This document shows positions 1 to 37,486 of a stretch of DNA of 37,486 nucleotides, one piece after another. The notes under the pieces were generated by a model that was given only the letters and a program-made list of their open reading frames with translations, made no database searches and was not told the DNA's origin. Numbering within the stretch: position 1 is the stretch's first letter; every line of letters begins with the position of its first letter. The stretch comes from a virus. The stretch is taken from positions 1 to 37,486 of the IMG/VR virus record IMGVR_UViG_3300029309_000117. The stretch is one strand, 5' to 3'. The position numbers were made by a program, and so were the translations under genes.

Positions 1-99
1 AATACTATTTCCTGTGTAATTATGTGAAGCGGTATTAACTTCTGTATCTTCCTTGAAAAAAATACTTTTAAATCTGCCTGTGTGTGCGGCTGTGTCTGT
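1..99. repeat. Left copy of 99-bp terminal direct repeat
   Basis: Bases 1-99 are identical to 37388-37486. The repeat lies inside one reading frame that continues correctly across the junction, so it most likely marks closure of a circular assembly (a k-mer-length overlap) rather than a biological terminal repeat. The unique genome length would then be 37387 bp. Confidence 0.95.
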
Positions 100-144
100 A
101 ATTAGTTCACCGCCTAGTGCGTAATCTGGGTCTGCGTTGTACAT
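1..144 (-). CDS. Small phage protein spanning the circular junction, N-terminal part
   Basis: An ATG at 144 opens a frame that runs off the left edge. Joined to the right edge through the 99-bp repeat, it gives a complete 78-residue protein (start MYNADPDYALGG, end GACIAYKV) whose stop overlaps the next start at 37295. It sits between the head-tail connector (148-708) and the head-closure protein, the position of a small head-tail or decoration protein. The sequence is Gly/Thr/Asn-rich and probably beta-structured (TFKAGQTIFGLFTSITLTSG). I do not recognise the family. This entry holds residues 1-48. Confidence 0.75.
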   Translation of the reverse strand, partial: MYNADPDYALGGELITDTAAHTGRFKSIFFKEDTEVNTASHNYTGNSI

Positions 145-147
145 AAT

Positions 148-708
148 TTAACTCCTTTTGATGGAAACATTGCCCGGCGAACTGATTCGCAAGCCTGTGA
201 AATAGCGTTCAAATAATGGCGGAACGCGATCAGCGCCAGTTGATCCGAAAAAGTTTGGCGTTACATTTACAGATCCAACTTGAACATTAGAGAAATCTTC
301 AAGACCACTTAAACCTAATCCATCCCGATTATTATTCAAGTAAACAGCCAATATTGCTTGCGCTCTTTTTACCTGATCTGGGATTTCTGTATCTGTAAAA
401 TAATCTGTTGATATACGAAAAGGAAAACCAACTGCATAAGTATTTACATAAGTATCAGGTTTCCTGACTCCTGTTCGCGGCCATTGTAAAGCCTGTGTAT
501 CTGTTGCCCTTGCTCCAAGAAATCTTTCGCGATCTATACGAACTGTAGCTGTGTATAAGGCGCGGTTTTTATTATCTGTTGTAGAACCATCCCAAGCCGC
601 AACGTCATCATCAAGAACAAGTCCTTCAATAATCGCGTTTGCGTCATCGAGTGTCAAATAACTATTTGCGGTTGCGCTGCCTGCTGTTGCGACTATTGTT
701 ATCGCCAT
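148..708 (-). CDS. Head-tail connector (DnaT-like/adaptor family)
   Basis: A 186-residue protein beginning MAITIVATAGSATANSYLTL. The N-terminal SYLTLDDANAII, the central alpha-helical part with ALQWPRTGV (about residues 74-82), and the position after the capsid gene match the phage 'DnaT-like ssDNA-binding' family. In phages with this layout that family acts as the head-tail adaptor on the portal ring, so DNA binding should not be inferred from the family name. The gene starts 47 bases before the preceding small basic ORF ends and is followed after only 3 bases by the junction gene, so all are probably co-transcribed. Confidence 0.7.
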   Translation of the reverse strand: MAITIVATAGSATANSYLTLDDANAIIEGLVLDDDVAAWDGSTTDNKNRALYTATVRIDRERFLGARATDTQALQWPRTGVRKPDTYVNTYAVGFPFRISTDYFTDTEIPDQVKRAQAILAVYLNNNRDGLGLSGLEDFSNVQVGSVNVTPNFFGSTGADRVPPLFERYFTGLRISSPGNVSIKRS

Positions 709-814
709 TTTCGACCTTTAATTTTGTTTTACGTTTTTTTGTTTTAGTAGGAATAGAAGCCGCCTTTTCAACGGCTTCTTTTTCCCTTATTCGCTTGAAA
801 GCAAATAAACCCAT
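662..814 (-). CDS. Small basic protein, 50 aa
   Basis: An ATG at 814 directly after the decoration gene (stop at 815) opens a 50-residue frame rich in Lys, Arg and Asn (IPTKTKKRKTKLK). It overlaps the connector gene start by 47 bases in another frame. It fills the only gap in this part of the operon and resembles the other tiny basic proteins of the head block, so I consider it likely to be expressed. There is no recognisable domain and its function is unknown. Confidence 0.45.
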   Translation of the reverse strand: MGLFAFKRIREKEAVEKAASIPTKTKKRKTKLKVENGDNNSRNSRQRNRK

Positions 815-1177
815 TTATCCCTTAATTATTTTGTAATTAAGAACAATGGCTTCACTTAATGAACCGCCAGAAACGTTTGTAACTGTGATTGCAAAAGAAC
901 CCGCAGCGATTGTATTAGCCTGAGCAAGATATGAACCCGCTGTGCCGCCGCTTGCGTGATTAACAATAATGTTATCGCTTGCTGTGCAAGTTGAGTTTGT
1001 AACAGCAAAAGAAACTTCAGCCGCAGCCCCAAGAGCCGCATCGTTCATTGTGATAACCCCTGAAGGCTTATTAAGGGTAACTCCTGTACCTTTGTTTGTT
1101 GCCTGTGTTACTGAACCTGTGTCATCGTCAGAATAACCAAGTGCAGAACCCGCAACCGCTTCAAATTGTGATGGCAT
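815..1177 (-). CDS. Putative head decoration/stabilisation protein
   Basis: A 120-residue, Ala/Thr/Ser/Gly-rich, beta-predicted protein (NKGTGVTLNKPSGVITMNDA; ITVTNVSGGSLSEAIVLNYK) placed immediately downstream of the major capsid gene. Small beta-rich proteins in this position commonly decorate or cement HK97-type capsids. I recognise this as a widespread phage family (VTLNK..G.ITMN...L.A..EVSF.VTN) without an assigned function. It sits 12 bases after the capsid gene and has an AAGGAG ribosome site. The decoration role is inferred from position. Confidence 0.6.
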   Translation of the reverse strand: MPSQFEAVAGSALGYSDDDTGSVTQATNKGTGVTLNKPSGVITMNDAALGAAAEVSFAVTNSTCTASDNIIVNHASGGTAGSYLAQANTIAAGSFAITVTNVSGGSLSEAIVLNYKIIKG

Positions 1178-1189
1178 GATTAATTCTCC

Positions 1190-2212
1190 TTAATCTTGGT
1201 TACTTACGTTGGTAATTCTACAAATACCAATGTTTTTTGTCTCAAAAACTTTCGACCAGTTTCCTACAGTTTCGAGTTGCGCTCTTGTTGGGTTTGTAGT
1301 TGTTACAGCCCACTTGCTTCCGACAGGGTGATATGTGTAATGCAAGTCAATAGACATCGCGTCAGACTTTGCAAGAATGTCTCTGTCTGTTTCAGTTTGA
1401 ATCCCTGCCTGCTCGCCCGAAGCTAAAGCTCCCGCTGAAAATGCAAAAGTAGAGTACTCAGTGGAACTTCCGCTTCCTGTGGTTGGCACGTCATCGCTTA
1501 CTATAACTCGAAGCCCCATAAATGTAGGAACTGAAGGGCTGCCGAACGCATTTGCTGTTGTACCAGAAGTTGCGGCTGTATCAGCATCACCATTGTTGTC
1601 ATAAATACGATCAATCGCATTTCTTTCAACTAAGTCATAAAAGATTTTTGAGTGCATTGCTAAAGCTGTAAGCTTTTCGCCCTGATCTCCAAGAATTGCT
1701 CTTGCTCTTGCAATATGACGAGGTGAAAGAGGTGTTGGGCTGTCGCCTGATTCTGAATCAATAGTTAAGCCAAAGAAAGCTGAGTTGCTGTCGTTTGCAT
1801 TGATAGAACCAAATACACCTGAAAGACAAGAGAATAAATCCTTCTGTCTCTGGTTTGCAATATAAGCACCGATCTTCTGACCGATTGCAGCCATAGGATC
1901 AGAACCCGCCGCAAGTGCCGCAAGATCTCTTGCTTCAAATGCGCGACCTCTATGTAAAATTACCCCAATTTGTTGATCGGTAGAAATTTTGCCGGGTGTT
2001 AATGATGAAGAATCTGAAAGAACTTCAAAGTCACCTGAAAGATTCGCTGAGTAAAAAGGAATTTTCACGAAATCCCCCCCCTCAGTAGCATTTAGCTCCG
2101 CCAAAGGTTGAACCACACCGCTCGCCAAGAACGCGTCTCGTGCGGTTGTCTGTTCAATAATGTATGGCGTGAAAATTTCAGGAATTATGATATCTGAGCG
2201 TAAAACCGCCAT
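1190..2212 (-). CDS. Major capsid protein (HK97-fold)
   Basis: A 340-residue protein starting MAVLRSDIIIPEIF. Its size, its place after scaffold and before decoration/connectors, and its composition fit a HK97-fold coat protein. Recognisable features are an N-terminal arm (PEIFTPYIIEQTTARDAF), a loop segment (GGDFVKIPFYSANLSGDFEV) and conserved helices around SPRHIARARAILGDQGEKL. There is no N-terminal protease or delta domain, consistent with the separate scaffold gene. The start has a TAGGAG-type ribosome site. The 97-base spacer upstream holds two small hairpins. Family identity is from sequence character and synteny, without a database check. Confidence 0.8.
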   Translation of the reverse strand: MAVLRSDIIIPEIFTPYIIEQTTARDAFLASGVVQPLAELNATEGGDFVKIPFYSANLSGDFEVLSDSSSLTPGKISTDQQIGVILHRGRAFEARDLAALAAGSDPMAAIGQKIGAYIANQRQKDLFSCLSGVFGSINANDSNSAFFGLTIDSESGDSPTPLSPRHIARARAILGDQGEKLTALAMHSKIFYDLVERNAIDRIYDNNGDADTAATSGTTANAFGSPSVPTFMGLRVIVSDDVPTTGSGSSTEYSTFAFSAGALASGEQAGIQTETDRDILAKSDAMSIDLHYTYHPVGSKWAVTTTNPTRAQLETVGNWSKVFETKNIGICRITNVSNQD

Positions 2213-2244
2213 AGATAACTCCTATAAAAATTGTTTAGCAGTAT

Positions 2245-2275
2245 GGGCGCAGCCCTTGGTATTCTCAGCGCAGCT
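2245..2275 (-). other. Paired mini-hairpins in the capsid gene leader
   Basis: In the 97-base spacer between scaffold and capsid genes, the minus strand carries AGCTGCGCT and GGGCTGCGCCC. Both are short inverted repeats with a TGC loop and share GCTGCGC. They could stabilise or process the capsid mRNA, or be a weak attenuator. No run of U follows, so a classical terminator is unlikely. The rest of the spacer is AT-rich and holds nothing else I can name. Confidence 0.3.
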
Positions 2276-2309
2276 TTGAATAGTTATTTATATATTACCC
2301 TGATTTTTG

Positions 2310-3029
2310 TTATTTGTAATTCTTTGCGATCTCTTTTGCCTTTAACCAACCTTCGCGGCCATATCTTTTAAATATTTCATGTTCAACAGTGTGTTCGCCA
2401 TTAGCTAATCTTCGCATTAACTCAGGGTCAAACTCTCCTGAAGTTGCAGGGGTTCCGCCTGTTCTGGCGATCGGTGCGCCTGTTCCCTGTGCGGGTTGAC
2501 TTTTTAACAAATAAGCGTGATCTTTTGCCAAAGAATTTTTTGCCCATTCTGTAACATTGTGACGATCATAACCATCAATAACGACAGGTTTTCCATCCCT
2601 TAACTCTGTTCTGCCTTTTAAAAAGTTATCAAAGACAAGTTTTGGATTGTGTGTGACTTCTGCAAGCGCCTGTATAGCGGGTGAAACTAATTCCAGTTCG
2701 CTTATCCTTGCTTTTAGCTCTTCAATCTCCTTGTCCTTTGCTGCGCTTCTTTCGCGGAATTGTTCTTCAAGTTGATTTTTTGCTTCAGTGTATTTTCCTT
2801 GTTTTTCAAGATTTGCCTGTTCAGCATTATTTTTAAAATCAATCAAGGCTTGAACATCTACACCTTCAGGAAGGCTTTGAAGTGTTTTATCAACCTTTTG
2901 AAATTTTTTCTTTTCGTCAAGTAATTCTCTATTTTTTCTGTCTAATGCTTCTATTCTATTTAGAAGTTCTTGTTCTTTGGCGTTTGTTTGTTCAGGCGCC
3001 GCAAGCTCCTGATTTTGTTCTTCTGACAT
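2310..3029 (-). CDS. Capsid scaffold protein
   Basis: A 239-residue, highly charged, Glu/Lys/Gln-rich protein. Residues about 17-115 form a long predicted coiled coil (QELLNRIEALDRKNRELLDE...; EEQFRERSAAKDKEIEELKA). A flexible Gly/Pro linker follows at about 180-200 (QGTGAPIARTGGTPATSGEF), and then a basic C-terminal helix pair (REGWLKAKEIAKNYK), the typical capsid-binding end of scaffolds. It lies directly upstream of the major capsid gene. No protease domain is seen here or next to it, so scaffold removal probably does not use a dedicated gene nearby. Confidence 0.8.
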   Translation of the reverse strand: MSEEQNQELAAPEQTNAKEQELLNRIEALDRKNRELLDEKKKFQKVDKTLQSLPEGVDVQALIDFKNNAEQANLEKQGKYTEAKNQLEEQFRERSAAKDKEIEELKARISELELVSPAIQALAEVTHNPKLVFDNFLKGRTELRDGKPVVIDGYDRHNVTEWAKNSLAKDHAYLLKSQPAQGTGAPIARTGGTPATSGEFDPELMRRLANGEHTVEHEIFKRYGREGWLKAKEIAKNYK

Positions 3030-3061
3030 AAACCCGCAGGGTTGATTAATTTAAATATATC

Positions 3062-3349
3062 TTACCTTGACCACTTAGTTTTGTCAGCCCAGAAGGCCGC
3101 GGACATTTTTCCCTTTGCAATATTTTTTGCGTGTCTTGCTTTAAAACTTTTTCTTTTTGCTTTATCTGCGTCTGATTCTCCTTTTCTTGGCGGTTTTGTA
3201 TCTGCGCCTTGTTGTCCAAATCTAATTAATTTTACTTTGTCACCTTCTTTAGCAAGTACAATATGTGATTTTGTAGGATGCGAAGGCGTTCTTTTAGGTT
3301 TGTTAAAAGCTGTTAATCCATATCTTTTTAATCGCGGGTCTTTGCTCAT
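3062..3349 (-). CDS. Basic conserved phage protein (DUF6321-like), 95 aa
   Basis: A 95-residue protein of strongly basic composition: MSKDPRLKRYGLTAFNKPKR, a central KSHIVLAKEGDKVKLIRFGQ and a C-terminal RHAKNIAKGKMSAAFWADK. I recognise this pattern (RTPSHP.KSHIV.AKEG..K..RFG.QG; SFKARH.KNI.KGKMSAA.WA) as a conserved phage family that I associate with DUF6321. Its function is unknown. It is the last of a coupled set of small basic genes running into the scaffold gene, so a structural or DNA-binding head role is possible. The start overlaps the previous stop as ATGA. Confidence 0.7.
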   Translation of the reverse strand: MSKDPRLKRYGLTAFNKPKRTPSHPTKSHIVLAKEGDKVKLIRFGQQGADTKPPRKGESDADKAKRKSFKARHAKNIAKGKMSAAFWADKTKWSR

Positions 3350-3501
3350 TTGCCTTTTTTACTCATAGCCATTCTGTGAGCCTGTGTAAAACTCATACCT
3401 TCGCGCATCTTTCTTTTCATATAATCCATGTGCGCTTTTGTATGCCCATGTGTTTCCTGATGCCTTTTTAAGGTGTTTTTCTGGCGTGTTGTTAATTTCA
3501 T
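3346..3501 (-). CDS. Small Lys/Met/His-rich protein, 51 aa
   Basis: An ATG at 3501 overlaps the previous gene's stop (ATGA), and its own stop overlaps the next start at 3349 (ATGA), so coupling is strong on both sides. The protein starts MKLTTRQKNTLKRHQETHGH and ends MSFTQAHRMAMSKKGK. It is helical and basic with several His and Met. The 'HGHTKAHMDYMKRKMREG' segment is typical of tiny phage head-block proteins of unknown role. Confidence 0.75.
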   Translation of the reverse strand: MKLTTRQKNTLKRHQETHGHTKAHMDYMKRKMREGMSFTQAHRMAMSKKGK

Positions 3502-3755
3502 TTTCTTCTCATAATATCAGCATCAGCTTTTCTTGCGCCGCCTTTGCCTGAAATAAAACTATTAACGCGACCCATTGCCCAAGCCGCCATTGAAACATTT
3601 CTTGACCCGCCTGATAAATAGGCACCCTGTCCGCGTCTATAAACAGCTTTTAACTGAGTCAGCGTAAATCTTGAATTTTTAGCTTTTTCTCTAAGATTTT
3701 TTTCTACTGCGGCGCTTAGTGGTTTTGCGGCGGGTTTTCTTTTTTTTGGTGCCAT
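3498..3755 (-). CDS. DUF5824-like small phage protein, 85 aa
   Basis: An 85-residue basic protein with the conserved core FTLTQLKAVYRRGQGAYLSG followed by VSMAAWAMGRVNSFISG and a closing DADIM. I recognise this core as the DUF5824 family of phage proteins (function unknown). The N-terminus (MAPKKRKPAAKP) is Lys/Pro-rich. The gene starts 65 bases inside the 3' end of the upstream basic gene, a longer overlap than elsewhere in the operon. Confidence 0.75.
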   Translation of the reverse strand: MAPKKRKPAAKPLSAAVEKNLREKAKNSRFTLTQLKAVYRRGQGAYLSGGSRNVSMAAWAMGRVNSFISGKGGARKADADIMRRK

Positions 3756-3936
3756 CTTGATTTACTCTTGATTTTTGAACAGCTTTAATATCAATAAACT
3801 CACCGCGCTTGTAGGCTTCAGAAGTTCTTTTAATTTCTGCCGCCTTCGCACCTCTATTCTTTGCCCCTGAAAGATACTTTTTCGGGACTCCTGTCTTTTT
3901 GTCCTTGGCGACTTTTCTGAAGCGTCTGCGGGGCAT
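3691..3936 (-). CDS. Arg/Lys-rich small phage protein, 81 aa
   Basis: An 81-residue very basic protein: MPRRRFRKVAKDKKTG, then VPKKYLSGAKNRGAKAAEIK and a C-terminal tail almost entirely of Lys/Arg/Thr/Ser. It resembles a conserved small family I have seen in marine phages (KKYLSGAKN..A.A.EIKRT...Y..G). The composition suggests nucleic-acid binding, for instance to packaged DNA. Its start overlaps the previous stop as TAATG at 3936-3938. Confidence 0.7.
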   Translation of the reverse strand: MPRRRFRKVAKDKKTGVPKKYLSGAKNRGAKAAEIKRTSEAYKRGEFIDIKAVQKSRVNQDGTKKKKTRRKTTKRRSRKKS

Positions 3937-4031
3937 TAGGACTCTTCAGATTTAGCTTTTGACTTCTTTTCCTTCGGCTTTGATTCTGAACCTTTCATGT
4001 CGTTGAGTTTTTCAAATAATCCTTTAGCCAT
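3936..4031 (-). CDS. Tiny Lys/Glu-rich protein, 31 aa
   Basis: An ATG at 4031 (overlapping the previous stop, TAATG) encodes MAKGLFEKLNDMKGSESKPK and a Lys/Ser/Glu tail. It ends in a TAA that overlaps the next ATG at 3936. Exact overlaps on both sides and a GGAGG-type ribosome site inside the preceding gene support expression. Function unknown. Confidence 0.65.
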   Translation of the reverse strand: MAKGLFEKLNDMKGSESKPKEKKSKAKSEES

Positions 4032-4105
4032 TACTTTTTACCTCCCTTTTTTTTCTTTTTCTTTTTAGGCTTCATAGATGAGCCGTAACCGATTCCCTTG
4101 GGCAT
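4031..4105 (-). CDS. Poly-lysine micro-protein, 24 aa
   Basis: The first gene of the basic set: MPKGIGYGSSMKPKKKKKKK then GGKK. The MP.GIGYG start followed by a Lys run is a form I have seen repeatedly as a tiny gene in phage head operons. Its stop overlaps the next start (TAATG at 4031). It is too short for a fold, so a disordered DNA-condensing or scaffold-binding peptide is a guess. Confidence 0.6.
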   Translation of the reverse strand: MPKGIGYGSSMKPKKKKKKKGGKK

Positions 4106-4115
4106 GACTTACATT

Positions 4116-4130
4116 TATAAGTAACTTATA
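4116..4130. promoter_or_regulatory. Perfect 7-1-7 palindrome between divergent genes
   Basis: TATAAGTAACTTATA is an exact inverted repeat around a single central base, lying between the minus-strand basic operon (start 4105) and the plus-strand gene at 4191. Its location 10 bases upstream of the minus-strand start and next to a TATACT (4127-4132) suggests an operator or overlapping divergent promoter elements. No clear -35 box is visible. Confidence 0.4.
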
Positions 4131-4190
4131 CTAGAATAACCTTGAATGAGGTAAAAAACATTGTTATCTGCAAAAAGGATGCAAACAATA

Positions 4191-4358
4191 ATGAATGAAG
4201 TTGTTTTGAACATCGCGCCAGAACCTAACGAATCAGCAGAAGCGAAAAAGTTTAGACAGGAAATTATACAAGATATTGAAAACGCGGAAATAATAGCAAA
4301 AGAAAAAAACCTTGAAGGTTGGTATGTAGATTATACTCCAGAATTTCCACAGATATAG
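4191..4358 (+). CDS. Small acidic protein, 55 aa
   Basis: The only plus-strand gene in the virion block. I take the ATG at 4191 (MNEVVLNIAPEPNESAEAKK) because AAAAAGGA lies 11 bases upstream. An in-frame ATG at 4179 would overlap that site. The protein is Glu-rich with one predicted helix (KKFRQEIIQDIENAEIIAKE) and an aromatic end (GWYVDYTPEFPQI). It is convergent with the 4403-4855 gene, with a terminator between them. Unknown family. Confidence 0.55.
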   Translation: MNEVVLNIAPEPNESAEAKKFRQEIIQDIENAEIIAKEKNLEGWYVDYTPEFPQI

Positions 4359-4363
4359 ATACT

Positions 4364-4383
4364 AAAAAACCCCCTTTCGGGGG
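4364..4383 (-). terminator. Rho-independent terminator
   Basis: On the minus strand CCCCC-GAAA-GGGGG is followed by six U, a textbook intrinsic terminator with a GAAA tetraloop, 20 bases after the 4403-4855 gene. It isolates that gene from the basic-protein operon. On the plus strand the same stem follows the 4191-4358 gene but is trailed by CTGTAAAA rather than a U run, so it would work less well there. Confidence 0.85.
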
Positions 4384-4402
4384 CTGTAAAATTTAAAAAC
4401 TA

Positions 4403-4855
4403 TTAAAGATATAAGTAACCAGTAAATCCGCCATCATTGCCTGCACGTTGTAAAACTGTTTCTGTCTGGGTAAGGATGTTATACCTTACGCCTTTCGCGG
4501 GGCTACTCCAAGCTGCGGCCTTGAAAACATCGCCTGTGTTCTTATCAATGAAAGCGTGAACACTTGCGGCAACATAACCCGCAGGGGCGGCGTTGATTCT
4601 GCCAAATTGTGCATCGTCTTTGTATTCCATAACAACAACTTTCAAATATCTTTTGCCGATGATGAAAGTGAAATAATCAGGATGATCTTCTGGCTTATAG
4701 TTGCCGTTTTCATCTAAATAAAGATCGCTGTAGTTTCCATCTTCTTTATCAAAACGAATCTTTTTCATCCATCCCGCTCTAGCTTCTGTAAGAGTTTCGC
4801 AAAGCTGTTGAGCTAACTTTTGAACTTGTTCTGTTTGTGTTGTTATAGTTGTCAT
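4403..4855 (-). CDS. Conserved phage protein of unknown function, 150 aa
   Basis: A 150-residue protein. The N-terminal helix (residues 1-25) precedes a predicted alpha/beta domain with GKRYLKVVVMEY (about 67-78) and the conserved-looking VHAFIDKNTGDVFKAAAWSS (about 99-118) leading to GVRYNIL. I recognise 'HAF.D..TGDV.K...W..PAKGVR.N' from many unrelated phages, where it remains uncharacterised. It is a single-gene transcript with its own consensus promoter and SD-less leader (4856-4925) and its own terminator, so it is independent of the structural operon although embedded in it. Confidence 0.75.
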   Translation of the reverse strand: MTTITTQTEQVQKLAQQLCETLTEARAGWMKKIRFDKEDGNYSDLYLDENGNYKPEDHPDYFTFIIGKRYLKVVVMEYKDDAQFGRINAAPAGYVAASVHAFIDKNTGDVFKAAAWSSPAKGVRYNILTQTETVLQRAGNDGGFTGYLYL

Positions 4856-4925
4856 TTGTTTAGTTGGTTTGTTTAGTTGGTTTGTTTAACAATCTTATTA
4901 TAATAAAATTAAAAGGGGTTGTCAA
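4856..4925 (-). promoter_or_regulatory. Consensus promoter with SD-less A/C-rich leader (copy 6)
   Basis: The minus strand has TTGACA (4925-4920), a 17-bp spacer and TATAAT (4902-4897). A leader follows in which CAAACCAACTAAA occurs twice in tandem immediately before the ATG at 4855. No Shine-Dalgarno sequence is present. The tandem unit makes this leader about 14 bases longer than copies 2, 3 and 5. Confidence 0.85.
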
Positions 4926-4929
4926 GCCC

Positions 4930-5289
4930 CTAGAAATTGTAATCGTGAAACTTGCGCCATCCTTGGTTAATAACTGTGCGCCTGTTGCTTCCTTTCAAGT
5001 ACCATTCGTTGTCTTTGCCAAGATATGCTTCTTGAATAGCGCCTTTAGGATTTTCTGTGATAATCCATCTTTGCTCATTGTTGTTTGTGCAATGCGCGGC
5101 GAATCCTCCGATGATCTGTTTAGGTTTCCAAGTAGGGTCAAGCTTGGCGTTTGCTTGTTGAATCTTGATGCGCTTGCCTTTTCTTTCGATAACTGTGAAA
5201 GGGTCAACGTCTGTGTAGTAACAGATGTTCACCTGATCGCCGACCTGAAAGTCTTTGTGATCGGCGGGAACTGTGTAAGGTTTGAACAT
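4930..5289 (-). CDS. Conserved phage protein with SH3-like N-terminus, 119 aa
   Basis: A 119-residue protein. The N-terminal VGDQVNICYYTDVDPFTVIE (about 16-35) and KGKRIKIQQANAKLDP form a small beta-barrel-like segment. The C-terminal EWYLKGSNRRTV...W.KFHDYNF is an aromatic/basic end. This two-part pattern (GD.V.I.Y..D..P.TVIE...K.I.IQ ... R.W..F.DY.F) occurs in many phages as a hypothetical protein. Its ATG overlaps the stop of the 46-residue gene upstream and is preceded by GGGAGG, so it is the second gene of the promoter at 5430-5485. Confidence 0.7.
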   Translation of the reverse strand: MFKPYTVPADHKDFQVGDQVNICYYTDVDPFTVIERKGKRIKIQQANAKLDPTWKPKQIIGGFAAHCTNNNEQRWIITENPKGAIQEAYLGKDNEWYLKGSNRRTVINQGWRKFHDYNF

Positions 5290-5429
5290 TATGCAACCTC
5301 CCTTCTTTCTGCAACTGCAAGAGCCTTTTCAAGATCACCAGTTGGAAGGCCGTTTTCTTCACAGAAGTTGATAGCTTTGTAAAGAGCGGTCATTGCTTCT
5401 TTTTCGTAGAGAGTGTAAGGATTGTTCAT
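5289..5429 (-). CDS. Small helical protein, 46 aa
   Basis: An ATG at 5429 starts MNNPYTLYEKEAMTALYKAI and the gene ends in TAATG overlapping the next gene. It is predicted wholly helical and acidic (CEENGLPTGDLEKALAVAER). It is the leading gene of a two-gene transcript driven by the consensus promoter just upstream and has no Shine-Dalgarno site, in contrast to its downstream partner. I do not recognise the family. Confidence 0.7.
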   Translation of the reverse strand: MNNPYTLYEKEAMTALYKAINFCEENGLPTGDLEKALAVAERREVA

Positions 5430-5485
5430 TTGGTTTGATTGGTTTCGTACAATTTTATTATAATAAGATTAATTATATTTGTCAA
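5430..5485 (-). promoter_or_regulatory. Consensus promoter with SD-less A/C-rich leader (copy 5)
   Basis: The minus strand has TTGACA (5485-5480), a 17-bp spacer, TATAAT (5462-5457), then a leader ending GAAACCAATCAAACCAA-ATG. The distance from the first base of the -10 box to the ATG is 33 bases, the same as in copies 2 and 3 on the plus strand. Confidence 0.88.
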
Positions 5486-5486
5486 G

Positions 5487-7628
5487 TCACCGCTTTTTCT
5501 TATCTGTCCATTTAGTGAACAAACTGTCGGGTTGATCAGCCTTTGCCAAGAAGTTTCCATATAAATCATTATTCAATATTTTCAAACCATCTTTCTTTGT
5601 ATAAGTAGCGACCTTTATTGCTTCGCCTGTTTTGTTCATATCGTAAAGTTCAAAGTCATCAAAAACATTTGCCCTGATAGCCTGCGGAACTACTTTTGAA
5701 ACTTCCCTATGAACATTTCGAACATAAGTAGGCGGAACCAATCGCTTTGTTTTTATATATCTTTGATAGTTTCTTTCAAGTGCTGTTGCAATTTCCGCTG
5801 TCGCATATTTAGCTCTTACTGTCATTCCTCTGTCAGTCATCATTTTAATTTTGCCTGATAGACTTTTCAGACTTCCGTCACCAGTTCCATCGAGCATCGT
5901 ATGATAACGCCTTTGGGCGCACTCCCTCATTAATCGTTTACTGATCCAACTTGATTCCTCATGAACATATCCCGCCGCCGCTTCTGCTATCTTTCCGCCC
6001 TTTGCCTGCATTGCTTTAAATTCTGGTAAACGTTTTTTAATTTCATCAGAATCAATAACAACAGTTCCTTTTCTTAATGGTGACTTTTTCAACATGATTG
6101 ATTTACCTGAAGCTGATCCGCCGCCTGTCATATAAAAAATTGGATTCTTTTGTGCTTTTGGATTATTTTCTGCAATTATGTCTTCAACTATTTGATCGTG
6201 TAATTTCTGACGTTCAGGCGTCCACTTTGTAAGGTTTGATGGCTCCGCCTTCTTTGCAAGAGATCCATCAGAATATCTTTGCCATGTATAAGGTGCGCTT
6301 TTTCTTTCTCTTACAACATCAGGAACAATTTTAATTTTATTTGCATTTTTTCCATAAGCTGCCTGAAGTTGCGCCAAAGTTTTTTCAGAACCATCAATCG
6401 AAGCAAATTTTCTAATAGCCTGATCGCCGCCAAATTTTTTAGATAATCTATCAAAAAATCTAACTTTACTTGCGCCAAGTGCTTTTGCTTTTACAGCGGG
6501 CGATTGTTTAGCAAGCCAAGTTCCATAGCTTTCGCCTGCGGGTACCAAACCGCTTTCTGATGGCCTGAATCCTCTACGTCTGGGCGCTTCTATCTTACGG
6601 CCAAAAACGCGGCTTAAATTCTCATAATCTATTTCGGCAACTGTTCTTGATCGACAATTAAAATGCTGTGGCGGCTCCGGCCCTTTTCCATATTCAAAAA
6701 CCTGTTGATCTAACAAACGACAACGGGAACTGGTTCTGCTGTCCAAGGTCGCCAAGTATCTATATTTTTTGGTTGCATCTGGGTTTGCTTTGTAAACCTG
6801 TTGCGCTGCGACATTGCTTACTTGATTTAAAGAAGTTCTGACAATAGTCATTACTTGATGATTAGCCGCTTTTGTAGCGTTACCGCCTGCCGCTGCAATT
6901 TGTCTTACATTGCCTTTTGAATTAAACCTTAATGAACCTATTAATCTGGATCTAATTTGTTTTGTCGTATCGCCTGCTAATAATCCATCGCGGATTTCAC
7001 GCCCTAATTTTTCAGCACTTTTATTTGTAATTCCGCGAAAAGATTTTCTGATTGATTCGCCATTTGGCAATTCTATTAATTCACCTTCTTTTGCAGTTAA
7101 AGAAAATTTAACGCCTGCCCCGCCTGCAATAGTATTCAATGAGTCGCTTAATATCTGAACATTTAATTGTGAAGCGCTTGTATTAACAACAGCCTTTGCA
7201 AATGCGGGTGTAACCTCGACAGTTCTTATTGATGATCTAATGCCTGCGGGTAATGCTTTTTCTAATTGATCCGTTGCAAACTCTTTTTGTAATTTTGCTA
7301 CACCATCTGCAACTAACTGCATATTTTTTGTCGATTTAACATCCCATTTTTTCAAACTTTCTTTTGTCTGAACTAACAAAGAACGTAAACGCGCAGCGGT
7401 ATATTTAGGCTGATTAGCTCTTGGAAGGCGTTCTATGGCTTCTAATTTATCTACTGCCCTGATTATTATTCGATTATAAGATTGAACGATTTCACGCGAT
7501 ATTTTATTAGAAAATCTATTTAAATCTAAACTATTACGAAAATATTCTTCTGGTATTAATTCAGGGTAAGGGATAGATGCCCCAAGCTTGGAAACATCAG
7601 ATGGAACACGTATTGGCGTTTGTGTCAT
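5487..7628 (-). CDS. Head morphogenesis protein (Mu F/SPP1 gp7-like) fused to a zeta-toxin-like kinase
   Basis: A 713-residue fusion. Residues 1-345 are the minor head protein: a long helical part, then a Mu F-like segment with TIVRTSLNQ (261-269), ATLDSRTSSRCRLLDQQVF (293-311) and HFNCRS (322-327). These proteins enter the capsid and bind portal or DNA. Residues about 495-690 look like a zeta-toxin/UDP-GlcNAc-kinase P-loop fold: Walker A GGGSASGKS (502-510), VIDSDEIKKRLPEF (524-537), VHEESS (555-560), DGTGDGS (580-586) and ERNYQRY (618-624). The motifs typical of the family are present, so activity is plausible. No epsilon-like antitoxin lies next to it. Its start overlaps the portal stop (TAATG). 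The kinase domain may be delivered with the virion or may be a packaging ATP/phosphate enzyme; neither is shown here. Confidence 0.82.
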   Translation of the reverse strand: MTQTPIRVPSDVSKLGASIPYPELIPEEYFRNSLDLNRFSNKISREIVQSYNRIIIRAVDKLEAIERLPRANQPKYTAARLRSLLVQTKESLKKWDVKSTKNMQLVADGVAKLQKEFATDQLEKALPAGIRSSIRTVEVTPAFAKAVVNTSASQLNVQILSDSLNTIAGGAGVKFSLTAKEGELIELPNGESIRKSFRGITNKSAEKLGREIRDGLLAGDTTKQIRSRLIGSLRFNSKGNVRQIAAAGGNATKAANHQVMTIVRTSLNQVSNVAAQQVYKANPDATKKYRYLATLDSRTSSRCRLLDQQVFEYGKGPEPPQHFNCRSRTVAEIDYENLSRVFGRKIEAPRRRGFRPSESGLVPAGESYGTWLAKQSPAVKAKALGASKVRFFDRLSKKFGGDQAIRKFASIDGSEKTLAQLQAAYGKNANKIKIVPDVVRERKSAPYTWQRYSDGSLAKKAEPSNLTKWTPERQKLHDQIVEDIIAENNPKAQKNPIFYMTGGGSASGKSIMLKKSPLRKGTVVIDSDEIKKRLPEFKAMQAKGGKIAEAAAGYVHEESSWISKRLMRECAQRRYHTMLDGTGDGSLKSLSGKIKMMTDRGMTVRAKYATAEIATALERNYQRYIKTKRLVPPTYVRNVHREVSKVVPQAIRANVFDDFELYDMNKTGEAIKVATYTKKDGLKILNNDLYGNFLAKADQPDSLFTKWTDKKKR

Positions 7629-9055
7629 TAATCCTCGTCATCTTCTGGATCTTCTACTGGTTCATCTGGTTCAGCTTCGGGCGTTGGTTCATCTGTTTCG
7701 ATCATGTCGCCTTTTTGTGTTGATTCGATTTCCATATCAACATCGAAATCATCACCAAGAATTTCTCCTTCTGCCAACTGTTTTAATAATGTTTCCTGAG
7801 ATATAGCCCCAGAACTCCAAAGACCTTGCATTGCCTGTATTTCTTGCGGTGCTAATTTTTGACCTAAGAAATCACGATTAACAAAGGCGTTTCCAATTTC
7901 TGAAATATTTAAATAGTTAGCATGAAAAACAAGACAATTATCAATCATATCTTGTAATTGTTGAGCAACTATTTTTAAAGTTGAATCGCCTTGACTTCTT
8001 TGTATTTCCTGTGATTGTGCTGTTTCTGCGACAAGTTTCTGTCCAAGGATTGCAGCTAAAGCAAGCGTGTTTATTTGATCTTCAATATTTTTTATTCTGT
8101 CGCGTTGATATTGAAAAGATTGACCTTTTATTTCTACAAACTCAGCCCTTGCACCTTCTGGAAAGGCAATCGCTTCACCCGGACCGGCGCTTACTTCTTC
8201 GGATGCCTGCGGAAAACCAAATAAACAAAGCAAAGGAACAGAAGATATTCTTAGCTGATTATCAAAGTCAGATGTTTTTTGATAATGCAATAAATTTAAC
8301 TCTGCTATGTCTTGCATCGGTGGGCGTGATTCTAAAAAGCCAACCTTGTTTGAATATGCAATTGCGAAAGGTATGTAATCAAGAGAAGTTGTTCCTTCAT
8401 CAACTTTGACATATTTTCCCTGACGGCTTTTCCTGTGAACTTCAAAGGCTCCCGGCGTTAATAGTCGAACCTGTTCAACTTCTTTCTGTCCATAATCGCC
8501 GTCTGGTTCTGTGACTCTTTCAAGAAGTCTTAATTGTGTTAATTTCTGTTGACCATCAATCGCTTCTGTCCTCCATCCAAGTATCTCGCGCGGACTGAAT
8601 GTAAGCCAATAGGGGCGCCCTTGTGAATTTGATGGTGCATCAACAAGAACGCCGACATGACCATATCTCAACATTATTTTTGCTGTCTCATAAGTCCAAC
8701 TGGTAAGATCGTTGCCCATAAGGTCAACATCGAACAAATCTTCCGTAACTCGTTCTGATACTTCGTTTAGTCGAACAGGTTTACGTGTAAGCATACCCGC
8801 AAGCAATCTTTCAATTCTGACGTACAAAGGCGCGAGAACGCTTGTCGAGAGCCGATTGTCATATGATTCATCTTGCTCCCGGGGCATCTGGGGGAGGTAT
8901 TTTCGATGTCTTTTTCTTATCCCATAAGTGCCGGAAATTAAATCTTCAATCAATATCCAGTTCGGCTCCATATTTACATAAGCGTTGCTTGGGTCTTGTA
9001 CTTCTACGGCTTTACTTGATCTCTCTCTGTCGTAATGATTAAAAGATGAATACAC
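7628..9055 (-). CDS. Portal protein (DUF4055-like)
   Basis: A 475-residue protein starting at GTG (AGGGG seven bases upstream). An ATG at 8971 is a possible alternative. The sequence contains the pattern I associate with DUF4055 phage portals: a helical N-terminus, YLPQMPREQDESYDNRL (about 53-69), LLAGMLTRKPVRL (about 84-96), YGHVGVLVDAPS and a C-terminal helical stem region. The last 35 residues are very acidic (EPTPEAEPDEPVEDPEDDED). It lies between large terminase and the head morphogenesis protein, as expected for the ring through which DNA enters. Confidence 0.85.
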   Translation of the reverse strand: MYSSFNHYDRERSSKAVEVQDPSNAYVNMEPNWILIEDLISGTYGIRKRHRKYLPQMPREQDESYDNRLSTSVLAPLYVRIERLLAGMLTRKPVRLNEVSERVTEDLFDVDLMGNDLTSWTYETAKIMLRYGHVGVLVDAPSNSQGRPYWLTFSPREILGWRTEAIDGQQKLTQLRLLERVTEPDGDYGQKEVEQVRLLTPGAFEVHRKSRQGKYVKVDEGTTSLDYIPFAIAYSNKVGFLESRPPMQDIAELNLLHYQKTSDFDNQLRISSVPLLCLFGFPQASEEVSAGPGEAIAFPEGARAEFVEIKGQSFQYQRDRIKNIEDQINTLALAAILGQKLVAETAQSQEIQRSQGDSTLKIVAQQLQDMIDNCLVFHANYLNISEIGNAFVNRDFLGQKLAPQEIQAMQGLWSSGAISQETLLKQLAEGEILGDDFDVDMEIESTQKGDMIETDEPTPEAEPDEPVEDPEDDED

Positions 9056-9092
9056 GTTTGACCCCTACTTTAATTTAATAGTAATACACTTT

Positions 9093-10433
9093 TTAATATA
9101 TTCTAATGCCTGTTTTGCGCCCTGCCCCCAAATGTAAGGGATTGAAGCAACGCCAACAAAGATAACGAACACAATCAGAGAAATGATCTAGCCCTGTTTT
9201 TTCTGGTTCGCCCGCTTCTGTATAACTTTGAAGTTCAAGCGATTCAATAACATTTTTACAACGCGGATGTATAAACAGATTAACTTCTTCTTTACCATTG
9301 CATAACAAGCGCTGAACATTATTAACGCTGTCCTTAATGGATGGATTAGACGCGCCCGATTGATTGGATATTCCGTAACTTTCAAGAATCTGGATGTCGG
9401 TTTTCGTAGCGTTTGTTGATCTTGCTCCGCCTGAAGAATCAGGATATCCGTAAAGTCTGTTGTGTACAAACCTTGATTTGATTTCTTTTGCCAGTTGGTC
9501 GGTGTCATGTGCGCGAATCTCATCAAAAATAAAAAGCTTGTTATCTTTAATCACCGCGCAAACACAGGACATCTTGCCAATATTAAAGTCGATTCCAAGT
9601 CTTATAATTTCGTCTGAATAGTTTGGGATGTCTGTTGTTATATGTTTTTCTCTGTCGAAGCGATCGAAGACGGCGCCAGTTGTTAAAGATATGAACTGAC
9701 CCTCAAGGTAAGCCTTAAGTAAATTCGGGTCAAAGTTCAATTTCATTCTATCAATAAAGTCAGCGGGCAAATGTGGATTGTCTGTTGTTTTCATTCTTAT
9801 TAACTTTCTATCTGTTTTATTTTTGGCTTCATCAGAGCCAAATGTTTCATAAAACCATTTATAACCTTCAGGAGTGGACGCCGCCGCGAATTGACGAACC
9901 TTACCGGCGCGAAGACGTCCAAGTATTTTAGGAAAGGCTCTATCACAAATAGATTTTGCAACTGTGTCTATTTCGTCCGCACAGCACCAAGCCGCGTTAA
10001 TTCCTATAATCCTTTGCCATGATTCAAAACTTCGACACATTATGCGGGTGTCACCTTTTGGAAGATGAAGAATGAAATCGGGAAGAGGTGAAGATTTAAA
10101 ACTATAAGGAATTTCGTAATTCAATAAAAATTCTTCAAATTCAGCAACAAATAAATCTCTTACCAGCGGTTGCGTAGGTTCTAAAACTATTCCAGTAAAG
10201 CCTTGATTTAATACAGAAAGGTAGAAACATTTTGCTAATAATGATCTTGTTTTGCCTGATCCATATCCTGCACATAGTCCTAAAATTTCAGTTTTTGTAT
10301 CGTTTACAAAATTAAGCTGTCCTATATGTAAATCTTTTTTTATTCTTTGTAAGGTTAAATTTATATTTATAGAATCTGTAAAATTTTCAGGATGTAAAAC
10401 GTAACCTTGCTTTACATCAGTTAAAAAACTCAT
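9093..10433 (-). CDS. terL: Terminase large subunit
   Basis: A 446-residue packaging motor. The ATPase has a Walker A variant AGYGSGKT (55-62), a Walker B ending in DE (CCADEID, catalytic E at about 154) and a coupling motif AAASTPEG (about 183-190). The nuclease domain begins at LGIDFNIG (Asp at about 282) with a second Asp at YPDSSG (about 332). I place the start at the ATG at 10433, which overlaps the small-subunit stop as ATGA. An upstream in-frame TTG is less likely. It cuts concatemeric DNA and pumps it through the portal encoded next. Confidence 0.93.
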   Translation of the reverse strand: MSFLTDVKQGYVLHPENFTDSININLTLQRIKKDLHIGQLNFVNDTKTEILGLCAGYGSGKTRSLLAKCFYLSVLNQGFTGIVLEPTQPLVRDLFVAEFEEFLLNYEIPYSFKSSPLPDFILHLPKGDTRIMCRSFESWQRIIGINAAWCCADEIDTVAKSICDRAFPKILGRLRAGKVRQFAAASTPEGYKWFYETFGSDEAKNKTDRKLIRMKTTDNPHLPADFIDRMKLNFDPNLLKAYLEGQFISLTTGAVFDRFDREKHITTDIPNYSDEIIRLGIDFNIGKMSCVCAVIKDNKLFIFDEIRAHDTDQLAKEIKSRFVHNRLYGYPDSSGGARSTNATKTDIQILESYGISNQSGASNPSIKDSVNNVQRLLCNGKEEVNLFIHPRCKNVIESLELQSYTEAGEPEKTGLDHFSDCVRYLCWRCFNPLHLGAGRKTGIRIY

Positions 10434-10750
10434 GAACAAAGATGTGCTAATTTCGCGGCTGTATTTATAGCACCTAAAGCAATATGATATTGCCCAGACC
10501 TTCTAGCTTCCATTTGTAAGGTGCTACATTGCGCCAAAAGATCAGCAATCATTTGAGGTCGTTCTATGTCCCAATCCCTCTTCAACTCTGCTCTGGCTAT
10601 GTTTAAATACTTATCTACAGTTCTTTCTCCAACCCCCCAATTTTCGGCGGCATAGCGAACACAGTCTGATCTACGGCCACCATTTGCAATAATTCGAGCA
10701 AATTTCTGTGACCTTACGACAGTTTCAGCTTGAGTTCCTTTTTTTGCCAT
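10430..10750 (-). CDS. terS: Terminase small subunit
   Basis: A 106-residue helical protein directly upstream of the large terminase and overlapping it by 4 bases. Residues about 20-50 (NGGRRSDCVRYAAENWGVGE, RTVDKYLNIAR) form a helix-turn-helix of the kind used by small terminases to bind packaging sites. The remaining helices (MIADLLAQCSTLQMEARR) would drive oligomerisation. It follows the Mom-like gene after 19 bases, so terminase and DNA modification appear to share a transcript. Confidence 0.83.
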   Translation of the reverse strand: MAKKGTQAETVVRSQKFARIIANGGRRSDCVRYAAENWGVGERTVDKYLNIARAELKRDWDIERPQMIADLLAQCSTLQMEARRSGQYHIALGAINTAAKLAHLCS

Positions 10751-10769
10751 ATTTATATTATTACCACAA

Positions 10770-11441
10770 TTATTGGAGCGTCTGGGTAGGTGCTGCCCCT
10801 CCGATCTTGTCAGGGGTACTGACTAAATCCTGCTTCAGACGCTTAGGGTAAGGCAAAGCCTTCTTAATAAGAGTATCACGCAATTTTTGATCTAGAGGAA
10901 ATAAATAACGATATTTCTGAGAACCTTGAACAATTTCTAATCCTTTATCTATAAATTTTAGATGTGATCCATGCGTTTTTCTGAAAGCTCTGCCGTGCCA
11001 TCTTTTCCCTTTAAATAAATATTCGTCAGCAGCATTAGATTTTCCATCATAAATCCAATTAGTTGCTTGATAAATACCGCCATGATGATTTTGTTCTATA
11101 TCTGCAAAAGAAACAACTAATTTTATTTTAGGATTAGATTTTTTTAAAAATTTCAAAGCAATAGAAATTATTTTTGAAACAGGAGTTTTATGTATTTTCA
11201 AGGCAATTCTTACAAGCTCGCAAGATTCTGTTTGATCGCATCCATAAGGCTTACCTAATGACTTATTTGCACCTCTACCAAAAAGAACAACACCAATAAA
11301 TTTATTTTCCTCCCAAACTCCTATCTTAACTAGTTTACCTACAGGCAAACATTTACTGTAATGCCAATTAAGACAAGCAAATTTTGTCGCTTCATAAGTA
11401 GCCCAATCAAGTTTTAAACTAAATTTGTTTTGTAAATTCAT
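10770..11441 (-). CDS. Mom-like DNA-modification acyltransferase (copy 1)
   Basis: Phage Mu Mom is a GNAT-fold enzyme that converts adenine to a methylcarbamoyl form and protects DNA from restriction. Here 223 residues contain NWHYSKCLPVGK (about 25-36), GVWEENKFIGVVLFGRGA (41-58), CELVRIAL (74-81) and the hallmark SFADIEQNHHGGIYQATNWI (111-130) followed by YDG. The C-terminus has KYRYLFPLD and PYPKR. I choose the ATG at 11441, since the longer frame would start at TTG (11468). The gene overlaps the ParB-like gene by 23 bases. Plausible substrates (adenine, other acyl donor) are inferred from the family only. Confidence 0.75.
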   Translation of the reverse strand: MNLQNKFSLKLDWATYEATKFACLNWHYSKCLPVGKLVKIGVWEENKFIGVVLFGRGANKSLGKPYGCDQTESCELVRIALKIHKTPVSKIISIALKFLKKSNPKIKLVVSFADIEQNHHGGIYQATNWIYDGKSNAADEYLFKGKRWHGRAFRKTHGSHLKFIDKGLEIVQGSQKYRYLFPLDQKLRDTLIKKALPYPKRLKQDLVSTPDKIGGAAPTQTLQ

Positions 11442-11931
11442 ATCCACATTTAGGGCATTGACAGTCAATTTCTTTTTTATCTAAACGATCTAATTGTCCT
11501 TGATCGTCAACTGATCCAGTATCAAACTCTGGAGATTTAACTCCTAACTTTTCTAAATCTTCACTATCAAAGAAATCGTTTAAATCATGCTCTTTTGATA
11601 ATTGTTCAAGCATATCTATATCCCACACTGCAAGATCACCAGTTCTGTTATCTGCTATTGCTAATCCTACTTTTTGATCTTCTGTGAGGTTTGATCTTTT
11701 AACAGCAATTATTTCATCGCCATTTGCTTCTATTATTTTTAAGTTTTTAATCCCTGCGGCTTTAGCCCCTGCGATTGTTCCATTGCCTGCAAGAATACGA
11801 TTGTTTTCATCAATTACGATTGATCTTGCCGCACCATATTGTTCTAAACTTTGTTTTATAAGCTTTGCAGATCGGTCAGTACGTTTACGAGCATTTTTAG
11901 GATCGTTGTATAAATCGTTTATTGAAGTCAT
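11419..11931 (-). CDS. ParB/sulfiredoxin-like protein with C-terminal zinc ribbon
   Basis: A 170-residue protein. Residues 1-60 look like a ParB N-terminal domain: DLYNDPKNARKRTDRSAKLI, GAARSIVIDENNRILAGNGT and IAGAKAAGI, where GNGTIAGAK replaces the usual GERR-type box. DNRTGDLAVWDIDML follows. The C-terminus has CQCPKCGYEF, three cysteines of a probable short zinc ribbon. Phage proteins of this kind often precede DNA methylases. Here it precedes and overlaps a Mom-like gene, so it may be a nuclease or a CTP-binding partner in DNA modification. It is the first gene of the minus-strand packaging block. Confidence 0.7.
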   Translation of the reverse strand: MTSINDLYNDPKNARKRTDRSAKLIKQSLEQYGAARSIVIDENNRILAGNGTIAGAKAAGIKNLKIIEANGDEIIAVKRSNLTEDQKVGLAIADNRTGDLAVWDIDMLEQLSKEHDLNDFFDSEDLEKLGVKSPEFDTGSVDDQGQLDRLDKKEIDCQCPKCGYEFTKQI

Positions 11932-11960
11932 ATTTTAAATATATATCATGAAATATGGAG

Positions 11961-12017
11961 TTGACATCTTAAAATAATTATATTATAATTAAATTGTAAA
12001 CAAACCAATTAAACCAA
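11961..12017 (+). promoter_or_regulatory. Consensus promoter with SD-less A/C-rich leader (copy 1)
   Basis: TTGACA (11961-11966), a 17-bp spacer and TATAAT (11984-11989), then a leader TTGTAAACAAACCAATTAAA that runs to the ATG at 12018 without a Shine-Dalgarno site. It lies in the 86-base divergent spacer at the head of the plus-strand early block. I see no equally good promoter for the minus-strand ParB-like gene in the same spacer. Confidence 0.88.
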
Positions 12018-12188
12018 ATGATTAAACTAGGAACTCAAGTTCAACACAAACTACACGATGACGTTAATGGCGATGTAGTTCAACTAAACAGAAAAAGCAA
12101 TACCGCTACTGTTAAATTTTGGAATTACCAAGATGAATTAATGCTTGCGAGTGTATATTTATCTGATTTAGAGGAGGTTGCACAATGA
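12018..12188 (+). CDS. Small SH3/KOW-like protein, 56 aa
   Basis: MIKLGTQVQHKLHDDVNGDV, then VQLNRKSNTATVKFWN and an acidic end VYLSDLEEVAQ. The alternating pattern (G..V.H......G.VV......TA.VKF) suggests a small beta barrel of the SH3 or KOW type, like the protein at 15078-15296. It is the first gene of the early transcript, has an SD-less leader, and its stop overlaps the next start (ATGA). Function unknown. Confidence 0.6.
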   Translation: MIKLGTQVQHKLHDDVNGDVVQLNRKSNTATVKFWNYQDELMLASVYLSDLEEVAQ

Positions 12189-12316
12189 GCAATTTTCTAA
12201 TGATGCTTGCAGCTTCAGGAGTATTTTATCTGGGGTTCAGCGATGCTTTAACTCAAATGAGTGAATATGATTGCCGCGTTGGGAATGTACAAGCGGCTTG
12301 CGAGGTGTTGAAGTGA
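12185..12316 (+). CDS. Small membrane-type protein, 43 aa
   Basis: An ATG at 12185 has GAGGAGG seven bases upstream (inside the preceding gene). It encodes MSNFLMMLAASGVFYLGFSD and a tail with two Cys (DCRVGNVQAACEVLK). The hydrophobic first 18 residues could be a membrane anchor or signal segment. The stop overlaps the next gene's GTG start. Unknown family. Confidence 0.6.
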   Translation: MSNFLMMLAASGVFYLGFSDALTQMSEYDCRVGNVQAACEVLK

Positions 12317-13041
12317 ATAAAAGATATGACTATAAAGATCAAGAATTTAATTTAAAGATGAGAGTTAAGTTCTTAGAAAAGAAACTAAGGGAACCCGATC
12401 ATGATGTTGACAAGTATCAAGAATGGGAAAGTAATCTCGAAATGGTTACTGATGAACTTACAAAACTACAAGTTAAGAAGTTTAAATATTTTCTTGGCAA
12501 GTGGGTTCATAACTTTAAAGAACAGAATCAATTAATTAATGTAATTGATTGTATGTTTGTTGCCCTTGAAAAAACAGATCAAAAAGATGTTGCGATGAAA
12601 TGGTATATGAGAGTGACAGACCCGAAGGAAACAAGATGCCTTGAAAAGCTATTGGAATATAAAACGGCGGAGGTCAATATGTGGAAAGCAAATATCAAAA
12701 AGATTAAGCAACAAAAAAATGAAGCAAAACAACTTTTAAAAAAACAATGTAAAGAATCTATTAAGCAAAGTAAGGAAATGATGTCGCGTAATTACGATAC
12801 ATTGTTAAGACAACACGTTTTAGAATTAAATCATTATAAAAATAAACATGACGAAAACCAAAATATTCTTGAAGCTATGAAGGAACGAATACATACATTA
12901 GAAAGAGAAAAATATGACTTACAAGAAAAATTAAAAAAGATAGATGCGATGCAAGAAGAGATTGATAAAAGAGCAGAAGTGTATAAAGAAGGCTTGATTA
13001 AATCAGGCTTGAAAAACATTTTACAAAAGGAGGATTCATGA
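12313..13041 (+). CDS. Coiled-coil protein, 242 aa
   Basis: The start is the GTG at 12313, overlapping the previous stop and preceded by GAGG, rather than upstream in-frame codons that would lie inside the previous gene. The N-terminus (NKRYDYKDQEFNLKMRVKFL) and a mid-part with VHNFKEQNQLINVIDCMFVA are helical. Residues from about 120 to 235 form a long Lys/Glu/Gln coiled coil. No enzyme motif is visible. It is the first large product of the early block, with its 3' end coupled to the next gene (ATGA). Function unknown. Confidence 0.75.
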   Translation: MNKRYDYKDQEFNLKMRVKFLEKKLREPDHDVDKYQEWESNLEMVTDELTKLQVKKFKYFLGKWVHNFKEQNQLINVIDCMFVALEKTDQKDVAMKWYMRVTDPKETRCLEKLLEYKTAEVNMWKANIKKIKQQKNEAKQLLKKQCKESIKQSKEMMSRNYDTLLRQHVLELNHYKNKHDENQNILEAMKERIHTLEREKYDLQEKLKKIDAMQEEIDKRAEVYKEGLIKSGLKNILQKEDS

Positions 13042-13406
13042 AAGATCAGGAACAGTTAAAAGCAATTAATCAATTATTGGCTTTGGTTATTGGTGGGCGT
13101 ATTGCAAGACAAACTGAACATTTAAAAAGCGCTCCTTTGAATCGCGTTAATCACGCTGAAAAAATAATTGCTGATAAGGAGTTACAGGAAGCTACAAGAG
13201 ACTTGCAAGATGGTTATGAAGATGCGTCAAAAAAAATTTCACAGATACAAAGAAAACTGGAAAGTTTAGGAAGTTTAAAAATATTAGCGGAAATGGTTGA
13301 AGGAAATATAAGGGATGCGGCGCTTGCTGCTATAACAGAAGGTGCAAATTCTGATGGATATTTGTTTGAAGAATATAACGATTGGGAGAATAAAAATGTT
13401 CACTAA
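13038..13406 (+). CDS. Helical protein of unknown function, 122 aa
   Basis: The ATG overlaps the previous stop and has AAGGAGG upstream. It is predicted mostly helical: QLKAINQLLALVIGGRIARQ near the N-terminus, then a charged helix (EATRDLQDGYEDASKKISQI) and an acidic C-terminus (EEYNDWENKNVH). No recognised domain. It is part of the four-gene early transcript from the promoter at 11961. Confidence 0.7.
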   Translation: MKDQEQLKAINQLLALVIGGRIARQTEHLKSAPLNRVNHAEKIIADKELQEATRDLQDGYEDASKKISQIQRKLESLGSLKILAEMVEGNIRDAALAAITEGANSDGYLFEEYNDWENKNVH

Positions 13407-13602
13407 AGCTCAACAAAAAATTTTAAAAGAATGTCTTACTTATGGAATACAAAGGCAAGAAAAACTTCTTCGACATATTCTCAGAGATGAACCACAAACA
13501 CCTGATGAAGTAAAAGGATTTGTTGAACTAAAAAGACACTTAGAAAGAAGAATTGAAGCGCATGAAAAATTAATAAAAAAATTAAATAAAGAATTTAATT
13601 GA
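13396..13602 (+). CDS. Small helical protein, 68 aa
   Basis: I start it at the ATG at 13396 (GGGAG eight bases upstream), overlapping the previous gene by 11 bases, because the longer frame from 13342 lies inside that gene. The protein MFTKAQQKILKECLTYGIQR ... RRIEAHEKLIKKLNKEFN is a helical hairpin. Its TGA stop forms part of the next promoter's TTGACA. The first 13 bases of the gene belong to a 26-base sequence repeated at 14133-14158. Confidence 0.65.
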   Translation: MFTKAQQKILKECLTYGIQRQEKLLRHILRDEPQTPDEVKGFVELKRHLERRIEAHEKLIKKLNKEFN

Positions 13603-13654
13603 CAATACTAATCAATTATATTATAATTAATTTGTAAGCAAACCAATCAAACAA
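13599..13654 (+). promoter_or_regulatory. Consensus promoter with SD-less A/C-rich leader (copy 2)
   Basis: TTGACA (13599-13604), a 17-bp spacer, TATAAT (13622-13627) and a leader TTGTAAGCAAACCAATCAAAC before the ATG at 13655, with 33 bases from -10 start to ATG. The -35 box overlaps the stop codon of the preceding gene. It lies exactly 200 bases upstream of copy 3. Confidence 0.9.
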
Positions 13655-13795
13655 ATGTTATTTAATCGTTCAGCTTTAATAGCTTTAATTAATGAAAACC
13701 CACAACTTTGGGAAGTAGAATTTGATGGAGATATAAAAAAAATTAAGTCAATAAAACCGATGAATCCTAAACATATAGTAAATGAGCAGGATTGA
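13655..13795 (+). CDS. Small protein, 46 aa, single-gene cassette
   Basis: MLFNRSALIALINENPQLWE then VEFDGDIKKIKSIKPM and a polar end. It is enclosed by two copies of the promoter cassette (13599 and 13799), so it appears to be expressed with its own promoter. No domain recognised. The absence of a ribosome site is shared with the other cassette-led genes. Confidence 0.6.
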   Translation: MLFNRSALIALINENPQLWEVEFDGDIKKIKSIKPMNPKHIVNEQD

Positions 13796-13798
13796 TAG

Positions 13799-13854
13799 TT
13801 GACAATATTATTTAATTATATTATAATTAATTTGTAAGCAAACCAAACAAACCA
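13799..13854 (+). promoter_or_regulatory. Consensus promoter with SD-less A/C-rich leader (copy 3)
   Basis: TTGACA (13799-13804), a 17-bp spacer, TATAAT (13822-13827), leader TTGTAAGCAAACCAAACAAA then CCA-ATG at 13855. It begins 3 bases after the previous stop. The -10 to ATG distance is 33 bases. Confidence 0.9.
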
Positions 13855-14133
13855 ATGCAAATCGAAACAGACTTAACAAAAGAACAAACCCATTACTTGA
13901 TTGATCTTTTAAATAAAGATTATGTTCAATTAAGAAAATTCAAAAAACAACTTATCAAAAATACACCTCCTGAAATTGTGGCTGAAGATGTAAAAGTTTT
14001 GGTTGATAAATGTCGAACCGCAATGATGGAAAATGAAACCATATGCCACAAATTAGACGATCATTTAACAGACATTAGCAGAGGTTATAAGTTAAACATT
14101 GATAAAGAATGGAAAAACAAATGCTTAAAATAA
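13855..14133 (+). CDS. Helical protein of unknown function, 92 aa
   Basis: MQIETDLTKEQTHYLIDLLN, then a basic helix YVQLRKFKKQLIKNTPPEIV and CRTAMMENETICHKLDDHL. It looks like a three-helix protein related in style to the 68-residue product at 13396. Unknown family. Led by promoter copy 3. Confidence 0.65.
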   Translation: MQIETDLTKEQTHYLIDLLNKDYVQLRKFKKQLIKNTPPEIVAEDVKVLVDKCRTAMMENETICHKLDDHLTDISRGYKLNIDKEWKNKCLK

Positions 14134-14158
14134 TAAGAATGTTCACTAAAACTTAACA
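14133..14158 (+). repeat. 26-base imperfect repeat of 13390-13415
   Basis: ATAAGAATGTTCACTAAAAC then TTAACA matches the start region of the 13396 gene (ATAAAAATGTTCACTAAAGC then TCAACA) at 23 of 26 positions. Here the ATG would give only MFTKT before a stop, so it looks like a remnant of a duplicated gene start, or a shared leader element for the gene at 14160. Confidence 0.5.
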
Positions 14159-14159
14159 G

Positions 14160-14402
14160 ATGATTATTGAAACCCCTTCTTTGCTTTCCCCTTGCGGTTC
14201 ATATCAGGTTGACTTCTTCCCAATAAAAGGTCAGCCTGATCTTTTCTTTCGTATAGGAACATTTAATGGGATAACAGAATTTAAAGAAACAGTAAATAAA
14301 GCTGAAATGTTAAGAGATATAGAACGCAAAAGATTTAGATATTTTAAAACAATTCAAATAAATAGAATCCCGCAAATTTATGAAACAAAAGTATTCAATT
14401 AA
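14160..14402 (+). CDS. Unknown protein upstream of Mom-like copy 2, 80 aa
   Basis: MIIETPSLLSPCGSYQVDFF then PIKGQPDLFFRIGTFNGITE, a beta-rich N-terminal half, and a charged helix (KAEMLRDIERKRFRYFKTIQ). It overlaps the following Mom-like gene by 23 bases in another frame, suggesting coupled translation. No clear ribosome site. A role together with the modification enzyme is possible by position only. Confidence 0.55.
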   Translation: MIIETPSLLSPCGSYQVDFFPIKGQPDLFFRIGTFNGITEFKETVNKAEMLRDIERKRFRYFKTIQINRIPQIYETKVFN

Positions 14403-15081
14403 AAGTGTTAAAAATTCAGAATGTAATGAATGGTTTTTAAAAAAACACTATGCGCGAAGATTGCCGAATATAAATTGCGCTTTTGGGTTATATGACAATT
14501 TAAATTTATTACAGGGTGTTTGTAGTTTTGGGCGGCCGATGAGCCACACGTTAATATCTGGCGCAGTAAATGGATTATATCAAGATAATTTTCTTGAATT
14601 GAATAGACTAGTTATTAATGAGGGATTAGAAAAAAATGTTCTTAGCTTTTTTGTTTCTGGTTGCTTGAATAAGTTGCCAAAGCCGTTAATTGTTGTTTCT
14701 TATGCCGATACTTCGCAGGGGCATCATGGTTTTATATATCAGGCGACAAATTGGATATATACAGGATTAAGCGCAAAGTTTAAAGATTACGCTGTAAAAG
14801 GTCTTGAACATATGCACCATAGTTCAATTGAAGATAGTGTTGGCCGTTATGACGAAAACAAAAATATTAATAAACATGAGTTACTAAGAAAAAAATACGG
14901 CGATAGATTGTACATGAAAGAACGCCCGCGAAAACATAGATATTTTTATTTTTTAGGTAATAAAAAAGAAAGACAGATTATGAATAAAAACTTGCAATAT
15001 AAAGTAAAACCATACCCGAAAGGCAACAACAAAAGATACGATGCAAGTTATGTTCCGAGCGTTCAAGGTGTGTTGTTTTAA
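14380..15081 (+). CDS. Mom-like DNA-modification acyltransferase (copy 2)
   Basis: A 233-residue protein with LKKHYARRLPNINCAFGLYD (about 20-39), ELNRLVIN (73-80) and the family hallmark SYADTSQGHHGFIYQATNWI (107-126) followed by YTG. The C-terminal KHRYFYFLG and KPYPK match copy 1 (KYRYLFPLD ... PYPK). Compared with copy 1 it lacks the GVWE.NKFIGVVLFGRGA block, having QGVCSFGRPMSH instead, and carries an extra basic stretch (RKKYGDRLYMKERPRKHRY). It is probably a paralogue with a different acyl donor or timing. It is on the opposite strand, in the early block, and ends tail to tail with the 15078-15296 gene. Confidence 0.72.
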   Translation: MKQKYSIKSVKNSECNEWFLKKHYARRLPNINCAFGLYDNLNLLQGVCSFGRPMSHTLISGAVNGLYQDNFLELNRLVINEGLEKNVLSFFVSGCLNKLPKPLIVVSYADTSQGHHGFIYQATNWIYTGLSAKFKDYAVKGLEHMHHSSIEDSVGRYDENKNINKHELLRKKYGDRLYMKERPRKHRYFYFLGNKKERQIMNKNLQYKVKPYPKGNNKRYDASYVPSVQGVLF

Positions 15082-15296
15082 GTCAAAGGCTTTAATGTAT
15101 GCTGCGCGTGTTCTGATGTTCTTTTATCATCCCATTGAACCCTGTAATATTGATGCTTGAAACCAAGGCTGTTTTGCTTTGTGAATACTTCTATTATTTT
15201 TCCGCTTATGTAACGTTTGGGAATGTTTGAAGAAGTGAAAGAAACTTTTTTGACGCGTTGGCCTAGTTGATAACGTTGGCCTACAAGTTCTGGCAT
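15078..15296 (-). CDS. Small SH3/KOW-like protein, 72 aa
   Basis: MPELVGQRYQLGQRVKKVSF, then RYISGKIIEVFTKQNSLGFK and HQYYRVQWDDKRTSEHAQHT, ending LKPLT. The G..V..V.........G.I..V.........YRVQWDD pattern is that of a small beta-barrel (SH3/Tudor/KOW-like) protein often found in phages. It is the only minus-strand gene in the early block, convergent with Mom-like copy 2 (4-base overlap) and divergent from the 15417 gene. Confidence 0.65.
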   Translation of the reverse strand: MPELVGQRYQLGQRVKKVSFTSSNIPKRYISGKIIEVFTKQNSLGFKHQYYRVQWDDKRTSEHAQHTLKPLT

Positions 15297-15341
15297 ATTG
15301 AAGAGATAAGGATTTAATTAGTTTAGCAAATAATAAAAATT

Positions 15342-15356
15342 AATCTTAGTAAGATT
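15342..15356. promoter_or_regulatory. Perfect 7-1-7 palindrome abutting a -35 box
   Basis: AATCTTAGTAAGATT is an exact inverted repeat ending one base before TTGACA of promoter copy 4. It has the geometry of an operator for a dimeric regulator. It sits in the divergent spacer between the genes at 15296 (minus) and 15417 (plus), so it could control both. Confidence 0.45.
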
Positions 15357-15357
15357 G

Positions 15358-15416
15358 TTGACAATATAATTTAATTTTATTATAATAAGAATGTAAGCGA
15401 AACAAACCAAACCAAA
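15358..15416 (+). promoter_or_regulatory. Consensus promoter with SD-less A/C-rich leader (copy 4)
   Basis: TTGACA (15358-15363), a 17-bp spacer, TATAAT (15381-15386), leader ATGTAAGCGAAACAAACCAA then ACCAAA-ATG. The -10 to ATG distance is 36 bases, slightly longer than copies 2, 3 and 5. Confidence 0.88.
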
Positions 15417-15659
15417 ATGAACACTTTCTTCAACACATACTTCAACGAAAAACAGCTTGATAATCAAGTTTATGAAGTTGCCGCTCCTAACGGAACAATG
15501 AATTTGATCGAGACTGAAATGGTTGTTGCCAAGATCAAGAGAACACAAGGCGATGAAGCTAAAAAGATCGAAGGCATCATTAGACAGATTGATTGCTTAA
15601 ACGGCGACATTCATCATTTCTTGAGACATCTTGCTCAAGCAATGGCTATTGATTTTTAA
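15417..15659 (+). CDS. Conserved small phage protein, 80 aa
   Basis: MNTFFNTYFNEKQLDNQVYE, then MNLIETEMVVAKIKRTQGDE and IDCLNGDIHHFLRHLAQAMA. The pattern (E.V...I......E...I...IR.ID..NGDI.HFL.HLA.A.A) is one I recognise as a widely distributed phage hypothetical protein. It is the leading gene of a long early transcript. The stop is followed by AAGGAGG, the ribosome site of the next gene. Confidence 0.65.
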   Translation: MNTFFNTYFNEKQLDNQVYEVAAPNGTMNLIETEMVVAKIKRTQGDEAKKIEGIIRQIDCLNGDIHHFLRHLAQAMAIDF

Positions 15660-15673
15660 GGAGGTAAAACACA

Positions 15674-15856
15674 ATGGCAAACAGAGAAAAGGGAACAGAA
15701 CGCGAGAACCTTTATTCAGAAGTAATACAGGTTGCCGTAAGACCCGCAGTAAAGAAAGAACTTAAAATCAGGGCAACAATAGAAAATAAAACTTTAAGTT
15801 GCTTTTTAAGAGATAAGTTTGAAAAGGAAACAGCAGAAGATTATCAGGTGGAATAA
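15674..15856 (+). CDS. Ribbon-helix-helix-like small protein, 60 aa
   Basis: Starts MANREKGTERENLYSEVIQV with GGAGG ten bases upstream. The segment IQVAVRPAVKKELKIRATIE followed by NKTLSCFLRDKFEKE has the strand-helix-helix spacing of RHH/CopG DNA-binding proteins. It overlaps the next start by one base (TAATG). It may be a transcriptional regulator of the early block. Confidence 0.6.
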   Translation: MANREKGTERENLYSEVIQVAVRPAVKKELKIRATIENKTLSCFLRDKFEKETAEDYQVE

Positions 15857-16065
15857 TGGAATTTAATATTACTAAAAAATGGGTATCTCAAAGAATAGCA
15901 AGCGATTTTTTAGGGGTATCTGAAAGAACATTATTAACTTTGCGTAAACAAGGAGTTTTAACTCAGGGTGATTGTTGGAGAAGAAAAATTCCAACTAATC
16001 CTAATAGTCATGTTTTATATGAATTAGAAAACTGCGAGATAAAACTAACATCATATTGTAAGTAA
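15856..16065 (+). CDS. Helix-turn-helix (excisionase/MerR-like) small protein, 69 aa
   Basis: MEFNITKKWVSQRIASDFLG then VSERTLLTLRKQGVL and WRRKIPTNPNSHVLYEL. The 'A..LGVS.RTL..LRK.GVL' is a winged-HTH of the type found in excisionases and MerR-like regulators, with a following basic wing. No integrase is present, so a recombination-directionality role has no visible partner. A regulator is more likely. Confidence 0.65.
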   Translation: MEFNITKKWVSQRIASDFLGVSERTLLTLRKQGVLTQGDCWRRKIPTNPNSHVLYELENCEIKLTSYCK

Positions 16066-16068
16066 AAA

Positions 16069-16203
16069 ATGAAGGAAGAGAAAAAACCAAAAGCGGGTCA
16101 AATTGAATTTGATAAAGAAAGAAAAATGTGGGTTGTTTATAACGGCGCATATTGGGTTGATGTCGATTTAAAAGAACACAAATGCGATTTTAAAAAAGAA
16201 TAG
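16069..16203 (+). CDS. Small protein, 44 aa
   Basis: An ATG at 16069 encodes MKEEKKPKAGQIEFDKERKM then WVVYNGAYWVDVDLKEHKCD, ending FKKE. It is predicted as a small beta-hairpin domain with charged ends. It begins 3 bases after the preceding stop and ends just before the promoter/iteron region. Unknown family. Confidence 0.5.
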   Translation: MKEEKKPKAGQIEFDKERKMWVVYNGAYWVDVDLKEHKCDFKKE

Positions 16204-16233
16204 AAAATATAACAGATTGTAAAACTGTAAATA

Positions 16234-16317
16234 TTGACAATGTACAATTTACTGCCATGATATGTTCACTTTATGTACAATTTATGACCACAAAACGTCC
16301 ATCGCGTGTACAAATTA
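16234..16317 (+). promoter_or_regulatory. Promoter-like -35 box and three 33-bp-spaced TGTACAAWTTA repeats
   Basis: TTGACA lies at 16234-16239 (no good -10 at the expected distance; ATGATA at 16257). Eleven-base direct repeats TGTACAATTTA, TGTACAATTTA and TGTACAAATTA start at 16241, 16274 and 16307, each exactly 33 bases apart. Each contains the palindrome TGTACA. The regular, near-three-turn spacing resembles replication iterons or a cooperative operator. Repeats 2 and 3 overlap the start of the gene at 16284. Confidence 0.6.
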
Positions 16318-16916
16318 TGGTACCTATCATGAACCAACTAAACGAAATTAAACCAAAACATCTATCTATGACTGCATTCATCAATGAAATACTATCTCAG
16401 GCCGCAGGGGGGTTGACTCCATGTGTTACCCTGAATTTATCAAGCGAACAAAGTTCACTTGAGATAAATAATTTAAAAAAAGAACAAGAAGAGAAGAAAA
16501 ACAAAGAACAAAGCGCAGATAAATTCTCTACTTCTATATATAAGAATAAGGAAAAGAAAAAAACGATAAAAAAATCAAAAAAAGATTTGTTTGCTAGTCC
16601 TAATATTAAAAAAGAATATATACCGCAAGATTTACAAATGCATGCGGATTTAATTGTTGAATGGTGGCCGATAAGACATAAGAAAAAAGCTACTTGCACT
16701 CAAGCGGTTGCAGAGCGCATATTTAGAAAGTTACGGAGGTTTACGCATCAAGAGCAAATTAAGGCGCTAGAAATGGCAATCATAAGGGGCTATAAGGATG
16801 TTTATAAACCTAATAACGAATACAACAAAGAACAGCCGACAAATCATCCCGCATCTAAAGTATTTAAAGCAAGCGAACAAAACTGGCCTTCATTAAAGGT
16901 TGTTAAAAATGACTAA
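16284..16916 (+). CDS. Putative DNA-binding/replication protein (RHH N-terminus)
   Basis: I prefer the ATG at 16284 (MTTKRPSRVQIMVPIMNQL); an ATG nine codons upstream is possible. Residues 4-38 fit a ribbon-helix-helix domain (SRVQIMVPIMNQLNEI, LSMTAFINEILSQ). A low-complexity Lys/Glu/Ser linker follows at about 50-110. The C-terminal domain (ADLIVEWWPIRHKKKATCTQ ... ALEMAIIRGYKDVYKP) matches the W..R..K....TQ.....L..L.....A...AI..G...... pattern seen at the C-terminus of phage replication-initiation proteins. The iteron-like repeats at its start support a replication or autoregulatory role. No polymerase or primase motif. Confidence 0.55.
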   Translation: MTTKRPSRVQIMVPIMNQLNEIKPKHLSMTAFINEILSQAAGGLTPCVTLNLSSEQSSLEINNLKKEQEEKKNKEQSADKFSTSIYKNKEKKKTIKKSKKDLFASPNIKKEYIPQDLQMHADLIVEWWPIRHKKKATCTQAVAERIFRKLRRFTHQEQIKALEMAIIRGYKDVYKPNNEYNKEQPTNHPASKVFKASEQNWPSLKVVKND

Positions 16917-17121
16917 TATTAAAGTTTTTGCTTCACCTAATACTGAAATTATGAATAGCGGTAATATCTTGTGGGAAATCTGTTGGCAGAGAGAAGGTGA
17001 ACAAATGCACTCAAAACTAGTAACAAGGCCGCCGAACGGATGGCGAGATCCAATATTGAATGAATTTTTGCCAGAAGATGTTATTCAGGCTTTAATTAAA
17101 AAATATGGTTTAGGTGGTTAA
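16909..17121 (+). CDS. Small protein of unknown function, 70 aa
   Basis: I start at the ATG at 16909 (MTNIKVFASPNTEIMNSGNI), overlapping the previous gene by 8 bases; an upstream in-frame TTG is less likely. The sequence has an aromatic middle (ILWEICWQREGEQMHSKLV) and a helical end (LPEDVIQALIKKYGLGG). Unknown family. Confidence 0.6.
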   Translation: MTNIKVFASPNTEIMNSGNILWEICWQREGEQMHSKLVTRPPNGWRDPILNEFLPEDVIQALIKKYGLGG

Positions 17122-17123
17122 TT

Positions 17124-17396
17124 ATGGAAAGACTTACAAATTTATCATCTGTCATTTTGACACTAAAAAAAGGTTTATTAAAGAAAAACCCGACTAATCC
17201 AAATTTTCCGATGTGGACTTTGACTGATCTTGATAAAAAAAGTCAGGGATGGCAAAGAGTCGAGGATGAATGTAATAATGAAAAATCACTTTTCCCGAAA
17301 GGCTATCAAGGTGTGAAACATCGAAACCTTGCAAGAGAAAATCTTATTGAAGAAAAAGTTCAAGTAAATGATCCTAGAGACTTTGATAAGCAATGA
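17124..17396 (+). CDS. Unknown protein, 90 aa
   Basis: MERLTNLSSVILTLKKGLLK, then a Pro/Asn segment NPTNPNFPMWTLTDLDKKSQ and GWQRVEDECNNEKSLFPKGY. GGTGG precedes the ATG. The stop overlaps the ATG of the next small ORF. No recognised domain. Confidence 0.65.
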   Translation: MERLTNLSSVILTLKKGLLKKNPTNPNFPMWTLTDLDKKSQGWQRVEDECNNEKSLFPKGYQGVKHRNLARENLIEEKVQVNDPRDFDKQ

Positions 17397-17509
17397 GTTA
17401 CAAAACAGAACAAACAGAAAACGCCAAAAAAAGAATTGAAGAATTAAAAATTTTAATTACTTTTTGGCAAAAAACAAAAAAAACAAATGAAAACAAAATC
17501 ATTAATTAA
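17393..17509 (+). CDS. Tiny Lys-rich ORF, 38 aa
   Basis: An ATG at 17393 overlaps the previous stop (ATGA) and encodes MSYKTEQTENAKKRIEELKI then LITFWQKTKKTNENKIIN. It overlaps the exonuclease gene by 23 bases. The coupling geometry is like that of its neighbours, but the size and bias towards A-rich codons leave it uncertain. Confidence 0.4.
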   Translation: MSYKTEQTENAKKRIEELKILITFWQKTKKTNENKIIN

Positions 17510-18116
17510 ACCGCTTCCAATAGGACGCATCGAAAAAACCCATAAATATATTTGGGAACCAACAGGCGAAATTCTTGCTTATTCGACAACTCAGGTTTGT
17601 AATACAAAAACACCTGAACAATTAGAAAATATTGAAAGGTGGCGTCATAAATGGGAACCGCGCGGCGTTACGGCGCATTATTGTTTGCAGCAAAAAATGT
17701 TAGGTAATGATAAGCCTGACATGGGCGAATATAAAGATTGGATTGAACCGCTTTTAAGTTTGGATTTTTGGGAAAACTTTGAACCTTGGGGCGTTGAGTT
17801 TATGCTTTGCGATCTTGAAAAATCTGTTGGCGGTCAACTTGATCTTCTCGGTTATGACAATAAAGAAAAAAAGATTATGCTTATTGACTTGAAAACGCAG
17901 GGAAACAAATACGCAAAGCCATATTCAACAAACGCGCAACTTGGAAGCTATGTAGATGCTTTAAAAATACATAGGGATATAAAACCAGATGTATGTAAAA
18001 CAATCTGGGCAAAGCCGAATAAATGCGTTATTGGCGAAGATCAAGAAGTTGAGCTTTGTACAAGGGAATGGCGTCAAGCTTGGGAAAAATTTCAAAGCAA
18101 ACAGGAGACTTTTTAA
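17487..18116 (+). CDS. PD-(D/E)XK exonuclease (RecB/lambda Exo-like)
   Basis: A 209-residue nuclease. The motifs are in order: AHYCLQQ (residues 63-69, conserved His), VEFML (103-107, Glu), GGQLDLLGY (115-123, catalytic Asp119), IDLKTQ (133-138, Asp134/Lys136) and NAQLGSYVDAL (149-159, Gln151). This is the standard set for phage recombination exonucleases that resect double-strand ends to give 3' tails. The single-strand annealing protein two genes later is its expected partner. An A-rich stretch precedes the ATG and no strong ribosome site is visible. Confidence 0.82.
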   Translation: MKTKSLIKPLPIGRIEKTHKYIWEPTGEILAYSTTQVCNTKTPEQLENIERWRHKWEPRGVTAHYCLQQKMLGNDKPDMGEYKDWIEPLLSLDFWENFEPWGVEFMLCDLEKSVGGQLDLLGYDNKEKKIMLIDLKTQGNKYAKPYSTNAQLGSYVDALKIHRDIKPDVCKTIWAKPNKCVIGEDQEVELCTREWRQAWEKFQSKQETF

Positions 18117-18485
18117 ATGACAAAAAAAACTAAAAACAAACCAGAATTTCCAAAGCATCAAATTTGGTTTGACGAAGAATTAAAAAAATATCTTATGGTT
18201 TTTGATGGTTTAGATGGTGTTCCAAGACCTTTTGAACTTCAATTAAGTGAAATAGGTGCTGAAACAATTAAAACTGCATTTGTTAATACTCCAATTCATT
18301 TAGCAATGGGTAATTTTTGGGGTTATAAAGATTATCCAGAAGATGAAGTTTTAAAAAATTGTGAGCCATTTGAAAAAGGCAGAAATCACATCTACTTAGC
18401 AAGTTATGATTTATCGGCTTTAACTGCACTTGCAAAAGTGCTTTGCGATTATAGATGTTGGGAAGATAATCAAAATGCTTTTTAA
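18117..18485 (+). CDS. Unknown protein between exonuclease and RusA, 122 aa
   Basis: MTKKTKNKPEFPKHQIWFDE, then KKYLMVFDGLDGVPRPFELQ and a mid-section HLAMGNFWGYKDYPEDEVLK. It starts at the exonuclease stop (TAAATG) and its own stop overlaps the RusA start (TAATG). The compact placement inside the recombination cassette suggests an accessory role. I do not recognise the fold. Confidence 0.65.
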   Translation: MTKKTKNKPEFPKHQIWFDEELKKYLMVFDGLDGVPRPFELQLSEIGAETIKTAFVNTPIHLAMGNFWGYKDYPEDEVLKNCEPFEKGRNHIYLASYDLSALTALAKVLCDYRCWEDNQNAF

Positions 18486-18931
18486 TGAAAGAACTTGAAT
18501 TTCGTGTTGTAGGTTTACCCGCGCCGCAGGGTTCAAAAACTTTAACGCGATATGGGGCGTTAATGGAATCAAGTAAAAAAGTAAAACCTTGGAGACAAGA
18601 TATAATCCACGCGGCGCTTGAGGCATATTCTGGCAAGCCTTTCGATGAACCTGTGTGTGTTTCTGTTGAATTTATATTTCCACGCCCTAAAGGGCATTAC
18701 GGAACAGGACGAAATAGTCAAAAGTTAAAAGACAGCGCCCCTAGATATTGCACAAGTAAAACTAACGGAGATATTGATAAAGTTGTAAGATCAACATTAG
18801 ATGCTTTAAGTTTGACTTCTGGCGGATGTATTTTGACTGATGATTCTTTGGTTGTTTGTTTACAAGCTTTAAAACGATATGCGGATTTTTATGAACTGGC
18901 AGGGGCAAAAATAAATATAAAGACTTTTTGA
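18485..18931 (+). CDS. rusA: RusA-family Holliday junction resolvase
   Basis: A 148-residue protein opening with LPAPQGSKT (11-19), typical of RusA. The catalytic block is GDIDKVVRSTLDALS (95-109, Asp96, Asp98, Lys99, Asp106) and TDDSLV (118-123). RusA cleaves four-way junctions symmetrically and is common in phage recombination modules. Length and spacing of acidic residues agree with the family. It follows the unknown 122-residue gene with a 1-base overlap. Confidence 0.88.
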   Translation: MKELEFRVVGLPAPQGSKTLTRYGALMESSKKVKPWRQDIIHAALEAYSGKPFDEPVCVSVEFIFPRPKGHYGTGRNSQKLKDSAPRYCTSKTNGDIDKVVRSTLDALSLTSGGCILTDDSLVVCLQALKRYADFYELAGAKINIKTF

Positions 18932-18955
18932 CAAAATAAATTAAATTGGTAGACT
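18928..18955 (+). promoter_or_regulatory. Probable promoter upstream of the annealing-protein gene
   Basis: TTGACA (18928-18933) and TAGACT (18950-18955) are separated by 16 bp and lie across the RusA stop codon. The following 23-base leader lacks the AAACCAA repeats of the main cassette. It would allow separate transcription of the genes from 18979 onwards. Confidence 0.5.
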
Positions 18956-18978
18956 AAAGAATACAGATAAATACTAAG

Positions 18979-19692
18979 ATGTCAAACCAACCTGAACCAA
19001 CTGAATCAATACAAATTCCAAATCTGGGCGGCCTTATAACAGAAGATGATCTTTACTATAAAGGCAAAGTTCCTTATTGTTCATGGGCTAAAACAGCGCA
19101 AAGAATAAGAGAAAATGCGCCTAATTGGTTTTTTAATTTAGAACCTGACCCAAATGGGCAACTTGTTTGGATGGCTCCTGATAATACAGGTTATTTAATG
19201 GGCTATTTTCAAAACATAGAAACAGGAATAAAACTGCCTTTTTATCCTTACGCGATAACAAATTATTCAAATAAATCTATTAAATATGATCAAATCTCAT
19301 CAACTGATGTCTTAAAAGCGCATCGTAGATGTCTTTGCGCCTGCGCTTGTTTTTCCTTCGGTGATGCTTTTGAACTATGGGCGGGTCTTGAAGTAAAAGA
19401 ATCTAAAGAAGAGGAAGCTTTACCAGAAGAAAAAAAAGGCGTTTCACATACACCAGAAAAACCAGACGAAAAACCAGACGAAAATTATTTATTGCCTAAA
19501 GAAATTAACCCTGATGCAAAAGAATTAATTGTAACTGAATTAAGAAAATCACCCCATAAAGATCAAATTTTAAAAGAATTTAAAAGTCATTTCAAATTGC
19601 AAGTTAAAGAGGTTACACCCGCAAATATTACATTATCTGAACATGGAAGATTTTTACGCTTAACTATGGAAAAACTAAAAGAAAAAAGTTAA
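18979..19692 (+). CDS. Single-strand annealing protein (Sak3/DUF1071-like)
   Basis: A 237-residue protein. KGKVPYCSWAKTAQRIRENA (28-47) corresponds to the family's 'YLSWA.AW' start. FYPYAITNYSNKSI (88-101) and STDVLKAHRRCLCACACFSF (108-127) with ELWAG match the DUF1071/Sak3 core '..D....A..RCL..A...FG...LYAGE'. An acidic linker (about 140-175) leads to a separate C-terminal domain (ELRKSPHKDQILKEFKSHFK ... LSEHGRFLRL). These proteins anneal the 3' tails made by the exonuclease, so 17487 and 18979 form a two-component recombinase with RusA as resolvase. Confidence 0.78.
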   Translation: MSNQPEPTESIQIPNLGGLITEDDLYYKGKVPYCSWAKTAQRIRENAPNWFFNLEPDPNGQLVWMAPDNTGYLMGYFQNIETGIKLPFYPYAITNYSNKSIKYDQISSTDVLKAHRRCLCACACFSFGDAFELWAGLEVKESKEEEALPEEKKGVSHTPEKPDEKPDENYLLPKEINPDAKELIVTELRKSPHKDQILKEFKSHFKLQVKEVTPANITLSEHGRFLRLTMEKLKEKS

Positions 19693-19898
19693 TGACAGAA
19701 GAGCAAGCCGATTACGCAGGCCAACAAATAATTCAAGAACTGCGGTCAAGGCGTATTTCTTTTTATAACCGAAACAAATTTTATTTTAGAACTGATGATT
19801 CACAAGCCACCCTAATTAGAGAATATTGCGCCAAGCATAAAATTTCTCTTACTGATTTTTTCAAACAACTTTTAACAAACCATTTTAAACATGTCTGA
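19692..19898 (+). CDS. Ribbon-helix-helix-like small protein, 68 aa
   Basis: MTEEQADYAGQQIIQELRSR, then FYFRTDDSQATLIREYCAKH and KISLTDFFKQLLTNHFKHV. The last two segments have strand-helix-turn-helix spacing like RHH proteins. It overlaps the annealing-protein stop (TAATG) and the next start, so it is tightly coupled. Possible regulator of the recombination cassette. Confidence 0.6.
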   Translation: MTEEQADYAGQQIIQELRSRRISFYNRNKFYFRTDDSQATLIREYCAKHKISLTDFFKQLLTNHFKHV

Positions 19899-20217
19899 TT
19901 CATTTAAACCCGCTTTACCCCATCCGATCAAATATTCAACAAGTGACAACACTTTTGAAGATGCCGACAAATACCCAAAATCAATGTCTTGGTTTGTACC
20001 TGTGGCATCAATAACACCGCTTGCCGAGCATTGTATGAAGCTTGCAGATAAAAAAACTTATACTGCTAAAGTTTGGGATTATGAAAACAAAAAAGAAATT
20101 GAAGTTGAGGGTGTATGGATAAATGCAAAAGGCAAAAAAGGCAAAGATGGAGATTTTGGCAATCTATACCCAAAATTTATAGAAGGTGCTAATTCTTCCG
20201 ATGAAATACCTTTTTAA
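19891..20217 (+). CDS. Putative ssDNA-binding accessory protein with SSB-like tail, 108 aa
   Basis: A 108-residue protein. A beta-rich middle (TYTAKVWDYENKKEIEVEGV, WINAKGKKGKDGDFGNLYPK) precedes a terminal SSDEIPF. Bacterial SSBs end in the acidic tip D-D-D-I-P-F used to recruit repair proteins, and the end here is a close form. Its place immediately after the annealing protein and RHH gene is where phages often encode an SSB. The rest is too divergent for me to assign an OB fold by eye, so this is an inference. Confidence 0.45.
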   Translation: MSDSFKPALPHPIKYSTSDNTFEDADKYPKSMSWFVPVASITPLAEHCMKLADKKTYTAKVWDYENKKEIEVEGVWINAKGKKGKDGDFGNLYPKFIEGANSSDEIPF

Positions 20218-20482
20218 TTCTTGAAGTAATACAATTAATTTTTTTCTTTTCTAAGCGTTCTTGAGCCAAACTAATTTTTATTAGTTCGCTTTCAAGATCG
20301 CCTATTTTTTCTATACAGTTTTTAATTACTTCGTCTTTTTCCCAATTCTGCCTTTGATAGTTTATTGCGACTTCTTGCAGATAATCCATATCTTTTATTT
20401 CAAAAATCATACGCGCCTGAACGTTTAAATATAATTCACTTTCAAGTGTTTCTGTTATCGTTAGCCAATCATCCCAAGCCAT
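20189..20482 (-). CDS. Helical conserved protein, 97 aa
   Basis: MAWDDWLTITETLESELYLN, then MIFEIKDMDYLQEVAINYQR and a coiled-coil C-terminus (ISLAQERLEKKKINCITSR). I recognise 'DDWLTI.ETLE.E.YLE..A..IFEI.D...L...A......' as a small conserved family in marine cyanophages, function unknown. GGAGG precedes the ATG. Its 3' end overlaps the 3' end of the plus-strand 19891 gene by 29 bases. Confidence 0.65.
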   Translation of the reverse strand: MAWDDWLTITETLESELYLNVQARMIFEIKDMDYLQEVAINYQRQNWEKDEVIKNCIEKIGDLESELIKISLAQERLEKKKINCITSRIKKVFHRKN

Positions 20483-20507
20483 AATTAAATGACCTCCTAA
20501 AATGTAA

Positions 20508-20541
20508 ATAGGCTATCCTTGGGGATCAACTGATAGCCTAT
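20508..20541. other. Perfect 10-bp inverted repeat, 14-base loop
   Basis: ATAGGCTATC (20508-20517) and GATAGCCTAT (20532-20541) form an exact stem around CTTGGGGATCAACT. It lies in the non-coding 20483-20594 stretch between two minus-strand genes. On the plus strand it is followed by CTTTTGG, weakly terminator-like. On the minus strand it stands 26 bases upstream of the 20482 start, so it could also be an RNA control element. The rest of that stretch (20542-20594) shows nothing else clear. Confidence 0.5.
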
Positions 20542-20594
20542 CTTTTGGAGAGAAGGATTAAAAATAACCCTTATAATCAAACCTTAACTAAAGA

Positions 20595-20756
20595 TTAAGT
20601 AACTGGAAAGAGTTTTGCTTTAACTAGCTTTACAATTTCATCGTCTATATTTGTATCGGTGGATTTTGCATAATCTTCTAATAATGAAATCACCAATGAT
20701 TTTATTGCGTTTGATTTGACAAAGAATCGTAATACTGGCTTGATAACTCTAATCAT
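20595..20756 (-). CDS. Small basic helical protein, 53 aa
   Basis: I start at the ATG at 20756 (MIRVIKPVLRFFVKSNAIKS), because the longer frame from 20807 would run through the palindrome and promoter. The sequence continues SLLEDYAKSTDTNIDDEIVK and VKAKLFPVT. It resembles a small cyanophage family starting MIR.IKP.... with an amphipathic helix. It may associate with membrane. Function unknown. Confidence 0.6.
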   Translation of the reverse strand: MIRVIKPVLRFFVKSNAIKSLVISLLEDYAKSTDTNIDDEIVKLVKAKLFPVT

Positions 20757-20778
20757 TTTTTTGTTATATTTCTTCCCA

Positions 20779-20807
20779 ACTGTAGACAAATTTGCTATTT
20801 TTAGCAA
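20779..20807 (-). promoter_or_regulatory. Possible promoter for the 53-aa gene
   Basis: The minus strand has TTGCTA (20807-20802), a 17-bp spacer and TACAGT (20784-20779), with the ATG 23 bases further on. The -35 box lies in the perfect inverted repeat TTTGCTA-TTTT-TAGCAAA (20791-20808), which could be an operator or a small terminator for upstream transcription. Confidence 0.45.
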
Positions 20808-20825
20808 AAAGCTTTTTTATAAATT

Positions 20826-21236
20826 ATGCAAGAAAAAGAAAAAAATAAACAATTAGAAGATGATAAACCTGATTATCAAGAAAAAATTACATTTTTAGTT
20901 TCAACAATTGCACAAGGATTTATTTTGACTTGGTGTTTATTAGTTTTATCTCTTGGATATGTAAAACTGCCAAATAAACTATTTGGTTTAGATATACCAG
21001 ATCAACCTAGAGTCGATAGCACATTTGCAGCGGGTTTATTAGGAAATATTTTAGGCGGTCTTGGGATATCAGTTAATGCAGCCCAAGGCGCTAAAAAGAA
21101 AAAGAAAGAGAATGAAAATGGTGTAATTGGTGACTCTGGTGGCAGCACTCAAACCATTATAATTCGTCAACCAATTGAATTATTGACATCAAAACCTGAT
21201 GTTATTAAAGTTGATTCCTCTAAATCAAAAACATGA
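20826..21236 (+). CDS. Membrane protein, holin candidate, 136 aa
   Basis: A charged N-terminus (MQEKEKNKQLEDDKPDYQEK) precedes a hydrophobic helix at about 21-46 (ITFLVSTIAQGFILTWCLLV) and a second weaker, Gly-rich segment at about 68-86 (TFAAGLLGNILGGLGISVNA). A Lys run (KKKKKE) then leads to a polar tail. One or two membrane spans with a basic end fit holin-like proteins, and no other good holin is visible. It starts the plus-strand group of exported proteins and overlaps the next gene (ATGA). The lysis role is inferred. Confidence 0.45.
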   Translation: MQEKEKNKQLEDDKPDYQEKITFLVSTIAQGFILTWCLLVLSLGYVKLPNKLFGLDIPDQPRVDSTFAAGLLGNILGGLGISVNAAQGAKKKKKENENGVIGDSGGSTQTIIIRQPIELLTSKPDVIKVDSSKSKT

Positions 21237-21742
21237 AAAAATTACTATTTTTGTTTTTAATATTTCCGCTTCCTTTACAAGCGGGTTACATTCATAAAAT
21301 TTCAGCTTCGGCGCAAGGTGTGGTCGATGGTAGTTATTCGCAGGCTAAACGAATTGGTTCGACCTATTCGATGAGTTCGACAGGAATCACCGCGGGAACA
21401 ATGGGGCATTTAGATTCACCCGCACTTGATAACAGTTCAGTATTAACAGGCGTTGCAGCGACACATGGTTCAGGGTCTTACACTCAAACCACTGCCGGCG
21501 CCGCAACGAGTTTTTCGGAGTCATTCGTTCAAGGTGATGCGGTCGTAACAACTGCAAGTGTTTCTTCTGGTGTTGTTTCTTCTTTACCTGTTACAGGTGA
21601 CACAATTACATATTCAGGCGGATCGAGTTCAGGTCAATCAATAGGAATAACTTCCGTTGCAGGCGGAACAATCACTTTAAGCCCCGGCGCTGCGGGTTCA
21701 AGTGTAACAGGATCAATAACAAGTACAATTGAGATTGATTAA
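21233..21742 (+). CDS. Secreted Ser/Thr/Gly-rich protein, 169 aa
   Basis: The signal peptide is clear: MKKLLFLFLIFPLPLQAG with cleavage likely after QA. The rest is low-charge and beta-rich (GSYSQAKRIGSTYSMSSTGI; AAGAATSFSESFVQGDAVVT; TGDTITYSGGSSSGQSIGIT). It looks like an exported surface or periplasmic protein. Similar exported genes travel as a group in marine cyanophages, to my recollection, without known function. The stop overlaps the next start (TAATG). Confidence 0.65.
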   Translation: MKKLLFLFLIFPLPLQAGYIHKISASAQGVVDGSYSQAKRIGSTYSMSSTGITAGTMGHLDSPALDNSSVLTGVAATHGSGSYTQTTAGAATSFSESFVQGDAVVTTASVSSGVVSSLPVTGDTITYSGGSSSGQSIGITSVAGGTITLSPGAAGSSVTGSITSTIEID

Positions 21743-22347
21743 TGGCTAAATATTGCCTTAAATGTAAAACAAGAACAGAAGTATTATCTACAAGATATGT
21801 TCCTGAAAAAAATCATATTAGAAGAATAAGAATCTGTAAAAATTGCGGTTATAAATTTATTACACATGAGCAAGAATATAAACGTAAAAAAAGTTTTTTA
21901 AAAAGAATTTTAAAATTATTAGGCTTGTCTTTTTTTTTCGTAATAAATAACCCAAGCTACGCGGTGCCTGTAATTCCAAATTTTTCAGCCGGCAGTAGTA
22001 TTTCAAGAACAACTTCAAGTCAATCAACGCGAGAAATTATTCAATCTTATTCTTATTCTACGGGGTACCAGTACACTACAGGCGGCAGCAACATCGAAGC
22101 GGTCACAGCAAACGGAACAATAAGCCCTGAAGCGATTGCAGGGGCAACTCAAACAATTAATGGCGTAACATCAACGACAACAGGAATAAATTTACAAACA
22201 AAGCCCCAATGGAAACAATCAACAGCAGGGGCGGCGACACAATTTCATGAATCATATATTGGGCCGGGTTTAAATTCTTATGTCCACATAGACAGATCCA
22301 TTGAAGTGCAATCTGTCACCGAGTCAACGTCAACGTTTACGCAATGA
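21742..22347 (+). CDS. NrdR-like zinc ribbon fused to a signal-like segment and exported domain, 201 aa
   Basis: Residues 1-45 form a zinc ribbon: CLKC (5-8) and CKNCG (32-36) with RTEVLSTRYV between and KFITHE after, the pattern of the NrdR N-terminal ribbon. Residues about 48-74 are a basic-hydrophobic stretch ending PSYA-V (KRILKLLGLSFFFVINNPSY), which looks like a signal peptide. The remainder is Ser/Thr/Gly-rich like the upstream gene (SIEVQSVTESTSTFTQ end). The start is firm because of the TAATG overlap. A run of nine T (about 21920-21928) lies at the join, so slippage or an assembly indel should be considered. Confidence 0.6.
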   Translation: MAKYCLKCKTRTEVLSTRYVPEKNHIRRIRICKNCGYKFITHEQEYKRKKSFLKRILKLLGLSFFFVINNPSYAVPVIPNFSAGSSISRTTSSQSTREIIQSYSYSTGYQYTTGGSNIEAVTANGTISPEAIAGATQTINGVTSTTTGINLQTKPQWKQSTAGAATQFHESYIGPGLNSYVHIDRSIEVQSVTESTSTFTQ

Positions 22348-23051
22348 TAAAAAAATTTAAATTTGCAGGCGTTATATTATTTTTTTCTGTTCAACTTCCA
22401 ACTTATGCAAATACAAATATGACAAATAATCCCGTATCAAATTCTTCTGGTTCTGTGACCAATTTGGGGGTAATGAATATGCCGACAAGACAATTTCAAA
22501 ATCAAGTCGGTTTGCAAACTGTAGTATGTCAATCTGACACAATCGTTATACAGCCATTTGTGACTTCATCGGCATCATTTACAAAACCTTATCAAGATTT
22601 TTATTTAGATCCTATCTATTCAGTAAAAGATACAGAAGGTGCTTTTGACGCAAACGGAAATGCAATCGGTGATGGCGATCCTGATAACGCAGGGCAAATT
22701 ATAGGATATAGAACAATAAGAACAGCGCAGAAAGATACTTATAATATTTCGCCGGGAATTAGTTTATCTTGGAATATTTCTTTGGATCGTAAGGCGGTGC
22801 GATTATGCAGAGAAGCGCAACAAAGACAATCTGATTTAATACAGGCAAGGGTAAATGACAATATGTATGCTCTTGAATTAGGGCGGTTGAAAACATGCGG
22901 TGATCTTTTGAGCAAGGGTTACAATTTCAAGAAATCATCAAAATATTATAAATTATGCGAAGATATTGAATTAACAAATCCAAGCAATACTTTAATTAAT
23001 CATCAACATTCTTTGAACTCAAAAGCTTCTGTTTCTTCAAACGAACCTTAG
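22344..23051 (+). CDS. Secreted protein of the exported-protein cluster, 235 aa
   Basis: Signal peptide MIKKFKFAGVILFFSVQLPT then YA-NT. The mature protein is Asn/Ser-rich at first (NPVSNSSGSVTNLGVMNMPT), has TVVCQSDTIVIQPFVTSS at about 59-76, a beta-rich middle, and helices at the C-terminus (DRKAVRLCREAQQRQSDLIQ, with paired Cys further on). I associate this CQ...L...P pattern with an exported protein in cyanophages and marine cyanobacteria. Its ATG overlaps the previous stop. The 3' end overlaps the minus-strand 22996 gene by 56 bases. Confidence 0.65.
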   Translation: MIKKFKFAGVILFFSVQLPTYANTNMTNNPVSNSSGSVTNLGVMNMPTRQFQNQVGLQTVVCQSDTIVIQPFVTSSASFTKPYQDFYLDPIYSVKDTEGAFDANGNAIGDGDPDNAGQIIGYRTIRTAQKDTYNISPGISLSWNISLDRKAVRLCREAQQRQSDLIQARVNDNMYALELGRLKTCGDLLSKGYNFKKSSKYYKLCEDIELTNPSNTLINHQHSLNSKASVSSNEP

Positions 23052-23727
23052 AACTAAATATGGTTTTGTCCTTTTTACCTATTAATTTTTTAAGTCTAGA
23101 TATGATTTGCTTAAAAACTGGCTTCAATGCTTTATTTAAAAAAGGTGTTAATGTTGCCGCTGTTGTTGCAACAATAGTTACCCCGAATGTAGTGGCTGCA
23201 ACGGATCCAGAAGGTAAATACTTGTCAACTATATTTGTACTAGCCCATAATTCCACGCATTGACCATCAATAATTTCAAAACCGACTACTTTTTCCTTTG
23301 CTTCTGAATTTCGTAAATCGCCGATTCTATATTGTTGATTTTTTGCAGGGCAATCTATTTCTTTAATTGGTTTTGTAATATCATTATTATTTTCTTTCGG
23401 TTTTGGAATATCTGGCGGCTTTACTTTTGTTAATTCTGGCGCTTCTGTTTTTGTATTTTGTTTTGGTGTAATTATTTTTGTATTTGGTGTAAAATCTGGC
23501 GCAAAATAAAATGGTGCTGTGTGATCGCAAAGAGCAACATTTCCATCAGGATCGTTTGTGAAATGATCTTTTCCACCTGTTACAGAATCGCGCACAACAG
23601 CGCAAGGCGCATCAATAACAGGAACACCCATATCAATTCTTATTGGTATGTCTACGACTATCGGCGAGGCTATCTGTAAAGGTTCTGATAATTCAATATT
23701 TGGAATATTTATTTCTTTTATTTCCAA
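22996..23727 (-). CDS. Proline-rich membrane-anchored cyanophage-type protein, 243 aa
   Basis: The start appears to be TTG at 23727, just after the 23731 gene; no better start is visible. The N-terminal half has repeated Ile/Pro segments (IPNIELSEPLQIASPIVVDI), then CAVVRDSVTGGKDHFTNDPD with NVALCD. Next comes a Pro/Lys linker (ELTKVKPPDIPKPKENNN), then QYRIGDLRN and a C-terminal hydrophobic segment SVAATTFGVTIVATTAATLT followed by a basic tail. This order closely matches a protein I know from many cyanophages (GGKD...NDP.G..TLCD ... VATTSALLA.PL). Likely membrane-associated. Function unknown. Confidence 0.68.
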   Translation of the reverse strand: MEIKEINIPNIELSEPLQIASPIVVDIPIRIDMGVPVIDAPCAVVRDSVTGGKDHFTNDPDGNVALCDHTAPFYFAPDFTPNTKIITPKQNTKTEAPELTKVKPPDIPKPKENNNDITKPIKEIDCPAKNQQYRIGDLRNSEAKEKVVGFEIIDGQCVELWASTNIVDKYLPSGSVAATTFGVTIVATTAATLTPFLNKALKPVFKQIISRLKKLIGKKDKTIFSSKVRLKKQKLLSSKNVDD

Positions 23728-23730
23728 AAT

Positions 23731-23928
23731 TTAAAAAGGTAAAACGCTTCCTGTTTTGTTTGGGATTTTGGGAACTTCTGGAAGATTTATATTACTGATT
23801 ACTTCATTTATCATTTTCTGTTTAAAATCATCACTTGTTACCATCTTGTAACCATAAACGCCTGCGCCCAACATTGACGCGCTGATAATAAAACTTAAAA
23901 TTGATAATAGTTGAGAAATACGAGCCAT
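23731..23928 (-). CDS. Small membrane protein ending LPF, 65 aa
   Basis: I start at the ATG at 23928 (MARISQLLSILSFIISASML), since further in-frame ATGs upstream overlap a plus-strand ORF and give a less typical start. One transmembrane helix at about 5-28 is followed by YKMVTSDDFKQKMINEVISN and IPKIPNKTGSVLPF-like Pro-rich end. This is the form of a cyanophage protein that directly precedes the proline-rich protein, as it does here (3 bases apart). The two probably work together at the envelope. Confidence 0.68.
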   Translation of the reverse strand: MARISQLLSILSFIISASMLGAGVYGYKMVTSDDFKQKMINEVISNINLPEVPKIPNKTGSVLPF

Positions 23929-23953
23929 GATTAAACTTGCCATAATTAAAGCC

Positions 23954-24058
23954 ATGTCAGTGATGAGCATAGCTATATTATTTTTAATTATAGGTTTATC
24001 GCCCTTGTATGTCACTATGAGCCTTATGACAAGGCAGATGCAACATAAAACAAATTAA
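23954..24058 (+). CDS. Tiny transmembrane protein, 34 aa
   Basis: MSVMSIAILFLIIGLSPLYV then TMSLMTRQMQHKTN: one hydrophobic helix with a basic end. It is divergent from the 23928 gene (25 bases apart) and ends with a 4-base overlap against the 24055 gene. It is antisense to nothing else if the short start of the neighbour is right. No promoter or ribosome site is evident, so it is a candidate only. Confidence 0.4.
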   Translation: MSVMSIAILFLIIGLSPLYVTMSLMTRQMQHKTN

Positions 24059-24372
24059 GACCAAGGAACACCAGTAGTTGTTTTAGGTGTTTTAGATTCT
24101 GTTATCTGTGCAGCAATAGATGTCTCTATACTTGTAACTTCATCAGCACCTAGAGCAGCTTTAGCCCAAGCCACAGCATTATCTTTTGTTATATCTGCAT
24201 AAGCAGTGAACGATCCACTATCAGGTTCAGAAAGTCCTACAGAACCATAAGAATAACCAGTATGATCTCCATCTGCATCACTAGCAGTCCAGTGAACAGT
24301 AGTTACAACATCAGATAAACTTCCTACAGTTTTTGTTGCATTTAAAGAAACAACATCCCAAGTAACAGCCAT
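24055..24372 (-). CDS. DUF7936-like phage protein, 105 aa
   Basis: MAVTWDVVSLNATKTVGSLS, then VTTVHWTASDADGDHTGYSY and DNAVAWAKAALGADEVTSIE, ending TTTGVPWS. The pattern (W.V...N......G....V....W...D.DG......G........I.........WVK..LG...V...E) is a common marine phage family that I know as DUF7936. It is found near tail-fibre genes, so it may be a virion or adhesion accessory. A TATAAT (24397-24392) lies upstream with only a weak -35. Confidence 0.65.
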   Translation of the reverse strand: MAVTWDVVSLNATKTVGSLSDVVTTVHWTASDADGDHTGYSYGSVGLSEPDSGSFTAYADITKDNAVAWAKAALGADEVTSIETSIAAQITESKTPKTTTGVPWS

Positions 24373-24399
24373 AATAATTTTAAATACTTTGATTATATA

Positions 24400-24594
24400 T
24401 TAAGTGTTTTCTTCTTCAGAAACACCATCAACTTTTTTAAGACCTTCAAATAACTTTTGATTACCAATAATTTTAGTTGTAAGTTGATTTAACTGTTGTT
24501 GTTTTGCTTGTATGTCAGATTGGATTTGCTGTGCCTGTTGTATATCAGAATCAAGAATGGATTTTGTTTCTTCGTAAAGTTCCTGTGGGGTCAT
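24400..24594 (-). CDS. Small coiled-coil protein, 64 aa
   Basis: MTPQELYEETKSILDSDIQQ followed by a Gln-rich heptad region (QIQSDIQAKQQQLNQLTTKI) and an acidic end. It is a probable trimeric or dimeric coiled coil. It follows the tail fibre and has its own promoter (24616-24644). It could be a fibre accessory or chaperone, inferred from position. Confidence 0.6.
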   Translation of the reverse strand: MTPQELYEETKSILDSDIQQAQQIQSDIQAKQQQLNQLTTKIIGNQKLFEGLKKVDGVSEEENT

Positions 24595-24615
24595 AAAAAT
24601 TTTATATATAAACGT

Positions 24616-24644
24616 ATTATACTAAGCAGCTTCAAGTGCTTCAA
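24616..24644 (-). promoter_or_regulatory. Promoter at the end of the tail-fibre gene
   Basis: The minus strand has TTGAAG (24644-24639), a 17-bp spacer and TATAAT (24621-24616), with the ATG of the 64-residue gene 21 bases after the -10 box. The -35 and spacer are inside the last codons of the fibre gene. The leader does not contain AAACCAA repeats. Confidence 0.6.
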
Positions 24645-26490
24645 CCTTGCCTATAAGTTCCTGTACAGAAGCAACTAAAAGAGGTACAAGTTTACTTTGA
24701 TCTATTCCTTGTGGTTCTATTGATCCATCTTCCTTGACTGCATCTTTATCTCCAGAGATAGCCTCTGGAACTGCTGTTACTTCATGTGCAAAAAATCCAT
24801 CAAGTGTTTGACTTGCGTCAGCTTTAAAATTAAATCTATATGGTTTAAGTGTTTTTAATCTCGAAATACCATCAGATATTGCAACAGCATTTTCCTTTAA
24901 TCTGTAATCAGAAGAAGTATTAAATGCAGTACTTGTTCCATTTGTAGTAATACTTCCAACTTTTCCATTTGGGTTAAAAAATTCATGATGTTCGTTTGTT
25001 CCAGTTACACCACCTGATGTAAGTATATAATTTTTCCCTGCACCACCTTCAAAAACCCCAAATCCTGTCGTACTTGCACTTGGCGCTGAAGTGCAACCTA
25101 TCATTACTTGTCCAGATGAATCTATACGCATGCGTTCTGTTACGCTTGTCGAACCTCCATTAGTTGAAAATATTAAATTTGCTGGTACATCATCGCTACC
25201 AATACCCGATTCAATTTTTGAGGAAATACTGGCTGCTTGGTGAAAACCCCCACCATCATTACCATGAAATTGAATTGCACCACAAATATCATTAGCTTGA
25301 AGAACAGTATTACCACCCACTGATCCATTCCTACTTTTAGCTAAAATAAGATTTCCATTAGAAATATCATTTGAAAATCTACTAATTGTTATTGAAGAGT
25401 CATCTCCACCTGTTCCAGATACTTGCAAACTAGAATTAAAACCATCATAATCATCTGTAGAAGTAACACCAATAAGCAACCGTCCCGAACTATCGAGCCT
25501 CATGCGTTCTGAGCCAGAAGTTCCAAACTTCATAGCTGTAGATTCATAGTTAAATAAAAATACATTTTCACTTGAATCAAGCCCAATACTTAATCCATCA
25601 CCTACTGCTGTACCAGTTGTCGAATTTGTTACTTTTAATCCTTCGATACTGCCTGAACTTGACTCATGTAAATGCAAAGGTGATGCCGGACTTGTTGTAC
25701 CTATACCTACTTTTTGTCCTGTGATTGACATTGTAGGAGTAAAAGTATCGTTAGTTACAGCAGTAAAGTCTATTCTTGCGTCTTCCGTATTGTTAGTAAC
25801 ATCAATTGCTGTAACTGCTATCCGAGCAAAAGTACTATCACCGCCAGATGCGTCATCTGCTCTAAAATCTATTCTTCCTAATTGATCATTGTCTGCTGGA
25901 CTTGCTGAGTTTCTAAAAAGTTCAATTATAGGAGCAACATTTGCATCATCATCTGTACTTTCTACTTTTAAGATTGTGGTGTTGCCTGAGCCTACAATAT
26001 GCATTGGAGCACTAGGACTTGATGTAGCTATACCAATCCGATCATTACCAGCATCTACATAAAATAAATTTGCATTTGTATCTCCTTCAATTCTAAAATC
26101 TACATCCGCACCATCTTCATTAAATACTGTTGCAGTTCCTAACTCCATCCTTTCAACACCACCAGTAGTGAAATTTAAAGTATCAGCAGCAGAACTAAAT
26201 AGGCCTGTATTTGTATCGTCATCAAAAAATAATGACGGTGAAGAGGCACTGCCATCAGGTAATGGCAAAGCACCATCAAATTTTCTTAAATTTACAAAAG
26301 CGTTATTTGCAGCGTTTCTAAGCTGCAACATAGAATCTGTTGTATTTGCAAAAGTTTGAAGTGCGTATGTTGTAGAGGGTGCAGATGATCCAGAATTATT
26401 GCTTGCTATCGCCTGTAAAACGCTATTGATGTCTGCACGGACATTCGCGCCTGTGGAATTATCGATTATGAAATCATGTTGTGGAGACAT
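24622..26490 (-). CDS. Tail fibre with S74 intramolecular chaperone
   Basis: A 622-residue fibre. An N-terminal segment (MSPQHDFIIDNSTGANVRAD) is followed by beta-repeats seen as recurring ERM-L/I-DSSG (for example SERMRLDSSGRLLIGVTST, TERMRIDSSGQVMIGCTS) and GI.T.SP..P.H. (IGIATSSPSAPMHIV, VGIGTTSPASPLHLH). The C-terminal 97 residues are a peptidase S74 domain: SSDYRLKENAV (526-536), LKTLKPYRFNFK and DGFFAHEV, ending in a helical stalk (VASVQELIGKVEALEAA). Such domains help the fibre trimerise and then cut themselves off near the Ser-Asp. It is probably the receptor-binding or side fibre. Confidence 0.87.
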   Translation of the reverse strand: MSPQHDFIIDNSTGANVRADINSVLQAIASNNSGSSAPSTTYALQTFANTTDSMLQLRNAANNAFVNLRKFDGALPLPDGSASSPSLFFDDDTNTGLFSSAADTLNFTTGGVERMELGTATVFNEDGADVDFRIEGDTNANLFYVDAGNDRIGIATSSPSAPMHIVGSGNTTILKVESTDDDANVAPIIELFRNSASPADNDQLGRIDFRADDASGGDSTFARIAVTAIDVTNNTEDARIDFTAVTNDTFTPTMSITGQKVGIGTTSPASPLHLHESSSGSIEGLKVTNSTTGTAVGDGLSIGLDSSENVFLFNYESTAMKFGTSGSERMRLDSSGRLLIGVTSTDDYDGFNSSLQVSGTGGDDSSITISRFSNDISNGNLILAKSRNGSVGGNTVLQANDICGAIQFHGNDGGGFHQAASISSKIESGIGSDDVPANLIFSTNGGSTSVTERMRIDSSGQVMIGCTSAPSASTTGFGVFEGGAGKNYILTSGGVTGTNEHHEFFNPNGKVGSITTNGTSTAFNTSSDYRLKENAVAISDGISRLKTLKPYRFNFKADASQTLDGFFAHEVTAVPEAISGDKDAVKEDGSIEPQGIDQSKLVPLLVASVQELIGKVEALEAA

Positions 26491-26636
26491 CTTAGTTATA
26501 CCAATGGATTTAAAAGTTATTTAATTATATTTTTAAAAGTAAATTACAAGCATTAAGTAATAACAAATAAAAATAAATTAATATTTAAACTTATTTTACT
26601 TGTATTCTTAAAAAAATCCAAGTCAAACAGCATTTC
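26491..26636 (-). other. AT-rich spacer between J and fibre genes
   Basis: These 146 bases contain no gene. The minus strand has a TATAAT about 35 bases before the fibre ATG, but no -35 at normal spacing (TTGTAA with a 14-bp gap is the closest). No hairpin typical of a terminator follows J. Separate expression of the fibre is possible but not established. Confidence 0.4.
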
Positions 26637-29600
26637 TTAACTACCACGCCCGAAGCCTGTAGCTGCATATTTAAAATTTCTGTTTACATTACTTGACCCA
26701 TTCTTTATATCTATATCAAAACCTGTGCCAGTGATATTTGACAAAGTAAAGAAATCACCTGACTGTGCATTTTCTATAGTTATTCCAATAGAAGGTAAAA
26801 CGGAATTTGCTGCAATACTAGTGCCTGACTGCCCTGTGAAGAATGAATTTGTGAATGTAACAGATTTTGTTGACGCTCCAGAAGCAATAAATCCACCAGC
26901 AGATGCCCCTGCATTACCAAGACTTGTTTCTGTTCTACTTTGTAGTTCTGCTGTATATCCTAGTTGGTCAATCTCAATACTTTGTGCAGGGTCGTCAGAA
27001 TCCATATCACATCTAAATTTAAAACCTCTTGCCACAAAAGTTCCATTTACAAAAGGGTTAAACTGTGAAAACTCTGCTGAATATGTACAGTTGCCGCTAG
27101 TAGTTAAAGAAGTTGCAGAGGTTAATGTAAAAGTATTTGCATTTGGTACAGATTGAATTTCATAATCGCCATCAACACCTGTTCCAGAAGTAAAATCAAC
27201 AGTAACAAAACCACCAACGCTATATCCATGCGAGGACTTAGTAATAGTAATGGTTGTTCCTGATATTTCATAAGTGGCTGAAACTGATAAATCAGGATCA
27301 GAATTTGTGGTTGCAACTAATAATTTAGCTCCCACATCTACAGCAACAGAAGTTCCATCAAAATCTGTCCAAGTATCTATATTTGCAGTTCTTTTATCTA
27401 TTAGATCGTTGGGATAAAAACCTTGCGTTACAAAATGCCTTCTTAGATGTAAATTTTGCACACCTCCCAAATCTAAAGTATTAGCAAAAGTATATGAACC
27501 TCCTGTAATATCGACAGCCCCTAAGAAATCAAAATCAGCTATTGCATCAAAATCTGTCACTCCATCTAATAATTCAAGAGATCCAAGAACTAAACCATTA
27601 ACTTCATCAGAAAAAAAACAATCTACTTTCGTACCTTGAAAAGGAGGGCTGTCTAAATCTTCCCTATCTGTTAAAACTGTAATTTTAGGAAATACATCAG
27701 GCTTTGTGTCTATTAAAGTAATTGTTGCTGTGCCAGAACTAAGTCTTCCGCCATCATCACGAAATTTTAAAAGATAAGTTCCGTTTACAATATTAGGCAC
27801 GATTGACTCACTAATATTTCCAGAAAGTTGGGGCAAAACGTCCACTGCATTTGTAAAAGTTGCACCTGTTGTAAGGTTTGAACTACGAATGACGACGTTG
27901 CCCCCATGCACCACATCAACCGAAGTTGATTTATCAAAACGTAATCTTACAAATTGATCTGACAAAGGTTCTATCTGCACATTCTGTACATCATCAGGTA
28001 AAGCCGTTTTTCCAACAGTTGTGAATGTTGTTTTTGCGGGCGTAATACTTGGTTTTCCTAATGCGTTATAACTGAAGACTCTTACTTCATAATTTCCTTC
28101 TAAAGTTTCAAATATTGTAAAATCGGATCTTGTTACACGTTCAGAAATAAAATTTTCATTTTTAAATCTATACTGCACCATATATTCAGTAACACCGCTG
28201 ACAGGTTGCCATTGAATAAATAATTTACTTACAGCCCTATTATTTAAAACAACAATTTGTTCTGTTCCCTGCAAGTTACTGGGTGAATCCTTTATTGCAG
28301 TTAATGTTGTTATTGTTCGCGCTGTTAAAGCGGTTCCATCTTCTACAAAATCATATTTATCTGGATCATGAGAAACACCGACAATCTGATAATTTAATTG
28401 GCTTACTTCTGTAACAGATATAACTCTAAAAATTTGTAGTTGTAATGATGTATTTTCTATAACCCAAACGCTGTTTGCCTGCGGAACAGATGAAAAAGCT
28501 GAATCTACAGTTATTGTTGTTCCTGAGATTGTACTAATAGATTTAGTTTCCAAAGAGCCGTCAGATAAAATTACAGATAAAGTTGCAGAATTAGTTGTTG
28601 CTAAATCTGTATTATTTTCATCGTCAACAATAATCTGTGTTGTTGAAACTCCTGTTTTAATTCTTCCACCCCTGCGAACGCCTGCCCGCATTGGGTCTTG
28701 TATATTGATAACGGCGCCGGGTCTAACAAGTGTTCCCGCTTCAAGTGTTGTTGTAAAAGTAACAGTTTGCGCTTCATTGGATTGTGTATATAAAAACCAC
28801 TTGCCAAGCCTTGAAGCCTGCCCCCTTGATGTTGTTGCAAATCCTCTTAAATTTTTTACAACTTGCCCATATTTAGTTTGTAAAGCTGTGTCTTCTACAG
28901 TTTCATAATCAATCGTTTGAGTTTCATTATCAAAATATGCAACATTAACAACAGTATGTTTTGTTGACTTGCTTGTGTTGCTGTAAGTAAAACCTTCGGG
29001 CGTTACGTTTGATAAATTGAATAAATATGAAGCATCTGTTGGTTTGTCGCATGAAATTGAAATAGAACCCGCTGAATAAAAGGGCATGACACGCATAACA
29101 GAACAAAGTTCATTAATTAAGTTGTATGCTTCTTTTCTGGTATTTATTACGACATTACAAGCAAATCTTGGTTCTGTTCCGCCTTCACCATCATCAACTT
29201 GCGCTGATGCGTATTGACTAGCTGCAAAAAAACTAAAAACATCAAGTTGACTTTCTGCGATATGATCTCCAAATCCTTTTGAAGTAGTTAATAAATCATA
29301 TAAAATCCATGCAGGGTCATTTGTCCAAGCTTTGTCAGCTTTAAAAGATCCATTAAATGTGCCAGAATATTCAAGTGAGCCGTCAGATCTTACAGTTGCA
29401 TTATGAGGAATTTTGATCTTTGTACCGCGTAGCCGGTACATTCGACGGGGCTGTGTTGGGAAGGTTTCAGCGTCAAAGCGTAAAGCAACATGAGCCGAAT
29501 TTGCGTATGCTCTCTGTTCATTTATTATTTCTGTAAAAGATGACCATTGAAAGGCGTTGACATGTGTTGATTCTGTACTGTCTGCCGTTGTTCTATTTAC

Positions 29601-30242
29601 TCTTATAGTGACAGGGAAAGAAGTAGAAGATTTTAAATTTATTTTGTAATCTCTAAAATATGTACTTGCAGTTCTGCCTTTTACTGTGTCTGAAATGACT
29701 GTTGTTGTTGTTCCATCGTTTTCTATTGTTTGAATTGTAAGAGCTACTTCTGAACCATTTATATCGCCGTTATCTTCAAACTTTTGTAGTTGTGGAAAAC
29801 CTATTGTCACCCTGACAGCATTTATTGAAGTATTTGTAATTGATCTTGAAACAGGTGTGCTTTGAGTAACTACAACACCGACTGCATTTTCTGTTTCTAT
29901 TTCAGAAATACCTTGAATTGCTGTTTGATCTGCAGTTCCAAATCTAGGTTCAAAAGTAATATTTTTAAAATTAAAATCTGTATCGCTTGGACTAGTGCCT
30001 GCTGATTGTTGCAGAACTTGAGTTCCATTAAGAAAAACGTCTTTCAATGAAGATTGATTATATTCTGCTGAACCCTGTGAACCTGTCGCAGAAGGAAAGC
30101 CTTCAATCTCTCCTTCTCCTAAAAGTTCAATCAGGGTTTGAAATTGCTTTGATTGCAATGCGTCCTTTGGTAAATCAGGATTAGGAATACCAAAAAGGTT
30201 TTTAAAATCATTTACACTTCCAAATCCAGTAGCTTGTGGCAT
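26637..30242 (-). CDS. Tail tip/host-specificity protein J
   Basis: A 1201-residue protein following the lambda I homologue, ending the K-I-J series. The N-terminal FQTLIELLGEGEIEGFPSAT and DVFLNGTQVLQ match J-type tip proteins. RMYRLRGTKIKIPHN (about 272-286) and YDLLTTSKGFGDHI, then FNLINELCSVM-like central segments, are shared with the family. Fibronectin-like beta repeats fill about 640-870. Residues about 988-1054 hold a beta module also found in the M homologue. The C-terminus would contact the receptor. After it lies a 146-base AT-rich spacer before the fibre gene. Confidence 0.88.
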   Translation of the reverse strand: MPQATGFGSVNDFKNLFGIPNPDLPKDALQSKQFQTLIELLGEGEIEGFPSATGSQGSAEYNQSSLKDVFLNGTQVLQQSAGTSPSDTDFNFKNITFEPRFGTADQTAIQGISEIETENAVGVVVTQSTPVSRSITNTSINAVRVTIGFPQLQKFEDNGDINGSEVALTIQTIENDGTTTTVISDTVKGRTASTYFRDYKINLKSSTSFPVTIRVNRTTADSTESTHVNAFQWSSFTEIINEQRAYANSAHVALRFDAETFPTQPRRMYRLRGTKIKIPHNATVRSDGSLEYSGTFNGSFKADKAWTNDPAWILYDLLTTSKGFGDHIAESQLDVFSFFAASQYASAQVDDGEGGTEPRFACNVVINTRKEAYNLINELCSVMRVMPFYSAGSISISCDKPTDASYLFNLSNVTPEGFTYSNTSKSTKHTVVNVAYFDNETQTIDYETVEDTALQTKYGQVVKNLRGFATTSRGQASRLGKWFLYTQSNEAQTVTFTTTLEAGTLVRPGAVINIQDPMRAGVRRGGRIKTGVSTTQIIVDDENNTDLATTNSATLSVILSDGSLETKSISTISGTTITVDSAFSSVPQANSVWVIENTSLQLQIFRVISVTEVSQLNYQIVGVSHDPDKYDFVEDGTALTARTITTLTAIKDSPSNLQGTEQIVVLNNRAVSKLFIQWQPVSGVTEYMVQYRFKNENFISERVTRSDFTIFETLEGNYEVRVFSYNALGKPSITPAKTTFTTVGKTALPDDVQNVQIEPLSDQFVRLRFDKSTSVDVVHGGNVVIRSSNLTTGATFTNAVDVLPQLSGNISESIVPNIVNGTYLLKFRDDGGRLSSGTATITLIDTKPDVFPKITVLTDREDLDSPPFQGTKVDCFFSDEVNGLVLGSLELLDGVTDFDAIADFDFLGAVDITGGSYTFANTLDLGGVQNLHLRRHFVTQGFYPNDLIDKRTANIDTWTDFDGTSVAVDVGAKLLVATTNSDPDLSVSATYEISGTTITITKSSHGYSVGGFVTVDFTSGTGVDGDYEIQSVPNANTFTLTSATSLTTSGNCTYSAEFSQFNPFVNGTFVARGFKFRCDMDSDDPAQSIEIDQLGYTAELQSRTETSLGNAGASAGGFIASGASTKSVTFTNSFFTGQSGTSIAANSVLPSIGITIENAQSGDFFTLSNITGTGFDIDIKNGSSNVNRNFKYAATGFGRGS

Positions 30243-30889
30243 TAGGTTGTTCCCTCCGCTTGAACAGTATCAATTCCAGAACTTATTACAACGGATCCTG
30301 TAAAAACTTCTCCATAAATAATAGGAACAGCAACGCCTGCAACACTAACGTTAGAAATCCCAGAAAATCCAAATGATGCAGCAGCTTCAGGGTCATTCTG
30401 CGAAAAGCTATCAGAAACATTTCCTGTGGGAACCGAAGGCGTTGGCGCAATCAATGAAGTAATACCACCAATAACTAGATCAGTTGCAAAACTTGTTGCA
30501 ATAGAGCCAATAACAGGGATTGAACTAATAGCTCCTGCCGCTGCTATTGCCGCACCACCGACAGCCGTTGCGGCTCCTACGGCTGCACTCGCGACCGCTG
30601 CCCCTGCACTAAAAATACCTCCTATAACTGGCGCAAGAAATCCAGAACCAGAAGCCATCGGAATAATTTGAATATCGCCCTGTCCTTTCATGCCGATAAA
30701 ATCAAGATCAACCTGTAAATTATTCATTTTTATTTTGTAAAATTGATCGGCCATGTGTTTCTCAACTTCAGGAAAATTTGCCAATAAAAAACGAACAGCT
30801 TCGGCAGGGCTAGAAACAGCCGCTTCAAAATATGGTTGTCCTAAAAATTTTCTTAATCTTCCATAAATTCGTATTTTTTTAAGCTGCAT
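30242..30889 (-). CDS. Tail assembly protein I
   Basis: A 215-residue lambda gpI homologue. The N-terminal MQLKKIRIYGRLRKFLG and PAEAVRFLLANFPEVEKHMA (about 28-47) are characteristic, with QGDIQIIPMASGSG (about 70-83) leading into an Ala/Gly-rich hydrophobic helical stretch (about 85-145) and an end with VAGVAVPIIYGEVF. It helps assemble the tail tip with K and J. Its start overlaps K by 11 bases and its stop overlaps the J start (TAATG). Confidence 0.85.
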   Translation of the reverse strand: MQLKKIRIYGRLRKFLGQPYFEAAVSSPAEAVRFLLANFPEVEKHMADQFYKIKMNNLQVDLDFIGMKGQGDIQIIPMASGSGFLAPVIGGIFSAGAAVASAAVGAATAVGGAAIAAAGAISSIPVIGSIATSFATDLVIGGITSLIAPTPSVPTGNVSDSFSQNDPEAAASFGFSGISNVSVAGVAVPIIYGEVFTGSVVISSGIDTVQAEGTT

Positions 30890-31580
30890 ATCTATAAACC
30901 TTTTTTGTTAATTTTATATATTTTAAATCATATAATTCTCTACAACTTAACTGTCTAATATTGTGATGTAAAATTGTTTGATCGCCAATATAAAGAGCTA
31001 CATGATTTAATTTTTCATTTGCTCCTTGCATTAATAAAACATCATCATTATTAATATTATCTTTGGAAACTTCAATAAAACCTGAGCCACTTAAAACTTC
31101 TTCAAAATAAGGATTTTTACAAAAAGTTTTCATATTTTTTGGTCTTTTCCAAAATTTTAAATTTATTTGTTTTTTTTCTAAAAAATAATCAGTAATTAAA
31201 CTCCAACAATCATATTTACCCCAAATCCATGTTCTACCAAAAAGTCCAGATTTATATCCACAAGGTTCAAAATTATGCCATTCTTTATTTTCTACGCTGT
31301 ATATATACCAAGGCAAGCCAAGATGTTCGCAGCTTGCTTTGTCATTATCTGAAGGATAACAAGAACCGACAGGGTGACTATGAACAATGCCAATAATTTC
31401 GCCTGTGTCTTCACATTCTGCCCAATCATCAGGGTCAATAACAAAATATTCAAATCCACTTTCTGCAATATTTTTACAAGGCCAATAAGTTTCTTTTCCT
31501 TTTATTATCGCCAAAAGGCCGCAAGATTCTTTTGGCATACATTCTTGAATATGTTTAATAGCTTCATCTTTCCAAGTCAT
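30879..31580 (-). CDS. Tail tip protein K: JAMM protease plus NlpC/P60 hydrolase
   Basis: A 233-residue two-domain protein. Residues 1-100 are a JAB/MPN domain with Glu18 (KESCGLL) and HSHP (67-70) followed by S77 and D80, the zinc JAMM motif. Residues 110-233 are NlpC/P60 with Cys125 (GKYDCWSLI), His193 (NHVALYIGD) and HH at 205-206. Both active sites look complete. Lambda gpK has the same order. It probably processes tail-tip parts and cuts peptidoglycan at entry. Overlaps L by 4 bases. Confidence 0.9.
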   Translation of the reverse strand: MTWKDEAIKHIQECMPKESCGLLAIIKGKETYWPCKNIAESGFEYFVIDPDDWAECEDTGEIIGIVHSHPVGSCYPSDNDKASCEHLGLPWYIYSVENKEWHNFEPCGYKSGLFGRTWIWGKYDCWSLITDYFLEKKQINLKFWKRPKNMKTFCKNPYFEEVLSGSGFIEVSKDNINNDDVLLMQGANEKLNHVALYIGDQTILHHNIRQLSCRELYDLKYIKLTKKVYRYAA

Positions 31581-32155
31581 TGATTAACAAAAGTACCTAC
31601 GCCGGGAAAATCTTTGCGTGTTACTTGACGCTTCGGCGCTCTTATATTCATCAAGTCTAAAGCGGAAACAAGTTCAAATTGCACAATATCTCTATTTTCA
31701 ACAATTTTACGATCAATAAAATAAATTTCTTGTGGAAGCTCTGCTGTTGTATCAGGTGTACCAAAAGGGTTTTGATTTGAAGGGAAATTTGCTGCGTCTA
31801 AAAATTGACTTAAGGTTCTTATGCGTACAAATTTTGCTCCCTGTAGGTCGTTAAATGGCGTTGTAGCGTTCACTGTTGCCATCAATGCCGTAATAGTTCC
31901 AAGAATATTTGAAACTGTTATAGTCGGGCGTGGTAAAGAACCGCGTCCAGAATATTCAAACCCTTCCGCTGATATTGGAAATTTTGTATATGTATTACCC
32001 TGCCAAATTATTGAAGCATTGCTGTTCATCCCAACCCCAGAATGAAATCTTGTGACATCTGTTGAACCATGAAGGGCAGAAACTAAAGTCAATGTATAAA
32101 GTTCAATAATTGACTTATTAGATAATTTTTGAAGTTCTTCTGTAGGTAAAGCCAT
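31577..32155 (-). CDS. Minor tail protein L homologue lacking the C-terminal Cys region
   Basis: A 192-residue protein matching lambda gpL through LYTLTLVSALHGSTDVTRFH, SIIWQGNTYTKFPISAEGFE and RGSLPRPTITVSNILGTITA, then GAKFVRIRTLSQFLD and QFELVSALDLMNIRAPKRQV. The sequence then stops after DFPGVGTFVNQ. Family members I know continue with four cysteines that hold an iron-sulfur cluster. No Cys is visible here, so this version must join the tip without that cluster. Overlaps M (TGA/ATG) and K. Confidence 0.82.
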   Translation of the reverse strand: MALPTEELQKLSNKSIIELYTLTLVSALHGSTDVTRFHSGVGMNSNASIIWQGNTYTKFPISAEGFEYSGRGSLPRPTITVSNILGTITALMATVNATTPFNDLQGAKFVRIRTLSQFLDAANFPSNQNPFGTPDTTAELPQEIYFIDRKIVENRDIVQFELVSALDLMNIRAPKRQVTRKDFPGVGTFVNQ

Positions 32156-32724
32156 CAGGGTTCGAATACTTCTCTAAATGTACAATTTAATGTTGCCCTG
32201 TTATTAAATGGTATTGTTTTCGTCCATGATTGGCAAACAAACTTGCCTGCGCCTGATAAAGTCACAGAAACATTTCCGCTGTTTGTAGCGCTTGCGGCAG
32301 CCGTTACAGTGAATGTATTATCATCCGCCGTTGTTGCAATAACAAAAGAACCATCAACAGCAGAACCAGAAGTGTAATCAATGGTTACGACATCACCAAT
32401 AGCTAGACCATGATTTGAAATTGTTATTGTGACTGTTGTTCCTGACTGTGAATATGTGCCTGTTTTGATGAACCCTTCGCTGGGCGGTGTAAATGTAAAA
32501 CTTGCTTGATCGTTGACGCGACTTCTTAAAAATCCTTCTATTACGTCGGATTGTTCTTCCGAAATATTAGCAAAAACAAGATCATATACTTTAGGGTCTT
32601 GTGTTAAAGGTAAACCAAAAAGCGCCCTGAACTCGTAACCATCGCCGAGGTTAGTTGTTCTGATTCGCGGTGCGCTTGTTTTTCTCATTCCGTAGGTAGG
32701 AGAGATACTTGGAAAAGTTGCCAT
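32155..32724 (-). CDS. Minor tail protein M homologue with inserted beta module
   Basis: A 189-residue protein. The gpM parts are at the two ends: APRIRTTNLGDGYEFRALFG (18-37), FLRSRVNDQASFTFTPP (65-81), then KFVCQSWTKTIPFNNRATLN and TFREVFEP at the C-terminus. Between them, residues about 89-155 are an extra beta module (SGTTVTITISNHGLAIGDVV...) also present in J at about 988-1054. Removing it leaves a protein of normal gpM size. Role: connection between tail tube end and tip. Confidence 0.85.
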   Translation of the reverse strand: MATFPSISPTYGMRKTSAPRIRTTNLGDGYEFRALFGLPLTQDPKVYDLVFANISEEQSDVIEGFLRSRVNDQASFTFTPPSEGFIKTGTYSQSGTTVTITISNHGLAIGDVVTIDYTSGSAVDGSFVIATTADDNTFTVTAAASATNSGNVSVTLSGAGKFVCQSWTKTIPFNNRATLNCTFREVFEP

Positions 32725-32725
32725 A

Positions 32726-34882
32726 TTACCTTGTTAAAATACCTCCCGGCCTTTTTTCTTTGATGAGTTGAGCCTGAACAGCGGCACCGATAGCAGCACC
32801 CAAAGCTTGCGCGTCTGCGTTGTTTCCAGAAACAGAAGAACCAGAAGCGTCTACGTTTACTGTAACCATATTACTAACAGAACCCCCGCCAATTTTATCG
32901 TTCGCTGTTACAAATCCTCTACTTGAACCCATAGTCAATATTTCCGGCCCTTTTTCACCAACTACAAAGCTTTTGCCTGCGGCCACCGGCCCACCATTTG
33001 CCCTTCTACCAAATAAGCCGCCCAATATATTTCCAACAAAACCACCGATACCCTTTCCACTTCCTCTTTTACTTGCAGATTTTCCAAAGTTTTCACCAAA
33101 TTGACCAATTAATCTATCAAGTTGAGCATCAATAATCTTGTCTCTAATTCTATTTAATACATTTGTCATTGCTTGCCCGAATGATTGTGCGCCTGTTATA
33201 GCTTCGCGTAAATTATCTTTAATACTTGTTTCTATTTCTTCCCCAATTGACTTAAATTTTTCTTTTAATTTGTTAGCTTCTTCATTATTTTTCTTAATTA
33301 ATTCATTTTTATCTTTTAAACCTTGATTAGCTTTTTCAATGTCAATTAATTCTTGCGCCCTAAATATACCAAATTGTTTAACTAACTCTTCAAATTTTTT
33401 ATTAATATCAAATTTTTTTCTTTCTTCATCTGTTGCAAGTTTTGATTTTTCAATATTATCTTTTAACTGACTATTAGTTTTTTCTAAAGCTTCTTTTGCT
33501 TTTTCAAATTCTTTTGTTAGTTTTTCAGCTTTTGCATCTGCTAAACGTTTTCTCAATTCAGTTAATTTTTTATTTGCTGCCGCAATCTGGGCTGTTATGT
33601 TATCACTGCCACCAAGCCCGAAAAATTGATTTGTGAAAAAGTCAAATACAGGATTAGTTTTTGAAAGTGCTTTTTCAAGATTACTGACTTCTTTTTCAAG
33701 TTTTGATATTTCTGTTTCAACTTCTGAAACTTCACCTTCTTTAATTAATCTATTAAATTCTTTTTGTGCATTTATGGCTTCAATTAATTTTGTAACAAAA
33801 GCTCCTAAAGCTATAACAGCAACACCAATACCAGTTTTTGCAAGAGCGATTTTAAAGGCTGTAAGAGCGAAAGACAGCTTGCTTACACTTACAGTTGCAA
33901 AATTTGCGGCTACACCTTTAGCGGTTAAACTTTGCGCCGCTATTTGAGACTTAATTGCAACTAATTGAACTTGACCAATAAAATTAACTAGCGCTCCTAT
34001 AGCTATTGGTGCTACAACAGATAAACCTTTAACAGCTAAAACAATTCCAGAAATAACAGCGACAGCTTGTGCCAAGTCTGAATCAGTAAATTTAATTATT
34101 TGATCTACAAGTAAAGCTGTATTTTCTGCCGCATCTGCTAAAAGGGGAACTAATTTACTTCCTAAATTTAACTGTAATTCTAAAACTGCATTATTAAATT
34201 TTTTAAATGCTTCTGCGGGTGATTGGTCAATTATATCTTTAATTTTATCGTCGCCTTCTTTTGCTGATTTTGCTAAAGCTCTTAATAAAATATCTGAAGT
34301 CAATAGGCCTTTTGAAGCAAAATCTTTTAATTTACCTGTAGCAATTCCAGTTTCATCTGAAACGCTTTTTAATAGGCCGGGAACCTGTTCTGCAATACTC
34401 CTAAATTCATCACCTTGTAAACGTCCAGAACCTAATGCCTGCGCTAACTGTGTAAAAGCTGCGCTCGCTTCAGCGGCATTTAATCCCGCTAATTTCGCAA
34501 CAGAGTTAAATCCAAAAAAAGCAGTTTCTATATCACCTAAAGAAACGTTTAGGGGGCGTAATCTTGCAAAAATATCTGTTATTCCTCTTGTCGCTTCAAC
34601 AATTGATAAATTAAATTTATCTTGTGCTTTTCTAACTAATTCTTGAGCGCCTGCAAATTCTCCAAATTCAGAAGTAAGAACTTTCATTCTTAATTGTAAA
34701 GCTTGAAAATCAGAAGCCGCTGTAACTGCATTTCTAGCAAGTAAAGTTAATCCAATACCTGCAATAGCTGTTTTTAATCTATTAACACCCGCGTTTAATT
34801 GTGTTGTTTGATTCTGTACGCCTTTTAATGCGCTTGTGGCTTGCGTTGCATTTACAGTAAGTTTTACATTAGCCTGTGCCAC
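32726..34882 (-). CDS. Tape measure protein
   Basis: A 718-residue protein starting at GTG. Residues 5-50 begin a helical tape-measure domain (LKGVQNQTTQLNAGVNRLKT). About 60-190 hold the conserved TIGR02675-like block (FNSVAKLAGLNAAEASAAFT, QLAQALGSGRLQGDEFRSIA). Hydrophobic segments lie at about 265-300 and 340-365, and a long coiled coil at about 370-560. The C-terminus has a Gly-rich part and NGGPVAAGKSFVVGEKGPEI, as in lambda gpH-like proteins. By the usual length rule (about 1.5 angstrom per residue) it predicts a tail near 100 nm. Confidence 0.9.
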   Translation of the reverse strand: MAQANVKLTVNATQATSALKGVQNQTTQLNAGVNRLKTAIAGIGLTLLARNAVTAASDFQALQLRMKVLTSEFGEFAGAQELVRKAQDKFNLSIVEATRGITDIFARLRPLNVSLGDIETAFFGFNSVAKLAGLNAAEASAAFTQLAQALGSGRLQGDEFRSIAEQVPGLLKSVSDETGIATGKLKDFASKGLLTSDILLRALAKSAKEGDDKIKDIIDQSPAEAFKKFNNAVLELQLNLGSKLVPLLADAAENTALLVDQIIKFTDSDLAQAVAVISGIVLAVKGLSVVAPIAIGALVNFIGQVQLVAIKSQIAAQSLTAKGVAANFATVSVSKLSFALTAFKIALAKTGIGVAVIALGAFVTKLIEAINAQKEFNRLIKEGEVSEVETEISKLEKEVSNLEKALSKTNPVFDFFTNQFFGLGGSDNITAQIAAANKKLTELRKRLADAKAEKLTKEFEKAKEALEKTNSQLKDNIEKSKLATDEERKKFDINKKFEELVKQFGIFRAQELIDIEKANQGLKDKNELIKKNNEEANKLKEKFKSIGEEIETSIKDNLREAITGAQSFGQAMTNVLNRIRDKIIDAQLDRLIGQFGENFGKSASKRGSGKGIGGFVGNILGGLFGRRANGGPVAAGKSFVVGEKGPEILTMGSSRGFVTANDKIGGGSVSNMVTVNVDASGSSVSGNNADAQALGAAIGAAVQAQLIKEKRPGGILTR

Positions 34883-34907
34883 AAATAAAAAAAGACTTTC
34901 TTATATA

Positions 34908-35437
34908 TTACCTTCTATTTGCTTTTTGACGATTAGATTCCCTTTTTTCGTTTTCATATTTAACTTCATAGTATGCAGCCCAATATATAAGCTCTTCTTC
35001 TGATAAAGAAGTTCTTAGTTCATAAAGTGTTTTACTTAATTCTGTTGCGAGGAAAAACTCGAAGTTTAGCCAGTTATCCCCTCTTATTCTTTTTTTGCTG
35101 TATCTAAATCAAGTTTTATATCATGTAAAAATAATTCAATTTCATTTAAAACTTTTTCAGGTAATTCTCTTTGTAGGTTTGGCGCGTCTGCCATGCTGAA
35201 AGCCTTTGTACCATCTTCTAACTCTGCCATTTGACAAAGTAGTTGTGTTGATACTGTTAAGGCTTCGTCTGTGCCTGCTAGCTCCTGTGCGCGTTTTCTA
35301 TCATGTCTAGTAAGTGGCGGAAAATATAAATCAACTATTTTTTCTCCTTTACTATTTTTAAATACATATTTTCTTCTAGTCGTCATTTCCTCCTTAAATG
35401 TTTCTGTAAGGAGATCAATTGTTCTTTTTGTTGCCAT
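34908..35437 (-). CDS. Tail assembly chaperone GT, -1 frameshift product
   Basis: If ribosomes slip back one base on the A7 run (35096-35090), the G protein continues after Lys116 as RIRGDNWLNFEFFLATELSK and on through EEELIYWAAYYEVKYENEKR to a stop at 34908, giving 176 residues. The arrangement (G frame, slip site just before the G stop, 60-residue T extension, then tape measure) is the conserved lambda-type design. The 'WAAYYEVKYE' text is typical of T parts. There is no separate start codon for T. Both forms coat the tape measure before tube assembly. Confidence 0.85.
35084..35437 (-). CDS. Tail assembly chaperone G
   Basis: The unshifted 117-residue product: MATKRTIDLLTETFKEEMTT, KIVDLYFPPLTRHDRKRAQE and an acidic helical C-terminus (IELFLHDIKLDLDTAKKE). 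It lies between the tail tube gene and the tape measure, as in lambda. It is expected to be made in excess over the frameshift form GT and to be absent from the finished virion. Confidence 0.85.
   Translation of the reverse strand: MATKRTIDLLTETFKEEMTTRRKYVFKNSKGEKIVDLYFPPLTRHDRKRAQELAGTDEALTVSTQLLCQMAELEDGTKAFSMADAPNLQRELPEKVLNEIELFLHDIKLDLDTAKKE
35090..35096 (-). other. Programmed -1 frameshift site (A AAA AAA G)
   Basis: On the minus strand GCA AAA AAA GAA TAA presents seven A in phase X-XXY-YYZ, two codons before the G stop. A following GAGGGGAT segment is close enough to act as an internal stimulator. The downstream -1 frame is open for 60 codons. Confidence 0.8.
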
Positions 35438-35471
35438 TTGGTTTTATTAGTTGACTAATAAATACAATGTA

Positions 35472-35891
35472 TCAGATAGCGCTTGTGATGGCACCACTTG
35501 TTATAAAGCTTACATTTATAATTTCTAATTCACCTAAAGTTGCGCCATATTCTGCGCCTGTAATAATCCCTGAAAAGCTTATTTTCTTTGCGCTAGTACC
35601 ACCATCAGGAAATAATTCAAACAAAGCGTCAGCCGCATCACCTGTTACCAATACATCATCAATAAAGGCTTGATAATCTGAGTTACCAGAAGGATCATAT
35701 ATAAGTTCTGCGGAACCTTCGCCAGAAATCAAACCACCTACAAAAGTTTTTGATGTGTCATTCTGAACTGTTGTTTCCATTGTGTCTTTAGTAATAGATA
35801 AAGACCAAGATCTAGTTCCCGCAATGTCGGCTTCTGTTCCCGCCGCATTGTGAAACATTATTTTTCCGACATCACCTTTAACAGCAGCCAT
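35472..35891 (-). CDS. Major tail (tube) protein
   Basis: A 139-residue beta-rich protein: MAAVKGDVGKIMFHNAAGTE, RSWSLSITKDTMETTVQNDT, FVGGLISGEGSAELIYDPSG and FSGIITGAEYGATLGELEII. The 'T.SWS.....D..ETT.......F..G..SG..S......' pattern is that of phage tail tube subunits (TP901-1/lambda V type). It lies just before G/GT. The upstream spacer holds the 50-residue ORF. Confidence 0.88.
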   Translation of the reverse strand: MAAVKGDVGKIMFHNAAGTEADIAGTRSWSLSITKDTMETTVQNDTSKTFVGGLISGEGSAELIYDPSGNSDYQAFIDDVLVTGDAADALFELFPDGGTSAKKISFSGIITGAEYGATLGELEIINVSFITSGAITSAI

Positions 35892-35920
35892 AACAACAAA
35901 AAGAAATATTTATAAATATA

Positions 35921-36073
35921 TTAACTCTTTTCAGCTTTTTTTACATCTTTTTTTGTTTTTTGTTGACTCTCATAATATTTACGACATTCAGGATCCCAAT
36001 AATTCGCTTCTCTTCTACCTTTTACAGCTTCGATTGCGTCAAGCATTTCTTCTGTAATTTCAAGTTTTGCCAT
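35921..36073 (-). CDS. Small charged protein, 50 aa
   Basis: An ATG at 36073, 4 bases after the tail terminator stop, encodes MAKLEITEEMLDAIEAVKGR, REANYWDPECRKYYESQQKT and a Lys-rich end. A helix followed by an aromatic WDPE..KYY part suggests a small globular protein. It lies between tail terminator and tube genes. Unknown family. Confidence 0.6.
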   Translation of the reverse strand: MAKLEITEEMLDAIEAVKGRREANYWDPECRKYYESQQKTKKDVKKAEKS

Positions 36074-36076
36074 GAT

Positions 36077-36496
36077 TTAAAGTTCCTCGAATATTTCAAA
36101 GGTCATTCTTAATTGTGTTTGAAATTGACCTTCTGGGCTAGATGTTACCACTTCCGGCCCAATTGGTGAATCAAAAATAACATTTGAAACTGTAATCCTA
36201 TTATATAAGTCTCTTAATCTTTTACCAATTGTGTAATTATCACCTGAACCGATTCCCTGCGGTGTAAAAATATTCATTACAACAATCCCGACAAGACTAT
36301 TAGTTCCACTTGCATCACCATGAGTTAAATATGACCCCGCACCGAAGCTTGTAAGGCATTGAACAAAAGATGTAACTGTGTTGCTATCAAACGACATATT
36401 ATGAAAAACAACAGGGATTGCGGGGCTAGAAGCTAACTCTGAAGCAATTCTGGCTTCAATAGTTGCTCTTACTGTGTTTAAATCTAATGCGGCCAT
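36077..36496 (-). CDS. Tail terminator (DUF4128-like)
   Basis: A 139-residue protein: MAALDLNTVRATIEARIASE, PVVFHNMSFDSNTVTSFVQC, VMNIFTPQGIGSGDNYTIGK and RLRDLYNRITVSNVIFDSP. The 'I...I..RL......P.V..N........F.......' start and the 'G...V.....G.G......A..L...F' middle fit DUF4128/lambda U-like proteins that cap the tail at the head-proximal end. Overlaps the previous gene by 1 base. Confidence 0.78.
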   Translation of the reverse strand: MAALDLNTVRATIEARIASELASSPAIPVVFHNMSFDSNTVTSFVQCLTSFGAGSYLTHGDASGTNSLVGIVVMNIFTPQGIGSGDNYTIGKRLRDLYNRITVSNVIFDSPIGPEVVTSSPEGQFQTQLRMTFEIFEEL

Positions 36497-36948
36497 TATT
36501 TACCCCTGATTTGTTTATAAAGATCTTGAACTTCACCTTGAACTTCTCTTGCAAGTAAATCAAGATGTTTTGCTTTTAGTCCTTGATTGCTTCTATATGT
36601 CTGACCCCAAGAAGGCGGTAAACTTGTTCCCATCATGACAGGTTCAGCATAAGGAACATTATTGTGTATATGATATTTATTTTTAAATTTTTCATTACCG
36701 ATTTGAAAATTTAATGTTTTTGGTGGTCTTACAACAGTGCCAAGGCCACCGCTTCCATATTTACCTTCTGATGCGGGTGCGCCATCTTCTCTGTTTTCTC
36801 CTATCTTCCAAGAAACCGCAAGCCTTCCTGTGTCTACTGGCGACCCCTCCTTAACTATTCGATCAGCAGTTAAAACAACAGCGGACAAAAGAGTATTTAT
36901 TTGTTCTTCTGAATAATCGCCAATTTGATCTAATCGAATTTGTCTCAT
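36496..36948 (-). CDS. Tail completion/neck protein (HK97 gp10-like)
   Basis: A 150-residue protein. I use the ATG at 36948, which gives an ATGA overlap with the previous gene; an in-frame start at 36963 would overlap by 19 bases. Motifs: SPVDTGRLAVSWKIGEN (the family's 'SPVDTG.L..S' signature), YHIHNNVPYAEPVMMGT and a C-terminal helix (LDLLAREVQGEVQDLYKQI). These proteins join head-closure to tail. Confidence 0.82.
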   Translation of the reverse strand: MRQIRLDQIGDYSEEQINTLLSAVVLTADRIVKEGSPVDTGRLAVSWKIGENREDGAPASEGKYGSGGLGTVVRPPKTLNFQIGNEKFKNKYHIHNNVPYAEPVMMGTSLPPSWGQTYRSNQGLKAKHLDLLAREVQGEVQDLYKQIRGK

Positions 36949-37295
36949 GTTCTTAAATAACAAACAAAAGTTAATTTATCATTTGCAAGTTGATTTGTTT
37001 CTATTCTAATAATTGAATAAGTGACAGAACCAACTATAATTTTGTCTTTGGTTGTAGGAGTAGAAGAAAGACTTGCTGCGGCAATTTGAATTTTTTTGTC
37101 TGTTGCTTCAATTAATTCGTTTACTTCTCTTAAATTTATATCTTCTAATACACCCCTTATTGATGTATCTGTGTTTGTCTCTGCAATAACCCCTGTAGTC
37201 GTGTTGTACGACCCTGCGGAAACAGATCTAAAGGTTATATCAGCCGCAAGCTTTTTATTTGTTAAAACCTTTTTAAGTGCAGAAGATATTCCCAT
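36945..37295 (-). CDS. Head closure/head-tail joining protein
   Basis: A 116-residue protein: MGISSALKKVLTNKKLAADI, then a beta barrel (TSIRGVLEDINLREVNELIE; KDKIIVGSVTYSIIRIETNQ) ending KLTFVCYLRT. The arrangement 'RGV...................I...G..Y.I..I........' and location before the gp10-like protein fit SPP1 gp16/lambda FII-type closure proteins. It overlaps the junction gene's stop (TAATG). Confidence 0.75.
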   Translation of the reverse strand: MGISSALKKVLTNKKLAADITFRSVSAGSYNTTTGVIAETNTDTSIRGVLEDINLREVNELIEATDKKIQIAAASLSSTPTTKDKIIVGSVTYSIIRIETNQLANDKLTFVCYLRT

Positions 37296-37486
37296 TAGAC
37301 TTTATAAGCAATGCAAGCGCCACTTGTCAAAGTAATACTTGTGAATAATCCAAAAATTGTTTGACCCGCCTTGAAGGTTTCGCCGTCAATACTATTTCCT
37401 GTGTAATTATGTGAAGCGGTATTAACTTCTGTATCTTCCTTGAAAAAAATACTTTTAAATCTGCCTGTGTGTGCGGCTGTGTCTGT
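37295..37486 (-). CDS. Small phage protein spanning the circular junction, C-terminal part
   Basis: A continuation of the gene that starts at 144. In this linear view it lacks the first 15 codons and reads residues 16-78, with TAA at 37295-37297 overlapping the next ATG. Thirty-three codons lie in the 99-bp repeat and so appear in both halves. See the entry at 1-144 for the composition. Confidence 0.75.
   Translation of the reverse strand, partial: TDTAAHTGRFKSIFFKEDTEVNTASHNYTGNSIDGETFKAGQTIFGLFTSITLTSGACIAYKV
37388..37486. repeat. Right copy of 99-bp terminal direct repeat
   Basis: Identical to bases 1-99 with no mismatch. It keeps the reading frame of the junction gene, as expected for an assembly overlap of a circular or circularly permuted genome. 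Confidence 0.95.

Follow-up and report, generated by a model that had tools for sequence, protein, structure and literature searches.

In T4-like myoviruses, the promoter-early stem-loop cassettes known as PeSLs are reportedly strong sigma-70-like promoters, in part with terminator stem-loops, that recur between small accessory genes and allow these to be shuffled by recombination. The morons of lambdoid phages are extra genes that carry their own promoter, and sometimes a terminator, among the structural genes. In the account of Arbiol 2010 and Comeau 2014, as cited in PMC4503421, the PeSL is a composite promoter-terminator that mediates gene shuffling. Cluster K mycobacteriophages carry a conserved repeat, the SAS, right before the start codons of many genes; this repeat includes AGGAG, with which it is able to base-pair to 16S rRNA, and the ESAS has inverted repeats in addition and remains linked to its gene family (PMC3203893). 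With respect to translation, starts that are independent of a Shine-Dalgarno (SD) sequence rely on a local lack of structure, and no conserved sequence motif was reported for them (PMC3121790). For the cyanobacterial rbcS, ribosomal protein S1 is associated with SD-independent initiation (Mutsuda and Sugiura 2006, cited in PMC6847405).

Here we describe a promoter-leader unit in a 37,486-base virus record, the whole of which was analyzed and is referred to as the window. The window encodes lambda-like head and tail genes, and its portal protein is 56-62% identical to those of Synechococcus phage S-H1, cyanophage KBS-S-2A, and the Prochlorococcus phages P-HS2/MED4-184 and MED4-117. The host of this phage is likely a marine picocyanobacterium. 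As with PeSLs, a strong sigma-70-like promoter is repeated between accessory genes (six in the window, 246 in relatives), and gene exchange is bordered at the cassettes, which is seen here as site-by-cargo mixing and as a crossover product. The systems differ in that PeSLs are at home in T4-like myoviruses, whereas the present phage is a siphovirus with lambda-like tail proteins and a cyanosiphovirus-type portal. In addition, a stem-loop is found at only about a quarter of the present copies, and the present unit continues through a conserved SD-less leader up to the ATG. That the units work like PeSLs is well supported by these comparisons, and we do not claim that they are PeSLs. The unit is also, like the SAS, a conserved repeat at many starts in one phage group, but it lacks the AGGAG core, its leader being almost G-free in the last 15 nt, and it has a promoter and stays with the site while the genes change. 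The accessory genes resemble morons in carrying their own promoter, and sometimes a terminator, among structural genes; in contrast to morons, these phages use one unit at many sites, with exchanged cargo and a standardized 5′ UTR. Finally, the starts share with SD-independent initiation the lack of an SD, an open A-rich context and a likely host group rich in SD-less genes, but the present starts have a conserved motif across hundreds of copies, whereas PMC3121790 reports none. Our main reading, to which we assign a probability of roughly 0.7, is that the units are PeSL-like regulatory cassettes of a siphovirus clade that additionally carry a conserved SD-independent initiation leader, and that genes are swapped at the unit.

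The unit in the window and in related phages

A pattern scan of the window for TTGACA-N16..18-TATAAT returned exactly six matches in 37,486 bases, with a 17-bp spacer in all six. They lie at 4925(-), 5485(-), 11961(+), 13599(+), 13799(+) and 15358(+), precisely where a previous sequence-only reading had placed them. Dinucleotide shuffles contained TTGACA-N17-TATAAT 0.04 times on average, and six was reached in 0 of 100 shuffles. By itself, AAACCAA is unremarkable (27 in the window versus 14.7 expected), and it is the combination of promoter and leader, rather than AAACCAA alone, that is the remarkable feature. In each of the six copies, the leader contains AAAC(C/A)A units and runs into the ATG without an SD, as that reading had also held. 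The distance from the first base of the -10 to the ATG is 33 bases in copies 2, 4 and 5 (not 2, 3 and 5, as previously given); copy 3 has 34, copy 6 has 36 and copy 1 has 47. The number of AAACCAA-type units per leader varies from one to four, and their phase varies too, with a period of 13 nt in copy 1 and of about 9 nt in most others.

On the minus strand, the promoter of copy 1 (4897..4925) is followed by a 41-nt leader (4856..4896) that contains a duplicated AAACAAACCAACT unit and extends up to ATG 4855. The cargo behind it, c0 (4403..4855, -), encodes 150 aa and belongs to DUF7717/phrog_818 (Pfam 4e-20, phrog 2e-22). The -35 of copy 1 sits in the loop of a terminator-like hairpin (4914..4931, -), AGGGG-CTTGACAA-CCCCT and then a T-rich stretch, whose stem is kept in relatives. 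Around the -35 at one late site, the stem is kept via the different pairs AGGGG/CCCCT, AGGAGGT/ACCTCCT and AGAGGGT/ACCCTCT, a composite of which copy 1 is an instance. Among the six window copies, such a hairpin was found at copy 1 only; over a larger set, a terminator-like hairpin at most 70 bp upstream, or overlapping the -35, was found at 51 of 193 copies versus 0 in shuffles. Copy 2 (promoter 5457..5485, 27-nt leader 5430..5456, -) begins immediately past the stop of a head gene (5487-7628). It precedes the 46-aa cargo c23 (5289..5429, -), the 3′ end of which bears the SD for the c12-family gene that follows (4930-5289).

The remaining four copies, which like the first two have promoters that match the pattern exactly, are on the plus strand. 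Copy 3 (promoter 11961..11989, 28-nt leader 11990..12017) is separated from the anchor gene c5 (43 aa, 12185..12316, +) by the 56-aa cargo c16 (12018..12188, +), whose 3′ end encodes the c5 SD. In the window c5 is internal and has an SD; in other phages it comes immediately after the leader and has none. Copy 4 (promoter 13599..13627, 27-nt leader 13628..13654) and copy 5 (promoter 13799..13827, 27-nt leader 13828..13854) enclose the 46-aa cargo c21 (13655..13795, +), and copy 5 is followed by c6 (92 aa, no family; 13855..14133, +). The packing is tight, with the -35 hexamer TTGACA of copy 4 (13599-13604) including the TGA stop of the gene upstream. Copy 6 (promoter 15358..15386, 30-nt leader 15387..15416) precedes c2 (80 aa, phrog_6004; 15417..15659, +), after which come GGAGG and a gene that varies among relatives. 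Of the cargos that immediately follow a unit in the window, Pfam named one (DUF7717), and PHROGs gave only families of unknown function. The later genes at 12185, 13038, 15674 and 5289 have GGAGG-type SDs, in agreement with the sequence-only reading.

That reading had proposed a motif search in this phage and its relatives. Such a search gave about 246 distinct copies in IMG/VR relatives, almost all within a single clade of putative cyanosiphoviruses. Where the contig spans the region, the unit is usually present in relatives whose portal is at least 88% identical, in up to nine copies, and a few additional contigs have a single-copy variant. The unit is confirmed as real and widespread in one phage clade. 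It was not found in the isolate genomes S-H1, KBS-S-2A, P-HS2 and MED4-117, even allowing one mismatch; the leader pattern had no match in GTDB genomes, and a search with the window portal did not find a prophage. Sixty loci (650 kb) with a major capsid protein 76-81% identical also lack the promoter-leader unit. Because these more distant relatives are without it, an ancient shared element is unlikely.

Following the -10, the consensus of the 246 copies reads waaaTTGT..., AAAC(C/A)AA, two bases, AAAC(C/A)AA and ATG. The scan that collected these copies demanded AATT.TA[TA] ahead of the -10, so that this part of the spacer is fixed by the search itself. From the end of the -10 to the ATG, nearly all SD-less copies measure 26-30 nt, and 98-99% of the SD-less copies have TGT at positions 6-8 past the -10, which is likely the transcription start. 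In the last 15 leader positions of SD-less copies, G is at zero at many positions and at 5% at the highest. The base following AAAC is C in 216 cases, A in 195, T in 25 and G in 5.

Gene exchange at the unit

To describe how units, sites and genes combine, 189 SD-less copies with sufficient flank were clustered by upstream DNA into 45 sites and by downstream protein into 32 cargo clusters. One upstream site (n=25) bears nine unrelated cargos, and several cargos occur at many sites. Copies that share a site but not a cargo are 75-86% identical to each other upstream, and in the CDS their identity is at background, 27-35%; the high upstream value holds by construction, and what is informative is the differing cargo and the place where identity changes. 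Copies that share a cargo but not a site are at background upstream (26-32%, with a rise to 48% over the final 20 bp), whereas their units are 78-100% and their CDS 52-66% identical. The ATG is one border at which identity drops, and the other lies upstream of the -35. Within the unit, the spacer tracks the site more closely (84% vs 78%) and the 3′ leader the cargo (76% vs 87%), as expected with crossovers inside the unit. These comparisons show the unit to be the point at which homology starts and stops in gene exchange between phages.

Gene order was also compared between phages. At the copy 3 site, the unit is followed by c16, c4, c3, c25, c26, c28, c29, c30 or nothing, and then always by c5. 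In the late operon, the unit is followed by c9, c18, c14, c20, c22 or nothing, then by c12 and the next unit. The right-hand borders of the exchanged genes are either the SD-stop-ATG of the next gene or a terminator plus the next unit. For example, c16 terminates in GGAGGTTGCACAATGA before c5 and in GGAGGTTGCATAATG before c13. Its 3′ coding end (window 12170-12188; L209, L266) encodes the SD of the next gene in a site-dependent form, GCACAATGA or GCATAATG, so that a start signal marks the right border as well.

Within the window, a 33-bp block of copy 4 (13614..13646, +) is identical to 13814-13846 of copy 5 and is the putative crossover site. Two relatives, L220 and L263, have the left half of copy 4 (TTGACAATACTAATC) fused via this block to the copy 5 leader and cargo c6, and c21 is missing. 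This recombinant arrangement is exactly the product predicted for a crossover of copies 4 and 5, with gain or loss of c21 both possible. RecA has a minimal pairing segment (MEPS) of 31-34 bp, and Red-beta one of 23-27 bp (PMC3945230); the block is close to the former and longer than the latter. The window encodes a phage exonuclease (phrog_298, 4e-12; 17487..18116, +), a RusA-like Holliday junction resolvase identified by protein search (18485..18931, +), and a Sak-like (Rad52-like) single-strand annealing protein (phrog_659, 4.5e-07; 18979..19692, +). The Pfam SSAP_Sak match of the last (2e-4) is weak, at 21.3 bits just under the 22.3 cut-off, and the protein is a candidate recombinase for exchange at the unit. 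Neither an integrase nor a transposase, the kind of dedicated recombinase that marks integron-like or transposon cassettes, was found among the proteins searched, which were part of the ORFs; the general functions Sak, exonuclease and RusA were found instead. Taken at the level of sequence comparison, a role of the unit as a recombination seam is strongly supported. The mobile promoter cassette that had been suggested earlier holds in part: site-by-cargo mixing, gene order and the crossover product show an exchange of genes at the unit, which serves as a homologous seam, and not a promoter that jumps as an element.

Leader and Shine-Dalgarno sequence at gene starts

SDs were looked for within 20 nt of the start and scored by a G-containing core test. 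Among the starts of the cargo families, 157 have a leader without an SD, 50 an SD without a leader, 7 both and 2 neither, so that the SD core is missing in 157 of 164 leader starts. Six of the seven starts with both belong to a single family, whose leader includes AAAGGAAACC or a close variant; one of the two with neither is a mis-set start. The P-values (1e-16 and 1e-38) overstate the evidence because the copies share ancestry by descent. The cargo family c5 is without an SD in 8/8 first positions and has one in 23/23 internal positions, and c13 is without in 4/4 first and with in 12/12 internal positions. A given protein begins at an identical ATG in leader and SD contexts, which supports the start codons. 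Seemingly internal SD-less starts in c12, c31 and c10 were found to have their own promoter and leader and are not exceptions. Comparison across relatives thus shows leader and SD as alternatives, a gene having the leader when first and the SD when internal.

A putative translational role of the leader is supported by this exclusivity. The translation enhancer of the sequence-only reading accordingly receives comparative backing, in that leader and SD are nearly exclusive and the same gene toggles by position. A bolder proposal, to which we give somewhat less than even chances, is that the AAAC(C/A)AA repeats act as a dedicated, sequence-conserved signal for SD-independent ribosome recruitment, a universal 5′ adaptor behind which any arriving gene would be translated with no need for a ribosome-binding site from its own sequence. 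The absence of an SD is largely confounded with first position on the transcript. The mean MFE from -20 to +20 is -0.4 kcal/mol for first genes versus -2.8 kcal/mol for internal genes, and shuffled first genes give -0.66; the low folding energy at first-gene starts mostly reflects composition. A possible base pairing between CCAA and the 16S tail was set aside, as conservation is lacking at the C/A position. The leader is CAA-rich, as is the TMV omega leader, which is G-free and 68 nt long; omega differs in being eukaryotic viral and without a promoter unit, and homology is not implied. In E. coli, the omega leader raised a reporter 38-fold (PMC13205671).

Promoters with other leaders bear on the relation of AAAC to the SD. 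Ten promoter loci, essentially of one gene family, have a short leader with an SD but without AAAC, suggesting, for this family, that the promoter can do without AAAC. At 25 long-leader promoters, a hairpin is followed by AAACCAA and then an SD. Because AAACCAA lies upstream of an SD there, it is not strictly an SD replacement. Examples of these include L129:14399(-), L136:4645(-), L128:13568(+) and about 20 others, where a conserved hairpin, GAGGGTCAAACCTC and variants, precedes AAACCAA and then GGAGG; their gene type occurs in either orientation between late genes. The same promoter type is also seen at L261:2310(+), L302:2830(+) and L303:2319(+), with a long structured leader that contains TGCTCTTTAA, similar to the boxA antitermination element, and terminates in the standard AAACCAATCAAAC.

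Exchange at the unit clearly occurs, given the mixing of sites and cargos and the crossover product, and it could in principle account for the leader on its own. The unit would then be purely a recombination seam at which exchange homogenizes a functionless AAACCAA, with first genes on short 5′ UTRs needing no SD in these hosts; among cyanobacteria, infrequent use of the SD is normal (PMC5397173). We consider this unlikely, as variation in the leader is mostly between A and C with G nearly excluded, at many sites and with differing spacers, which suggests selection on composition. Moreover, AAACCAA is also retained in longer leaders, either adjoining the start or a short way upstream of the SD.

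Less probable again is that the AAACCAA array is the site of a phage or host regulator, a protein or an sRNA, that switches all cassettes jointly, similar to the role proposed for SAS/ESAS. A conserved, repeated array that each genome has several times, in every case following this one promoter, would suit such a regulator, but the number and phase of its units vary (1-4 units; 13-nt vs ~9 period), and C and A are about equal after AAAC (216 vs 195), which speaks against a fixed base-pairing target. An Rfam search of the window and four relatives matched no RNA family, and a regulator site by itself would leave the leader/SD exclusivity unexplained. Ordinary strong phage promoters before morons, repeated through recent duplication in one genome, fit the places between late genes and beside terminase but are strongly disfavored, as the unit is common to many phages, sites and cargos, and both the DNA upstream of the -35 and the CDS are unrelated between sites.

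Proposed mechanism and use

In the PeSL-like reading that we prefer, each accessory-gene cassette of a marine siphovirus clade would have the unit as its 5′ regulatory end. The host sigma-70 RNA polymerase would initiate about 7 nt past TATAAT, at the conserved TGT, and the resulting mRNA would have a G-free, unstructured 5′ UTR of 20-24 nt. On this mRNA, the ribosome would initiate at the first AUG independently of any SD contact, with the AAAC(C/A)AA repeats holding the start open and possibly being bound by S1 or the 30S subunit. During co-infection, the Sak-like annealing protein and the exonuclease may recombine two units via 20-56 bp of near identity. A gene landing behind the unit would be expressed at whichever site, because the unit brings a promoter, a leader and, at some sites, a terminator.

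Such a mechanism would allow a small phage to swap accessory genes yet keep them expressed, and would extend the PeSL idea beyond T4-like phages. A single leader recurs here across hundreds of natural settings, whereas SD-independent initiation, which is common in bacteria, has been reported to lack conserved motifs. Because the same genes occur with the leader or with an SD, ready-made pairs are at hand with which the role of the leader can be tested. For cyanobacterial expression work, the unit offers a compact promoter-leader part.

The cassette region of the window also holds one of two separate Mom-like DNA modification proteins that are encoded in this one phage (10770-11468(-) and 14380-15081(+); Pfam Mom 2e-44 and 4e-39), namely the second. 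The start of the first Mom-like gene is overlapped by a gene for a ParB-like protein (11419-11931(-); phrog_620, 2e-29).

Follow-up and report, generated by a model that had tools for sequence, protein, structure and literature searches.

The window analysed here, one strand of 37,486 nt covering positions 1 to 37,486 of the IMG/VR record IMGVR_UViG_3300029309_000117, comes from a virus whose hosts are probably ocean cyanobacteria. It carries two genes for Mom, a rare enzyme that hides viral DNA from bacterial defences. MomA (10770..11441, minus strand; 223 aa) starts at an ATG at 11441, with a TTG at 11468 also possible, and MomB (14380..15081, plus strand) comprises 233 aa. Both exceed the curated cut-off of 27.1 bits for the Mom family PF25680, with 152.6 bits (E 1.4e-44) for MomA and 134.9 bits (E 3.9e-39) for MomB, and both match PHROG 1384 ('Mom-like DNA modification protein'); an NCBIfam search gave chance matches only. 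In a sequence search of the PDB, phage Mu Mom (8bv8) was the sole significant match for either protein. The same structure also topped the fold matches of the models (pLDDT 80 and 83 for MomA and MomB, respectively), with Z 19.4 over 187 aligned residues (rmsd 3.7) for MomA and Z 18.6 over 157 (rmsd 2.2) for MomB, followed by other GNATs at Z 12–13. A preliminary description of this DNA had proposed two Mom-like enzymes, and this is borne out: both reading frames are as described, and a search of the whole record yields exactly these two Mom genes and no third.

Are both copies intact? Residues S124, H58, Y59, E108, R111, D149, Y159 and Y217 of D108/Mu Mom are all kept in the aligned sequences of MomA and MomB. 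S124, whose exchange for alanine gives the inactive Mu Mom mutant of 8bv8, aligns with S89 in both proteins, while H58/Y59, D149 and Y159 correspond to H27/Y28, D114 and Y124 in MomA and to H23/Y24, D110 and Y120 in MomB. The loss of catalytic residues from one copy, against which the preliminary description had cautioned, is thus not what we find. Selection on each gene is strongly purifying (dN/dS about 0.03–0.14 overall; 0.05–0.08 for MomA, 0.03–0.14 for MomB), and together with the intact residues this rules out decay of either copy to a pseudogene. The motifs seen earlier as common to the two copies (S.AD..Q..HHG.IYQATNWIY.G and PYPK) are present, as columns conserved across the entire Mom family.

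MomA and MomB are 30% identical over 220 positions (68.9 bits), and their placement in separate, well-supported clades rules out a duplication within this genome. The MomA clade holds 25 rows (support 100/100), in 20 of which a ParB-like gene precedes Mom; the other five (four Pseudonocardiaceae, one Rhodobacteraceae) still showed no ParB in a low-threshold check. MomB groups among 31 rows that lack a ParB-like gene (support 99/94), and such a gene precedes Mom in 0/33 rows of its clade. Nine positions are fixed differently between the clades. Five of them fall within MomA residues 80–91, around the catalytic serine (A80/V78, L81/I79, T86/N86, V88/L88 and I91/F91, MomA/MomB); a clade-fixed difference is also found at G57/P53, and the C-terminal insertions differ too. 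Might the two enzymes then install chemically different base modifications, on adenine or another base, one lineage having changed its acyl donor so that having two genes adds a new modification instead of new targets? The low identity, the clade-fixed positions and the deep split in the tree are what such a divergence would leave behind, but 28 columns are common to both clades at ≥85%, including every residue conserved in Mu Mom, and we consider this reading unlikely. The preliminary description's suggestion of two different modifications is thereby left unsupported: because the conserved residues are common to both Moms, they would probably perform one chemistry. Since the clade-fixed positions and C-terminal insertions do differ, the acyl groups may not be the same, or the target may be something other than DNA.

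MomA has a partner. The gene preceding it (11419..11931, minus strand; 170 aa), whose last codons overlap the MomA start, belongs to the ParB/Srx group by its matches to PHROG 620 (ParB-like, E 2e-29) and several further ParB-type PHROGs; Pfam assigns it to no family, with ParB_N below threshold, a domain that homologous partners do reach. A ParB-like gene adjoins MomA in all viral MomA loci, with a conserved C-terminal tail that in the window reads VDDQGQLD...CQCPKCGYEF. Conservation of this tail merely through the DNA overlap with the Mom start is a weakened explanation, because the tail persists at loci without such an overlap (Arthrobacter phage Martha, L114; a Calditrichaeota locus, L204) and also before a C5 methyltransferase (Moraxella phage Mcat8, L190). 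A Mu-type com gene was not found upstream of MomA, where the overlapping ParB-like gene ends in a short CQCPKC knuckle rather than a four-cysteine finger; with this knuckle only, we do not claim a Com-like regulator in the MomA start region, and keep it as a lead. Nor is there a com-like gene before MomB, as the gene at 14160–14402 has no cysteine finger. Directly after MomA lie a small terminase-like protein of type TerS1 (10430..10750, minus strand; PHROG 34910, function unknown), so named from its position before the large terminase and its alternation with a second type, TerS2, and the large terminase TerL itself (9093..10439, minus strand; PHROG 2, E 8e-40).

Comparison with sister phages shows that each Mom gene sits in its own swappable slot. 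Slot 1, from ParB to the small terminase, holds ParB and MomA, a fusion of ParB with an N4/N6 DNA methyltransferase (PF01555), or nothing; slot 2 is either occupied by MomB or cleanly empty, and all six combinations of the two slots occur. Against the fusion phages the exchanged segment of slot 1 is 10751..11564 (minus strand), comprising MomA and the ParB tail: alignment to L027, L034 and L124 ends at 10750 and restarts at 11565, and in L027 about 811 bp of methyltransferase follow this ParB domain exactly where MomA does in the window. Against TerS2-type phages (L028, L131, L132) the segment is larger, 10336..11934 (minus strand), and covers the start of TerL, TerS, MomA and the whole ParB gene; here alignment ends at 10335 and restarts at 11935–11938. 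The cultured relative MED4-184, a Prochlorococcus phage, has ParB together with an FkbM-type methyltransferase and a TET/JBP-like protein at this place. The slot 2 module is MomB with short flanks (14376..15083, plus strand); in L124, L131 and L132 alignment ends at 14375 and restarts at 15084 with 9 bp between, and the slot is empty in L004 and L127 as well. The pair thus looks like stacked armour, not a gene duplication.

Four contigs combine the slot 1 methyltransferase with MomB, which shows that TerS1 phages bearing a cassette together with MomB do exist. This bears on the concern that MomA and MomB were joined in assembly from two phages of one population. Only the window record has both genes, near relatives having one or the other, and we found no independent or near-identical contig bridging the two, which leaves the pair known from one metagenomic contig; given these four contigs and a cultured phage with two Moms, Psychrobacter phage vB_PmaS_Y8A, we nevertheless regard a chimera as very improbable. 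MomB occurs in 5/8 cassette-bearing and 7/14 cassette-free contigs (Fisher p 0.67), which indicates independent assortment. Such assortment, and the rarity of a double Mom in our sample (one genome), would fit a recombinant caught in passing, with two modules doing the same thing and one bound to be lost. Neither gene shows damage, however, each is subject to purifying selection within its lineage, and Y8A independently has two Moms; we place this explanation on the unlikely side.

The slot 1 cassette follows the type of small terminase, being present in 10/10 TerS1 and 0/21 TerS2 contigs (Fisher p 2e-8, which overstates the evidence as the contigs are related), and TerS1 is 86% identical across phages whose TerL proteins are only 37–58% identical. 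Could MomA and ParB serve mainly in packaging, the DNA being marked for the small terminase by a modification placed at, or close to, the site where packaging begins? In Y8A and Mcat8, too, the terminase genes are immediately preceded by ParB and a modifying enzyme. The linkage may, however, only mean that adjacent genes travel together on a single fragment, some ParB–Mom pairs lie elsewhere (that of Microbacterium phage Antuna next to replication genes), and TerS2 phages manage packaging with no modifier in slot 1; a primary packaging role is quite improbable.

How, then, might one phage use two Moms? A perfect TTGACA-N17-TATAAT promoter (11961..11989, plus strand), part of a repeated 58-nt element, marks the start of a rightward early block. 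Two further perfect consensus promoters (13599..13627 and 13799..13827, plus strand) lie upstream of the MomB block, and a fourth (15358..15386, plus strand), downstream of MomB, starts the next transcription block. MomB, a stand-alone enzyme, sits in an early plus-strand block behind sigma-70-type promoters, and MomA lies between the ParB-like gene and the terminase genes in a minus-strand block; its transcription would be late, judging by gene order rather than by an identified late promoter. With moderate confidence, we propose that these are two independently acquired anti-restriction modules built on one enzyme fold, probably with the same chemistry and with different targets or timing. 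Each Mom would bind acyl-CoA in its GNAT fold and modify adenine at N6, most likely to methylcarbamoyl-adenine as with phage Mu Mom, leaving DNA that host restriction enzymes could not cut. MomA and the ParB-like protein, a putative DNA-handling partner, would form a two-part late module acting on DNA about to be packaged, and MomB would act on replicating DNA. Target sequence and timing most likely distinguish the two enzymes, which might jointly cover more restriction systems than one; that a DNA methyltransferase can replace MomA in slot 1 lends indirect support to an anti-restriction role of the module there. Of the earlier interpretation, the two Mom-family enzymes with conserved residues intact stand and the two different modifications do not, while its division of labour between replication and packaging is consistent with gene placement, the timing itself being inferred. 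Separate ancient lineages, two independently exchanged slots and the ParB-like partner of MomA lay beyond its view.

More speculatively, and with the chances against it, the ParB-like protein could be a general adaptor for interchangeable base modifiers, tied here to TerS, so that modification occurs at commitment to packaging and the early Mom covers replicating DNA. Its modifiers would then span Mom, N4/N6 and C5 methyltransferases, TET/JBP-like oxygenases and deazaguanine transferases. Work on Mom chemistry has, as far as is known, centred almost wholly on phage Mu and its single gene. Our literature search found neither dual Mom nor ParB–Mom modules, a weak absence, as it also missed the main Mu Mom enzyme paper. 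Two Mom lineages stacked in a small genome make testable what sets Mom target choice, and also the role of the numerous ParB-like genes that neighbour DNA-modification enzymes in phages. Nature's own swap, with the same ParB domain and the same terminase but Mom exchanged for a methyltransferase, offers a ready comparison, and marine cyanosiphoviruses emerge as exchanging DNA disguises as modules.

Compared to known systems, both proteins resemble Mom of Mu and D108 (8bv8, PF25680) in their GNAT fold, all conserved residues including S124, the PYPK near the C-terminus and the DNA-modification family. Phage Mu, in contrast, has a single mom, and the gene before it, com, encodes a translation activator of 62 aa with a CCCC zinc finger (PMC6483171); com overlaps mom in D108. 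MomA is preceded by the overlapping ParB-like gene and MomB by neither. In Enterococcus phage phiEf11, Martha and Antuna, a gene of the MomA clade likewise follows a ParB-like gene whose product carries a CP.C tail at its C-terminus (in Martha with a small ORF between the two), but each phage has a single Mom, annotated as hypothetical protein or acetyltransferase. Y8A (OQ059336) also has two Moms, one in the order ParB-Mom-TerS-TerL; both, however, fall outside the two window clades, nearer Mu and on long branches, and no CPxCG tail is present in its ParB. Of its two Moms, one is named in the published annotation (PMC10434257); the second was previously unrecognised. ParB::DNA methyltransferase fusions (PHROG 498; Vibrio phage 1.213.O, Acinetobacter phage P711) share this ParB-like domain, and sister phages of the window carry such a fusion in slot 1; in these fusions, though, ParB is joined in one protein to its effector, a SAM-dependent N4/N6 methyltransferase, whereas MomA is a GNAT enzyme with a gene of its own. 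Finally, in the Dpd 7-deazaguanine system, DpdA is accompanied by the ParB-like DpdB (PMC12839542, PMC6392294). Enzyme and base are different there, and DpdB is described as an ATPase while the ParB-like protein of the window is known from its sequence; in both systems, and in a phage example of Dpd that we also found, a ParB-superfamily protein accompanies a base-modifying enzyme.

What distinguishes a virus with two Mom-like enzymes? The public record, all 37,486 bases of which are spanned by the window, holds exactly two Mom genes when searched throughout, and both proved to be real reading frames where the preliminary description had placed them: MomA (10770–11441, minus strand) and MomB (14380–15081, plus strand), which share 30% identity and each score, in bits, about five times the Pfam Mom cut-off. 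AlphaFold2 models of the two proteins (pLDDT 80 and 83) have phage Mu Mom (8bv8) as their top PDB match, at Z of 19.4 for MomA and 18.6 for MomB, with a wide gap to the next-best entries (about 12–13). The 8bv8 crystal is of the inactive S124A mutant; Mu Mom S124 aligns with S89 of MomA and S89 of MomB, and the other invariant residues of the family (the H-Y pair, E..R, A-D, Y-Q-A and a late Y) are kept in both. The loss of catalytic residues from one copy, envisaged earlier as an argument against a pair of enzymes, was thus not found, and dN/dS relative to close relatives is low for MomA (0.05–0.08) and MomB (0.03–0.14). The capsid protein has 73–76% identity to its counterparts in the marine cyanosiphoviruses KBS-S-2A, MED4-184/MED4-117, P-HS2 and S-H1, whose hosts are Synechococcus and Prochlorococcus, and the large terminase (TerL) has the same nearest relatives; the host is probably a marine picocyanobacterium.

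The enzymes are ordinary members of a known family; it is the arrangement that is unusual, and the co-occurrence of the two is seen here on one contig. In a 63-row Mom tree, MomA falls within a 25-row clade (support 100/100) in which 20 rows have a ParB-like gene immediately upstream, and MomB among 33 rows, none with such a neighbour and 31 of them in one clade (99/94); the ParB-neighbour label requires 4 changes, compared with 17.7 in shuffles. Because the copies sit in separate clades and differ in ParB linkage, a duplication is ruled out, and MomA and MomB are, judged from sequence, two old lineages brought together. These lineages are not tied to one slot, since in a further relative, L049, a MomB-type gene sits immediately ahead of the terminase genes. 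Four Pseudonocardiaceae genomes (L206, L210, L211, L213) hold MomA-clade genes with no detectable ParB partner, and at two loci (L016, 843–1700; L017, 2545–3402) a ParB-MomA pair is preceded, at a distance of about 2 kb, by a second, very divergent Mom-family frame (286 aa, partial match).

Searching 50,697 phage records by tblastn, we retrieved 256 with MomA and 235 with MomB, always at one place per record. Queries from Psychrobacter phage vB_PmaS_Y8A found a single record with two Mom places, Y8A itself: besides the published Mom, ORF69 (PMC10434257), its ORF17 (OQ059336.1, 7125–7778; L118, 1826–2479), annotated as hypothetical, matches PF25680 at E 3e-57 and, like MomA, sits after ParB and before the terminase genes. 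The double-Mom state is therefore rare and, if the window contig is genuine, arose at least twice. A short metagenomic viral contig (L067, record G051, 5,230 bases) contains a remnant and four Mom-family frames that pass the Pfam threshold.

With MomA, MomB, TerL and the genes around them as queries, we collected relatives and compared these with the window's proteins and DNA. Slot 1 runs from ParB to the small terminase gene (TerS). In two sister phages (L027, L034), the DNA match extends through TerS to 10750 and resumes at 11565 inside ParB; in place of the intervening 814 bp, which hold MomA and the ParB tail, these phages have a methyltransferase domain, yielding a ParB::N4/N6-methyltransferase fusion of 392–398 aa (PF01555) whose methyltransferase part is itself variable (about 46–50% between some sister phages). 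In phages with TerS2, about 33% identical to the window's TerS1, the match ends at 10335 and restarts at 11935–11938, so the TerL start, TerS and the entire ParB-modifier unit are exchanged jointly. The first ~35 TerL residues (10336–10439) are swapped along with TerS, as if the two must match. The cassette follows TerS type (10/10 versus 0/21 contigs; p 2e-8, which overstates the evidence as the contigs are related). That TerS1 (86%) and the cassette recur in L005–L008 and L166, whose TerL is only 37–58% identical, points to their moving as a unit.

Slot 2 comprises MomB and short flanks (14376–15083); relatives either carry this module or have a clean empty site in which 9 bp separate the flanks. 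Among relatives with TerL of at least 80% plus L004, counted after removing contigs represented twice, we found MomA with MomB once (the window), MomA with an empty slot 2 once (L004), methyltransferase with MomB 4 times and without it twice, and an empty slot 1 with MomB 7 times and without it 7 times. MomB presence is independent of slot 1 content (Fisher p 0.67, again with evidence overstated by relatedness). New here are this organisation into modular slots, the subfamily of ParB-linked Mom genes and the replacement of Mom by a methyltransferase behind one ParB domain.

Perfect TTGACA-N17-TATAAT sites, expected 0.025 times in the whole window, occur on the plus strand at 11961, 13599, 13799 and 15358 within a repeated 58-nt element; the second and third precede MomB. 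The same search of the window found no such site for MomA, which shares the leftward block with the terminase, and GC skew changes sign at ~11.9 kb. The simplest reading of these sequence features is that MomB would be early and MomA late. Two further perfect sites (5485 and 4925, minus strand) fall within the late block, shortly ahead of small frames at 4930–5289 and 4403–4855, which are probably early-expressed inserted genes.

What might the ParB-like partner do? In the window the two genes overlap: the partner's reading frame ends within that of MomA, whose ATG falls among the codons for the partner's Cys knuckle. Common to the partners is a C-terminal tail of roughly DQG.L and then CP.C, which is kept even in genomes of Paenibacillus, Lysinibacillus, Yersinia and Serratia, none of which contributed to the ParB model. 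Salinibacter phage B2_17 gene 37 (L189, 2670–3173), annotated as hypothetical, matches the Mom family (E 6e-26) and follows a ParB-like gene with a CPxCG tail. Moraxella phage Mcat8 has the same kind of ParB-like gene next to a C5 methyltransferase, Microbacterium phage Busephilis has one next to a glycosyltransferase, and a gut phage has one next to a DpdA-like transferase with QueC/D/E-like genes (frames assigned by inspection). In the cultured Prochlorococcus phage MED4-184 (JF974286.1; L225, 8167–10291), slot 1, between the early block and TerS, holds ParB, an FkbM-type methyltransferase and a TET/JBP-like protein, whose oxygenase match (26.8 bits) is below the Pfam cut-off of 34.9 and which PHROG calls a queuine transferase; this cassette is a candidate for a hypermodified base. 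In the Dpd system, DpdA is accompanied by the ParB-like DpdB, for which a role in insertion as an ATPase has been described (PMC12839542; PMC6392294). By analogy to DpdB, the ParB partner most likely helps MomA to reach or open DNA, the pairing of a ParB-like protein with a modification enzyme being common to both: DpdB with DpdA there, ParB with MomA here.
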